From Coniochaeta sp. PMI_546 (taxonomy: Eukaryota; Ascomycota; Sordariomycetes; Coniochaetales; Coniochaetaceae): a stretch of 64,000 nt of DNA. Position 1 is the stretch's first letter, and every line of letters begins with the position of its first letter. The stretch spans positions 1,178,001 to 1,242,000 of the forward strand of contig MU271146.1 in assembly GCA_021432605.1 (NCBI GenBank). Direction: 5' to 3'. The position numbers and the translations under genes are program-made. Under the pieces are notes generated by a model. It did not search any database. It was not told where the DNA came from and saw only the letters and a list, made by a program, of their open reading frames with translations. Positions 1-64,000 of this stretch are shown in pieces.

Positions 1-862
1 CTGGTATAATTGGTTCGCATAACCAGGTCATGGAACTCTCGGCCAGCCGGGAAGTGTAGCTCTGCAATCTTTGGTGCCGCCTGGCAGATGACGAAGAGCA
101 GATTTACAGGATTCGTCCTTGGGACGTCGCACTGTTTTATCTTCTCTAGCGTGTTTGGCTCGGGCCGGTCTTCAGCACCGCCTTTCAGAATCGACTTTAG
201 TCGTGGTGCATCTTGAAGTTGCTTGTATTGATGAGGGTCTTGATGTGCTTGGAGAGAGGGTATCGCGTGGTATGTCCTGAGTTGTGCTCGCATTTCAGGG
301 AAGACTGTAGGCAGGGCCGTTGATTAGTATCTTCATCTCCTTGGGATCCAGAGGGATACTCACAGTTGAGGGTGGTATTCATCCGGCCGATATTGACCAA
401 GAGGCACACCATGGCCATGCCCTTTGCAGCCTCGCGGTCACTTAGCAGCTTGTCTCGGAGGACCTTGCTGGTCTTGCTGCTCCTCGACATGGTATCAATG
501 TAGAGGTCAGCAAAGCACTGCTTGCCGATCGTCTCGGGTTCGTAGCTGTTGGTAAACTCCTTGCGTTCATCGTCAAAGACAGCCTTGAGAAAATCAAACT
601 GAATGTCCTTCCTCCACAGAGGCTCTCCGTCCTCCTTCTTCAGATGCTTAACCTTGCCTATGGTACTGCCTCCATTTGGTGCCATGGAGTCCCTTGCGCC
701 ACGGCGTCGGCGAGGGCCTTCTGATGGATCCGGGGTCGCGTCCATCATCTTTGTATCCTCGTCCTCTGTCAAGTTTGTCATGAAAGATGCTTGGGCCTGT
801 ATTGGAGAGCTTGGCTGCTCCATGTCGGACATGGCTCCCGGAGAGCTCGCTGGGGGAGCCAT
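1..862 (-). CDS. ies1: INO80 complex subunit 1 (Ies1), 3' part beyond the window
   Basis: Subunit of the nuclear INO80 chromatin-remodelling complex. Exon 1 is 862-364, the intron 305-363 (donor GTGAGT, branch ACTAATCAAC, acceptor CTACAG), and exon 2 runs from 304 off the left edge. Splicing joins RMNTTLN to FFPEMRAQLRTYHAIPSLQ, restoring the conserved Ies1 core that also includes HLKKEDGEPLWRKDIQFDFL and ADLYIDTMSRSSKTSKVLRDK. Residues 1-65 are low-complexity with a basic RRRRGARD stretch. The visible part ends after APRLKSILKGG and NPVNLLFVICQAAPKIAELHF, so roughly the first 270 residues are present and the C-terminus is missing. The start at 862 is the first ATG in frame. The identification rests on remembered family sequence. 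The gene is divergent from the oxygenase at 1925. Confidence 0.85.
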
Positions 863-1924
863 GATGGCGGGATGACAAGACGGTTTCTTGGTTGGCGCGT
901 CACCTCAAGACGAATCACGATATGGATGATGTGATATCCTGGTGAGAATCACTGGCAAATGCAGGGAATCATCAGGGTATTGCTCAATTGCGTTGCAGGA
1001 AGTGTGGCGGATGGAAAGAGGTGCGAAACCGGAAGACGTTCGGCAGATGTAGACTCTTGGACCTAGTCGATTGCCAGATAGCTTGGCTATCAGCGACTGC
1101 CAGAAGTGATGGATTGCGTGAATGATTGAACGAGTGGACTGGTTTTGATTGTGGAAAGGATGCAATTATTCATCGCGGGTTGACACGGTCTGTGGCATGC
1201 TGACGGCTCGCCGGTGATTTTTGAGAATTTGGGGTGGGAAAGGGCGAAAGGCGGCGGACCTGCCGCAGAAAATAGGCTCAGCTATGCCCCTAACATTGTC
1301 GAGATTCGAGGCAATCACGTCTCTATCGCCGTTGTGCGAATTTCCAACAGCTGCGGCAAACAATTCCAGCCGGGTGAGGTACGTACCTACCTACTTCCGC
1401 TAGCCGGCTACGTGTGGTATCGCAGTACGTACCACGACCGCCACAGCGAGGTACATGTAGACTTACTATGTAAAATCCCAGAACTGGTTCGCGCTAGCAG
1501 GGATCCGAGGTAGGGATACCGGTATGGGGGAATGTGCTTTGCTACGGGGCACTTTCAAGTGTTTTCGTCCGCACACAGTACCTGTGTACCCGTATCTGAT
1601 ACTCCGGGCTCAACAGCAACCTGGAAGTGGCCCGTCAGCCCAAACCTCCGGAAACTACAGTTCGTATATTTGCCGGCCGGGTTCCGCCGCCGACACTAAG
1701 ATAAACATAAGATATATGTGTAAATATCTGACAATTTTCGTGTGAAAGGTAAAGCTGCTGCTTATATCTTAATGGGGTATAAAGCACTGAACCGCAGTCA
1801 TCTTCAGAAACATACGCTCTCCCAATCGTCTTCTCTCTCTTGCTTTTGACGGACTCCAAGTGACACCCATAAAGTGAGGTGCTATTCATATCTCCTCCAC
1901 GTTGTGACATTAAATACCTCCTGC
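863..1924. other. divergent intergenic region ies1 / oxygenase
   Basis: No coding region is supported here. The stretch 1378-1445 carries runs of GTAC/CTAC (GGTACGTACCTACCTAC), the kind of TACC/GGTA-rich sequence that recurs in other intergenic parts of the window. A TATA-like element lies near the oxygenase side at 1778. Confidence 0.5.
1778..1783 (+). promoter_or_regulatory. TATA-like box upstream of the oxygenase
   Basis: TATAAA in the context GGGGTATAAAGCAC lies 147 bp upstream of the first ATG at 1925, followed by a pyrimidine-rich stretch (1818-1852) of the kind found around fungal transcription starts. Position and sequence fit a core promoter; function is inferred. Confidence 0.4.
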
Positions 1925-3226
1925 ATGATCATGGTCGCCGCAGCCGAGATCCCTGTCATCGACATCTCCGACGATGCGAATCAGCTTCAAGTTGCCAAGG
2001 ACCTCGTCGAGGCAGCGGTCGAGCATGGCTTTATCTACATCAAGAACACGGGCAAAGACATACCTGTCGACTCAGTAGAAAATGCCTTCAACATCGTACA
2101 GCTCCCATCGCTATTTGGTCTCGCTGCTATCACACGATGCTGATTTGCGCGAATAGGCCAAGGTCCTCTTCCAGGCGCCGTTGGAAGACAAGCAGCGATG
2201 CGCCATTCAACCAAACAATAGAGGCTGGTCGGGGATGCACATCGAGACTCTAGACCCAAAGAACCAACGAGTAAGTCTCAAGACTCATACCATCCGCTGA
2301 GCCAGTTGCTAACCTACTGCAGGTGGGCGACTATAAAGAGTATGCATCCATTGCCCATGATATCCATTTGAGGATGAGCTCTAGTCATACGTACCTTTAA
2401 CATTGACTCTTGTGACAGAGCATTCAATTTCGGCCAATTCGTCGACGGCAAGCCCGACCAACCCATTCCCTCCAACATAGTACCATACGAGGCACAGATC
2501 AACGCATTTCAGGACCATTGCTATGAGATGTGCCTAAAGATCAACACCCTGCTGGGAATCGGTCTCAATGTATGTCTCAAAATTTCTCTCCTCTCACGTA
2601 ACCTCCACCGTACTCATCGCGTCCAGGTCCAACCCCCTGACTTTTTCACGACTCGCCACCTGCGAGAAAACGGCGCCTCTGGCACCACCCTTCGTCTCCT
2701 CTACTACCCGCCCCTGACCGCCACAGATGCCTCGGTGGAAGACGTCCGCGCCGGCGCCCACTCAGACTACGGCTCCATCACCATGCTGTTCCGCCTCAGA
2801 GGCCAGGCCGGCCTCGAGGTCCAGACGCGAGACAACACCTGGGCTCCCGTGCCTGTTTCGCCGCCAGGAACGGAGAACGACCCTGCACCGCCCGTCCTCG
2901 TCAACATCGGCGATCTGCTCTCCTATTGGACCAACGGTCTGCTGCGAAGCACCGTTCACCGGGTGGTATTCCCGGGACCTGGCAAGGGGGTCGTCGATGG
3001 CGAGACGGCGTCCGAGCCGCGGTACTCCATAGCCTTCTTCTGCCACCCGGTCGGCACGACGCAGTTGACCCCTGTGCCGAGCGAGCGAGTCAAGAACTAC
3101 GTTCCGCCAAGCGACGCTGGCAAGGCGGCGAACCCGTATTCCGAGAGGAAGGTCTTGACGGCCGATGAGCACTTGCAGATGAGGTTGAGGGCGAGCTACT
3201 TGCAGCTTTACAATGATAAGGAATAA
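1925..3226 (+). CDS. 2-oxoglutarate/Fe(II)-dependent oxygenase, isopenicillin N synthase-like
   Basis: Non-haem iron dioxygenase, probably cytosolic; substrate unknown. Exons are 1925-2095, 2157-2270, 2323-2339, 2419-2569 and 2627-3226, giving 350 residues. Exon 3 is only 17 nt (VGDYKE) and leads into AFNFGQFVDGKP. The N-terminal DIOX_N region opens with EIPVIDISD. The iron ligands of the double-stranded beta-helix are visible as HSD (His196, Asp198) and distal His262 in STVHRVVFPGPG; the 2-oxoglutarate-binding RxS is RYS at 283-285. Four introns of 52-79 bp all have GT-AG ends, and frame is restored at each junction. The first ATG is 1925, with a second at 1931. It converges with the ligase gene (171 bp between stops). 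Such enzymes occur in secondary metabolism and hormone-like modification, but no biosynthetic cluster surrounds this one. Confidence 0.85.
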
Positions 3227-3396
3227 TGCACCCGCCGAGGCACGAGCTGTATTTAGAGGAGATAAGGTCTCCCAGATGATAATCACGACTATTATCGCGA
3301 AAATGATATGCTGCCGTCCCACAACGCCATTCGCAATGCAATATGAAAGAAAAAGCAGTTAACCCCCCCATCTCCAATGCTCCCCCCCAAGTGATG

Positions 3397-6300
3397 CTAT
3401 GCCAAACCCACCCAATGCTTATTCCAGATGCTTCGCTTACTCCTCGAATCAAAGCGTTCTTCCAGCTTACCCGCCACGCAATGATGCCTCTCCTCCTCCC
3501 TGGTCAGCTCTTCCATGACCCTCCAGTCAAAGACGGGTATCCACTCGCGCTTCCCATTGCGCCGCCGGAGCTGCGCAGCCTGTACATCCTGAAAAAGTGA
3601 ATCCACCGCGCCCTTTCTGCGCGACTCGACCAGGGCAAATCTCTTCCACCGCGGCGCCCCGCCTTGAGTATGTGGTTGCGTGAGTGATGTGACTTTGCCA
3701 AGGCCTGATGAATGCTGATCCAAGCTCTTCCAATGGCTCAGATCTGTGACGAAATCGGTGATGCCGTGCACTGAAAATAGGTCCTCGGTGAGCCACGGCA
3801 TCGACGCGATGCAAGGGGCTAGAAGGAAAGACATGTTGCGCAGGGGACATGCGTCGCCGCTGTAAATGCACGCCCTACTACCTTGGGTTCCTCCCGCCTC
3901 CCCCGGAGGTGCAGGTGCAGAACCCATGTTGAACGATTGGAATGGCGGATTGTCCAGAGTAATCGGACAAGGACAAGATTCAGGAGCATTGCGTAGGGAT
4001 GCCGAGGTCGTGGTCGGCGACAGGCTTGACAAGGATATCGTGAACGGGCGATTGTCTAATGACGGCATATAGAAGGAATGAACGCCGGCTAGCCGGCGGC
4101 TTGGTGCGGTGCCGGCATTGTCTCTGGACTGCGAACTGTGGGTGATATCTCCCAGTGCCTCGCGAGGGGTTACTTGAGAGCTTGAAGCCGACCTGACTGG
4201 ACTGGAGGAGTTCATGCTGCCGGTGGGAGTGACTCTCCTTGCTTTTGACCGACGAGGTGTCCCCGGCAATCTCTCCGGTGGCCTCTTCCTCATCAACACA
4301 CCGTCATGCACACTCTCCGAGGCTTTTGCGGCCGGAGGCATCAAGGCAGAGGATGTTGGAGGTGTCAAGGGTCCGCCAGCCGAATTCGGCCTAGCTGTTT
4401 GAGTCCTTCTCATGGCAGCGAGGGGACTCTCTGGAACAGGAGGTACCTCGTCGTACCCCGGCTGACTGGGTCGCGAGGACTCAGCCGATGACGGAGTCCT
4501 CACAGTCGAAATGGCTGAGATAGTGGTTGTTTGGCTTGTCCCATGCAGTTGCATACCTCCAGGGTCAGCATGCTCCAGCGCTGCTATCCAACTCAGAAGC
4601 TCCTGGCTGTCAGTCTGCGGTGGCATCTCCTTTTCCAACTTGGCCATGTCCTGTAACTCCTGGAAGGAAATGACGTCAAGATAACTCCTGTCGAAATGAA
4701 TTTTGTTGACCATGGGAAATCGTGGAGCCAAGAAATCTGTGTTTCCCCCGCGGTGGAAGTTGAAGCACCGGATATCGAACACGGGAGGATTGGTAAAAAC
4801 AGCAGACGGGCGTTTCCCATTATCGATGCCAGGGGCGATCTTAAGAATGATCGATTCGTTCTGATCCTCTGTTGTGAAGCTTGGACTTGCGTGCGTGATG
4901 AATGCCTTCATCTGGGTAGCGTTCAACTCCACGACATTGGTGACGACGAATCGAGGCTTTCTATGCCATCGTTCGACTTCGTCCTTGTTCTCCAAGCACC
5001 CAATATAGAAGTGCGTCCATTTAAGATTTGAGAGGCCAAGAGCCTTCGCTTTGCTAGCGTCGTACCTGGCACCTACGACCGCAAAGTCCCCCACGTCCCC
5101 AAAGCCTCCAATGTACTCCTTTTTCAGCTTGATACAGCATGAGCCATATGGCCGCTTCTTAGTACTAAAGTCGAAATAAGGATCGTCGGCCTTCAACACG
5201 AGGCCTTCTCGACGTTCCGTAATGCATTGTGCAAATATGCGACGTAGATCTGATGCTGCCGTAGGCCTGTCGCAGTCGATAATGTGCCGTCTTACGAGCT
5301 GCGAGTGGCCTTGCACGCAAGTTATCAGCTCCTCCAATCGTTTGAATCTCTGAGACTGACGGATGCCTAGCAGCGAGTCGTCGTCGATCATCAGAGCATC
5401 AAAGTATATGATCATAAGGTGCTCGTGCGGATGCGCTTGTGAGTCCTGTTCTATTCCGAGGAATACGCCTGATCTGGATACGTGCTTCCGAATCTTGTCA
5501 AACTCAAGTATCTTCTGCTGATTATCGTCGTATACCAAAAGCTCGCCCTCGAGGATGCATCCTTTCTTTAAAGGGCAGGATCTATCGCCAATTCTGAGGG
5601 ATCTCCGGATGGCTTCGTGTAGCGCCGCTCGGTCTTTCGTGCTGTCTTTGCCGCTTTTCGAAAATATCTGTATGCAATTGCGGCCCTTGGTGAGGTCGAT
5701 ATGGATCTGGCAGTATTCTCCATCCAACTTCTCCTCGCAACTGATTCGTCCTCGACACATATCGAGACAATGCTTGATGCTGCGCCCCTTCAGCCATGTC
5801 AGCCGGGAGACCTTGACCCCTAATTTCGGCTTCAAGTGGAGTGCCAGGTCATCTCTACTCAGGTCTGCCCCTGTAACACCGCGCCGACGAACATGGTCTT
5901 GTAAGAACCGGCCAGCGACTGCAAAGTCATCCTGTACTTTAAGAATGGTAGGCAATAGCGGATGTAGGGCACGATAGATCGTTGTCGGTTCAAGCACCAC
6001 CGGCTCGTAGTTCTTTAGTATGAGACGCGTGAGCCATTTAGCATCTCGCGCCGAAACACGGCGATACAAGGCCCCCAGCTCGAGCAAACGATCGATGGAT
6101 TCGCCAGATGATCTGGAAGCCCTAACAGAGGGAGAGCTGAAGTGACAACCGGATGCAATTCTGTGCAGGGCACGGTCGATCTCCTCCACGGTGACATCGT
6201 CACTGCAAGCATTGGGCTAGGGCTATGAGTCAGGACAAAGCGAGCCTGGAGAAACAGACCAGAGCCGCAAACTTACCGTAGTCGTGAGGATTCGCTCGAC

Positions 6301-6621
6301 GCAATCACCTAGATCCATACCCGATCCAGGCTCCTGCCATCTTTCGAGTTCCTTCCTTCTCGAGAGACCAAGACCCAGGCAACGTCCAACAACTCGCGAA
6401 TGGCTTCTGGATTGTATGGAATAAATGCGGTCACTCCTTTTCTCCGGCAGAAGCGTTGAGAGAAGAGGGGATGCGTTGAAGTCGGCTCGGACCAGCAGGC
6501 CACGGTGCGACGAAAACCATTGGTCAATTATGTTGGAGTTGATCACCTGGCCGGCTCGCGTCCGCTGGTTGTCATCTAATCGTTGGAGCAGATCGCAGAC
6601 GTAAGCGAATCGAAATGGCAT
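3397..6621 (-). CDS. ATP-dependent DNA ligase, ligase IV-like
   Basis: Nuclear ATP-dependent DNA ligase of about 1054 residues. Exon 1 is 6621-6277 and exon 2 is 6216-3397; the 60-bp intron 6217-6276 (GTAAGT...CTGAC...CCCTAG) joins RILTTT to PNACSDDV in phase 0. The nearer-looking TTGCAG acceptor would break the frame. The N-terminus (PFRFAYVCDLLQRLDDN) fits the ligase N-terminal domain. The adenylation motif is EEKLDGEY, with the nucleophile Lys at about residue 278, followed by ILEGELLVYD, EGLVLKADDPYFD and SCCIKLKKEYIGG (motifs IIIa-V). The last ~350 residues are Ser/Pro-rich and disordered-looking, then end in a conserved-looking tail (LLAPCIASMPWLTEDL). I see no clear BRCT pair, so this looks like a LIG4-like paralogue rather than canonical Lig4. 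It is divergent from mhf1. Confidence 0.85.
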
Positions 6622-7107
6622 GCTGCAAGCATGAAGTCGTCCCTATTCAAGCATGAGGGGTGGGATAGCTGACAATGAAAGAGAAGATGAGAGGGATATG
6701 TGTTGTCACGGTTTATATAAAGCCTTTCATTTGCAGGCAGCAGGTTGGGTTTGATATCTCTTAATTGCAGCGGGAAGTGAAATACCTTCCGCCCATGCAT
6801 CTCAACTATCAGAACTAGTTAATATCCACGGAGACTGAGTCAAGTCTCGTTGCTTGGTGGAGGCAGCAACTGGAGGAGTAAATGTTGCCTACCGCGTTCC
6901 ACGAAGTGGGACAAAACGCGCTGTCACGAGAGCAATTAGGTAGGTTCCAACTTGAATATAGGCGGGTCAGCCCCTCATTGTCCCCTGCCAAAGTACCTAA
7001 GGTACACAATCTATATTAGCGCACGGACCGACTGCCCTCTTAACGCGCCGAGCGCGTCTCGACGCCATTAATCGGATCCTTTCAAGAAAAGGGAATCTCA
7101 CGGCACG
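6622..7107. promoter_or_regulatory. bidirectional promoter, DNA ligase / mhf1
   Basis: A 486-bp spacer separates the start codons of two divergent genome-maintenance genes. It contains ACGCG elements at 6916-6920 and an inverted pair at 7043-7057, plus the near-palindrome GTACCTAAGGTAC at 6993-7005. No open reading frame of interest is seen. Confidence 0.55.
7043..7057. promoter_or_regulatory. inverted ACGCGC repeat, MBF/MCB-like
   Basis: ACGCGC and GCGCGT are separated by CGA, a perfect 6-bp inverted repeat 51 bp upstream of the mhf1 start. ACGCG is the core of MCB sites bound by MBF/DSC1 in yeasts, where they drive G1/S transcription of replication and repair genes. Binding here is inferred. 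Confidence 0.4.
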
Positions 7108-7560
7108 ATGGCTGATGATGCAGAGGAAGACGTTCGTGAGGTAAGGTGATCAAATGAGACGGTCAAGATCTGAGCTTTCGCTTACTGGCTTCAAACAGCG
7201 ATTGAAGGCGGCCCTGTGGTTCGCCATCGGCAAGATGGTTGATGAGGAGTCCATCAAGAGAAACAGGAATGCCACACCGCAGTTCATAGGATCACTGACT
7301 GAACTGGTCATGGCACAAATCGGTAAGTCCATGCTATCAAGGTGACATGGCCGTGACCCGTACTTATTCGAGTCTCTCTGCGTCTACTAGAGGCCGTAGC
7401 GACAGATCTGGAGAGCTTTAGCCGCCATGCTGGGCGGACGACGATCAACACAGATGACGTCTTACTATTGGCGAGGAGGAATGAGGACCTCCATGGAATC
7501 ATCAAGGACTTTGTCGACCAACAGAAAGCTGCCAAGGCCAAACCCAACCCGAGGCGGTAG
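7108..7560 (+). CDS. mhf1: CENP-S / MHF1 histone-fold protein
   Basis: Histone-fold partner of CENP-X (MHF2), acting with the FANCM/Mph1 helicase in fork repair and at the inner kinetochore. Exons are 7108-7140, 7199-7322 and 7391-7560 (introns 58 and 68 bp), encoding 108 residues, the usual size. The first exon gives only MADDAEEDVRE. Splicing joins it to RLKAALWFAIGKMVDEE, then ...LTELVMAQI to EAVATDLESFSRHAGR, rebuilding the helices of the histone fold; TTINTDDVLLLARRN is the diagnostic CENP-S segment. The tail is basic (AKAKPNPRR). It is head to head with the DNA ligase gene and convergent with the gene ending at 7762. Confidence 0.92.
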
Positions 7561-7761
7561 TTTTGACGGATGTGTGTGTGTGACGAGTTCATGATCATAC
7601 AGTTTGCTCGGCATCTTTACGGCGTTAGGAATGAATTTAATCGTATTCGCATCTCGCTGAAAGAACCCCAGAGGCTGTGTAGGTCGCCCGGTCGGTCCTC
7701 CTTAAGGGTATAATATGTCGCTGCGAGATCAGAGAACTCCTTTGGTCATCATTGACCGTCT

Positions 7762-9651
7762 TTAATCTACTTCACTCGCTGGTCCATCCACATAACTCCA
7801 CTCCTCCTCCGTGAGCCGAAAGTACGAGGCGACCGAGTACATCCCCGCCCAGACATCAAACTGAATGAAGAAATGGACCAGCTCAACCCCCACAAAGTTC
7901 GCAATCATATGCTTTGACATGCCCCAGAACCACACGGGATATACGTCCCCGACACTCATTCCCCGGGCCCCAAGGAAAGACCTCACAAACCAGCGCCACA
8001 CGACAGCGTCAAACGGCGCAAAAATGATCCTCGATGGCACCCAAGCGAACATATCCGCTGCCAGTCCGGACGGTAGCCGCGTCAGTGTCGTGCTCCTGTA
8101 ATTCGGATGCCGTGCCAGGCGACTCTGCGCGGCGCCGTCGGATCGGCTCCCTTCGCCTACATTAGGTCTCAGCTCGGCCGACCACTGGCCTGGCGGCGGA
8201 TCTGTTGCGTCCGTGGCCTCGACATCAAAGCTGATGAGGGTGGTGGAGACCATGTCGCCGCTGTTGTCTTCGTCGTCGCTGGCGTAATATGCGTCGGCGC
8301 CGATCTCGCCGCCGGTGCCTCGTGTCGAGAAACTGCTTGGTCTCCTGCGAGTGCCAGGGGAGGTCGAATCAGCAGGGACCGGTGAGTCATCCTCGAGTGG
8401 CGCAGGCTCTTGTTGATCTGGTGGGTCGTCCCGTGGGCGCATTTGGGACGTTGTGGGAAAGCCCCCGGCATTGAGTTCCGGTTGGCTCTCGGGAGTAGGC
8501 TCGGTTGAAGGGGCGGCTGTCTGTGGCGGTGTTGTGGATTGCACTGCTTCGGAACCTGGAAAAGCGGCTCTGGCATCTCGTAGGGCCGCCCTAGCATCCC
8601 GTATCGCTGCTCTGTAGGAGCGGTGGTTCGTGTATGGCATAGGCGTCGGGAGGCGGGAACGAATGTACTGCCAAAATTCTGCACGGATGTCGGCAGACAG
8701 TCGGTTGCACGCATAGACAGCTAGTAAAGGTGCGGTGTTCAGGGCTAGGTTGCCTACCCATCTTAAGATCTCACCTCCTGTGATTGATGCGGGTGGCGGG
8801 GGAGCTGCGATAGGGGAGCTTGACGAGCATGGGATGAAGAATTTGAGGTCGGGTAGGAATGATCGCGCTGGAAGTATGTCCAGCTGTTGTAGAACTGCAA
8901 AGACGTTAAGGTGCAGTCTGATCCAGCTCTTAAGTACTTGATACCTGTACGTTTGTTAACGGCATGAACAAGGTGTTGCGCAGAGCGTTACCTACAGTGG
9001 TCGATAATATGGGTGGTCAAGGATGAAAGGGAATATTGGTGGTGTGAGTTTGTTGTAGATAATTGTGGCGAACGCTGGATAGCCGGCAAACACGATGGCG
9101 CTCAGTGACCGCTGACTCCGTTCATAACTCCAAAGCTCAAGAAGAGGAACATGTGAGTAGCTTTGGTATAGCTGATGTAGATTGATTCTGTCAGTGAAGT
9201 GACAGGATATCGGGAACTACCAGAAGTACGAACCAATATGCGCTGTCGCATACCGTTGACGCCCCAAGCACCGCTAGCGTGGACGAAGCGGCCGATGCTG
9301 AGTAGACGTAGGCCTATCGCGTTCTCCCACGCCTCATGCCTTGCTGTTAATGCTTGGGGTTCTGACAGCATATTCTCTGGCTCTGCGACGCCGATGACCT
9401 GCATGACTTCATTATGAGAGCGGATGATGTCCTTATTGAGTTGCCGCGTCACGGGATTGACAGGGCGGCCGCGATCATCGTACTGTTGGGGCGGCTCCCG
9501 TGGATCTGGCTCTCCTTCACCTTGGACGACATCGTCATAAGGTGAGCGCCCCTACTCGGTACATCAGATCCGGTCCGAGCCAATGCTTGAGGCAAGGAGG
9601 TAGGTTGGTGCTTACCAGCCCTTGGGATGTTAGGGGTCCAAGTCGCCCCAT
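7762..9651 (-). CDS. conserved fungal protein of unknown function, probably membrane-associated
   Basis: I do not know its function. Exons are 9651-9616, 9551-9234, 9171-8996 and 8944-7762, giving 570 residues. The core (QYDDRGRPVNPVTRQLNKDI, HNEVMQVIGVAEPENM, WGVNGMRQRI, then LYQSYSHVPLLELWSYERS and QRSLSAIVFAGYPAF) resembles a family I recall across Pezizomycotina. The segment after RQRI is in frame only if the intron 9172-9233 starts at the unusual donor GTTCGT and ends at CATCAG, past a CTGAC branch site. Hydrophobic stretches (WVGNLALNTAPLLAVYACN, FVGVELVHFFIQFDVWAG) suggest membrane contact. The middle (about 300-430) is Pro/Ser/Thr-rich and acidic. The first exon (12 residues) is the least certain part. 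It is divergent from utp13. Confidence 0.7.
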
Positions 9652-10082
9652 AGTGTCATTGTTTTACCCTCAGACCAGACAATCAAATGCAAGACCTCGT
9701 ATTTCTCGCGACTGATATGGTCAGTAGTCTGAGGTATTGCGTACTTCAACTTTCATATGCTCGGGATTGATGCCTTTGATGGAGAGATTAGAGGTGTCCA
9801 ACTGTCTGCGACTCGACTTTGTACGATGCACCTCAGTAAGGTAGTCACTCCGGTAGTTGAGCTGAATTGAGTGGATCACAGCCTGAGTCTTGGCAACTAC
9901 TTGTGCATACGTACCTTAGTAAACTAGACCCAGGATGGATGCGCTAAGATAACTCTATTTCTTATCGCGCAACCAGCAACGCAAAAAGTTTTTGGTTCAA
10001 GTGCCCAGCCAGCATTTTGATGGAGGGGCTTCAGCCTTAGAAGGAGTTGACCAGACACTTCCAGCGTCGATATCAGAGCACC
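9652..10082. other. divergent intergenic region upstream of utp13
   Basis: No gene is seen. An A/T element AAAAAGTTTTT near 9982 resembles the RRPE element of yeast ribosome-biogenesis promoters, which would suit utp13. That reading is weak. Confidence 0.3.
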
Positions 10083-12847
10083 ATGGCCACTAGAGTAGCC
10101 CTCAAGACGACATTTGAGGCGGACCAGGTCATTCAACCAGTATTCACCGGAGGTTCTGTGGGGATCGACAAGAGTTCGAGAATCCTCGCGACAACCCTGG
10201 GCGAGGATGCGGTGCTCACAGATCTCACTACCGGCAAGAGGCTGGCCTTGATCGAAGGCGATGGAGAAGTTATATCGACACTGACATGTAGGCTGTCATG
10301 CGTAACGAGTTGAAAGTGCAAGTGGCTGACCCTTTAATTCCAGTAACGCCCTCGGCATCCCATCTAATCGTCTCCTCACGATCGTTGTCCATGCGCGTGT
10401 ACACCCTCAAGATTGCAGAAGATTTCGATTCGATCGATGCCACCCTTACCCGGACACTCAAGCCCCATGGCACACCTGTCGTTGTGCTTGCTGTCGACAA
10501 GTCGAGTACTCTCCTCGCGACCGGAGCCGCCGACGGTACTATCAAGGTCTGGGATATTCTAGGCGGATACGTCACCCATACGTTCCGAGGGCCGAGCGTA
10601 TTAGTCTCTGCCCTGCACTTCTTCGAAGTAGCAGCAGGTGAAGACAGCTTGGTCCGGCGGAAGTCCAAGAAAGGGGCTAAGAAGGGGGACGCCAATCAGG
10701 AGGACGACGCTGGTACGGTCAACTTCAGGCTGGCGTCGGGCAGCCAAGATGGAAAGGTCCGAGTGTGGGATCTCAAGCGGAGGGCTGCCATTGCGGATCT
10801 CGACTCCCACGTATCGAACGTTCAGGGCATAGACTACTCTGCCAGCCACCACACGCTCGTGACAGGAAGTCGCGACAAGACCATAATATGGTGGGATAGC
10901 CGGACATGGGAGCCACGAAAAGTAACCCCGTGCTTCGAACTTGTCGAAGCCGTCGGTTTCATCGGAGACGGGCGCTTCACCTATTCTGCAGGAACAAATG
11001 GAAACGTCAGGATATGGGAGACTGAAACTGGTCGCGAGCTCACCAAGGAACAAGGCGCAAAAAGCGAGGAGGAGGCTGTTGTCTCCGCTGTTTATGTCGC
11101 TGCTTCGAATATCCTCCTATGTGTCCAAATGGACCATACACTTACACTATACCGACTGCCCGCGTCTGGGGGCAGCTTCGCCCCATCTAGCCTTGCAGCG
11201 TTACAGCCATTCCGACGGATATCAGGAACGCACGACGAAATTGTCGATCTCGCTTTCGTGCTACCCGACCAATCACTCTTGGCGCTGGCCACCAATTCAG
11301 AAGATGTCCGGTTGGTCTCCGTCAGCAATGCTGGGTCTAGCTCTACGACAGATGAGCGGGCAACCTACTTTGGTCAAGATGTCGCATTACTAAAAGGCCA
11401 CGAAGAAATTGTGCTGACAATTGACGTCGACTGGTCTGGGCACTGGGTTGCTACCGGATCCAAAGACAACACAGCCCGTCTTTGGCGGATAGACGGAGCA
11501 AAGGATACTTATACGTGCTATGCCGTCTTCACCGGTCACGCCGAGTCTTTGGGAGCCGTCGCTCTACCTAAGACCAAGCCCCAGGAGTCCTCAGATGCGT
11601 ACAAGAACCCCCTAGACCACCCACCAGCATTCCTCATCACCGGGTCTCAGGACCAAACGGTCAAAAAGTGGGAGATTCCACGTCAAGCTCAGAAAGGATC
11701 CGGAAAGGGATCAAGAGCTCTCTACACCCGCAAAGCCCATGACAAGGATATCAACGCGCTTGACATAAATAGCACCGGCCAGCTCTTTGCTTCGGCATCA
11801 CAAGACAAGACCATCAAGGTCTGGGATGTGGAAGCCGGTGAGGTGCAGGGTATCCTGAAAGGTCATAGGCGAGGTGTTTGGTCGGTCCAGTTTGCTCCCC
11901 CAAATACACCAGTGATTCAAGGGGAGCAAGGCACCCTCTCTGGAAAGGGAGCGATTCTTACAGGAAGTGTGGACAAGACAGTGAAGCTGTGGAATCTGGC
12001 AGATTACACTTGCATAAGGACATTCGAAGGTCACTCCAACAGTGTCCTGAAGGTAGTATGGCTGAACATGCCGGCTGCCGAGGAGGGGTCGCCCAAGAGG
12101 AAAGCGCAGTTTGCCAGTGCTGGAGGCGACGGCCTCGTGAAGGTCTGGGACGCAAATCTGGGGGAGACAGACTGCACATTGGACAACCACGAGGACCGAG
12201 TCTGGGCACTCGCGGTCCATCCCAAGACGAACACGATCGTGTCCGGTAGTGGCGACTCGACCGTGACGTTCTGGAAAGACACCACGACTGAGACGCAGAC
12301 AGCGGCAGCAGAGGCTGCGACAAAGTTCATCGAGCAGGAGCAAGAACTGGAGAACTATATTCATGCTGGAGCCTACCGAGACGCCATCGTACTGGCACTG
12401 CAGCTCAACCACCCCGGGAGGCTGCTTAGCCTCTTTAGCAAAGTTGTGACGACGGACACGCCGGAGAAGGGAAGCCTGAGTGGACTGAAGGCTGTGGACG
12501 ACGTACTTGCAAGCCTGTCAGACGAGCAAATATTCTTGCTCCTGCTCAGGTTGCGGGACTGGAACACCAATGCGCGGACGGCTCCGGTGGCGCAGAGGAT
12601 ACTGTCGGCCCTCGTGCGCAGTTACCCGGCTGGACGGTTCTCGAATCTGTCTGTGAAGGGTGCGCGCGGGCAAAAGAGCCTGCAGGAGGTCTTGAACGCG
12701 CTGAAGGTCTATACCGAGAGGCATTATAAGCGGCTAGAGGAGCTGGTGGATGAGAGTTATCTGGTCGAGTACACGCTGAGGGAGATGGACGCTTTGGCTC
12801 CATCGATGGACAGTGCTCCGACCGATGCGTTGATGATTGATGTTTGA
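10083..12847 (+). CDS. utp13: U3 snoRNP-associated WD40 protein Utp13
   Basis: Component of the UTP-B (PWP2) subcomplex of the nucleolar small-subunit processome, needed for 18S rRNA maturation. Exons are 10083-10287 and 10344-12847 (902 residues); the 56-bp intron joins VISTLT to LTPSASHLIVSSRSLSMRVY. WD40 repeats fill residues ~60-720, with clear cores such as ATGAADGTIKVWDI, ASGSQDGKVRVWDL, ATGSKDNTARLWRI, ASASQDKTIKVWDV, LTGSVDKTVKLWNL and VSGSGDSTVTFWKD, consistent with two propellers. The last ~160 residues (ENYIHAGAYRDAIVLALQL, SDEQIFLLLLRLRDWNTNAR) are the alpha-helical Utp13 C-terminal domain. The length is slightly greater than yeast Utp13 because of inserts such as the lysine-rich loop around 180-195. 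The start is the ATG at 10083. Confidence 0.93.
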
Positions 12848-13227
12848 GCATCGCATGTTGTATCTATGCATACAGATATGAGACTTCTGATACCAGAAAT
12901 ACCCTACATGAATTGCAACATGGGACGATTGTGAGGCTGCAAAGTATCCTTTGGAGCTAGGGGTGTGTAACAGTACCACCTTCAAGGTGTGGCTCCAGTG
13001 GAGATTTAAATGTACATGATAATTGACAAGGCGTATAGCCTCTAGCCCCATTTATCTCCTGCTGTGAAGTGGGCGCGAACTTTTTAGCTTCAGCCTTGCG
13101 ATTGACATCAAGCATTCAAAAGGAAGAAATATATCCATCCTTCAACACCACATTTTGACGCGTACCCTGGTAATAATCTACAACGATAGCCCAGTCTCCC
13201 ACAAGCTTGAACCAGAGATTTAGCGTC
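12848..13227. other. intergenic region utp13 - sad1
   Basis: A 380-bp tandem spacer with no coding signal. One ACGCGT hexamer lies at 13158-13163, 65 bp before the sad1 ATG; a single site like this could be chance. Confidence 0.35.
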
Positions 13228-14895
13228 ATGGCAAAGAGACACGCCACCGAGACGCTAGATGAGCTCCTTGGCGTCGATTCGCCAGCATCGAAACGATCGC
13301 GACACGACGATTACAAAAGCAGCGCAACAACACCCAGTACGAACGTGGATCATGAAGAATCACCCAAATCGCACCAGAATGGAGATGCAGGGGCAGACAG
13401 GTACATTCTGGCACAGCAAAACGGGAATGGAGGCGAGGGAGAAGAGGACGAAGACGAAGACGAGATAACAGAAAAGGAACCCATCCGGCAGGCCGCGCCA
13501 ACAGAAGGCTACGACGACCTCTATCTCGACACAATAGACCGCAACGTGCTAGATTTCGACTTTGAAAAGCTCTGCTCGGTCACCCTCTCCAACATCAACG
13601 TCTACGCCTGCCTGGTCTGCGGGCGCTACTACCAAGGCCGCGGCCCCAAGTCCCACGCCTACTTCCACGCCCTCGACGAAGGCCACCACGTCTTCATCAA
13701 CATGGAGACGCAAAAAGTCTACGTCCTACCGGAGGGCTACGAAGTAAAGAGCAAATCCCTCGACGACATCAAGTTCGTCTCGGACCCGCGCTACACCCGG
13801 CAAGAAGTGATGGCCTTCGACCGCACGCCGCGCACATCCTGGACCCTGTCCGGCAAGCCCTACGTGCCGGGCTTCGTAGGCATGAACAACATCAAGGAGA
13901 ACGACTACTTCAACGTTATAATCCAAGCCCTCTCCCACGTGGCCCCGCTCCGCAACTTCTTCCTCCTAGAAGACTTCTCCTCCGCCCCGGAGCTGGTCAA
14001 GCGCACCTCGATCCTCTTCCGCAAGATCTGGAACCCGCGCGCCTTCAAGTCGCACGTCTCCCCCCACGAGCTCCTGCAGGAGGTCTCCCTCCGCTCGAAC
14101 AAGCGCTTCACCCTCACCCACCAGTCCGACCCGGTCGACTTCCTGTCGTGGTACCTCAACAACCTCCACCTCGGTCTGGGCGGCAGCAAGACCCGCCCCA
14201 ACTCCAGCACGATCCAGCACGTCTTCCAGGGCCGCATAAAGGTCGAGAGCCAGGCTATAACGGCCAAGGCGGACGCGGGCGACAGGCTGCGCTTCGAGGA
14301 GGCCGCCGAGGTCAAGGTGGACCTGGTCCGCTTCCTCTTCCTCACGCTCGACCTGCCCGCCGCTCCGCTCTTCCAGGACGAGCTCGAGAAGAACATCATC
14401 CCCCAGGTACCGCTACACAACATCCTGTCAAAGTACAACGGCGTCCGCGCCCAGGAGCACCTGGCCCAGCGCAAGCGGTACAGGCTGCTGCACCCCCTGC
14501 CGCCGTTCCTGGTCTTCCACGTCAAGCGCTTCAGCCAGAACAAGTTCGTGTCGGAGCGGAACCCGACGATCGTCACCTTCGAGCCGCACGGGTTGGACGT
14601 GTCGCCCTACGTGGAGCCGGATCCGGAACACCCCGGCGGTGCGCCGATATACTACGACCTGGTGGCCAACGTGGTGCACGAGGCCGTGAGGGCCAAGGAG
14701 GATGTGGTCGACACGGCGGAGGAGAAGAAGACGTGGAAGGTGCAGCTGAGGGACAAGGCGATCGATGAGTGGGTGGTTGCGCAGGACTTGTTCGTGGACA
14801 AGATACGGAGTGAGCTGTTGTATCTCGGTGAAACGTATCTGCAAATATGGGAGAGGAGGAGGGAGCCAAAAGGCAAGGGGAAAGCGAGGGCATGA
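13228..14895 (+). CDS. sad1: U4/U6.U5 tri-snRNP-associated protein Sad1 (USP39 type), inactive ubiquitin hydrolase fold
   Basis: Splicing factor that stabilises the tri-snRNP. It is a single uninterrupted exon of 555 residues starting at the first ATG, 13228. An acidic, low-complexity N-terminus is followed by the ZnF-UBP domain (about 105-178): FDFEKLCSVTLSNINVYACL, then VCGRYYQGRGPKSHAYFHAL and GHHVFINMETQKVYVLPEGY. The UCH-like domain begins with GMNNIKENDYFNVIIQAL, where the catalytic Cys of deubiquitinases is replaced by Asp (about residue 226), as known for this family. Later landmarks are LVFHVKRFSQN and GETYLQIWERRR. Third-position GC is very high compared with neighbours. It is convergent with the eIF4E2-like gene. 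Confidence 0.94.
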   Translation: MAKRHATETLDELLGVDSPASKRSRHDDYKSSATTPSTNVDHEESPKSHQNGDAGADRYILAQQNGNGGEGEEDEDEDEITEKEPIRQAAPTEGYDDLYLDTIDRNVLDFDFEKLCSVTLSNINVYACLVCGRYYQGRGPKSHAYFHALDEGHHVFINMETQKVYVLPEGYEVKSKSLDDIKFVSDPRYTRQEVMAFDRTPRTSWTLSGKPYVPGFVGMNNIKENDYFNVIIQALSHVAPLRNFFLLEDFSSAPELVKRTSILFRKIWNPRAFKSHVSPHELLQEVSLRSNKRFTLTHQSDPVDFLSWYLNNLHLGLGGSKTRPNSSTIQHVFQGRIKVESQAITAKADAGDRLRFEEAAEVKVDLVRFLFLTLDLPAAPLFQDELEKNIIPQVPLHNILSKYNGVRAQEHLAQRKRYRLLHPLPPFLVFHVKRFSQNKFVSERNPTIVTFEPHGLDVSPYVEPDPEHPGGAPIYYDLVANVVHEAVRAKEDVVDTAEEKKTWKVQLRDKAIDEWVVAQDLFVDKIRSELLYLGETYLQIWERRREPKGKGKARA

Positions 14896-15325
14896 TGTAT
14901 ATCCCTATGGTAGATGGTAGCGGTCATTGCCTTTGAAAAGTTTTATATTCCCAAAAGCACAACAAACCCTCGTCAAGCCAGAGGAGTCACCCTACACAGA
15001 TTTTACAAATGCCCCAGAGGCAAAGCCGTTGCAGAAAACCCAACTCGGACGATTGCCTCCAACTCATCAAATACATCGCGCTGATAAGTCCGCTCTTCCG
15101 TTGGCATCCATTGGAAAGGCAGCGGTTCCCACAACCACCCCATACCCGATAAGAATACTGTCTCGTGCTGCCACACAGAGGATGCTGCTAAACAAATGCT
15201 CGCTGCTGATAGTGTACACTGGCGTGGAGGAGAGCAATAATATTGCCTCGTCTCGCAAATACAAGGGTGGGGTTTGGGAAAAAAAATATTTCCTTGCTTT
15301 TCTTTTTCTTTTCCGGGAGTAAAAA
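14896..15325. other. convergent intergenic region sad1 / eIF4E2-like
   Basis: A 430-bp space between two stop codons. An open stretch at 14927-15322 lacks an ATG start and any recognisable protein feature; it reads as 3' UTR sequence. A poly-A run with T-rich sequence lies at 15280-15315. Confidence 0.4.
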
Positions 15326-16558
15326 TCATGTAGTTACAGTGGTCGGCTTGCGGTCGTCGCCCTGCTGGTTCTGATCGCGGTTTTGCTGCTTGTTGGACGA
15401 TCGTTGGGCGCTCGCCTTCTCGCGGCGGGCGTCCTCGATCGCGGTGCGCTGCTGGATGCTCGAGTCATGACTCTTCCACTCGACCTTGGTGTCTGGCGGG
15501 AACGAGAGGATTCGCTTCATGGTTTCCCTGGAGACGAGGTTAGCTTATGTGGATGGACAAGGTCAGGTCAGGTCAGGTCAGGATGATAGACCAGTGACGT
15601 ACCTAATCTTCAAAACTCTTCCGCCGTCCGTGCGGGTCCAGATACTCAGGATATCCTCGCCGTTACGGACACTCAAGACGGCACCGCAGACCTCGTCGCT
15701 CGCCTCGAAGAACTGGTCGCCGATCATGGCCAGCAGCAGGTCCTCCCAGTAGCGGTCCGCCACGCCCTTCTTCAGCCGCACAATCCACTTGCCTCCCTTC
15801 TTGTTCTCCTCGTCCTCCCATATTGGACGAACACCCTTCTTGAACATGTGGTAGTCGGATACTAACGGCAGTGTGGATGGCCGGTTGAGGTGGCGGTAGA
15901 TCTCGAAGAATTCCTCCACGGTCTCGCACGTGGCCATCGGGTGCAAGGTTTTCTCGTACTCGATATAGCCATTCGCCTTGGAGATGGGTGGCCTGAACCA
16001 GAACACCCACCCGTGGCGTAGAGGGTGTGAGTTCGAAGACGCAGACGCACCTCCTTTAGCCCCTGTCGCCGACGCCCCAGTCTTCGATTCCGCGAGAGAG
16101 GCATTGGACGATTTGCCGGCCGCCGTCCGGCTGAGGCCATCTTCCTTGGCCGATTTCTCGGCGGTCGGAGTCTTGGCCGCGGCGCCCAGGGCAGCGTCGA
16201 ACGGGTTCCCGGGTGTCTTGGGTGTCTTGGCTGAACCGAAGGAGGCGAATGCGCCCGACCCGAGTCCGAATGCGGTCGATGCGCTCGGCGAAACGAGCCC
16301 GCCGGGAGTGGTTATGGAGTTGAAAGGGTTGTTCTTGCCGCCGTGCGATGAGCTATCACCGCCGAATCGCTTGGCAAAAGAGCCGCGCCCGGAAGGGGAG
16401 GAGTCGTTCTGAGGATTATTGCCGGGGGTGGAAAGTGAGAGCTTGCTTGAGCTGTGTGAGAGAGAGAGAGATACTGTGTCAGTATAAAGCACATACCGCC
16501 ATCTATACAGCGAAGAATGCAAGACATACTTGTTGCGGCGACTCCATAGTCCATCCAT
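15326..16558 (-). CDS. cap-binding protein of the eIF4E class II (4EHP/eIF4E2) type
   Basis: mRNA 5'-cap-binding protein; class II members usually act as translational regulators rather than as canonical initiation factor. Exons are 16558-16530, 16451-15603 and 15527-15326 (359 residues). The first intron (78 bp) joins MDGLWSRRN to SSKLSLSTPG; the second (75 bp) joins VLKIR to ETMKRILSFPPDTKVEW. The N-terminal ~140 residues are Gly/Ala/Ser-rich and disordered-looking. The eIF4E fold starts at HPLRHGWVFWFRPP and contains EEFFEIYRHLNRPSTLP, FKKGVRPIWEDEENKKGGKW and DLLLAMIGDQF. The C-terminus is a Gln/Asn/Arg-rich tail. The presumed leader (16559-16830 on this strand) contains no ATG, which supports the start at 16558. 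Confidence 0.88.
15561..15580. repeat. GGTCA x4 tandem microrepeat inside an intron
   Basis: Four perfect 5-bp units in the second intron of the eIF4E2-like gene, 22 bp from its donor. On the coding strand they read TGACC. Confidence 0.9.
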
Positions 16559-18799
16559 GGAGAAGTCGGGACGTGGCGTTTGGCTAGAGCAAGAAAGGTG
16601 ACCTTGCGGGGTTGGAGCAGCTAGCTACGAGCTGCAATGCGCACTTGAGCACGAGAGGACACCGAGAGCAGAAATCGCAGGTCAAGGTTTCGCGAGGTCG
16701 ATGTAGAGGAAGGTAGATTTGAAAGCAACGAGCGAGCGTGAGAGCAGCTGTGGCGTTGTGAGGGTGGAGGCGCGGCGTGAGTAGCAAAAAGTCGGATGAT
16801 GTCAAGCCGTTATCGTTAAGTTCTTTTTGGTTTCGGTCAATCGAAGGTACTTTTGTTGGTTTGGATTATTGCCGGAGGGTATCTTGGTATTGCTATGATC
16901 TATGGTGTGCGATACAGATTGAGTTAAGGGGATTGATTGGTCTTTTGTACAACAAGGAGGAACTGTAATAAGTGGTAAGTGGTTTGGTTGAGGTTTGGTT
17001 CACGGGTTTCCGGAAGAAGAGCGAATCGATGTTCACGGTTGAGAGCTGAAGTTTTCCGATTGAGTCGTGGACAAGAGAAATCTGACCGCTAAAACGGACC
17101 CAAGCAAGGCGCTACTCCACAGTCAACACGGCTGGTTTCGGGCCACTGATTCGCTGTTGAGGCTAAGGTACTGTCAGTGGTCCCCTTGCAGCGGTGCCTG
17201 CGGTGGCATCCTCACTGTAGTCACTGTAGTCTAACCTTTTAGCGTGGCTGCAAGTCTGGCGTGTGCACCCACCCTTCCACACAGTTTGATGCTTAAGGTA
17301 ACCAGTCAGCCTACGGCAATAGCACAGTTAGTAAGGTAGTGAGGTACCTAATAGGTAAGTTACCTACCTTAAGTGTGAGTGAAGACGTGCCAGGAGAGGA
17401 AAGGCGGTGAACAATGGCGATAACAAGAGACATAACCCGCAGGTGGTCCGGGCGCCTCAGGCATTGTACTGTAAAATCGACTCGGCTTTGGACTTTTTCT
17501 CTCTTCTTTTATATTTTTTAAACGACACACGACCACAACTCAAATCATCGCCAGTCTGCTCTGTACAACCTACAACCTCCCACGCTACTGGACGATTCCG
17601 ATCGTGTGTCAAGATTGACCATTTCGATGCCCTTGTTTATAAAACCATCATCAGGAGAGCCCCGGTTTCTGTGTGGCGTCCATGATCCGTTGATGACCTG
17701 AAACAAGATCTGGACATTTTTTTTCTTTTTCTTTTTTTTTGACTGAGATACGTTTCTTGCCTCCATTGTGGCTTTCTGATGTCGGATGGATATCTCGACA
17801 TCCTTTGCCGTGTGTGTCGCTGGTTGAGTCTTTGCAGATATGCAGCATCAGAGTCTTGGCTCATGTCGACGTGGCTAGAATCAAGGTAGGTTAGATTGTC
17901 GAGGACATGCTGAGCTTCGGTCCTTTGCTGCCCTCCTCCATTGTCCCCCAATCCCTGGACAGCATTGATGAGCACCATTTGTCTGGTAAACCAACGCTCA
18001 GCATGACTACCGCACACTCCCGTGTTGCAGGTACATCAGCGTTGAGCATGCGGACAACCTCATGGCTTTTTTCATAGTAAAAATTTGAATCTGAGCTTAT
18101 TTCCCTCCGATATCCATGTCTCTGTTCTCACTTTCGGCTGCTTACTTTTGAACAATCAAAGCTGATATCAGATCAAAAAGTCTAGTCCCCCCTGTGCATT
18201 AAGCTCTGACCGCATTGTCTCTGTGGTAGAGGTGAACTATGTATGTGCTGCTAGGTATATGTTTATCCCTGCCGTTGGTTCGGCCTCCTCTGAGGATCGT
18301 GCATATTCCAGTCGTACGGCATGCAGCAAGCCTTACTTACATATGTGTCTCGGTGCCGCCTTTGATCTTGAGCCACTTACCGGATATTTACTCAATCACA
18401 CGACTCACCCCCGAGCCTCAACAAACAGCTACGGTAGCCGTGGTTGGTCGACATGTAGCTATACTCGCATTTCTCATTGTCATGAACGGCGGGCGCCAGA
18501 CCAGCTTCGCCCACATGGCCCCCAGCATCTGCCGTCTTTCCGACCCTCACGGTACGTAAACTGTGGGGGCAGAGTAAATCCAAAAAGACATCAAACCCCA
18601 CTATCTGACCTCACTCCGAGGGTGGGGTGCAAACCCCAACTTTCTGTGCTACACCATCCTTTCGAAGTGACTATTTCCTCCTGTGCCATTGTATATATCT
18701 CTACGGGCTGTGGACAAGAACTCCTTTGACTCTCCCTTCCAAACACACTGAATACACACTTTGCCCCCTCTACATGGTGACCCTAAAGTAACCAGCACA
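16559..18799. other. long divergent intergenic region eIF4E2-like / MTHFR
   Basis: About 2.2 kb with no supportable gene. It contains a TACC/GGTA-rich stretch (17343-17372), a T-rich tract (17717-17740) and pyrimidine-rich sequence just upstream of the reductase. An open stretch at 18223-18729 has no recognisable protein features and is not called. Confidence 0.45.
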
Positions 18800-20878
18800 A
18801 TGGACAAAGTAACCGACAAGATCGCGGCCCTGCCGCCGGGCACAGACTACTTTTCGCTCGAGTTCTTCCCTCCGAAAACCGCAATGGGCTTCTCCAACCT
18901 GCGCGACCGACTCGACCGCATGGCCCGGGCCCTAAGACCTCTGTTTGTCAACGTCACTTGGGGTGCTGGCGGCTCGACAGCAACCAAATCCCTCGAGCTG
19001 GCCGAGCTATGCCAGCGCGAGTTGGGCCTCACCACGTGCCTACATCTGACATGTACCAATATGAGCCGCTGGTTGATCGACCAGGCCCTGCAAGATGCCA
19101 AGGCCCTGGGCATCCGAAACATATTGGCGCTCAGGGGAGATCCACCGCGAAGGTCCGAGTACAGGGAGCTGAACGATCCAGAGCCGGAGGACGGCGAGGA
19201 AGAGTTCGTGTGGGCAGTGGATCTGGTGCGGTATATCAGGAAAAACCACGGCGATTACTTCTGTATCGGTGTGGCCGGCTATCCAGAGGGCCATGCAGAC
19301 GAGAGCCATCCGCTTGGGCAGAGCTTGGAGCACGACCTCCCATATCTCGTCGAGAAGGTGGCGGCTGGAGCCGACTTCATCATGACGCAGCTCTTCTTCG
19401 ATATCAGGGCCTATGACCACTTCGAAACGACATTACGACAGCATCCGAGCGGCGTCTTCAAAGATATCGTCATCATACCCGGCCTCATGCCCATACAGAG
19501 TTACCAGATGATTAAGCGGACGACCAAGCTCAGCCACGCCCAGATGCCCGAGGTCGTCATGGACAGGCTCGACGCCGTGAAAGGTGACGACGAGAAGGTC
19601 AAGATGGTAGGTGTCGACATCGTGGCCGAGCTCGTCGAAAAGATCCGAGAAGTCAAGAGCAGGACCTCGGCAGGCCCCAAGGGCTTCCACTTCTACACTC
19701 TCAACCTCGAAAAGGCGGTATCGTTCATTGTCGAACGCACAAACCTCATTCCACCCGGTACCCCATTGGAGGACGAAGAAGCCGTTACAGACAACCTCCC
19801 ACCGACTTCCATTCCCGAGCTCCACGTCAACGGCTCAAGCTCGTCTCAAATACTTTCTCTGAAGAACATGTCTAGGCGGCAGTCTTCAGTCGGATCAGAC
19901 CCTCGCAACCGCGTCATCGTCTCCGGCCGTTCGGGCGTCAGCAACCCAGACTACGAGGCCACGGCCCTGGACGCCAGCATCCCCGCCGAGCCGGTCAACA
20001 CGCGCGCCAACACGCTCGCAATCTCGGAAGGCGAGGGCGTCCTCGGACGAGAAGCGACTTGGGACGACTTCCCCAACGGCCGTTGGGGTGACGCCAGGAG
20101 CCCGGCCTACGGTCAGATCGACGGTTACGGCGTCAGTCTGCATGTCTCTGTCGCGCAAGCTATCAACCTATGGGGCACGCCGACCACGCCGGAGGAGATC
20201 AATCAGCTGTTCATCCGCCATTTGCGCGGGGAGTTGAGCGCCATTCCCTGGAGCGAGGAGGGTTTCAATGCCGAGACGGCCGCGATCCGGGACCAGCTTG
20301 TCAAGCTCAACGAGCGCGGGTGGTGGACGCTTGCCTCGCAGCCGGCCGTCAACGGACTCAAGTCCAACGACGAGACGTTCGGGTGGGGTCCGGCGAACGG
20401 GTTCGTGTTCCAGAAGGCGTTTGTCGAATTCTTCATCCCGGCCGCGGACTGGGCGGTGCTAGAGAAGAAACTGACTCGTCCCGGGATGAGGGACACTGTC
20501 TGCTTCTATGCCATCAATGCACGCGGAGACTTTGTCAGCTCGGATACAGTCGCGAGCAGTAATGGTGCCGGGAGCAATGCTAATGCGGAGGAGGCGGCTA
20601 GGGAGGCCGCTGCAAGAGAACCCAGCACCAACGCAGTGACGTGGGGCGTGTTTCCGGGCAAGGAGATCGTCACGCCGACGATCATCGAGGAGGTCAGCTT
20701 CCGGGCTTGGAGCGAGGAGGCCTTCAGCATCTGGGGGGAGTGGGCTAAGGTCTATGGGAGGGGGAGCGAGAGCCAGAAGCTGCTGGATCGGATCCGTGAG
20801 CAGAGCTGGTTGGTGAACGTCATTCATCATGATTATGTGGATAAGGATGCTCTGTGGGATCTCTTGTTGAAGGACTGA
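18800..20878 (+). CDS. met12: methylenetetrahydrofolate reductase, Met12 type
   Basis: FAD-dependent reductase converting 5,10-methylene- to 5-methyl-tetrahydrofolate, which supplies methyl groups for methionine synthesis. It is intronless, 692 residues, starting at ATG 18800. The catalytic barrel (about 1-310) shows the Glu-containing LEFFPPKT at 20-27, VTWGAGGSTA, HLTCTN and ILALRGDPP near 108-116, then GVAGYPEGH, IMTQLFFD and GLMPIQSYQ, ending in GFHFYTLNLEKA. A Ser-rich linker (about 350-420) precedes the C-terminal regulatory domain (WDDFPNGRWGDARSPAYGQI to the end), which in eukaryotes is the AdoMet-binding inhibitory domain. The N-terminus and the KGFHFYTLNLEKA segment look closer to yeast Met12 than Met13, so the symbol is tentative while the enzyme call is firm. 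Confidence 0.93.
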   Translation: MDKVTDKIAALPPGTDYFSLEFFPPKTAMGFSNLRDRLDRMARALRPLFVNVTWGAGGSTATKSLELAELCQRELGLTTCLHLTCTNMSRWLIDQALQDAKALGIRNILALRGDPPRRSEYRELNDPEPEDGEEEFVWAVDLVRYIRKNHGDYFCIGVAGYPEGHADESHPLGQSLEHDLPYLVEKVAAGADFIMTQLFFDIRAYDHFETTLRQHPSGVFKDIVIIPGLMPIQSYQMIKRTTKLSHAQMPEVVMDRLDAVKGDDEKVKMVGVDIVAELVEKIREVKSRTSAGPKGFHFYTLNLEKAVSFIVERTNLIPPGTPLEDEEAVTDNLPPTSIPELHVNGSSSSQILSLKNMSRRQSSVGSDPRNRVIVSGRSGVSNPDYEATALDASIPAEPVNTRANTLAISEGEGVLGREATWDDFPNGRWGDARSPAYGQIDGYGVSLHVSVAQAINLWGTPTTPEEINQLFIRHLRGELSAIPWSEEGFNAETAAIRDQLVKLNERGWWTLASQPAVNGLKSNDETFGWGPANGFVFQKAFVEFFIPAADWAVLEKKLTRPGMRDTVCFYAINARGDFVSSDTVASSNGAGSNANAEEAAREAAAREPSTNAVTWGVFPGKEIVTPTIIEEVSFRAWSEEAFSIWGEWAKVYGRGSESQKLLDRIREQSWLVNVIHHDYVDKDALWDLLLKD

Positions 20879-21406
20879 TGGCTGGTTATTATTTGCTGAA
20901 TTGGGTACGGTGAGAGAGGTGCTTTCTCTTCGAGAGAGTACGAGCTGTTGAATACCGCTGATTGGACTCGCATGCCCTGGGTTATCCGGAGTGTTATGGC
21001 TTAAGCATCAGATTGGTTTATAAAACTGTGGAACTGGAAATGTCGAAAAGGGGTACCCAAGGATAGGGGCCAGTGCTTCGTCATCTAATATCACTTCCCA
21101 TACCTCTTGACGAGTAGTAAGAAGCTTAGTCCCTCATCAGCTAATGTGGATTCGCATTACTGGAGCAAATATCAAAGCCTCAGCGGACGACCAGGATGTC
21201 TCATGCTCTCGAAAAGCCATTTATTGACGCCCAAATGGCCGCACACAACGCCAGATAGCCTTATAATCAAGTGCCTTAGCACACCAGGGCCACGGATGAA
21301 CAAACGAACACACGATCAGACCAAACCATGAAAACCAGATCAAACGACCGCCCGAGACCAGAACCGACCGACCACAGAACCACAGAACCACACGAATGCG
21401 CCACTC
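20879..21406. other. convergent intergenic region MTHFR / nuclear-type protein
   Basis: A 528-bp space between converging stop codons. It shows short simple repeats of ACCACAGA near 21370-21395 and no coding signal. Confidence 0.4.
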
Positions 21407-22419
21407 TTAATCATCATCCTCTTTCTCCACCTTGATAAGTGGCTCCGCCTCCTCGTCCTCCTCCTCCTCGACAGCAGCGGCAAGCCGTTTCTGAGCGCGG
21501 GTCTGGATCAGCGCCACGCGGCGCCGCTTGGAGCGCGGGTACTTGGGGCCGCGGAAGCTGGGATCCTCGAGGACGTCGTCCTCCTTGTCGTCGGCTTCGG
21601 AGTCGTCGTCGTGAGTCGTCGCCTTCCGCTTGCGGGAACGGCGGGGAAGAGAGGCGGAAGGAGTGGTGGCGGGGGCGGGGGCGGCAGGTGCGACGGGGGC
21701 GGCAGGTGCGACGGAGGCGGCAGGTGCGAGGGAACCTGGAGCAGCTGCGGCGGCGGAAGGACCCGAGGTGGCGTCCTGGGTGCGGCGGTGGGCCCACATC
21801 GGCGTGACGAACTGGGTGCCGTTGGCCTGCATGAGCGTCTTCAGACGCTCCAGCTCTGTGGTTTCCTTGTTAGTTACTGCCTTCTCTTACTCCATATTGG
21901 GCACGCTAAGTATAGGTAGTGTGCCTCAAATAAGTAATGAGACGAGGAGGCGATAGGACGATGAGGTGATAGAGGGGAGGAGTCGATAGAACGAAAGGAC
22001 GATGAGACGAAAACGTGATATCTTGGTGAAGGGATTGGCTTCAGGGAGTACATACCGCTGCGCATCTGAGCCTTGTCACACACGGGGACGGACTGGGTGG
22101 ACTCCCCCGCAGCCTCCTTGCGGAGGACGACCTCGGCGGCGATGCGGTAGGCGCGCATATCGTGCTCCAGAGAGCTCTCGGAGCGGCTGCTTAGACTCTT
22201 CATCTTCTTGACGACTATAAATTCGTTAGCAGACCGTCACTCAGACATAATACTGCTTCCCGCCAGACGAGGCTGGTACAGGTGATGCCATCACGATATG
22301 GATGCAAGGGGAGTCATACACAGTGCGTTGAGTTCGAGATCCGCTGGCAGACGGCATAGTAAATCGACAAAGAAACGGTAGTCCCTCTCACGCCGAGACT
22401 CGTCTTGTGATGCCGACAT
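21407..22419 (-). CDS. unrecognised nuclear-type protein with acidic/basic tail
   Basis: I do not recognise the family. Exons are 22419-22320, 22214-22056 and 21855-21407 (introns 105 and 200 bp), giving 235 residues; all junctions keep frame and have GT-AG ends. The N-terminal ~125 residues look structured and alpha-helical (RDYRFFVDLLCRLPADLELN, FVKKMKSLSSRSESSLEHDM, SELERLKTLMQANGTQF, VTPMWAHRRTQD). The middle is Ala/Pro-rich with an 18-bp tandem repeat. The C-terminal part alternates basic clusters (PRRSRKRK, YPRSKRRR, possible nuclear localisation signals) with acidic runs, ending in EKEDDD. This charge pattern suggests a nuclear, chromatin-related role, but that is inference only. Exon 3 has very high third-position GC. 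Confidence 0.65.
21680..21733. repeat. 18-bp x3 tandem repeat within a coding exon
   Basis: Three near-identical units beginning GGCGGCAGGTGCGACGGG encode the Ala/Pro/Val repeats (APAAPV-like) of the nuclear-type protein on the minus strand. The unit length is a multiple of three, so copy number can change without shifting frame. Confidence 0.85.
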
Positions 22420-23915
22420 GTTCTCAATCCTAGTGGAGCATTAGTTATCATTGTTCTAGGCTACATAACGCCATGAAGACATAGTTAAGTGAGTTCCCAA
22501 TGCAGGCAGAAGCATCCGAGCATAGAAAGCCCATGATCCTAACATAACTAGGGAGGAGCAGAGTCATGTGAAGTAACCAAGAAAATAGCAAAGAGGGATG
22601 TTGATTCGCATAACAAGTAATGCGTGTCCAATGTGAATGATGACACGAGCCAATGTCAAGCAAAGAGTGACTGGTGGCAAGCACGAATAACACGTCTTGA
22701 CTCGGAAAACATAACCAGCTCGACAATGTCCTGTGTGAGGAAGGCTTTACCAAGCCAAGGCACCCCAAGGAACAATCTGAGCTGATCTATTGCCGATGAA
22801 GCTGGGATAGTGCAGGGAAACCATGACTGTGGCAATGAAAGGGCCTTTCTGGTCTCGGGACATCCAACAACGAGGGGAAATGTGCTCGTGAAGCAAGGTA
22901 AACCAAGTGATGATGGCAAGGATCAATGAACTCGTGATAAAGAGAGAATGGAACTTACTTTGCTTCGAAGGCAGGAAGGTTAGGAGGGTGGTATTTGATA
23001 AAGATGGCCGCGAAGGGCAAAGCAGAAGCTGCAGGTGATCGAGACAAGCTGGGAAGGTAGAAGGAGGATGAGCAGGCTGTCTTTGAAGAAGGAGGAAGAT
23101 AGTCGAGAGATGAAGGCTTCGAAAATCTGCGAGATTGGGTTGTGTTGGGCTTGGTCGTCGCGAGAAAATGAAATAGAAAGCGTGGGAACTACTTGGGAAG
23201 ACTGGAAAGACTGGGAGAGGCCAAGGTGGAGGTAGGTTTTTTTTTGTGAATAGCTTGTCCAGCACGCGAACTGATTTTCAGTAGACAATAGCTCAAGAAG
23301 CCGCAGAGGGTCAAGGCTCCAAAGCGGCTTGACGCCGGTGAGCCCCGGAAGACTGGTTGCGGCTCGGCGCCGGTGACCTTGGAGATCATTGGTGGTCGAA
23401 AGGGGTGCGGCTTGGATTCAGGGGCACCAGCCGCACCACCCCGTTTTGGCTCCACGATCACCAAAAGATGAGTTTGAAACCCAGAAACCCTTCTCAAAGA
23501 TTGCCAATGTGTCCACAGATCTTGGACGCCCTCTTCTTTCATAAAAAACACAAGTTGATTTTTTCAATGCTGGCCTTCAGTCTGCGAATCTACCTGCTAA
23601 GCGTCAATCGCAAGGGCACACGCAAGGAACGACAATGCGCACCTATAGCAACAGCTTTCTCCCCATCAGTCGTCCTGTAGAGCCAGACACTCTGGTCATA
23701 CAGCGCCAGTTGAGGGTGGGTCGAAGTCGAAACAATAATACATTGGTCATACAGGGCGACTAACTGGGCTCTCACATGTGTGCTAGCGAGCAGATCTGTA
23801 ACCGCAATCCTTTTCGTCGAGTATTTCTCGTGGATGGCACAGCCAACAACAGCATCCCAGGGCCCAGTGTGCAGCGAGCGCAAACAGACACATCCAATAC
23901 CTTGCCGTCGCAATA
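22420..23915. other. intergenic region between nuclear-type and PQ-loop genes
   Basis: About 1.5 kb lies between the start of one minus-strand gene and the stop of the next. Minus-strand pyrimidine-rich sequence at 22970-23260 opens long frames by composition; they lack recognisable features. It probably holds the promoter and leader of the downstream gene, perhaps with a 5' UTR intron. Confidence 0.4.
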
Positions 23916-24898
23916 TCATGAGTCTTTCTCGCTGATCATTGGCGTACGTAATCCAGTCGGTGTTCCTAGCCCACTCCCTGCACGTTTCGCAAACGGCCTG
24001 TGCTGGCTCCCCGGCCATGCCGCTAGTGATGATCGACCCCTGGCCGCTCCCTCTCCGTTCCCATACATTAGGTACTGGACGCCCAGGAAGATATCGCAGC
24101 CGGCCTGAAAGAGGCCGCAGAGCTTGAAGGCCCACGGTATCTCGGTCGGCGACGTGAAGAACCAGAACATCTTCATGGCGTCTCCCAACAGCCAACTAGC
24201 CAGAACAGAGAGCCGGAACCCCTTGCACGACCGGGATCGCGCATTGGCGAAGATCTGGGGCAGGGGCAGAGTTGCCTCTACCGAGAGCCCGATATATCCT
24301 ATCAGGGAAGAATATGCCGGGTATAGAGACCGAAGCGGTGCCAGGGCGAGCTCACCCAGTGTCAGGATAATGAACAAGTACAGCAGGAACTGCCAGTATC
24401 TGAAGATGTGGTCAGCCATGCGCGACGCAACCAGTTGATGGGCCCAAAACGAACGGTTTCGGCGACCTCCACTGCCAGAAGCCATACGGCCGCGGCCTCT
24501 CAAATATTCCATCATGTGCGCCAGCAAACGGCGTTGCTGCATCTCCGCCCTTCGAGGTTGGTGGCGGTCGGTGGTCCAAGGCGATTTTGAGGACAATCAG
24601 CTGCACCGCTACCATGAGGAACGATTGGATCAGTAGAGCGCTATCGAATCGTGCGCCGGGGTAGTAGAATATTCTGCTCGAGAATCGAGGTTAGCACGAG
24701 TCTACAACAGCTAGAATTGTGCGCCTGGGTTTACCTTAGCATTGACGCTACAAGCATGATCAAGGGAATGTCGAGCGAAAAGCCTGCACTGGATTTGTTC
24801 CGGTACATGGATATGGCCTGGTCGCTGTAGCTGAAGACGGGTGACAGCACCAGAAATAACGGCGCGGCATAGCCGGCGAAGGCAGTTAACCAACGCAT
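23916..24898 (-). CDS. PQ-loop repeat membrane protein (SLC66A2/ANY1-like)
   Basis: Multi-pass membrane protein of the PQ-loop family; relatives sit in endosome/Golgi membranes and influence phospholipid asymmetry. Exons are 24898-24735, 24673-24455 and 24399-23916, giving 288 residues. The start MRWLTAFAGYAAPLFLVLSP matches the family, and the first motif reads SDQ instead of PQ (SYSDQAISMYRNKSSAGFS). Exon 2 gives FYYPGARFDSALLIQSFLMV. The second intron uses donor GTTCGT and acceptor CTTCAG with branch CTGAC, joining WRSPKP to YWQFLLYLFI. The second motif is intact (LPLPQIFANARSRSCKGF, then LSVLASWLLGDAMKMFWFF). About six to seven hydrophobic segments are visible, followed by a Gly/Arg/Ser-rich cytosolic tail. 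An upstream in-frame extension to 25024 is open but has no family support. Confidence 0.85.
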
Positions 24899-27800
24899 TG
24901 TGGCCAGGCGTTTCGTCGCGTAGCTGTGGTGATCTTTGCGCCGTCGAATAACCGACTTCAAAGGATGGCACTGCCGGAATACTCGGAAGAATCTAGGACT
25001 AAGGAATGTATAGGTCGACGTCAAAAGGCCATGAGAAAACGGTGCCGCTACGAAGCAGTTGGAGTCTTGAGCATTGCCTTGCCTTGCGACTCAACCAAAG
25101 AAGCTTTCTTCGCGTTTCATGGCTGGCGATGGACTTGTCGTACAGATCTCGAGCCAGGGTTCAAGCCAAGGCGAGGTGGATCTCGAAAGGGGGCGTTGAA
25201 ATTCATTAGCTTGCCGATCCCAGGCGACCAATGACGACGGTCTTGAATGAACTAAAATACGGCTGTCCAGGGGGCAGGGACGTCACTGCCGTTGTTCAAG
25301 CCACATCTACAATCCAAACCAGCCACAACCACTCTCAGGCGATGACCTCATTGTGGCTTGCGTGTACGCCTCCGCCAAATCAACATCGCCATGTCAACAA
25401 CGGCCGGTTCTTGAGGCGCGGAAGTGCTTGTTGGTAAGTAATCCTGTGAGGAGCTATGAGCGTGTCAGTGTTAGTATCTGACATGTACGTTGGTTTAATT
25501 ACCTCACTTATCTGATCCCAGAGTTAGACTCGAGGAGAGATGGTGGTGATCGAGTTGCCGTTCCATATCTGGCTCACACCATTCACATAATAGGGTCAAG
25601 TGATCCGGGAGGCTGAATGTGTTGCGCCTTGTTCCTCAACTTCCACCCTTCATCAGCAACGAAGGTTGAAAAACGTTCCCGATGTCGAGTGACGGAGGGG
25701 CAGACGGAGAATCAACACAGTAAAGACCGGAAAGAGACGCATAACCTTGCAATACTACGAGCATTAGCCGAGCGCTGACCATGGTTTAAGCCAGACGCTC
25801 CTCTTCGTGGCCTCTGTCATTTTCATCATGGGATTGTACTGCTATTTAGACTTCAGATGCTCGGCCTGCCTAGCGCATGCAGTTGATTACTATGTATCAA
25901 CGGACGCAATAAGCCATCAGGTCTTGTAGGCGAGTTCACAAGCTGCCCGTCGAGTATCACAAGAGCCATTCACCTCGCTTAAGGCCTACCCTTGAACCTG
26001 TTGTGCCCATGAGTGAATCTCACCTCTAAGTCACGCACTTAGACATGAAAATCGCTATCAACGCTTTCCCCAGTCACCTGCATACCTTGATTATCCCGTG
26101 TGAGGATACTTGACGCGTCAGTTGAAGCTTCCTGTACTTCTGCTTACTTACTCTACTCTGCCTGCTGGTAGGGGGATGGCTTATCCTTGTTCATGAAGAT
26201 TTAGGTGGAAGTAAAGTCCCGGAAAGAACCAGACAGTTGCAAGGAGGAGCCTACTATAGTATCACTCAAAAATTTATATCCTCTCTGTGTCACGGGGCAG
26301 CGAAGTTCACCATGAAGATCGTAGAATTCAGCTGAGTGTCGTGATAGTCCAAGCAGCGACAGAACGTGTGCTCGATAGATTATTAATGGAACGGGAACAA
26401 CGGTCTACGACGCGGTCGGAACTAGCTTCTACTGTAGAGATTCCTTATAATGAGGAGTTTCAACCTGGAAACAGGAGATGTGACAGCAGATTGAGTCCTA
26501 AACTCGTGGTCGACCAACATTGTTATGGTAGTGCCTCAAGTCGACACCCAGTAATGTATGCCAGCCTAAACTTTATGCCTTTTGTAGCGATCCAGACACA
26601 TCTACCCTACCTAGTCTTGCATGGAGCCTTCCTTACTCAGTCCGACCAGAAGATTGCGAAGTATCTCTACCTACCTGAGATTATCTGTGTGAGCGCAAAG
26701 ACAGGCGAGGGCTTTCCATAGGGTGGCTGTGTGAGATGAATCGTCTCTGGACGGCCGAACCCCAACTCAACATCGCGTGTTGGCCGAGAGAGCACCATGG
26801 GAGCTCTCCCCTACCAGGCAGTCTCCGGCAGCAAATTTCGTTCGTCCCGTTGCTTAGCCTGAGGTATTATTGCATGCATGTCCGTGTATGTGAAGAGCAA
26901 CGCGCACGTCTAGGAACGCCATTGGGATCATGGATCCTTAGGCACTGTGCTGGCCAGAGCTAGTGATCGACAGTTGAGCCACAACATTCGCATCCTTTGA
27001 AATGCCAAGGAAGGCAGAAGGCCTGTGCTATCGAGCCCATTGCAGACTTAGCAAAACGGCTGAATTAACGGCAACAAAAGGAGCTGCATGCGCCCTTCGA
27101 CATCTCAGTCATGATGGACGGTGGGCATCACTGAGACACCCCTTTTCTATATCGTCGGCACTCGTCCCGATGCTGCGATACCTACACCTCTCCCTTTGCG
27201 TATGAGAAAACAAGCTTCCAAGCACAATGCATTTCAGATTTCGAATAGAAGCTGCGAGGTCTGTTGGTGTCATATGCCTGACGTTATGAACCGCAGCCTA
27301 GAAGTAGATCCGATATGACTCGACGAACCAACAAATCAAAGAAGGAGGTGCGGTAAACTGTTTACGTATGCAACAGAGTATCAGAGCAATCAGAGCCGTG
27401 GAGGCTGTTCCTCTGGTCGCATGTGTAGTAAGAAGCACATTCACCGGAGGGATCGGTCGTATGCACAGAGGAACAAAAGGGGCACCAACGACAGCACACC
27501 TGTGTCGGCAGCGCATCCGTTCAGCCGGAACGGTAAGCCAAATACGAGGTGACGAGCGCATCTTGGTCCCCAAAGCTTCACCTTGACACCCACGTTGCAA
27601 GTAGCAACCGAACCCGAATCTTACGTGGTACGAAGTTCGATCCAGAGACAGCCACGTGTGAGTAGTCCTTCCATTGCTTCCAGGGCGGAGAGATCTTGTT
27701 TCCCAACTGGTGGAGTACCATTCGGACCGGGCGGTCTGATGCCGGCACACGCCTTCGACACGCCTTCCAGGCCCAAACAAGCGGACGAGTGGACCCTGGA

Positions 27801-30800
27801 TTTTGGTGTCTGGAAGGAATCCCACTCGGCGCAACAAACATGCGCCGCATGCACTCGCATGCGACGTACAGCGATAGGCATTTTTTCTCCGACGGGGACT
27901 CGTGCTGTCGTATTCACTCCAGCGGTACTCGAGGGGTACATAGGGGTTGGGTGACTCTGAAGCTGTAGCTTGAATACCATGGCATGAGGTCGACTGGATT
28001 CAGGGGGGCCTCGAAAGAACAGCAGAATTGAAAGCCATTCCATGTTCATCCACTGTTGGACAGGTAGAAATGTCATATACGAGACAGCTCACGCGGCTCT
28101 CCCTGATACTGACCACGACGCACGTTGGCGAATTTGGGAAGCAGTTCTTTCCCTGAACAGTTAATTTAGACGAGGACCAAGGCTCTCATGCGGGACCCTA
28201 GTCGCCGAACAAAAAAGCTACCTGCCGATGCAACTGTCAGACTACTGCATACTATTATGTGAGAGAACTGCCTGGGCGGGGAGGTAAGGTGGTAAGGTAG
28301 CGTCCAAATGCAAGCATCCCTTCCAGGGCAAGCAGAACGGATATGCGGGGCTGGAAACACGGCCCTTAGCGGGCCCAAGGAGATCCTAGGGAACCCTGAC
28401 GCCGGCCCAATCGGGATTCCTCAGATGCCCCAAGGCATGCTCGACGCACCGAATGAGGTAGTGTTGATGCCAGGCGCTGAGTCCGCAGCGGCGGTGTGTG
28501 TGGCTCTGCTTAACTGACCGTAGGTACGTGGTGCTTTTGTTGGTCGACATCGGATTCTCTGGACACAAATGGAGAGATGCCATGCGGCAAGTATTCACCG
28601 TGGCCACACCCTCGGAGCGGCTATCGCCATGATCGTCCTGTCGGCTCAATAGCCGCGACAGGTGTACGGCGTAGTGGCGTTAGAGAGGCCACCACCCGGA
28701 GCCAGCTCGGTGCTTCCACCGGCTATTTAGCTTGGGCCGGTGTGAAGACAGCGAGACTGGATAAGCACAAGCAAGAGAGAAGAGGCGTTTCTCAATGACG
28801 CCGTTCAGTCTCATGATGTCGTCCCCGTGTCGGTTTGTTAGCTGTCGCATGCATTGTCCGAGTTACACACACCGCCCTTATCGCAAATGGATAGAGGCTC
28901 GATTTTCTCGCACGAGTGGTTGCCGGCACGAATGAGCCGGCACAGGCATAAGAGCAGCTCGGCAGTCAACCAGTACTTCGTTCGAAAACCAGACTGTGGG
29001 ACCTTAAGCTCGATGCTAGCTTCAAATGTCCCCGACTCTCCGTTGCTCCCCGTTGCCGGAGATCTGCTGTCAAAGCTTAACTCTGAAGCCCCCGGAGGAG
29101 GCCCGCGGATGAGAACCGTAACGTAAAAGCCCCGACTGCAACTTCAAGGTTACAATGTCTGCAGTAGTCAATGTAGAGTAGAGTGGTAAGCCGGTCGCCT
29201 TCGTCATCCAATATATCTGAAGAAGGATTCTTGTTTATCAGACGTCTGCCTGGGGTCGATGTTGGCATCTGAGATGTGAAGTATGCGCGTAATTTGCACG
29301 AATCTCGTAGACAAGCATGGCAGTCCCACGGGTACATGGCTCAGCGGATTCCTGAAAGTCGTCATAACGTACACTTCAAACTTCAAACGAAGCTCACGTG
29401 GTCGGCCCGAAGATCACTGGGGCGGTGTCCACTCTCAAAGAGCAACATGTCGCGACTCGTTGGCCTTTGCTCCGACGATGTCTTGAAGTTGTAACATCGA
29501 GACGTCTCCACGTCGTGAGCATGTCGGTGCCGAACATGTCGCAGTAGGAAGAGAAGCCAAGACTTGTCGCGGACGAACAAACCCTCCGGGAGCCACAGAA
29601 TCATTTCTGTATCCTTGGAATGGCTGTTGCGTGCTTCTACCGAGCCCAAAACAGACGCGCTAGCAACAGATAGAGCGGCGGCGGCCTGTGCCGGACGCGG
29701 ACAGAGGCGGGCGATCCCAAATCACGGCGATGCCGGAAAGCCACTTCGTCATTGAATGCGCATCTCCTCACAAGCCATCATGGTGTATGTATATGTGCTC
29801 TGAGGTGGTTCGAATGGTCCCTGGCGGCGCTTGAACGACTCCCATTAAAGCTCTAGTTAAGCTGCCTATCTTTTACGCACGGGATGCTACTGTCCCGATG
29901 TCTGTGCTACTATGCTGCAGACGCCATGATAGTTCCCTCACGGACGATCCTAGAGGCTGCACAAGCTCTCCAACGAGGCACAGCGACCACCTGGAGCCAC
30001 GCTTCTCACGACGCTGAGGAGTTTATTCACGGAGGGAGTCTCTCCCATTTCCCCTGGAAAACGCTCGATGGCGCTCCGTGTACCATGGATTTTATCTCGA
30101 TTGGTGTCTATTTTCGGATCCAATCCTTCCTCGTTCGTGTATAGGTATATGGTGGTGATATTATGGGCCCTTGGCGAGATCCCTCATGAGGGAGCCGCAT
30201 TGTTGGAGATTCGATATTTGGCCCAAACCGGGAATCTTTTCGTCCTCGGCACAGGGGGATGTCACCCACGATGGCGGGCCAAAAAGGTGACTGATCATCG
30301 CGTGTGAAACCACTCATTACGATGTCCTCAATTTACTCAGCAGTTGAGAGCTGGATCGGCCATGGTGACTGTCCGTGGATGAGATGAATTATGACTCGAC
30401 AGAATGGGAGACTTGCTTCATCCGCTTAACTCCCCGCCTCGGCAACAATCATCAACGCAGTGAATAGCTCACCGTCCTGATCGGACCGTGTGCCAATCTG
30501 GACACTTGCCGGATCTACCTGACCGCGGTATACTGTCGAGGCCGCTAGCTCGGGCGCTCTCTCGATGCATTACCTCGCCTATGCTCTAGTAAGGGTAGTA
30601 AGGGACGGCACGGCAGCCAGAGCGTCAAAAGTCAATAAAGTTGCATGTCCCGGGTATCCACATGCATCTGCCGCCCCAAGCCAACGTGCCGACAAGCAAT
30701 CTTGTCCAGTGCCTGTAAAATACGGATACATAAGCCACCTTTAGGACTGGCTACAGTCGAATGCGTCATGTTCCCCTGATGGTGTTTTACGATGCCAAGT

Positions 30801-33800
30801 CCGAACTATATGGGGCACGATGATATGAGCGCGTCACGATATAGTAACACTTAATATGCTGCTGGAGATACATAGTAGAGAAGGCACTCATGCCCGTAGT
30901 GAATTAGGCACTCTAGTATCTTGGGTCCAAAATCTGCCAGAGATGGTGTCGATCCCATATTGCTGGGCAAATACATCGTCCACGAGGGCAGCCAAGCTGC
31001 AGGAACACCTCCATCCAGTTTCTCCCGAACCGACCTCACCTTGGTACCGATGCCATACGGAGACAGGGCTTTCGTAGACGTAGCGGAGGCTGGAACAGAT
31101 AATGTGGCGTCTACTGCGTGAGCCGTTCCGCTTTTGCTACCACTCGACAGTCTGCAGGGCGAAATTGCTTCGGTATTGGGGCTTCTTGAGTGACTTGCCC
31201 GGGAACCAAACGGGGTCTGCTGCATTTGGTGATGTGTGATCCCAATGGATCTATGATGTGCCTTTCACTGTCCAGAGCTTGACACGGAGCGGAGTGCCGG
31301 GACTAACGCTCATCCGCGGAGAGCAGGCCAATGAAGTACCATGCAACCACGAGGATTTTGGGATCCCCAAATCCCTGAAGCCACATCGACAAGGTGTCAC
31401 CAGGGATGAGTTCAGACTTCGGACGACATCTCCCCACCAGGGCATGACCCTGTTGATAACAGGCTAATTCCCTCTCTGATATTGCCGGCAAGCCAAGAGC
31501 CAACGAGCCGCATTCTCTCACCGGTCAACTACTTGCATCTCTGCGATCTCGTCAGGAGAGGTGAAGCACAGCGTCTCGAGTGCATGGATGACCGGCGTGC
31601 GATATGTCGGGAAGTTCTGGTGAATGCAAACAGGGTGGAACACTGCTCGGTGGAACAGGAACGGTGGATATTGGACCTTTAAGGAAGGCAATAGCGGGCT
31701 GCGGCGCAGGCGCTATCTCGCTGCCCTTGCGATGGCTCGTGAGGCCAACTAGCAGGGTTCCTTAGCCACTGGCAACGAGCCATTTAATGCAGTCAATTCC
31801 AAATTTCATTGGGCACGACAGACGAGGAGAACCCGCTGCTTATACCACAGTAAGGTTGGTGCCGTGAATACGCACACCAAATGTGCCATGTAAACCCGGA
31901 GGTCATCTTTCCTATTGTCCACAAGAACTGATAAATACGGTAAAAAGGGTTGGTCGTTGTCTATTACGTTCTTGTAAGGATATGTCATGTATACTGAAAC
32001 CAAAAGCACTAGAGAGTTCAAAGACCAACATAGCTGTTCTCCGCGCCCAGCTGCCTACCTTAGTCGTGCCTCCTGAGTTCTGCAACCCATATACACTAAA
32101 TGGTGGGCAAGGTAGATACGTATTTTAGTTTCTTCGCACTCTGGCACTACACTACCTTAAGTACTATGTATTTTTTTGATGGGTCATTTCGGCTCCTATA
32201 TTCCCCACCTCGTGTTTCTTTTGCGGTCTGATTGGGCCCAAATACTCACCAGGACCCCTGCCATGTTACACGGATATGGGAGGCACACGGACCTTAGCAA
32301 GAAATTGGGTTGTGTGCCGTGTCATCGATACCGAGATTGATTGCAGGCCACTAAAAATAGAAGGTTGACTGCAGGTGGCCGAAAGTCACCGTTGGACGGG
32401 ATCTTTCATCTTGTGCAAACGTCGCAACGAACGTTTTCCTTTGAGATTCGCACATCGACGTTTGGCCTCATTCTCACTAGCGCCATATGACGCGAGCCGG
32501 GGATAAAACCAATGAGATCACGGCGCATGTCTTTGAGCACTCTCGGATCCGATATTCACCTTTCTAGCAACAAGCGCCTTGGAAATCCGCTACGTACTGA
32601 TCAGCAAAGATCACCGCCGCTGAACACCCCACAGCAAGGGCCGTAGCAGGCTCCGATCTCAATTATGCCGGACGACGATGCCGGTGACGCCTTGGCTACC
32701 CGTGTAACGAGCCTAAAGTCTTGTCTGTACTGTACGACAGACACGCACGTTAGTGCTCCTTGTTCATTGGAGGCAGATGGACACGCGCGAAAGCCATCAT
32801 TGAGACTGCAAGAATAGTCAAATACAAGTTTTCGAAAGACCTCAGCAGAAGTGTTTGCACTCAGAGGGAAGTCGGACGAGGACGAGACGATCAACAGCGG
32901 CCACTCCCTGCATGGAAACCCTGGCAGGATATCCTGGGCTAGTCCTTTCTAGAAGCCCTGCTCTGATCCTTCTCCACGCTAGTCTGTGGCCTTACGCACG
33001 AATAACCGTCCACGCTTGTCCGAATTGGGTCTCCTTTTCCGTGATGGCATCAGCTCGATCCTGTTGGAGACGCCATCCCCTGTCTGCTATTCTGCTTCCC
33101 CGTATTCATAATGTGTATCTGTTAAGACCCTCCATGATCAACAGGAGCATCCCGGCGAGGGGTTGGAAAATTTAGGGACTCGGTACCTATCCTCTACCAG
33201 ATACGGAAGGCAGATACCTGCCCAGCATGCTCGAATATTGCCTGTTGGTTCACTACTTCTCGCAGTGTGAAGCTGTACTGAGTGTCAGACTCGGCACAAT
33301 TGCAGGCGAGACCATCGAAGTTTCCGGCTGTGTAGCTCCAACAAATTGACCGGCCTGTCAAAGCTGTAATCCGCAAGCAAAGACGGATGAAATGCGTAAG
33401 ATGTGTGACCCAGCCACACGGCCCTGAGTTTAATCCGTCGATCTTATTATGACACCCTAGTTCATTAATGCTCGTGGCATTTTGGACGTTCAATTTACCA
33501 AGCGAGAAGCGGATGTTACTTCCCATACGTCTCTTAACCCATCCGAGATGATAACCCGCTGTCACGTCAGGGATTGCGGCATTACATGCGTGCCCGTGGC
33601 TACTTGCGGAAAGGACAGCTTCCAAATATAACTCTCAGGGTGACAACGTCCGCCATGAGTTGCCAAGTTCTGTCACGGAAAATGATGTATCCCCTCCGGA
33701 GTGTCGGGGCGGGACGGTGGGAAAAAGTAGACTCGTCAGTGAACACGATAATTCATTTGCGAGCTGGAGACCTAGTGAGACACAACCAACAGACAAGCGG

Positions 33801-36800
33801 TTTCGCCGCCTGCACAAGAGGATCTTGATCATCGAACATGTGCCAAGGGAGCATTTTTCGGGGTTTTCCCTTTCCAATAACGAGCGCAGGCACGCATACG
33901 CATCCAGTCTCCCAATACGCCACGTCTCAGATCTTCGGCATACCTGCCACACCAAAAACAGAAAATAAAGTACATAGTACGTACGTATAGTTGCTTATCC
34001 GCTACGAATTCAGCGCCAGATTTCGAGATTTCAACTTTGAAGCTACCCCCACGAATGACAACCATCCCTGCCTTGTTCGGCTCACACATGGTCCATCCGA
34101 GGTCAACGCCCATCCAGACTTGACAATTCTTCGCAGAGACTGTGCAGTACACAAGATTGTTTGCGTGGCTTGTCCATCCTGCGGCGCGATGTCACCTACG
34201 TCGGTGAGATGCTACCTGAACATGCTACATTGAAACCAACAGACCTAGCTGCTTCACCAGGTGCAACCATGACCGGGCACGTACAAAAGTATATTCCAGT
34301 TAGACGTCAGGGCTCACTCCCTAGCTGGTTCAAGGTCACACAAGGCATCTTGTGGCAGACTAGCAGTCCTTCGTGGCACCGTGTCTTAGACAGTCGATCA
34401 AATCTCCGAGTTTCAGGTACGGGGAAATAAATACAGGGAAGTAAAGGATAGGATGGGCGAGAGAACGGGCGCCATGTTGCCGACTTTCCGCTGGAACACC
34501 CAACAAGCCTGCACCAGACATCTGAAGTGTCGCTAGCAGCTAGCAATAATTCATCCTCAATCCTGGTAGTTCCTAGGCTGGCTGCGGCGCAGCCAATTCT
34601 TTCAATCTTGCTTCACGCTTCACGCTTCATGCAACCTTCTCTTTCCCCCCACAAGCCACAAGTCCCTTTCTCACGGAATTAGCACTTCTCGAGAGCTTTG
34701 TTATACGATGAAGTGTTGGATATCTTGCATATCGGCTTCGATGTGATGTCGGTAGCACGAGGTCGCTATGATAACTCAGCTGGCCGCAGCCGCTCGGGCG
34801 TGAAGTGTACATCCAGAGCCCCTTCGACCACAGACGCGGCACTTTGCTGATCGAGAAAGGGGTCAGCTCCTCAATTCAAAGTGCCGTTTCTCGAACGTTG
34901 CGCTGGGGTCGTACCCCGCCCGCCTAAGCCTTTGGCGGCTCTTTAGTCTGCGGTCAAGCTACCTAGCGAGGGATCATTCTACACAGCATGGTCTTGGACA
35001 AAAGTCACGACTCGAGACGCCGGTTGTCCTGGTGCAGCCATGCACGCAGCCATTTTCGGCGGGTGGATGCGTCGGAACAATGCTGGTGTCAACTGGCCGG
35101 TAGTCACGAATGAGAGCGATGCCACTCACAGAGCACGCAGGTGATGACATGACTTTTGAGCCACGAGATGCGGCCGGGGCCAACAGACCTGAGCGGCAGA
35201 TCCATCTAGAGTCTAGTGTAGGCTTGGATTCGGGGTATGTTGGCTACTTGGTGCGAGAGGCGAACTCCGAATCGGTATGGTAGTGCCTGAGGTGCCGCTT
35301 AGATTAGCCAGGCTCCCGGGTGAATATCGAATCCACAGCACATTCCATCATGGACCTGAGAACCTCATCTCGGGTAGCATTCAGGATCAGTGCATCGACG
35401 TGCCAAGGCTCCTCCTTCTCCTCTCTCACATGCTGACCGCAGTGACCGGGCCTAGGAAAAGTCAAGCAACAAAAAGCCGCAGAAGGAAGGAGACACTTCA
35501 ACCTTCCTTCCACTTTTAACAGCTTGACTCCAACTCTGAAAAATTACTACTACGGTGTCTAGCGGGGCCGGCTGAGTGAGGAAGGAGCAAATGGAGCAGT
35601 AATGAGTAACAAGGAAGAGCCGAGCTCCAGGTTTCTGCGTACACTAGAAGGCCCGGGCACAGTGGAGAGTGAGCCAATGTGATCAAGGTCAGGGTTCGTC
35701 CGCCAGAAATGGTGCCAAATGCCGAATGGAGGATGAGCAGCAAGATGACGCGAGTGTGGGTGCATTATCAGCTTGTCGAAGAGTCAGGACCAGTGAGGGC
35801 TGGGCGATACTAGAAGACGGGATGGTTTTGCGCTTCACGGAGGCAGTGTGATTCGTGTAATGTGCAGCGGGTTGCTGCTTGCCCCTTCGACCTCACATTA
35901 CGCTTTCCAGGGCATTGGGATCGCACTAACGACAGGCCTGCCGACCCCCATCTTATTACCGGCCATTATGGGACAGGCATGCTGTCATTCCACCAAACAG
36001 AGTTCATCGTGTCTACACCAATCACGGCTTCGCAATCGTTGTTTGGAGGCAGCATTCAACGGTTCAACCCTCTCGATCTTGCTTTTGTGCACTACCGAAG
36101 CATATCCTCGAGTCTTGAAGCCCCGCATCTAACTCGCAAGTGCCGATGTCCGGATGCCGTGAAGTTGCTTTCTCACGATTCGATAGCAAAGATCACTTGA
36201 ACCCGGAAGCCAACAGTAATGTGATAGAGAATGGAGCATGATTCGTACGTGCCAGCACGGTTTCTCCTCTGCCCGTTCCAGGAACAATACCATCCACTGG
36301 CTCGTTTTTGCTCTCTTCTCCTTTCTTAACCCCCAAAAAGTGCCGCACGGTCGTTGTCATTGCTATCACTTCCCTGTTGGATTAGCAACGACTTTGAGCT
36401 TGCCAAAAGCTCGGGCACCGTAGCCTCCGTCTCACTGTAAATTGACAGTGAAAGGCGATGGCATGAACGAGATGAAAGAGACTTGATCAGTTGGCCTAGT
36501 GAATCCATGATCTAGCCAGCCCCAAGGGTCTATTACTATGTAGTCAGGTATGAGGTGCCATGTCCTCCGTGCCTTCGCCTGCCACGGATGCCAAGCCCCG
36601 CATAAAGCACATTCAAGTGATAGCGCGAGGTGTGCTAATTATGAGCCGGATTATATACGGGTGAAGATATGCACCGTTGTCCCCGGTGTCATGCAGACAC
36701 GGCTGTCATTCTCGAGTGCAGAGATCTTTAGACTAATGGTAGCAAAAAGAGACACGGGACTCGATTCAATGCTGTGATAGTGAATCTCAGGAGGTGACAC

Positions 36801-38845
36801 TTGCAATGAGTTGCACGATCTTGCTGCAACTTTGCTTGAGCTCCATGCGCCAGAGCGGTTCACTTATTGGAATGGAGGGGAAAGAAATTGTGGCCGGTCT
36901 GTAGTTGCCAGCAAGGAGCTGAAGCGCTGCCGGTACCTCTGATCTCTAGCACTAGATCTGCCGAGTCCACCTCTTCTCCAGAGGCTGTCTGTTCTCTTCC
37001 TCCTTGTCTATTGCTAGCGCAGAGAACTGTACTGCCCGCCAACCAATGCCGCAAGACTCATATGGTCCCGCTCCCGCTGGCAGGGAATGCAAGGCAATCA
37101 CTAGGAGCAATAATGACGAACCGGCTACCAGTTCGGGGCAGTGAAGCTAGATAAGCATGTCTCGAAGCATGACGGCACGGGAGGCACAGCTCAAGATGTG
37201 ATCTGCTTGGGCTCTTTGCATAGCAAATCAACAAGGTGCACATCTTGGTCGGTGATCGATTCCGTCCGCTCTGTGCAACATGTGCCGTTTTGGCATCCTT
37301 GAATATGCGACTTTGACCACTGTTGTTGGTCGCGAGAGCCGTCGATGGGCGGTTGGGATCTAATTCTTGGCATGACTGTAGTGGATGTCCAATCCAACTG
37401 CGTGCACTACACTTACTCAGTCAGTCCTTTTATTTTTTATTTTTTTTGGCTGGACATGGGTCTGGGTATGGTCTTATCCAACGGTCCCCTGCTCCCGGCT
37501 TTTCGTCCAGGCCTCAACACACGCACAAGATCCACCAGTTCCGAACCCTCGTCGCCGTCATGGAATCGAATCGCGCTAGCGCACCCGGCCCCAGATCGTT
37601 ATCCACCTGCTCCCCGTTTAGAGACGCCCCTTGCAGGGCCACCCAGCGTGCGGTTATATTGTTCCTACACCCCCTTCGGGGCACTCCCGGGTTCGAGATC
37701 CATGCGACCAGGGTCAGACAGGGTATGAGAGCGCATTGGCAGGCCCGAGGACCAGTGTTTCTCCCCAACGCTAGACGCTAGTAAGAGCACTCCCATGAGT
37801 TTTCCCACCGGGCAACCCTCTTGTCACGGAGGGGGAGCAGGAGGCAAAGAAACCCCATGCCGCGGTGCCGAAACCACCTGGATGGGACTAGTTGCACTAG
37901 TTCAGCAGCCCCCCCCAAGAAGCCACCATCTGCACTGGCGCACTTGTAAGCCGAAGAGAAAAGAAACACCGAAGGGCACAGCACGTGCGGTAGTCGGCGG
38001 CGTCTCGCGCGAGGTCCATATCAGATCCGCCTGAACGTACCGCCTTACCAGATCTGTGTGTGCGTGTGTCCATCCATTCGTCCATCCAGTACGCAGCCCG
38101 TATTGTCCGATCCTGCCCAGTCGACTTCCAACTGGAGAAAGGCTTATTACCACTCCGGCGCCCCTACCATTCTTCCTTGTCAGCCTGTCGCCGTCCACCC
38201 CCGTCTTCAACCCTCACTCTCCCCGGCCCAATCCTATCAACCCTCCTTTACTGCTTTGGTCTTCCTAGCAGCAACACCGTTTTTGACAAAGTGATCGATA
38301 GGACGAGGCAGATTGGACAAGTCGTACCCCACAGCTCCTTGGACTACAATATCCAATCCCATCCCATACAACAATCCCGCAGCTGGACCTTGTATACATA
38401 CAACTAACGGCTCACACCACTCTCGTCGTCCCTCTAGTGTTCGGTCAGCTCGCTCGTCGCCCTTGACTCCAACCGCAACCTAGTGACAACCAGCGCGAGA
38501 GCATCTTGTGAGACTCTTCCGGGACCAACAGACCAAACCGCTTTTTACGACATCTTCAACCCGCTTTTCAGCCTTATTATCCGGAATTGTCACTTGAGTC
38601 GACCTTGCAGCTACTGTGGCTCCTGTTGTTGCTATTGCTTTTAGACATTAGATCGGCATGCTTCTTTAGACTGGCCTACTGCCAACCGTGTCATCAGCTA
38701 ACAACCGGGTGGCTCCGCTGACCGACTACTCACACCCGGCTCTCACGCTGTGCACGGTAGATCTGGACGAACGTTCGGAGACACTGTCATAGACTCTTCT
38801 GCTGGGACATGATACACAGCTGCTTGAACAACAACACCGTTCTCA
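24899..38845. other. 13.9-kb gene-poor interval
   Basis: Between two divergent start codons (PQ-loop protein and Zn2Cys6 factor) I can support no gene, RNA or mobile element. All open frames are short (the longest about 180 codons), unrecognisable and scattered over six frames, without consistent coding bias. The sequence is not strikingly AT-rich, so it does not look like RIP-mutated repeats. Local features are short tandem copies of CTTCACG-like units (34610-34630), GGTA/TACC clusters (28280-28300, 32140-32165), a T-rich run (37430-37450) and a C/T-rich tract at 38140-38260 that probably marks transcription start of the downstream factor. The rest is unexplained. Confidence 0.55.
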
Positions 38846-38904
38846 ATGGGGATATCATCCATCGAATCTTCCCATCGTCTTGCCCTTCCACATACTCCGC
38901 CTGA
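38809..38904 (+). other. upstream ORF overlapping the transcription-factor start
   Basis: An ATG 37 nt before the main start opens a 31-codon frame (begins MIHSCLNNN) in another register, ending after the main ATG at 38846. A three-codon ORF (ATGCTTCTTTAG) lies further up near 38659. If both lie in the transcript leader, scanning ribosomes would meet them first and initiation at 38846 would be reduced. This depends on the annotated start being right. Confidence 0.5.
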
Positions 38905-41874
38905 GCTGGTGAGCCTAGGCGCTCCTTTGCACCATCCACGTTTGCCTGAGGATCGGCCGTGGAACTTTGGAGTTCCCATCTCTCCACCTATGTCCAGCTA
39001 TGATCCGCCCTTCAAGGCCGAGTCTTCGGCGAGGAGCTCGGACGAGTCGCAACCTGCTCGGGATGCCTCCCAGGCCGCACCTAAACAGCAACTACCGTCT
39101 CTGAGTAGCTTGTTTGGACCGCCACCTCCGGCACGACCTCTGTACTCTCCTCTTTCGGATCGTCCTGGTTCGCACACGTCGACATCGCCGCATGACCGCC
39201 AGCTTGGCTCGTCCACTAGTCTAGACCGTCCTTATTCGTCGTCATCATATTTTCCTGCGACAGCCACTTCATCCATGCCGCAACCAAGAAGCGCATATGA
39301 GCCAAGGTTTGAAGATCGGCTCCCTCTTGGACCGTTGTCCCGGGCTTTCCCCGGACCTCTCTCTCCGAGAAACGCGCGAGAACTGGATCGTCAGCGGCCC
39401 GAGCTAGGATCTGGATCCGGGCACAGTACCAGATGGACCATCCACCAAGAAGCGAACCGGAACGAATACCCACTAGGAAACCGAGAGGACTCTTACAAAC
39501 CGTCACACGACAGGCTGCCGCAACTGACAGGGCGCAAATATGAGGCGGATATTGGGATGGGCTATAGGGAACAACGGCCGCCTCAAACTAATGGCCAGCC
39601 GCAGCCGCCGCCAACTCCAGGAAGCGTCGTCACGATCGAAGGTGTTACGGTCAAGGACGGGCTAGGGCCGAAGATCTGGACCGGGACTCACTTCCTTCCG
39701 AGATTTGTGCGGGCTGCAGACGTGCCAGGGGAAGGGCTGTGCTATTTCTATGACGACGGCAGCCACTGCAAGACCGTTATCGACGGGGAGGCCGTCAACG
39801 CGCACTGGGGGGTAACAAAGGCCGGGAAACCGAGAAAGAGGCTGGCGATCGCTTGCATTACGTGTCGTGAGAAGAAGATCAAGTGCGACCCGGATTACCC
39901 GCGATGTGTTCAGTGCGAGAAGTTTGGCCGCGTCTGCAAGTTCAAGAACGCGTGAGTAGCCGGTTACCCTTCCATCTTGTTCTTTACCTTGTCTGGGAGT
40001 GTCATACTACCGTGCCATCCCTGCATTATCATCCGACATCGAATTGACACTAATCCCCGAACTATAGCCCTCGCGGAGGCAACAACACGTCGCCTTCAAC
40101 TCCGCCCGCCGAGACAGACGACAGTCGGCAACTGCCGCCTTTGATGAGGCCGCCAGCCGACCACCATCGTCTGGGCAGCCACTCGAGCGAATCCGTCTCT
40201 CCTCGAACGGCTCTTCGCCCGGCAAGCCCCGAACCGGCGGGACACTCCGCCAAACGGATCAGGGTCGGCTACGAGCATTACGTGCCGGCGGGAGGACAGC
40301 GATCGCCGATGATGCCGATGCCGGACACAGCACGGTCTCACGTGTCCTGGCAACAGCAGCGTGAACTCCCTCGTATACACGAGGACGTCTTGTGCCGAGT
40401 TTGGCAAACAGATCCGTACGTGTCCGATCCTCAGTCCGTGCTCAACACCATATCATCCTTCTTCGTCCACGCCGATGCCACGGCACTGCGTTTCCTCCCC
40501 GAAAAGGTGTTCAAGGAGTTCGTGCAGGCCAGCGCTCACAGAAAATCCCCAGAAGACCTGATGCTCGTCTATAGCATCCTTGCCCTCGGAGTCTCTCTGT
40601 CCGGCGGTCCCAAGATGGTGGCACACGAATATTCCGAGGTTGCGCGCTACGCCACCGACCGTACCGCACTGTCGCTGCAGCTTGTACAGGCGAGGATCCT
40701 GCTCTCGCTCTACTATCTCCAAGTCTCGAGGCCGAGCGACGCGAATGATATGTCCAGCGCCGCCATCTCGACCGCGACATGCCTACAGCTGAACATGGAG
40801 CTGGAGCTTCCTCATGAGGGCGCCTCGACAACCAAGTACCCTTTCGGCATGTCCTTTGCTGGGTTCGGCGAGTGCAGGAGGAGAACTTTTTGGTCATGTT
40901 TCGTTTTGGAGCGGCTTAACGGCTTATTTCCGACACGGATCAGCATCATCAACAAGGAGGATATATTCCTCTCTCTGCCTAGAGACGTGCAGAGCTTTGA
41001 GAATCAGATTGACTCGGTGGCACCCTTGTTCGACCCTGATTCTTCTCCACCTCAGCAACGGCAGCCCGGGATGCACATCATGGGATATCTTGTCCAGATT
41101 GTGGCTCTGTGGGGAGACGTCATGACGACAGTCTACAGGTTGGCCCATCGGGGCGCACAGTACAATTTCGACTTCCTCAAGTCTCAAGCAGGCATGCTGT
41201 CGCGTCTGGAGGACTGGAAATGTTCTCTGACAGCGACGCTTGCTTTCACCCCACTCAATCTCCAGATGGTCGCCTCCGCAGAGAAGGGTTCCTTCATTCT
41301 GATGCACTTGGTCTACCACCTCACGATGATCAAGCTCCACCGCCACATCCATCCGCGGTACCTGACAGCCGAGCAACGGAACCAGCACGCGCTAGCAGCA
41401 CGAGAGCAAGCAGACCAGCTCCTCGACATCGTCTGCGCAATGGCCAAGGAGAGCAGCATAGGCCGATCGATGATGCCGCCGCCGTTTACGAGCTACGCCA
41501 TCCTCGAGATCATCGACGTGCTCTCGGCCGAAGGCCCGCTCTCGGCGCTGCCGCAGCTCGTGGACCGGCTGGCGACGGCCCGTAGCGTCATCGAGATCCT
41601 GGCCACGGTCTGGGATGACGCGACGGGCCACAAGGTCGCCATGGACCACCGGCTCGATAAACTGGCCAACCTGCGCGATCGGGGGTCGGCGGCTGATGCT
41701 TCAACGGCTGCCAGCACGTCGATCCAGGGCATGCGTGTCTTTTTCAACGAGGAAGAGGGCAAAGACAAGAGACTCCCAGTTGGCGCCTGCTGGCAGATGG
41801 CGGGTGCGCTGGAGGGGCGGTTTCCGAAGGATATGGATACCGTCTACACGAGTCTCACGCCTTTGCCTGTATAG
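38846..41874 (+). CDS. Zn2Cys6 transcription factor with fungal-specific TF domain
   Basis: Nuclear DNA-binding regulator of 970 residues. Exons are 38846-39951 and 40068-41874; the 116-bp intron (GTGAGT...CTAAT...CTATAG) follows the zinc cluster directly (FKNA|PRGGNN). The N-terminal ~270 residues are Pro/Ser-rich. An unusual conserved-looking segment (GLGPKIWTGTHFLPRFVRAA, YFYDDGSHCKTVIDGE) precedes the cluster CITCREKKIKCDPDYPRC, VQCEKFGRVC at about 337-364, with spacing CX2CX6CX6CX2CX6C. The fungal transcription-factor homology region covers about 480-800 (LMLVYSILALGVSLSGG, ECRRRTFWSCFVLERLNGL). A mid-protein zinc cluster after a long N-terminus is less common than an N-terminal one. Target genes are unknown. 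The 13.9 kb of upstream space and upstream ORFs fit a tightly controlled, perhaps developmental, regulator (inference). Confidence 0.9.
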
Positions 41875-43031
41875 GGCACATGAGCGGCTTATGGTGGCAA
41901 TGCTCTACTTTTTGGACGATCTTTCTTTCTCCATCTTCTCGGTTTTCATTAATTTTTATTCTTATATGATGTCATGTCTTTGCATCAGCGAATCTAGCGG
42001 CAGACCCCTTTGCCTTTCTTGTCCCAAATGTTTGTTCTGATTTTGTATACTTAACAATCAAAAGGGAGGATAGCGGACCTCTGGATTTTTTGTGTCTTGT
42101 TCCGGCGTTTGGTATTGGACGGGTCGGGGGCTTTCTACTTTTTGCGAGGGCCGAACGAAGATGGCGAGAGGAGAGGCTGGAATCCGAAGAGCTGCCTAGA
42201 GGGAGATGGGCGATGGCGAGAGTCTGTAAATACCCAGGATGCGGCTGTATATACTTAGTTTGCTCACCATCTACCACGCTCGTAGAGGAGCTTGTGGAGT
42301 GGTCGGGTGGCAGAAGCAGATAGAGGGGACGATTCGGTTCAGACTTTCAAGCTTTCATTCTCTTGCCAAATATCATGCTGTCGCGGGACCGATCTTGTGG
42401 CTGATTCGGTGATGGACAAGCGAGCAGTGCGAGCATGGTTTGGGGTATACCGGTATACTTCAGACTGACAGTGTGGTTTCCCATTCTGCCCATCTCAGCT
42501 TCACACTAACAACAACGACAAACTCCACTTTGGTTCTTGATCGCAGGATATTGAACGATGGAATATTCTTGCAAGCTTCAAACGGCGGCAATCATTCACT
42601 CTCAACTTTCTGGTTAATGTTAGTTTCGAAGGTGCCTGGCGCGGGTTAATCCAATGTGTAAAGGGGGAAGGCGCGAAGTGGAGAAATGAGCGGAAGGCGC
42701 GCGGACCATCTTCCGAGTTGTCGTGGCAGATCACCTATATTCCATCAGAATCCAGCCATGTTTTCTTCCAGAACCAAAGCTTGCACAATCACACGATATC
42801 TTAGAGATCAGGCCATCAGTCGTCAGTAACCTCAATCTTTTGTGAGGCATTATTCTGTGGATTTAATTGCCCTTGCGTTCCGTTCGGGTTTCAGGTGTTC
42901 ACGCGCTTGACAGGCCGCTCTGAAGAGCAGACGCGTTCTCCTTCACGCCCTGATCCTCTAGAAACGGACTCGCCCGCTTCGCAACCATCCACTGCCTTTT
43001 GTTTTCATCCATTGAACGAACACTCAGCAAA
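41875..43031. other. intergenic region TF - PARP-finger gene
   Basis: About 1.16 kb with no coding signal. It begins with AT-rich sequence after the TF stop (41905-41975), as expected of a 3' UTR. The last 150 bp are pyrimidine-rich and lead into the next gene. Confidence 0.4.
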
Positions 43032-44480
43032 ATGTCGCATCGCATTGGTGAGTGATATCGATCTTATAATCTTATCATCCACGAGTGTCTTACTCTGTCG
43101 TCATTTACCTCTAAGAGGATATATGACGTACGGTTCGGTCACCGTTGCTCCTGCAACGTTTCATGAAATGTCCACGCCGACTCTCCGCTGTCCACTCTGT
43201 TCCTCCGCACCGGCTGGCTGACTCTCAACATAGAGCTTGCCACTAGCGCTCGGGCCGGTTGCACCGACAAGGTGTGCAAGGACAATGGCACGAAGATCAA
43301 GAAAGGCGAGCTACGCCTCGGATCTTGGGTCCAGATTCCGGGCATCGACCACGGCAGCTGGAAGTGGAGGCACTGGCAAGTTACCGCCCTTGGGTTATCC
43401 TCACTTTAAAAATTGATGCTGACTACGGTGACATTGAAGGGGTTGTGTCTCAGGTGCTCAGATTCAGAACATGCGTGATAAGATCAGCATGGGGAATGAC
43501 GAGTACCGTTGGGACGCCATCGACGGCTATGATGAGCTGAAGTGAGTGTCTTTGAATTGCGACGATGACAATGTGCTGAGTCTCCGTCAGCGATCATCCC
43601 GAGGTGCAGGAGAAGATCCGTCGTGTCATTCGGCAGGGCCATATTGATCCCGAGGATTTCAATGGCGTAAGTTTGAAGTCTGCAATGTGTGTCGGTCGTC
43701 ATCAGGCAGCTGAACGTGGTACAACAGGACCCTGAGTATAACGTCTTGGGTAGCAGGGGCATCCGCGGCCGTGCCAAGAAGGCTAAGAACGAGGAGGAGG
43801 ACGGAGAAGATGTAAGCCTGTCCGAAAGCCAAGGACTAATACCGAGTTTCGCTTATTGACGTCTATTCCAGGATATTGAAGGCGGTGACTCGAAGAAAGC
43901 TACTCCAGCCAAAAAGACACCTGCCAAGCGTGGTCGCAAGAAGTCCGCGGATGATGAGGAGGAGGAGGCTGCGGTGGAGCCTCCAAAGAAGAAAGCCAAG
44001 GCTAAGAAGGCCACTCCGAAGAAGGAGAAAAGCGTCAAGGAGGAGGAAGATATCGAGGACGAGCCGCCTGTGAAAGCCACCACCAAGACCAAGAAAGCCG
44101 CCGCTTCGAAGGTCAAGCCCAAGCCCGAGCCGCTTGAGGATGAAGATAACGAGCAACCCAAGTCAGCAAAGGGCAAAGCTGCAGCTACCAAGCGCGCTCC
44201 GAGGGCCGCTGCCAAAAAGGCCCGCAAGAAGGAACCCGAGCCCGAGCCGGACTCCGAGGCTGCGTCTGAGCCCGAGTCGGAACTCGAGGATCTTGACGAT
44301 GCCGACTTTGCATCCGAGATTGCGGCGGAGGAAGAGGAAGATGACGATGACCACGAAGAGCCCGGATCCGGGTCTGAGGCAGACTACGCCCCTGCCAAGC
44401 GTTCGCGCAAGGGCAAGGCGGCTCCCGCGAAGAAAGCGGTTTCCAAAGGTGCGCGCAAGTCGGGCCGCAGCAAGCGTTAG
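43032..44480 (+). CDS. PARP-type zinc-finger protein with acidic/lysine-rich tail
   Basis: Nuclear protein with one PARP-like DNA-nick-sensing finger but no poly(ADP-ribose) polymerase catalytic domain. Exons are 43032-43047, 43234-43375, 43440-43541, 43591-43666, 43728-43811 and 43872-44480, giving 342 residues. The finger ligands are Cys15, Cys20, His52 and Cys55 (GCTDKVC ... RHWGC). The second intron (43376-43439) starts with GCAAGT, a GC-AG intron; splicing there restores HWGCVSGAQIQNMRDK. Next comes a conserved segment (DAIDGYDELNDHPEVQEKIR, QGHIDPEDFNGDPEYNVLG). From about residue 140 on the protein is Lys/Ala/Glu-rich with long acidic runs, as in linker-histone-like or chromatin proteins. 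Such small PARP-finger proteins are common in fungi; their role in DNA-break signalling is inferred from the finger. Confidence 0.88.
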
Positions 44481-45440
44481 ATGTCGTCTTATTACGTTTG
44501 CTCAAGGATGTGCGCGAGTGTTGAGTGGATTCCAATGTCGAAGAGAGATATGTTCTTTCTTTCGCTGATCTGTACCATGGTTACTTGCTCCCTGGTCTTG
44601 TTGTTTCTATTTACTCTCGGACGTTTGTCGTAGTGTTACGGGCACTGTTGCTCCGAGGTTCGTTATCCACATATGGGCTTCTCCGCCATGTGGTAAAGAC
44701 GTGTATTGCTAGCATAGGGGTTCAACCATTATGGGCTGAACGGCAGATTCTCCCCTGCTGTCACACATGAGGGGGGTATGGTCGTACTTAATATAATGTG
44801 GTCAAGAGTCTGCATTCGCAAGAAGGTACCAACTGAGCAGAGCAGCACTTTCTGATGTCTTGCTAAGTGTGCGAGAGCCGGACGAGAGAACTGTGCTTGG
44901 TTTGACGCCACCAAAAGCCATTCCCGTCTCATGCCCCAATCCTCAAGACTCTGTTGAAGAGATCAAGAGTTACACAGATGAAGTTCAGGATAGTCTGCTC
45001 ACAGTAAGAGCACGGACGCGGCTCTTGTTTTCCATCTATCGACTATGACCTTGAGACAATATCTTCAGCTTCCGGTCTCTGTAGCCTGCTCCCCTCGGTC
45101 AAGCTTCAACTTCTGCCATCGCTGCATGCCGAATGCAGGTTCGACGTTGAGAAAAGGTTGACAGCGCAGCCACCAGCCGGGGTCCGAGCCGGCAGCCGAC
45201 CTTGCAAACCCACATCCGTGCGCATTTGCTCCACTGTTCCGAGATAGACAAGATATGATTGGATGGCAGCAATGCCAGTCTTGAGTTCACCTCAGCACAG
45301 CCATTTAAATCAGTTCACATATATCAGGTGAAGGACTCGTGTCAAGTGAGAGCACTGATAGATACAGCGCCAGACACCGTCCCTGCGCTGGTGACATCAA
45401 GAGCTGCAGAGACGATGGAACTGGCAGATCAGGACCAGAC
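44481..45440. other. intergenic region PARP-finger - WD40 gene
   Basis: About 960 bp between two plus-strand genes. I see no coding exon or repeat. Confidence 0.4.
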
Positions 45441-46632
45441 ATGTCTTTTCCAGACAAGCCCATAGCCCAACTTCTGGGTTCTACAGGTTCGTTCTCTCTC
45501 AACTCGTCCAGTCAATCCTCACTCACCCCAAGTGTCATCACACTAAACACCTCCTCCAGGCCCAATCCACGCAGTAACCTACTCAGCCTCGCCCGGGACC
45601 TACATTCTGACAGGCTCCTCCGACCGCTCCGTCCGCCTCTACAACCCATCCAGCCTGGCACCTGCGCCTTCATCCTCATCATCATCATCATTATCATCAT
45701 CAATCACCGCCAAGCCCGCCCCCACCACTCCCCCCATCCCCCAAGGCCGCCTAATCCAAACCTACTCCGCCCACGGCCACGAGATCCTCTCCCTCTCCGT
45801 ATCGGCAGACAACGCCCGCTTCGTCTCGGCAGGTGGCGACCGCGCCGCCTTCCTGTGGGACGTCACCACCGCGCAGACCATCCGCCGCTTCTCGGGGACG
45901 GGTACCACGGGCCACGCCGGGCGGATCAACGCCGTCTCCTTCGGCGGCAAGGAGGACAGCCTCGTCGTCACGGCCGGCTTCGACACCACGGTGCGGATCT
46001 GGGACGTCCGGTCCGGCGGGTCCGGGGCCGCGAAGCCCGTGCAGGTGCTGGCGGAGGCGAGGGACAGTGTCGCCGCGCTGGTTGTGAGGGACTGCGAGAT
46101 CGTGGCGGGGAGCGTGGATGGGCGGGTGAGGGGGTACGATGTCCGGATGGGGAGGGTGGTGACTGATGTCCTGGGCGCGAGCGTGACGAGCCTGTGCCTC
46201 TCGCGCGACGGGAAGACGGTCCTTGTCGGGACGCTGGATAGCAAGCTGCGGCTTATGGATCGCGAGAATGGGACGTGTCTGAAGACGTATGGGGATGCCG
46301 GGTGGAGGAACGAGGAGCTGCGGGTGCAGAGCGTGCTGGGGGGGAAGGAGAGGTACGTCATTGCCGGAGATGAGCTCACGGCGGGCTCGGAGAAGGATGT
46401 TGATGGGAGGGTCTGGGTGTGGGACTTGTTGACTGGCAAGATGGTGGCCAAGGTGCGTGTGCCGTGGGGACCGGGGGGCATGGAGGGTAGGAAGAGGGTG
46501 CTGGGTCGGGACGGCAAGGAGAAGGAGCGGAAGAATGTGGTTAGCTGCATTGACTGGAAGGAAGGCGGCTTTGGGGATCAGTTCTGCGTTGGCGGCACAT
46601 CGGGTGTCGTTACGGTGTTTGGGAGTGCTTAG
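45441..46632 (+). CDS. WD40 protein, WDR83/MORG1-like
   Basis: Seven-bladed-propeller scaffold of 372 residues; relatives organise MAPK modules and associate with the spliceosome. Exons are 45441-45486 and 45560-46632. The 73-bp intron has the uncommon donor GTTCGT with CACTAAAC branch and CTCCAG acceptor; it joins IAQLLGSTG to PIHAVTYSASPGTYILTG. WD repeats are visible as GSSDRSVRLYN, SAGGDRAAFLWDV, TAGFDTTVRIWDV, AGSVDGRVRGYDV, VGTLDSKLRLMD and DGRVWVWDL. A serine run (TCA repeats, 45670-45705) interrupts the first blade, and the later repeats contain longer loops than the animal proteins. Third-position GC is very high. It converges with the sphingomyelinase-like gene, 108 bp between stops. 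Confidence 0.85.
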
Positions 46633-46740
46633 ATTCATATTTGCATGTGGGAAGCCCCGTGGGCTCTTGCATTTGAGATGTCGAGGATCAGGCTTTTTTT
46701 CAAAGATGTGTATAGACGCCCTTACAGGCACAAACTTTTC

Positions 46741-49036
46741 CTACACCTTACCGGTGTATGGACTCTGCGTGCTATCGAACCCTTGCGGACACTGCCTGCC
46801 CAGCGCCACACTACCACTCCGGATATAGCAAATCTTAGCCGTAGCACAGGCCTCAGATGTGCAAGACGGAGCACGGACACTGCTCTTGCTTTGGTACTTG
46901 TTGAACGTCACGACGAGCGACCGATCCTTCTCCATCGCCTCAGTCACTCTATGCCAGAAAGTGGCGTTCAGCGGAGCATTGTCAGGCCACGAAGCTGCTG
47001 GGCCGTACGCTTCGCGCGTGGAGTACTCAAGCTGGAACGTCGGCCCGGTATCCTCCAGTGATGCGAAGGAGTTCACATCTGCAACGAATGTGTACGCCTC
47101 GAATATTTCCCAGGTGCCAGTGTCAACCTCGTAGAGACGGTATCCACTATTGAGGTTGTTGAGAGGCGTCAGAGACGGCCCGATCCAAGCAGCAGCTATG
47201 GCATTGTCGGCCGTTTGAACTGTGCCGTTCTGGGAATAGTAGATGAGCGTCTGGTCCTCGTGAGTGTGGCCAAAGAAGATCCCACGGATAACGTGAGGGC
47301 TGTACCGTTCGACAATCTGGTAGAAGAAATCGGTGGTGGTGGGCATTGGGTTGGTGCCGCTCCAGCCAGTTAGGACATGCCCGACGATCCAGACGGCTTG
47401 ACCCTTGTCCTCGGCCTGTTGAAGCTCATCGATCAGGAAGGTGAAGATACCGGAAAAATCTGGGTTTGTTACGTTCACAAAGGTGTACATATTGTTGCGA
47501 TACCATAGGTCGGTGTTGAGGGTTATTATCCGCAGGTTTGGGTAGACTGGATGCGTGATTGCATACCCGCCGTAATGCAATGAAGCAACCTTGGCCGTCG
47601 CATCGTCGATCCAGCCGTAATGCTGCCACAGCTTCGATACGTGATCATAGTTCCAGGAAAGCTGCTGCCCCAGGCGCCCGTTGCCGTCAATGGCATGAGG
47701 TGCGTCCAGATTATCGGGGTTCGTGTCATGGTTACCCAGAGCACTATAGATAGGCCCACCGAGATATGCTTTAAACATATGCCATATCGAGACCTCGATA
47801 TTCTCGACGTATGCCCTTGACCTTTGGACTTGGGGATCGTGCGCTACCAGGTCTCCGGTATACAGGGTGAGCGCTGGCGGCTCGCTTGTTGAAAGGTTTG
47901 TCAAGGGCTGTATTGACTGGAGGGCTGCTAATGCCAGGTAATACGGCGAATCGCACTTGAAGTAACCCCATATCGGAGCCGGATAACTGATTGCGGCAGC
48001 GGTTGAGTTGTTAGTAGGAGGCGCCGGAGGCCGACAGCAGAAGCTTGTCGAACAATTGGCCTCCGATCCCGGGACGTATCTCTGTCAGAGGAGGGTTAGC
48101 TTGAGCGGAGGTACTTCGCAATACAAGACCCCCCAAACATATAACTCCCACTATACGTACCGGATCTGCAGATGGGACTGTTAGTTGACGGTGTCAAAGT
48201 GCGAACAGATGGTTGCCTTACCGAGGTGAAGGTCAGACATATGGAGAACCTTGACCCTCTTCCCGCTCCTGCAAGGCTTCTTGATATTGGTAGGCTTTGG
48301 TTTAGGAAACTTCGCTTTCACTGAAAACACAGGTGGTTGGGGGCAGAAGGTGCCGCTCAGATAGGCGCATATTTGCTGTCCATCAACCCCAGCGACATCT
48401 GCCTTGGAGAGAATCTGTGTCCACGGCACCCCAAAGGACCCTGCCTCGTAAGTGTTCTGACACGTCGAATTCGAGGCCCATTGGGTCGTCTTGCACAGTG
48501 TGACCATGGCATCGGGGAGGAGTGTAGGTGCGAGTTTAGCAGCCAGCTGCCCGACAGACAGAGCTGCGATGCATTTGGAGCAGTTGTTAGACAGTCCAGA
48601 GTTAGTATCGTGAATGATACTCAACACCTGGGTAAGCGCTGCTGTCACAACCGCCTCGGCATCAGAGTTTGTCAAGTTGGCGAGCGGCACAGGGTAGACG
48701 ACAGGATCTGTATCATGTGTCGGTATGGTAGATGGATCTGTCAAGTTGAGTGGGAACGTTATGTTCAGTACTGGGTCATATATCACAGGCTGTGGCTCGA
48801 CAGAGGGTCCAGGCTTGACTGCATATTGTCAGAATCAGTCACTTCCGACCCCAATGCTGCGGGAAGACTAGATTTTAGATGTAGGCCATCGCACCGTAGT
48901 AGCTTGAGTAGACAGACGTGGGGAACACCGTGGGCACGACATATTGACTAGTAGAGCCAGGTATGCTGCGAGACACCGACCCGAAGACAACTCGGGCCGT
49001 CACGATAAGAGCAAAAACAGCTTGGAGGCGCGTCAT
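46741..49036 (-). CDS. secreted acid-sphingomyelinase-like phosphodiesterase
   Basis: Calcineurin-like metallophosphoesterase with saposin-B domain, expected to hydrolyse sphingomyelin or related phosphodiesters outside the cell or in vacuoles. Exons are 49036-48895, 48818-48222, 48165-48161 and 48081-46741 (694 residues). The third exon is 5 nt (ATCCG). It is required to rebuild the metal-binding DLHLDPRYVPG from DLHLG and RYVPG. A signal peptide (MTRLQAVFALIVTARVVFG) opens the protein. The saposin-B region is about 105-206, with six or more cysteines. Metal ligands are Asp243/His245 (DLHLD), Asp325 (TGD), Asn365/His366 (GNHD), His483 (VGHVLTGW) and His520/His522 (GHTH). Several N-glycosylation sequons are present. 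The C-terminal ~100 residues are the usual extension, with paired cysteines. Confidence 0.9.
48161..48165 (-). other. 5-nt microexon of the sphingomyelinase-like gene
   Basis: Flanked by CTGCAG (intron 48166-48221, branch CTAAC) and donor GTACGT (intron 48082-48160, acceptor CTGACAG). Including it supplies AT|CCG, turning DLHLG...RYVPG into the invariant DLHLDPRYVPG; skipping it would remove the metal-binding Asp-Pro and shift frame. Confidence 0.8.
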
Positions 49037-50431
49037 CGTGGCAGTTCACCTGGGCCAATAATCTGCTAATTGTGTTTCCGAGAATGCAGCAACTTCTCAA
49101 CGCCCGCAACACAAACAGGGCAGCATTGAGCTGGTTATATATTGCTCTCGACCACATTGTCGGGTCAGAGAGGTCCGGATGCATGCTGGTGTCTGGTTTC
49201 ATTTGTGGTGCATTATCAAGGCACGTGCATGATATACTACCTTCTAAAAGCATGAATCGTCTTGCAAGTTTGCGATCTAAATGCAGCGGCGGTGCGACTG
49301 TGCCAATTGGCAGTGCGTGCAGACATGATGCAGGTCAAGGTCTGGAGGTGACGAGAGGCATCATTGAGGTCAGGATGGGCAAGATAGGGAAGACGTGCGT
49401 TCAACTCGGCTTGTGGTTGGCTGCATTCTTGGCAGCTCTCCAGATGACCCATTTCTTCATAGCGGCATGCCTGCCTCCCGGCCTAGACCCAATCCTTCAA
49501 CCTCACCTCACCTCGTCAGTGACCATAACATGGTAACCGTAACAATTATGCCGGCCCTCGCATCCCATATTTGTCGTCTACTTGGGACTAGCACTTGCGT
49601 GGTCAATGGTCTCTACCCAAGGAACGATGTCTCTGTCAAGTTAGCTGGAATCAACCTGGTTCATGCTCGTTTAACAGGTTCGATCTACCCGATATGATAG
49701 GTCTGTGGACACTGACTAGGTATAATATCACAATGTTCATGACCAGGCATTGAGGGAAATATTGTTCGAACTGTGTCCGGCAGTTTACGTCCTTCCGGTT
49801 CCGTTACCTTTGACCGACCATCTGCTCGGCTCCTCCACGAACACACCAGCTTGAGGCCACTTTGATAGTGATCCTCCAGCCTGCCACTCATGCTTGGTAA
49901 CGGTTTGAACATGTTCCGATCCGTCTTTACTCTCTGGGCAGGGGAGATGGATACCCAATGGGATGACATCACAACAAGCGGTGTTCAGACTCAGCGTGGC
50001 CTCAGTATTGGATCATGCTTCTCTGTCTTGTTCCGCGTAATGATATCGGCGAGGTACTCCTCAGACTAGGCTAACTGGCCGCGCGTTTGTCGGCCATTTA
50101 CTTGAGCTGGCCGGCGAAAGCACTGAAGAGCAGAGCCGCAGCGGTGCCGTCATCACAGGGAGGTACGCAGGTGTGAGTCGTCGCTCTATTTATTGCTAGT
50201 TATTTCCATCGGACATCGATCAAAGGATTGACTCCTACTCTATGGCCGGACCGTGGTGATCGCCTTGGCCGGTCAGTTGGGCCTGGCTAGCTATGGATGG
50301 AGAGACAGCCCGTTCTCTTCACTTGTGCTGTGACAGAGGCCAAAACCCGATCCTTCCTTTGTTGCTGTGTGATAACATGATCGCCAATACCAGCAGTTCG
50401 TGTCAGCAAGTCCATCATTGACCTACAAGAT
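49037..50431. other. intergenic region sphingomyelinase-like / ubiquitin-fold gene A
   Basis: About 1.4 kb holding the promoter of the sphingomyelinase-like gene and the 3' side of the next gene. I see no exon, RNA gene or repeat. Confidence 0.4.
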
Positions 50432-51825
50432 CTATTTCAGCATAGAATCAGGAACCTCCATTCCTCCCCACTCAAGGACCCGGAAATTTCTCCTATCCCA
50501 AGAGTTTACATCAAACTCAATGGTCTTAGCCCAGTCAAATGATTGAGCCTCGGTACGCGTGCAGGTCGTTCCGCCCCATGGACTTCCAGGCTCGAGAGGC
50601 GACACCCCGCCAAAAAGCATGAATATGCGCGCGATTGCGGTAGGAGGAGGACAGCCGGTGATCTCGAGCCTCGCCGCCCTGTTGAATGCATCCTGGCTGA
50701 CAAAGCGGAATGCTATGTACAAGCCCTGGTCTCTGATATGCTGAAACCGGGGCAACCAGTATATAATGAACTCGGTTCGCATTGCGGGAGTGAGGCATAA
50801 GCCCTCGAGAATGCATTCGAGACAAGGGACAAAGTCCTCGAAGGACAGCACGCATGCGTTTTCCGGCATGAGAGACGGTGTTGAAGGATTGAAGACCTCT
50901 CCGCTTCCGTTGGCAGCATGTGTATCGGCCGCAGTTACCGGAAGGGCCGCTGAAGATTTTCCGGTCTCAGCCTCCCAGAAGAGATAGCTGCACTTTGTTC
51001 CGGTGCTGTAATCAGAAATGGTTTCCCCTTGAACAGAAACGATCCATTCAACTCGCGAAGTGTTGTGTTTCGCGTCTGTGACTGGTTTGGCCAGGGGGTA
51101 GAGGACTGTGAACGACCATTGGGGTGACAGCGTCACAGAGACGTTGACATCTTCCAAGAGAACCGGCGACAGAAGATAAATAGCCGGCTTACCGCCTCGA
51201 AGGGTGAGAACCAGGTGGATCGTACTTCCATCGTGGATGCCATAGTCTTCGAATGCTTTCCCATCGACTAAGCGTTTTCCAGCGAAGACAAGTTGTGTCT
51301 GATCAGGAGGTATGCCTTCTGCAGCACGTATAGCCCACCGAAGCTGAATAATGATCGTAGACGGTTCGCACACGAAACGGATGGTCTTGCCGGGCATGGC
51401 TACAGTACCCAGGTCAGTACGTGATCGTGCTTGGTGGTGGTGAAGTCGAGAGCAATGCTGCTGGGAGACTTACTTTTGACATAGATTCCAATGAGAGAGG
51501 TCCTGTTCTTTTTTCTCTTCATGGCATCTTCGTTGACACAGTGCTGGGGCATCATGGCGACGGGCTCGTCATGCAAACAGCTCTGGGCTGCAGTGGTGAA
51601 CGTGATGTATGAGAGATCCCGCACATCCTCGTAGAACTCCGCTGACAACCCCACAGCTGCGCTGGACCCGAGGTCGGGAAACAAGCGAAGAGAAAGCTCT
51701 GCATCATCTGGGATGGAAAAGCGACGCCGAGCAGCTTCAATGAACCTCTCGTATGTGCTAGGCTTATGGATGATGCGACGCTCCCCCTGGTAGCCGACGA
51801 TGATGCGTTGAACTCGGTTCGGCAT
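50432..51825 (-). CDS. ubiquitin-fold fusion protein A (internal ubiquitin ending LRGG)
   Basis: Function unknown. Exons are 51825-51474 and 51399-50432 (439 residues); the 74-bp intron (GTAAGT...CTGAC...CTGTAG) lies inside the ubiquitin fold and joins GIYVK to TMPGKTIRF. Residues 1-80 form a first small domain ([20 protein letters not shown]). Residues 112-187 align without gaps to all 76 ubiquitin positions ([20 protein letters not shown]), ending in LRGG. Positions K6, K11, K48 and V70 are kept; I44 is Val; K27, K29, K33 and K63 are lost. After LRGG comes KPAIYLLSP, a beta-rich part with YLFWEAE, and a C-terminal domain (about 287-439: [50 protein letters not shown]). It is tandem with paralogue B at 52612. 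Confidence 0.8.
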
Positions 51826-52611
51826 CCTGGCAGGGACCGTCGCGGCAGGACTCTAAGGTAACGCTCTGAACTTGATCGAGATGGTAAGGTCTCGGGCCAA
51901 GATCGCAATATGTGAGGTCTGCTTGTAGGGTCTAATCTCGCTGCTGAATGAACATCAACGAATTCACGAGTCTTGTGCCAACCGTCGTAGACGTCGAGGG
52001 CAATACGGGAATGCGTCCGAGCTGAGAGTGAGGGAATGGTCTGAAATTCAGAGCCGCAATGTGCTAAAAGAAAATAAGGAAGGCGCGGGCCATACTTTTC
52101 GGTATCTGTTAATCTCTACAAACAGTCAGCTCAGATCTTTCTATGGCTGCGTCGGGTCTCTCGGTTCCACTATGAGGTGACAACTTGAGGAGGAAATAGA
52201 AGTAGGCCTCCAGTAAAGAGTTTGTTGGAAATGATGATGGCAAAGGAAACCTCAATTACTGAGATCTTGGCTCCCCGGATGACTAGAAATAGCAGCGGTT
52301 AAGAACGCCTTGATCAAGCCGAAACAAGGCAATAATGAGGATACAAACTTAGGTACGATTCTTCTAGGTCTGGGAATTTCTGGAGGTTCACCCTCACCTT
52401 GTGTGCAAATCGCCGTCAACACATGCCGAAGTCAGGAGTAAGGTGCATCCAGGCCGTGTCAAACATGCGTGAATCTCAGCGGTATGATTGTCTACGTTTG
52501 TTTAGGATACGAAGATGCCCAAGGTACGTCAAGAGAAGACACTAGAAGAACACCATCCCCTCCAGCAAGCCACGGTGTTAGGCCTAAAGCTTCATATACC
52601 CTGAACATCTA
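51826..52611. other. spacer between the tandem ubiquitin-fold genes
   Basis: A 786-bp spacer holding the promoter of gene A and the 3' flank of gene B. I find no third gene copy and no flanking repeats. Confidence 0.4.
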
Positions 52612-53983
52612 TCAGCGCTCTTTGAAGAGAGGAACCTCCATGGATCCCACTTCAACGACACGGAACTTGGTGTCGTCGAGCATCTTCTGAACATCCAGAC
52701 CGATCCTAGCTGCCCAGTCGATCCCCTCAGCCTCCTCCAACGTCAACGCTGTCCGCTTCCACATGGATCTGTCAACACCCCCAAACAGCAGAAAAATGCG
52801 CGAGACCACAGCAGGAATAGGGTGCTGCCGTCCCTCATCGGCTAGGAAGACCTCAATCCTTGAAGCTTGGGAGAAGGCATCTTGGTTGACAAACCGAAAC
52901 GCTATGCAAGGCCAGAACTCAATGATGCGTAGAAGCTGGGGGCTGGTCCGGAGCAGAAAGTCTGAGCGCATCTGGGGCGTAAGGTGCAGCCTGGCGAGCG
53001 TATGCTCTAGGAATGGAATAAACTCGCCAACTCGGAGGACACAAGCATTCGCCAGCGTCAGAGAGGGTGCAGAAGGGTTGAAGATATCGTCTCTGGCTCT
53101 GGGCTGAACATGAGGTAAACGGTTGGGGTCTTCGGAAGTCTCGCCGGTCCAGGAAAGGTAGCGATAGAAATATCGGGGGGGACGGGCACTGATATTATGG
53201 TTGTCACCGTCGGCTTTTATGCTGCCCACAGCGACATCCCATGTGTATGAATGCTCGCGTGATGACTGTATCGGAAGATGGGCGTTTCGAACTGTGAATG
53301 GTGGTACGCAAGAGACAGTCAGGGATATGTTGATCTTGTCGCGTCCGGCTGGCTTCCGCAGGTACATTGCCTGCTTCGCAACTCCAAACCACGTGTCGAT
53401 CTCAATGGTGCCTCCATTCTGCACATTAAGGTCTTGAAGCGTCCTTTCCTCCTCAAGAAGTGATTTGCCTTCGTAGCTCAAGTCGAAGAAGCCATCGTCA
53501 TATCCGATTCTTCTAGCCACGGTTCTCTTCAGATCAACAATGGTGCAGCCGTCCTTGGGGCTGAGCTCGAATTTGCATGATTCATCGTCTAAATGGGTTT
53601 GAATAATTAGCAGGTCTCCAGTTGAGCACAAGAGCAAAACATAACGGCGATAACCTACAAACGATAGTAAGCGTCTCAATCTTGGGCATGGAAGATGCCT
53701 GAGTCGACGCCTGGGGCAGGTCCTCGGGTGGATTGGGAAGGAGGCCGACAGGTGCCCTTGTAGGAAGGTTGAAGGTTATGAAACTGCAGTCTTGAACCAG
53801 GTCATAGTTTTCTGCTACCAGATCGATGCCTTGCTCGGCTGGTCCAGAGTAGTAGCGGGGAAAGAGGCCGACACTCAGAGGAATAGAGAGGTAGCTACGG
53901 GCAACTAGGAGGAGACCATCATAGCAAGCAGGTTTGACTATGAGCCGACGCTGATCCTCATATTGGATGAAGATGTGAGCCAT
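52612..53983 (-). CDS. ubiquitin-fold fusion protein B (diverged, no GG)
   Basis: Function unknown; paralogue of the gene at 50432. Exons are 53983-53659 and 53588-52612 (433 residues); the 70-bp intron (GTAGGT...CTAAT...TTTAG) sits at the equivalent place inside the ubiquitin fold. Domain order is the same: residues 1-75 (HIFIQYEDQRRLIVKPACYD, DCSFITFNL), a ubiquitin fold at about 99-178 (ETLTIVYDESCKFELSP, YEGKSLLEEERTLQDLNV, GGTIEIDTWFG) without terminal Gly-Gly, a beta-rich linker (MYLRKPAG, YFYRYLSWTGET) and the C-terminal domain (FNPSAPSLTLANACVL, CIAFRFVNQDAF, RIFLLFGGVDRSMW, FRVVEVGSMEVP). I chose the ATG at 53983 because it aligns with the start region of gene A; the frame stays open upstream to 54226, so a longer N-terminus is possible. 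Confidence 0.78.
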
Positions 53984-54493
53984 CCTGAGTTTTTGATTGA
54001 TGATCTTGAGTGTGGTCTGTTCAAGATTCAGTGCCTGAAGTGCTCGCGCCGCGCTGATACAACGGGCAGGGACTGAAGCTGATGGACAGAGCTGTGAGGG
54101 ACAAAATCTCTCGAGTGTTTCCAAGCGCGTGGGATAGCCCGGATGCGAATCTGAACGAGTGCGCAACTCAAACTGACCTTGGAAGTTTTTCTGTAGCGGA
54201 AACGAACAAGGACGTTGAGCGAGCAAGGGTAGGATTGGATGAGACAGGATGAGTATGTGCGAGCAAGAAGAGGCTTGAATGCTTTAGAGCATTTGAAAGA
54301 TTTGATTAGACACGTCCTGAGCTTGATCTAGCCTGATGGACAAAAACGGACAATGTCTATCAGTTCATACGAATGTGAACCTACCAACGCGTTATTGACA
54401 GACAGCCCTACGTGATCTTGCTCCCGACGATATGAGTAACGCGAAACTGTCGAGATTCCGTAGCCAAACGCCTTGCAACAAATCACCTGAAGC
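53984..54493. other. spacer upstream of ubiquitin-fold gene B
   Basis: 510 bp between the start of gene B and the stop of tof1 on the same strand. Part of it stays in frame with gene B, but it lacks any match to the paralogue and is treated as leader. Confidence 0.35.
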
Positions 54494-57400
54494 CTATTCA
54501 TCATCGCTACTATCAACAAGAAAGCCGCCCATAACCCGTGGCCGTCTCTTCGCCGGCGCAGGGAGAGGGTCGTCATCGTCATTACCGTCCGCATCAGAGC
54601 CAACAACCCGAGATGCCTTCGTTACAGCCTCCAGGGACTTAGCGTGCGGGCTCGACGAGAGCGGCGTATCATCCGTCGTTTCGGCGCCTGACTTCTCCGC
54701 CCTCTCACCATCCAAAGTGTTGCGGGTCGACTGGCTCGAGCCCATCTCATCATCATCACTGCTGTCTATCCGGGCGATGACCTTCTTCTTCCTCTTCCTC
54801 GACTTGGCCACGGACGAACCAGAGGTATCCTCCGCCGAACCATCACTGTCGACGGTGATAACCTCAGACTTCCGCTTCTTCGACTTGGCGGAGGCCTTCA
54901 TCTTCTTCTGCGGAAGATTTTGTGAAGCATGACCTCCACCTTCCCCTTCATCCCCACTCTCAGCCAATAATCGCTTCAGGGTCGAGGACAAGTCCTGCTG
55001 GATCTTCTGATACTTCGCCTCCTCGCGCGCCATGAACTCCTCGTTCCACTCGTTGTCCGTTTCGTCGTCGCTGGGATGGACGTAAAGCTCGCTCTTGATC
55101 TTCCTCGCCTTCGCCAGCTCCCTCTCCCGCCTCTTACGGGCCTTCTCGTTCAGTACTTCATCGTCGACTTCCCCTAGCTCATCAGTCCCCTTCCTCCGCC
55201 GTCTCCGAGTCTTCTTCGGTGCTTTATCTCCGTCGATGACCTTGCGGGCTGTCGGTCCACCCATGGGGAAGAGAGGGCCGTCCTCATCGTCAATGAGGCC
55301 GTCATCATCATCATACACGGCGCGTTTCCTGGGAGCGGTCTTGCGGCGGAGTTGGTCTTCGGCTGATACATTATCTTCAAAAACAGGTGGGCTGAACTCC
55401 GCCTTGTTGATGAGGTCGAGAGACTCCTTGAGTTGGTCGGCTGTGATTCCGGACGGGACGACCCAAGTCGACTCAGGCGTCTCGTCAAGGGTTGGCGCCA
55501 GACGCTCCATACCAACTAATTTCATGAGTAGACGTAGGTGACCGTTCTTGAACATGGCATTACGTCGGGCGTCAGTATCTGGGCGGATGGCTGGAAGACA
55601 ATTAGCATTCGAGGCTTCGATGGTATGTCAGGGTTTGACTTACTGATTGGCGGAGGCAATTTCGCGGCTGCTTCCTCGCTCGTTCCCCCGTCCGCCCCTG
55701 CATCCGGACCCTCCACCGAAGGCATCGCTTTCTCTGCGGCCTCCCAGGCTCTTCGCTCGCTCTCAGCTGAGGCGAGCTGTGTCTTGACCCAGTTGATGTG
55801 GTCTGCTTGATTCTTGTCGAGAAGCGCACCGACCGCGATGGCGACTTGTTGATCATGCTCAACAGTGTGTCGGAATTCGAGCTCCGCAGCGGGCTTTGGA
55901 TTCGAGCTGATGGTCTGCTTCTCATAGCCGTACTCGAGGTAATGCGCGGTGCTATTGATCTTGGAAAAGAGAAGCTCTGTGATCAGAGCCGGCCGCTCCT
56001 CCAGTTTCTTTACACATTTCCGGATGATCTGTTTCACGAGCTCTTCCCACTCTTTGTACATGGAGTTATTCTTATCGAGGGGCTCAGGGCCCTTGATCAT
56101 GTTGTAGAGAAGGTGGATGATGTCGACACGAAAGAGCATGACACTCATCTCGTGCTTGAAGCAGACTCGGTAGAAGTACCGGTGGGCTCGCTTGAGCTGT
56201 GACTCGTCGAGGTCCTGATAGTATCTGGTAAACTTGACAAATGTGTCAACCACACCTTGAGATGTGAAACGGAGAGCGAAGCGATTGAAATCGAATTTCC
56301 GCTCCTTGCTTGTCCGCTCGGCGTTTGCCTCATCGTTTGCTGAATCGTCATCCATATTGTCTTGTTCCTCGCCGTCCTCGTTGCTCACTAATGCTTTGGC
56401 AGCCTTCTTCTTTCTTCGAGTCCTTTTCCTCGACCGAACTGTTAGGTCGACATTCTGCTTGGAGTATGCCTCTAAGATGCGGAGGTATGTATGCGCCAGG
56501 TCGGTGCAAGCATCCAGATACTCAAATCCCTGGTCCTTATACGTCCGCACGATGTTGGCCACAGCGTCATGTGTCGCATCTTCGTAGAATAAGCGGTTAA
56601 GAATATTGTCAGCGATCTCTTCGTCTTCTTCATTTCCCGAGTCGGACATTTCCTGGACGGTTAAGAGAATTTGTGTGTAGGCCTTCATCACGGCAACCAG
56701 ATCTGGCCAGTCCTTGTCATTGTAAGCCCGATCGAGCCAGCGATTTAGGGTAATAAACATCTCCTGGTTAAGGACACTAGCAACGAGATTGAAGCTGCTG
56801 ACGTCGTCCGGCGAATTGTCCGTAGGCTTCTTTTCCTTATTGACTTTGCGTCGCATCCGTTCCGCCTCCAGAAACCAGGCAACCAGGTAAAAGAACTGGC
56901 TTCTATGATAACCGAGAACATGAGCAGCTTCGCGGTCAATCGACTTCCGCACATGTTGAAAGAGGGGGTTGAATCCAGAATCCAGGAACTCCTCGACGAA
57001 CCCCCGTAGTTGTTGGTTTGCCCTATGGTTCAGGGATACAGATGGGCCGAGGTCTTTCGGCTCCATCTCCTCTCTCCTGGATCTTTTTGGGGGCCGGAAG
57101 GTCTTGCTCCTGTCCATCTTCAACTCACGCGTAGCCGAGTCAATCAGGGCATCTTGGCCAGACAGCGAAGTCATCTTGCCGTTCTCTCTCTTTACCCAGA
57201 TCATGGTTCCGAACCTGTTGTGCCTCTTGGGTGCCGTCTTTTGGTAGGAGCGGAGCATGGCAGCTTCCTTTTCCATAGCCGCAGTCAACTCGTCCGCCTT
57301 GGCTCTATTGAGCTGTTGTTCTTCCAAGAACAGCTTCTTTACGTCGACTCTCTTCACCAGGTGGAAGATAATTTCCATGACGATCACATCCTCGGTCCTG

Positions 57401-58168
57401 AAGTCCTCACCCATGTTCGAGGCGATGGTCAGGAGCGTGAGGAAGATATCCTGGTAAGAGAAGGCGTCTATCGTAGCCGAGCGGGAGATTTGAGACTCGT
57501 CCCCCTCATACTTGACGCCAGGAGGCGGGGCAATCATTGCGATGTTCCGTAAAAAGAAGAGCATAAGCTTGATAATGCCCTGGTCTCGAGGCGTCCTTTC
57601 ACCGATGGGCATGGCCATGGACGGCAGAGCTACTCTGACAGCCGTGTGCAAGATTGGCGCACCATCAAAGTTGATAATGGCCCTTTTGTATCCTAATTGG
57701 GCCAGTTGGAGGACTGGAATATGCCGATGGTGGTTTATTGTCATCTGTTCGCGGTTGCGTTCGATGGGCCACGTCAAAGGAACCATAACCTCGTAACATG
57801 CCAGTGCTATCCTGGCCTTGAACTTGCTGTCGCTGCAGTTCTCTGTCCACAAGGCGATAATGTGAAGTAGGTCTCCGCCTACTAAGTTTGCGTCGGCAAG
57901 ACATCTTGCAACGTCCATGCGGTTTGTCTTCTCGTCGTAGAACCGAATCCATCTCCTCATGTCGCGCAGACACTCGAGGGCGTCGTCTCCGAGGGTATAT
58001 TTGCCATCGTCGTCTGCGCTGAAGCCACCGAGCTGAGATGCCGACCACCGTTAGTGCCTTTCAGTGACGGGAAGGGTCCATTGCCGCACTTACAGCAGAG
58101 ACAAGACTGTTGATATGCGCCCGAACTTCCGGATGCACCACATCTCTGTTAATATCTTCGGACTCCAT
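54494..58168 (-). CDS. tof1: replication fork protection protein Tof1/Swi1 (TIMELESS family)
   Basis: Partner of Csm3/Swi3 in the fork protection complex; couples helicase and polymerase and mediates S-phase checkpoint signalling in the nucleus. Exons are 58168-58094, 58032-55644 and 55590-54494, giving 1186 residues, the usual size. The first intron (61 bp) joins HINSLVSA to [20 protein letters not shown]; the last (53 bp) joins KLPPPI to [20 protein letters not shown]. The TIMELESS domain spans about residues 25-330 ([61 protein letters not shown]). Further helical repeats follow to about 850. The last ~330 residues are Lys/Ser/Glu/Asp-rich with many acidic patches, ending SSDDE, as in other fungal Tof1 proteins. 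It shares a 378-bp divergent promoter, with MCB-like sites, with the dehydrogenase gene. Confidence 0.93.
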
Positions 58169-58546
58169 TGCGCTCCCCCAACATTTGTTCCTTGCCACAG
58201 CTTGGTTAGCAAGGTGTCGTCGGCGCCAGAGTTATGGGTTCGTAGTGGCCGTTATCGTCTGAATTAGCTGTAGTTACAGGTTGAGTGTGGGTGTGGAAAT
58301 CCACGTGTAAAGTGAGACGCGACTCGCGTTCGTCGAACGCGTCGGTGTAAATTGATCAATGTGGCTACGGTACCTTGATGGGGGAAGATAAGATACAGTG
58401 CGTTTCTTATCGCAGCACCAGCCGCCGCGACTGGTCGGCTCACCGGCAAAGCCGAGGTTAGCCGACGACGTCAGATGCAAGTCCATGTCGGTCCTCCTTC
58501 ACTTCTCCTTCTCACTTTGAACTGAATTGAATTCCCAAGTAACAAA
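58169..58546. promoter_or_regulatory. bidirectional promoter, tof1 / HADH
   Basis: A 378-bp spacer between divergent start codons. It contains ACGCG at 58317-58321 and a perfect palindromic CGCGTTCG-T-CGAACGCG at 58325-58341, whose right arm includes ACGCGT (58337-58342), and a CCACGTG E-box-like hexamer near 58301-58307. Confidence 0.55.
58325..58341. promoter_or_regulatory. perfect 8-bp inverted repeat with MCB core
   Basis: CGCGTTCG and CGAACGCG flank a single T. The ACGCGT hexamer overlaps its right end. MCB sites recruit MBF for G1/S expression in yeasts, which would suit the fork-protection gene tof1, 157 bp away. Factor binding is inferred. Confidence 0.45.
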
Positions 58547-59626
58547 ATGATTTGGGCACTATCTAGGCAGCAGGCCTTACGGCTCCCGTCTCAATTGAGA
58601 TGCTTCAGCTCAGCAGCATCTAGGAGTGCGGCGGAGGTGAAAAGATTGGGCGTCGTTGGCGCTGGGCAGATGGTGAGTCTGGCCAGACATGTGATGATGC
58701 GAACGAGATGAGAATGTGAGAACTAACACCTCAATCAGGGTCTCGGAATAGCACTCGTAGCTGCACTGAAAGCCAAAGTACCGGTAACGCTGGTGGATTC
58801 TTCTCCGCAGTCTCTGGAAAAGGGGCTGTCCTTTGCCGGTTCGTGACAGAAGTCTGTCTGCTCTGTTGCCATTCGATGCGCTAACGCAGGGACAGGCAAG
58901 CTCCTCGCGAAAGATGTGTCTAAGTCCAGAATTACTCAGGAGGAGGCCGACGAAGCTTGGTCTCGTCTCACCCCCACAAACCTGATAGAAGAGCTTTCAG
59001 ATGTCGACTTCGTCATCGAGGCCGTCCCCGAGATCCCCCAGCTGAAGTTCGACATTTTCGCCAAGCTGGCCGAGATCTGCCCCTCACACGCCATCCTAGC
59101 CACCAACACATCGTCCATCCCCATCACAAGGATAGCAGCCGCGACGACCTCGGATCCAAAGGACCTCTCCAACAGCTCACGCGTCATCTCCACCCACTTC
59201 ATGAACCCCGTCCCGGTCCAGAAGGGCGTCGAGATCATCAGCGGCCTGCAGACCAGCCAGGAGACCGTCAACACCGCCATCGCCTTTTGCAAGGCCATGG
59301 GCAAGATCCCCTCCGTCTCGGCCGATTCGCCTGGATTCCTGGCCAACCGCATCCTGATGCCGTACATCAACGAGGCCGTCATCTGCCTCGAAACCGGCAT
59401 CGGTGACCGCGACGCCATCGACGCCATCATGAAGAATGGCACCAACGTACCCATGGGCCCGCTTCAGCTCGCCGACTTCATCGGCCTAGACACTTGTCTC
59501 GCCATCATGAAGGTGCTGCACACAGAGACTGGCGACTCCAAGTATAGGCCGAGCGTCCTGCTTAGCAAGATGGTCGATGCGGGCTGGTTGGGGAAGAAGA
59601 GCGGAAAGGGCTTTTATGACTATTGA
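58547..59626 (+). CDS. 3-hydroxyacyl-CoA dehydrogenase, mitochondrial type
   Basis: NAD-dependent oxidation of L-3-hydroxyacyl-CoA in beta-oxidation, probably with short-chain (3-hydroxybutyryl-CoA) substrates. Exons are 58547-58672, 58739-58838 and 58890-59626, giving 320 residues. The N-terminus (RLPSQLRCFSSAA) looks like a mitochondrial presequence with an arginine-2 type cleavage site. The Rossmann motif GVVGAGQM|GLG is split by intron 1 at residue 42/43. Intron 2 (51 bp) uses donor GTTCGT and acceptor ACGCAG and joins LSFAG to TGKLLAKDVSK. The catalytic His is about residue 178 (STHFMNPVPV), followed by KIPSVSADSPGFLANRIL, GPLQLADFIGLDTC and the C-terminal GWLGKKSGKGFYDY. The length matches fungal and animal HADH. 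It is divergent from tof1. Confidence 0.92.
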
Positions 59627-62600
59627 GTTGCTCTCCATTGTGTTGTCTAAACAATACTATTCCTGATAGACGACAATTACTGCAAACTCTTCAGCAGTCT
59701 CGGTTCACTTATTGTGAATAAATTCAAGACTTTGTGTAGGGCTTCCAATCTATGCTCGGCCAGTCGCTAGGTTTGTTTAATACCCGAATGCCAGATTGTC
59801 GATGCTTGCAACTCGGTTTTCTTGAGTAGCCCTATATGACTTGAACAGGAGCAATGTAAAAGTGTCTGTGTATGTTGTATTCTTGCTGTGTCAAGAAAAG
59901 ACGCTCTCGAGCGTCTGGCTTTCGTGAAGTCCTCGCGATAAATCTCCATGGACTTTCCTCGCCTGGAAGTCTGACAAGATGTCTCTCTCCACGGTCCAAG
60001 CAGTGCTCCCCACAAGGAAGCATGACCGTTCCTGCTGGACTGATCTTGGACAGACACAAAGCGCATCACTGATCATCTAGGAATAGTCAGATACCTACGC
60101 AATCTAAACAGTGGTGGGCTCATCATTTATCTGGCTGCTCTAGATCGGCAAGTCAATATCGCCTGTATATCTTCCGACTGGCCCGACGGTGAGATTTCAA
60201 ATGACAGAGCAAAGCCGAAAGCTTAACAAAGGATACCCATCCCAGTAGTACCCACGGGAAGCTGTCTGAAGCGTTTCCCCTTGGCCACAAGTGCCCAAGA
60301 CCAAGGTTTCCTTGCCATCCGAGCAATCTTTCTACCTCTAAAGTGACGACCAGGCCCATCGGTCTCGACTCATTAGAGAGGGGGGGATCATAATATCCCG
60401 GACTTCGCAGCCGTCTCGACAATCCCCGTGGGGAATACTGCGGGCCTGGAAACCCGACTTCCGTCCTCAGGACGGGCCGAGATGAGAGGGGCAAGTAGCT
60501 CAAGTGATCAGACAAACCACCCAATGGCTAGCGATAGACAGTCCTCGGGACACTTAACAGACCGGCCTTATTGTGCTTCGAGCTTCTCCGTTCAAGCTCT
60601 AGGACGCTGCTATGGTCAACGATGCCAAGCTTGAAGTCATGCTACGAGTGTCATGACAGCTCAAGCGCGCCAGGGTCAATCCAGCATGCCACGAGAAAGA
60701 TCACAGAACGAGATTGGCGATTCGCGAGGAAAGCAGCCGCATCGAGATCTCTGGTACTTGAATGGCTCTGCCCCTTAGATGACACAAGCGGTCAATATAT
60801 ATTCATTTGTGCCAGAGCCGGACAGGAAGGACCGACAACTAGGATTCAGAGCGGCGGCCCCGCGTCGATGCGAAGTACTCAGAAGGTTAGGGAAAACAAG
60901 CGAACAAGACAGAGCCGTGGAAGGTGTAAAAGCGTGAACCGCAGTCCGTGCCTGGAACAATGCGTCCACTTCCCAGTCTCCGTATCCCTGACTGACGTCT
61001 TGTGTTATAGGGTATAACGATACCAGACAGCGCCAGCTCGCATTGAAGTTGCTGGTACAAAGGAACAGAGACGTGCGAATGTAGCTCATGTTTCGGCACG
61101 GCTGGTAGTCATGAACGAGGAGAAGGAGCACGGCAAGCCACATTCCTAGCCCAATAGCCGGCACAACATGGGGCAACTGACGAGAAGGAAGAGAGCTTGT
61201 TTCCTGATCTGGAACCACAGGCGTCGGGCATGGGGTGTGGACCTTGGCCAGCTTCCGCGGGCGGTTTCCTGCTCAAGAGTTCCTCACCTGACAATGGACT
61301 GGCTCGGCAAGAAACCGAGGAGTAAGCGGGGAGCATACTGGTGCTTCAGGCACACATGCATCTCGGAAGCATCAAGACTCAGAATCCATGCCGAATGCGG
61401 TAATAGAGTAGCATGTTCCTGGACTGAACCATCCACCCTAGATAGGACGGCATCTCCTTCAACAACCGCTCTCAGCCAGTCCCTCGGATTCAACCAGGAT
61501 ATGACCCCGTCATGGCTCAGGCACCGGAAAAGCTCCAACTGTGAGCCGTACGTGAACATGGGGAAAGCAGAGAGGATTTGTGGCAAACGATGGCGCGTGA
61601 TGGCGGGTGTAAGGCAGCCGACGCGTGGGACGCTTAGCTAGCTCAGTTAAGTGCCGGGAAGGATGTGACTGATATTTGAGAGCTACGTATTCGATCACTC
61701 GTCGCTCCACCTGTCATTCATCCACCGAATGCTTGATCACAGTTGGAACGAAACTGCTTAGCTTAGCAGAGAAGGACCAGCCCCCAAGGAGAGCCTTGAC
61801 AAGCGAGCCATTTGTAAGGCTAACACCTTAGGGTCGGCTGGTCCACCGCTTGTCTCTTGTACCAATTTTGTGCCAGAAGAGATTGAGGTTGGGCACATCC
61901 GAGAGCGACGTAGGAGGGTAAACAAGAAAAGGACCTCAGTTGCACAGGCGCATTCCCGCCACCGTGACTCCGCAGTTGCCGCAGCCTCTCCCATATGTTT
62001 TCCCTCTGTTGGAGCGACGTTCATGTCCCGGAGAGAGGTCCTCGCATACGCTTGCTGTCGCATGCAATGTGTTATGATATGCATATGCAGCTCTCTGGAG
62101 CAGAAGACACAGGCTGCTGGGTTCTTGGACGTGGTGGCGTCATTTGAGTGGCAGCGGTCACCCAGAGGATCGTGACGAGACTCCGGTCCGGCCTATTCGA
62201 GAAGGTGCAAAGGGTGATGCATGCCCACCTGGAGAATGGCCATTCGGCTGGTGAACGAGGCTGACCTAGCCAGCGAAACAAACTGAAGACGGCTAAAGCT
62301 AGGGTTGATACACGGCTTCAGCCTGGGCCGCCATCATCCCGGGTGCATTTGAGCAATGCAAATACGCTCTTCCGTTCATGCACTGTAAATGCCACGAGAT
62401 CCATCATGGATATGTGAGCGTGTTGCTGGCTCCACCGCAAACATGTAAGCTCCAGTGAATATGTCATGTATGTTCGTGAAACCTCATGGCAAGGCTGGAT
62501 AGAGGAAAAGATATCTCGAAGCCCAACCCTTGCACTCAGTCCTGTAGAGGCTGGTTGGGTAATCCGTCAAGTGACCTTCCTTCAATTCAATATGAACTTT

Positions 62601-64000
62601 GTATGAACGCCGACAACTCTGCATGACGTGCACCATGGAGTGCATGGGATCCTGTACGGTGTCTTTCGTCTCCCAAGCCCGGCATTTCCTAGCCTCTTCC
62701 CCATACAGAATGGTTCCTGAGGTCCGATCTGATATGCCAAGGGAGAACAGCACTCTGTCCTTTGATACATGTTGCGATGGGCGTCTTGAGAGTGTTCATC
62801 ATCTCTCACATAACCCAGATAGGGTCGTGCTTGTCTTCGCCATTTGAGACTGACAGCGAGCAGTCGAGGACGAAGGACAAGAGTCGGTAGCATGCTATCG
62901 TTCTTTCTCATGCATCCAGAGCGGCTTGATATTGGATTGAAAGGCTGGGCCCCGAACGTGGTGGTCCCACCTACTGACAATATAAGCGCGAACTTCAGGA
63001 CACGGCGAGTTTCTGTACCGGCCAGAACACTGCAATATATTGAGTCCAAGCCCGAGTCGTTGAATAGTGGCAGGAGCTGTTTAGCCGTCCCGATGTCTCT
63101 GGAGCACCAATGAATGTACTGTCTTGTATCTGTACGCAACTGGGTGGTCCTGACGAACCTCCCGCAAAGGACGATGCAGTCTGCACGAATCAGATGACTT
63201 GGACCTGGGCCACGTTCCGCACTCAGGACATTCTGTTGTGATGGTTGGCCACTGGAATAGCACTGTCATGCAGGTGCCAGGCTGCGAAAGCCAACCGAAT
63301 TTGTACCTACATTCCATAGAAGTGATGATATAACATCGTGTCGCGTCGCAGAGAGACGACTGCCAATGGATGACAGCTAGCTTTGCTCAAGGCGTTGTGT
63401 AAGCTCGAGACGACGTTTGAGACGAGAGCAAGCTAAACAGGCCGAAGTGATAAGGTTTGCCTGTTTGGTTCATCCGTCTCTCTGCATGATGTTGTTGCTT
63501 GTGGTAAAATGCGGTAAAACATTCAGTCAGAATACAGGTCTGTTACGCGATCAGTTCCAACGGCCGGAGATGGAAGCTCGGTCTGTCGAATGAGCACACC
63601 GAACAATTACAACAACTCAAGCTTTTTGGAACGGAATAGCCGACGAGCTTGCAGCAACAACTCTATTTTCGGTCTGGTAGCTCGAACCTGTTGATGTTGA
63701 AGACACTCGATGGCGCATGTACAAATAGCTTGGCAACACTCTTGCGGCATAAGCAGGTTATAGAGTGCTTGCATCAGTGACGACTAAAAACAGGTCAGTA
63801 ACTGAATTAGAAGGACCAAAACGAAGAACAAGTCGCTGGCCCGACAGGCCGACACAAGGCTCGGTATCTTTCCTTGTTCCTCATGACATCCTGGGCATCG
63901 AATCATCGACAGGTGAACGTGAATCTGCTGTGCTCGTTGTACCCTTCTGTTTCCTTTTGGAGCTCGAGACATCCCCGATTCATGGTCAATGGTGGCGGCG
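59627..64000. other. 4.4-kb region without supportable genes
   Basis: After the dehydrogenase I find only short open frames, the longest at 62582-63139 (minus), none with recognisable motifs, codon bias or good splice partners. There are no repeats, no clear tRNA and no AT-rich tract. It may be long intergenic sequence upstream of a gene beyond the right edge. Confidence 0.45.

Follow-up and report, generated by a model that had tools for sequence, protein, structure and literature searches.

The window, a stretch of 64,000 nucleotides from Coniochaeta sp. PMI_546, carries two adjacent minus-strand genes, here called A and B (Table 1), whose outer limits in the first-pass annotation (50,432 and 53,983) are reproduced exactly by both gene models. 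An alternative donor (GTTTGT) is present upstream in gene A, and its use would disrupt the frame. By inference from the sequence, both introns lie where the first ubiquitin strand ends, at codon 118 in B (equivalent to ubiquitin Thr7) and at codon 109 in A, in agreement with the earlier proposal of one intron each at an equivalent place in the ubiquitin fold. A and B are aligned end to end by BLASTP, including the N-terminal part, with 147 of 448 positions identical (33%; 184 bits, E 8e-58), a similarity far beyond chance. This alignment bears out the common order of parts described for the two genes, and the five motifs named earlier (FNPSxPSL, NACVL, IAFRFVxQDAF, RIFxLFGGV and MEVP) are present in both. 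On sequence comparison, A and B are shown to be tandem paralogues, set apart from ordinary ubiquitin genes by their N-terminal extension and by a C-terminal domain that Clostridia proteins also carry. Contamination is rejected, since introns are present and the pair lies inside a 2.9 Mb contig between other genes (a metallophosphoesterase on one side; TIMELESS and a 3-hydroxyacyl-CoA dehydrogenase on the other). Membership of a gene cluster was also rejected, as no functional or pathway link was found among the seven neighbouring ORFs scanned. A literature search with motif strings gave no matches, consistent with the earlier remark that no pathway is described for this architecture.

Table 1. 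Features of the gene pair (positions in the window)
Feature	Position	Strand	Basis
Gene A, 433 aa, two exons (53983-53659; 53588-52612)	52612..53983	-	In-frame splice model; ATG 53983, stop 52612
Gene B, 439 aa, two exons (51825-51474; 51399-50432)	50432..51825	-	In-frame splice model; ATG 51825, stop 50432
Intron of gene A, 70 nt, phase 1	53589..53658	-	GTAGGT...TTTAG; 325 nt upstream
Intron of gene B, 74 nt, phase 1	51400..51473	-	GTAAGT...TGTAG; 352 nt upstream
A N-terminal beta-grasp-like domain (predicted), residues 1-73	53765..53983	-	Exon 1 38% identical to B exon 1; fold from B model
B N-terminal beta-grasp-like domain (predicted), residues 5-79	51589..51813	-	AlphaFold2 model; Foldseek
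A degenerate ubiquitin domain, about residues 103-178, intron-split, without C-terminal GG	53380..53677	-	PF00240, 27.1 bits
B ubiquitin domain, residues 113-187, intron-split	51191..51489	-	PF00240, 61.8 bits; PDB ubiquitin matches
B LRGG ubiquitin tail, residues 184-187, joined directly to Lys188	51191..51202	-	Translation
A C-terminal domain, residues 180-433, diverged KPVIYLYP-EWGG member	52615..53376	-	Aligned with B and bacteria
B C-terminal domain, residues 188-439, homologue of bacterial KPVIYLYP-EWGG domain	50435..51190	-	HMM, hhalign, tblastn

Both proteins score above the curated cut-off (25.4 bits) of the ubiquitin family PF00240. The ubiquitin fold first noted is present in both, but this label understates B, which is identical to the ubiquitin of its own genome at 37 of 70 aligned positions (22 of 70 in A) and ends in LRGG. 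In B the GG immediately precedes the first conserved residue of the partner domain (LRGG/K), without a linker, and A reads FGVAK at the same junction and has no GG. In the ubiquitin patch, B carries Val for Ile44 and Met for Leu8 and keeps His68, Val70, Gly47, Lys48 and the LRGG; A has Ser, Glu and Asp at Ile44, His68 and Val70 when aligned with ubiquitin. Replacement in B of Arg72 by Thr and of Arg42 by Gln weakens support for a ubiquitin-like reading; Arg72 is important for recognition by E1 and deubiquitinases. The ubiquitin of B does not stand at the N-terminus, as it does in a fusion precursor, and is preceded by an extension of 112 residues; cleavage would therefore give no free ubiquitin. 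Two ubiquitin fusions of this genome, which from their sequences we take to be Ub-eS31 and Ub-eL40, likewise consist of a ubiquitin whose terminal GG adjoins another protein directly. B differs from them in the N-terminal extension, in a ubiquitin that is about half identical, in the replaced Arg72 and in an unrelated partner, and A differs in the absence of GG. Fungal proteins with LRGGKP junctions are presumably also present in databases. A ubiquitin gene as the source of the intron found no support: polyubiquitin and Ub-eS31 of the same genome read through that point, and the introns of its Ub-eL40 apparently lie near codon 3/4 and between Lys63 and Glu64.

The motif series KPVIYLYP...YLFW...EFIVYWLP...VVEWGG marks an unnamed C-terminal domain of about 180 residues in mostly secreted-looking proteins of Clostridia; outside the pair, this analysis met the domain in gut bacteria. 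An HMM built from bacterial sequences only detects B at E 6e-16 in a search of 1,368 window ORFs plus their reversed sequences, with the next match at E 4.6; the match to B falls into two parts, model 1-64 and model 82-178, with a fungal insertion between them. A is not found by this HMM alone (exon-2 ORF at E 9.1, spliced A not listed) and is reached through B. Profile-profile comparison (hhalign) gives E 1.8e-19 over 180 columns, with a score of 125 against at most 20 in 100 column shuffles, and tblastn matches B to Ruminococcus albus at E 8e-5. Homology of the fungal C-terminal half to the bacterial domain is well supported by these comparisons. The half aligns whole, over the 180 columns and with the same terminal motifs, with bacterial sequences such as R. 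albus WP_013483720.1. Fungal copies differ in insertions after YLFW and before EWGG, and they follow ubiquitin, whereas in bacteria the domain comes after secretion signals, dockerins, SH3_3 or glycoside hydrolases. The four-part layout of the first-pass annotation needs correction in its details: a beta-rich linker separate from a C-terminal domain of about 150 residues is rejected because the bacterial homology spans both; they are two halves of one homologous domain. That the two genes have a C-terminal domain in common is sustained by the alignment of A with B and with bacterial sequences. The membership of the last 250 or so residues in a bacterial domain family had been overlooked.

The domain had no above-threshold match in Pfam, NCBIfam, PHROGs or a PDB profile search. 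A likeness to OspA, obtained with a single R. albus sequence against PDB (E 0.0094), was gone when a profile was used, and DUF4223 was matched by one of 17 members, over 20 residues and under the cut-off. CBM37 is reported to be unique to R. albus and absent from R. flavefaciens (PMC4081043); on that description identity with CBM37 is rejected, as the domain is present in many R. flavefaciens loci among the matches listed.

Bacterial sampling by phylum covered one phylum; in another search, 80 of 459 confirmed stretches were listed. Of 77 bacterial ORFs (76 distinct), 75 carry the domain at their very C-terminal end and stop 3-12 residues after VEWG[GS]; it is also C-terminal in A and B, both of which end 9 residues after this motif. 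Extracellular bacterial enzymes, leucine-rich-repeat proteins and short lipoprotein-like proteins have it as their final module, and a minimal bacterial copy has 219 aa. Partner domains in the 34 bacterial ORFs scanned were dockerin (24), SH3_3 (15), GH9 (5) and GH11 (2), and these partners and the terminal position are as expected of an accessory module. By a crude hydropathy test (threshold 1.8), a hydrophobic N-terminal segment is present in 63 of the 69 bacterial ORFs that open inside their locus; B scores 0.38 (no such segment) and A 1.93, just above the threshold. Twenty columns are invariant among 17 bacterial-type sequences, and 13 once A and B are included. Neither set contains Cys, His or Ser, which argues against a Ser or Cys protease; invariant Glu, Arg and Tyr remain, so that acid-base catalysis may be possible.

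Structure prediction gives the N-terminal piece, at moderate confidence, a second beta-grasp fold. The AlphaFold2 model of B (mean pLDDT 66.2, from a two-row alignment) has the order strand-strand-helix-strand-helix-strand, and Foldseek matched it to the NBR1 PB1 domain (E 3.9e-4) and to the USP15 DUSP-UBL (E 4.4e-4). PB1 and the UBL domains of USP4/11/15 are, with ubiquitins, the nearest folds, but differ in that the N-terminal piece has no sequence-profile match; Pfam PB1 matched neither A nor B up to E 1. PB1 domains carry an OPCA motif or a basic cluster. When a model of the ubiquitin and C-terminal parts of B was compared with PDB by Foldseek, the best 50 of 1,121 matches were all ubiquitin or ubiquitin-variant entries and are thus uninformative on solved relatives of the C-terminal domain. 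In BFVD the best among the matches listed was A0A3G4ZNZ8, an uncharacterised protein of 406 aa from Terrestrivirus, which we take to be a giant virus (TM 0.49 relative to query length, rmsd 4.7, E 5e-10, 257 gapped columns); TM was 0.13-0.23 in the other 49 listed. Its identity to B is 20%, and the likeness is one of predicted fold. Four scans of viral contigs gave no relatives by sequence, the 42 motif-pattern loci among them reaching at best E 0.16 on testing, and no phage record was matched with B. With the R. albus domain, one faecal contig among phage records was matched, unverified.

Local duplication, as first proposed, is supported by the same order, strand, intron position and intron phase, by a search of the genome with A or B as query, which found no further copy of the C-terminal domain, and by a 19-row tree in which the pair groups at 100/100. 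Among 98 positions conserved in nine bacterial-type sequences, 20 were lost by A only and 2 by B only (p 1.2e-4), and the terminal branch of A in the same tree is four times longer than that of B (1.65 vs 0.41). Because of these private losses and the longer branch, A is judged to have evolved faster than B. The earlier alternative of an old duplication or fast evolution is settled in part, in favour of faster evolution of A.

The architecture of the pair is well supported; the mechanism that we infer is as follows. The best reading, held tentatively, is that of a ubiquitin-fold adaptor with a probably non-catalytic binding domain, with B possibly cleavable at LRGG/K and A a diverged copy. Both proteins would be intracellular (location assumed), and the C-terminal domain would be a ligand-binding module. 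The ubiquitin unit of B would link the ligand to ubiquitin receptors, namely the proteasome, Cdc48 or other ubiquitin-binding proteins, and the N-terminal fold would contribute an extra protein-protein contact. Given the LRGG-Lys junction, release of the C-terminal domain of B by a deubiquitinase would be plausible. A could act only as a scaffold or in a changed role, because its tail and patch are lost; since it keeps the architecture without them, these are not essential to both copies. The C-terminal bacterial homology, the retention of most of the patch in B and the PB1/UBL-like N-terminal model count for an adaptor, as do the invariant columns free of Cys, His and Ser and the accessory-type placement of the domain in bacteria. 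The LRGG kept in B counts against it, since an adaptor that is not cleaved would have no need of it; Rad23-like UBLs are without LRGG.

It is rather doubtful, although the LRGG abuts its partner without a linker as in Ub-eS31 and Ub-eL40 of the same genome, that B is a ubiquitin-fusion precursor, cut after LRGG by a deubiquitinase to free the C-terminal domain with an N-terminal Lys. The remainder would be a 187-residue protein with two beta-grasp folds, and A a copy without processing. B differs from ubiquitin at 33 of 70 aligned positions and yet keeps LRGG, which would fit such a precursor, but Arg72 is Thr, the extension precludes free ubiquitin and A has no GG. The same tail, the tandem beta-grasp folds (the first by model) and a C-terminal extension recall ISG15 and FAT10, which are two-lobe ubiquitin-like modifiers. 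By analogy B might yield a conjugatable modifier of this kind, with the bacterial-type domain as a removable cap. This is quite unlikely: the pair differs in the long C-terminal domain (252 residues, not a few), in an atypical position 72, where Thr disfavours the ubiquitin E1, and in having no known conjugation machinery, and A would be incapable of it.

The uneven losses in the C-terminal domain, together with the vanished tail and patch of A, would also suit an old duplicate without a specific ubiquitin role, the ubiquitin fold being a structural spacer and A becoming a pseudogene. Against this unlikely account stand the uninterrupted frames of 433 and 439 codons, the clean introns, the match of A to B over nearly the full length, and the LRGG tail and most of the patch in B. 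That the bacterial similarity reflects convergence or chance is highly improbable: identity is low, the HMM misses A on its own and matches B in two pieces, but the HMM E value for B and the hhalign score stand far from the next match and the shuffle maximum, and both end motifs and the motif order are kept.

A more far-reaching reading, which is improbable, is that a domain of bacterial cell-surface and cellulosomal proteins was captured by fungi, put behind ubiquitin and made into an intracellular signalling or modifier system, in which cleavage at LRGG/K would free B from its bacterial-type cap as a two-lobe ubiquitin-like modifier or a ubiquitin-linked sensor, with A as non-cleavable partner. 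If this were true, the similar fold predicted for the giant-virus protein would point to wider movement of the domain among eukaryotes. For the domain that the pair defines, the Pfam and NCBIfam copies searched contain no model, and in the pair an uncatalogued surface domain of bacteria and the ubiquitin system of eukaryotes meet in a single polypeptide. The ubiquitin tail and patch are kept in one copy and lost in the other, a natural pair in which the role of ubiquitin is directly testable.

Two adjacent minus-strand genes, A and B, encode ubiquitin-fusion proteins in which an N-terminal part and a ubiquitin unit are joined to an uncatalogued C-terminal domain of bacterial type (KPVIYLYP...VVEWGG, about 180 residues in Clostridia). 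The genes are arranged head to tail and their products align along their entire length, with 33% identity in 448 columns (184 bits, E 8e-58). Each gene has a single short predicted GT-AG intron in phase 1 (70 nt in A, 74 nt in B), which the predicted splice sites place where the ubiquitin fold completes its first strand. By our own arithmetic the gene A donor GTAGGT is in frame and the adjacent GTTTGT is out of frame. The end-to-end alignment and the equivalent introns establish the tandem pair proposed in the first-pass annotation, and the five motifs it listed (FNPSxPSL, NACVL, IAFRFVxQDAF, RIFxLFGGV and MEVP) are all found in both proteins. The beta-rich linker and C-terminal domain that it treated as separate parts are two halves of one domain, since bacterial homology spans both; this half of the proteins is more interesting than that annotation could know.

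Coordinates of the two fusion genes
Gene	Position	Strand	Length
A	53983-52612	-	433 aa
B	51825-50432	-	439 aa

The shortness of the introns and a Fungal_trans protein indicate a fungal genome, probably that of a filamentous ascomycete. When the own genome (33.5 Mb, 24 contigs) was searched with the single protein sequences of A and B, a search that a very diverged copy could escape, no further copy of the C-terminal domain was found. Query B matched 14 places, namely the four exons of A and B and 10 others whose matches are confined to residues 88-194, which comprise the ubiquitin unit and its flanks. Query A matched five: the same four exons and one weak match (E 1.1).

A tblastn search of 72,556 plasmid records with residues 187-439 of B gave one match, a Ruminococcus albus surface protein aligned over the whole query (E 8e-5). 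A single-motif scan of 84,980 species genomes, based on the R. albus domain, yielded 477 stretches, 459 of them confirmed by tblastn; the best 80 of these, all with titles from Ruminococcus or other Clostridia, were kept as 79 loci. A profile search found the domain in 6 of 398 genomes of one phylum. In a profile-profile comparison the fungal pair matched an alignment of 17 bacterial or phage-contig copies with a probability of 99.2 and E 1.8e-19 over 180 columns; the score was 125.1, against a mean of 13.4 and a maximum of 20.0 in 100 column shuffles. An HMM built from bacterial copies only was run against 1,368 ORFs of the window and both spliced proteins, together with reversed versions of these sequences. 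It found B at E 6e-16 (exon-2 ORF) and 1.6e-15 (spliced), the next match being a reversed ORF at E 4.6, and it covers B in two stretches (model positions 1-64 and 82-178) with a fungal insertion between them. The HMM misses A, whose exon-2 ORF reached E 9.1 and whose spliced form was unlisted, so that A is placed in the family through its likeness to B. In B the domain begins with the Lys that follows LRGG and extends almost to the protein end. The predicted structure of the ubiquitin unit and C-terminal domain of B has a mean pLDDT of 77.8 and a pTM of 0.70; an insertion at model residues 148-172 is poorly predicted.

In the 79 loci both end motifs occur together in 77 ORFs, 76 of them distinct (none from loci L083, L099 and L103); 75 of the 77 end 3-12 residues past the last motif and two have longer tails. 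By a crude hydropathy threshold, a hydrophobic N-terminal segment is present in 63 of the 69 ORFs that open inside their locus; on this measure B has no such segment and A lies just above the threshold. Pfam partners were scanned in 34 of the 69 (every second one, leaving out L037) and comprise dockerin (24), SH3_3 (15), GH9, CelD_N and CBM_4_9 (5 each) and GH11 (2). The smaller copies L104, L109 and L115 are scarcely more than leader and domain. The copies at L010:3007-3546 and L026-L104 lie at the extreme C-terminus of Clostridia proteins, most of which carry a hydrophobic leader; many also contain dockerins or GH9/GH11 modules. Loci L112, L113, L116 and L025 form a divergent subgroup in a clade of their own (100/100), with KPNIYIY in three and KPNIYLY in L025; it includes a faecal contig deposited as unverified phage.

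No Pfam model matched the domain above cut-off, the single sub-threshold match being 20 residues of DUF4223, and no model in NCBIfam or PHROGs matched it. A PDB profile search gave no match; with the R. albus sequence alone, OspA came up as a weak match (E 0.0094). The domain motif strings were absent from the literature text searched, and among the titles listed by keyword searches none pointed to the domain. Passages of three Ruminococcus papers (PMC2930009, PMC4081043, PMC2721979) report many dockerin proteins with unknown domains, none of which could be matched to KPVIYLYP...VVEWGG. The invariant positions of the alignments include no Cys, His or Ser, which makes a binding role likelier than catalysis of the Ser/Cys kind; Glu, Arg and Tyr are among the invariant residues and may serve other chemistry.

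Given its spread in bacteria, the domain was probably acquired from them by a fungal ancestor. A 19-row tree joins A and B at 100/100 on a long branch, without resolving where the pair sits among the bacterial rows. Their own branches measure 1.65 (A, flagged by the program as a long branch) and 0.41 (B) changes per column. Of 98 positions conserved in nine bacterial-type sequences, 20 are lost by A only and two by B only (p 1.2e-4), and the ubiquitin unit shows 27 changes found in A alone against 12 in B alone (p 0.024), counts that would be inflated for A if it is misaligned. Judged by branch lengths and unequal losses, B has remained conservative and A has evolved fast.

The ubiquitin units score 61.8 bits (B) and 27.1 bits (A) against PF00240 (cut-off 25.4), and are identical to own-genome ubiquitin at 37 and 22 of 70 aligned positions, respectively, the first-strand alignment of A being unsure. 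B retains Lys6, Lys11, Lys48, Gly47, His68, Val70, Arg74 and GG; in it Ile44 is replaced by Val and Leu8 by Met. Residues that B has lost are Arg42 (Gln), Arg72 (Thr), Lys27 (Arg), Lys29 (Ala), Lys33 (Ala) and Lys63 (Asp). Aligned to the same ubiquitin, A has Ser, Glu and Asp at Ile44, His68 and Val70, and by our reading its tail is FGV in place of RGG. The own-genome Ub-eL40 gene (L006) has an apparent intron between Lys63 and Glu64, by our reading, and single-frame searches therefore break its ubiquitin unit.

The analysis shows the architecture, the homology and the unequal decay of the two copies, and beyond these we infer the mode of action. In the favoured model the proteins would be intracellular adaptors: their bacterial-type domain would bind a ligand, which B would report to ubiquitin receptors through its ubiquitin unit. 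The main rival is a putative cleavage of B at LRGG|Lys, where Lys188, directly after LRGG, is the first conserved residue of the C-terminal domain. The strongest sign for such cleavage is the retained LRGG; a general need for it is countered most strongly by Thr at position 72 of B and by the loss of GG from A. Cleavage is compatible with the adaptor model, and both may hold.

The N-terminal part is predicted with moderate confidence to adopt a beta-grasp fold, since it had no match in sequence-profile searches, its pLDDT is moderate and strong Foldseek matches are few. The model, made from exon 1 of B in a two-row alignment whose other row was exon 1 of A, has a mean pLDDT of 66.2 (70-91 per ten-residue block over residues 1-80, below 50 in the linker past residue 80) and the beta-grasp order strand, strand, helix, strand, short helix, strand. 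Foldseek matched it to a plant NBR1 PB1 domain (E 3.9e-4), USP15 DUSP-UBL (4.4e-4) and ELMO1 RBD (1.2e-3); two matches only reach E <=0.001, and ubiquitins rank lower.

Upstream of the pair on the same strand lies a TIMELESS-family protein (55522-58050, Pfam 320 bits), which probably includes the adjoining ORF 54494-55627; no link was found between it and the pair. Sequence scans recovered no relative on viral contigs. In BFVD the best match to the model of the B ubiquitin unit and C-terminal domain is the 406-residue Terrestrivirus protein A0A3G4ZNZ8 (E 5e-10; 257 columns with gaps, rmsd 4.7). Because its TM by query length is 0.49, against 0.13-0.23 in the other 49 rows, it alone among the matches listed seems, on the predicted structures, to cover the C-terminal domain of B.
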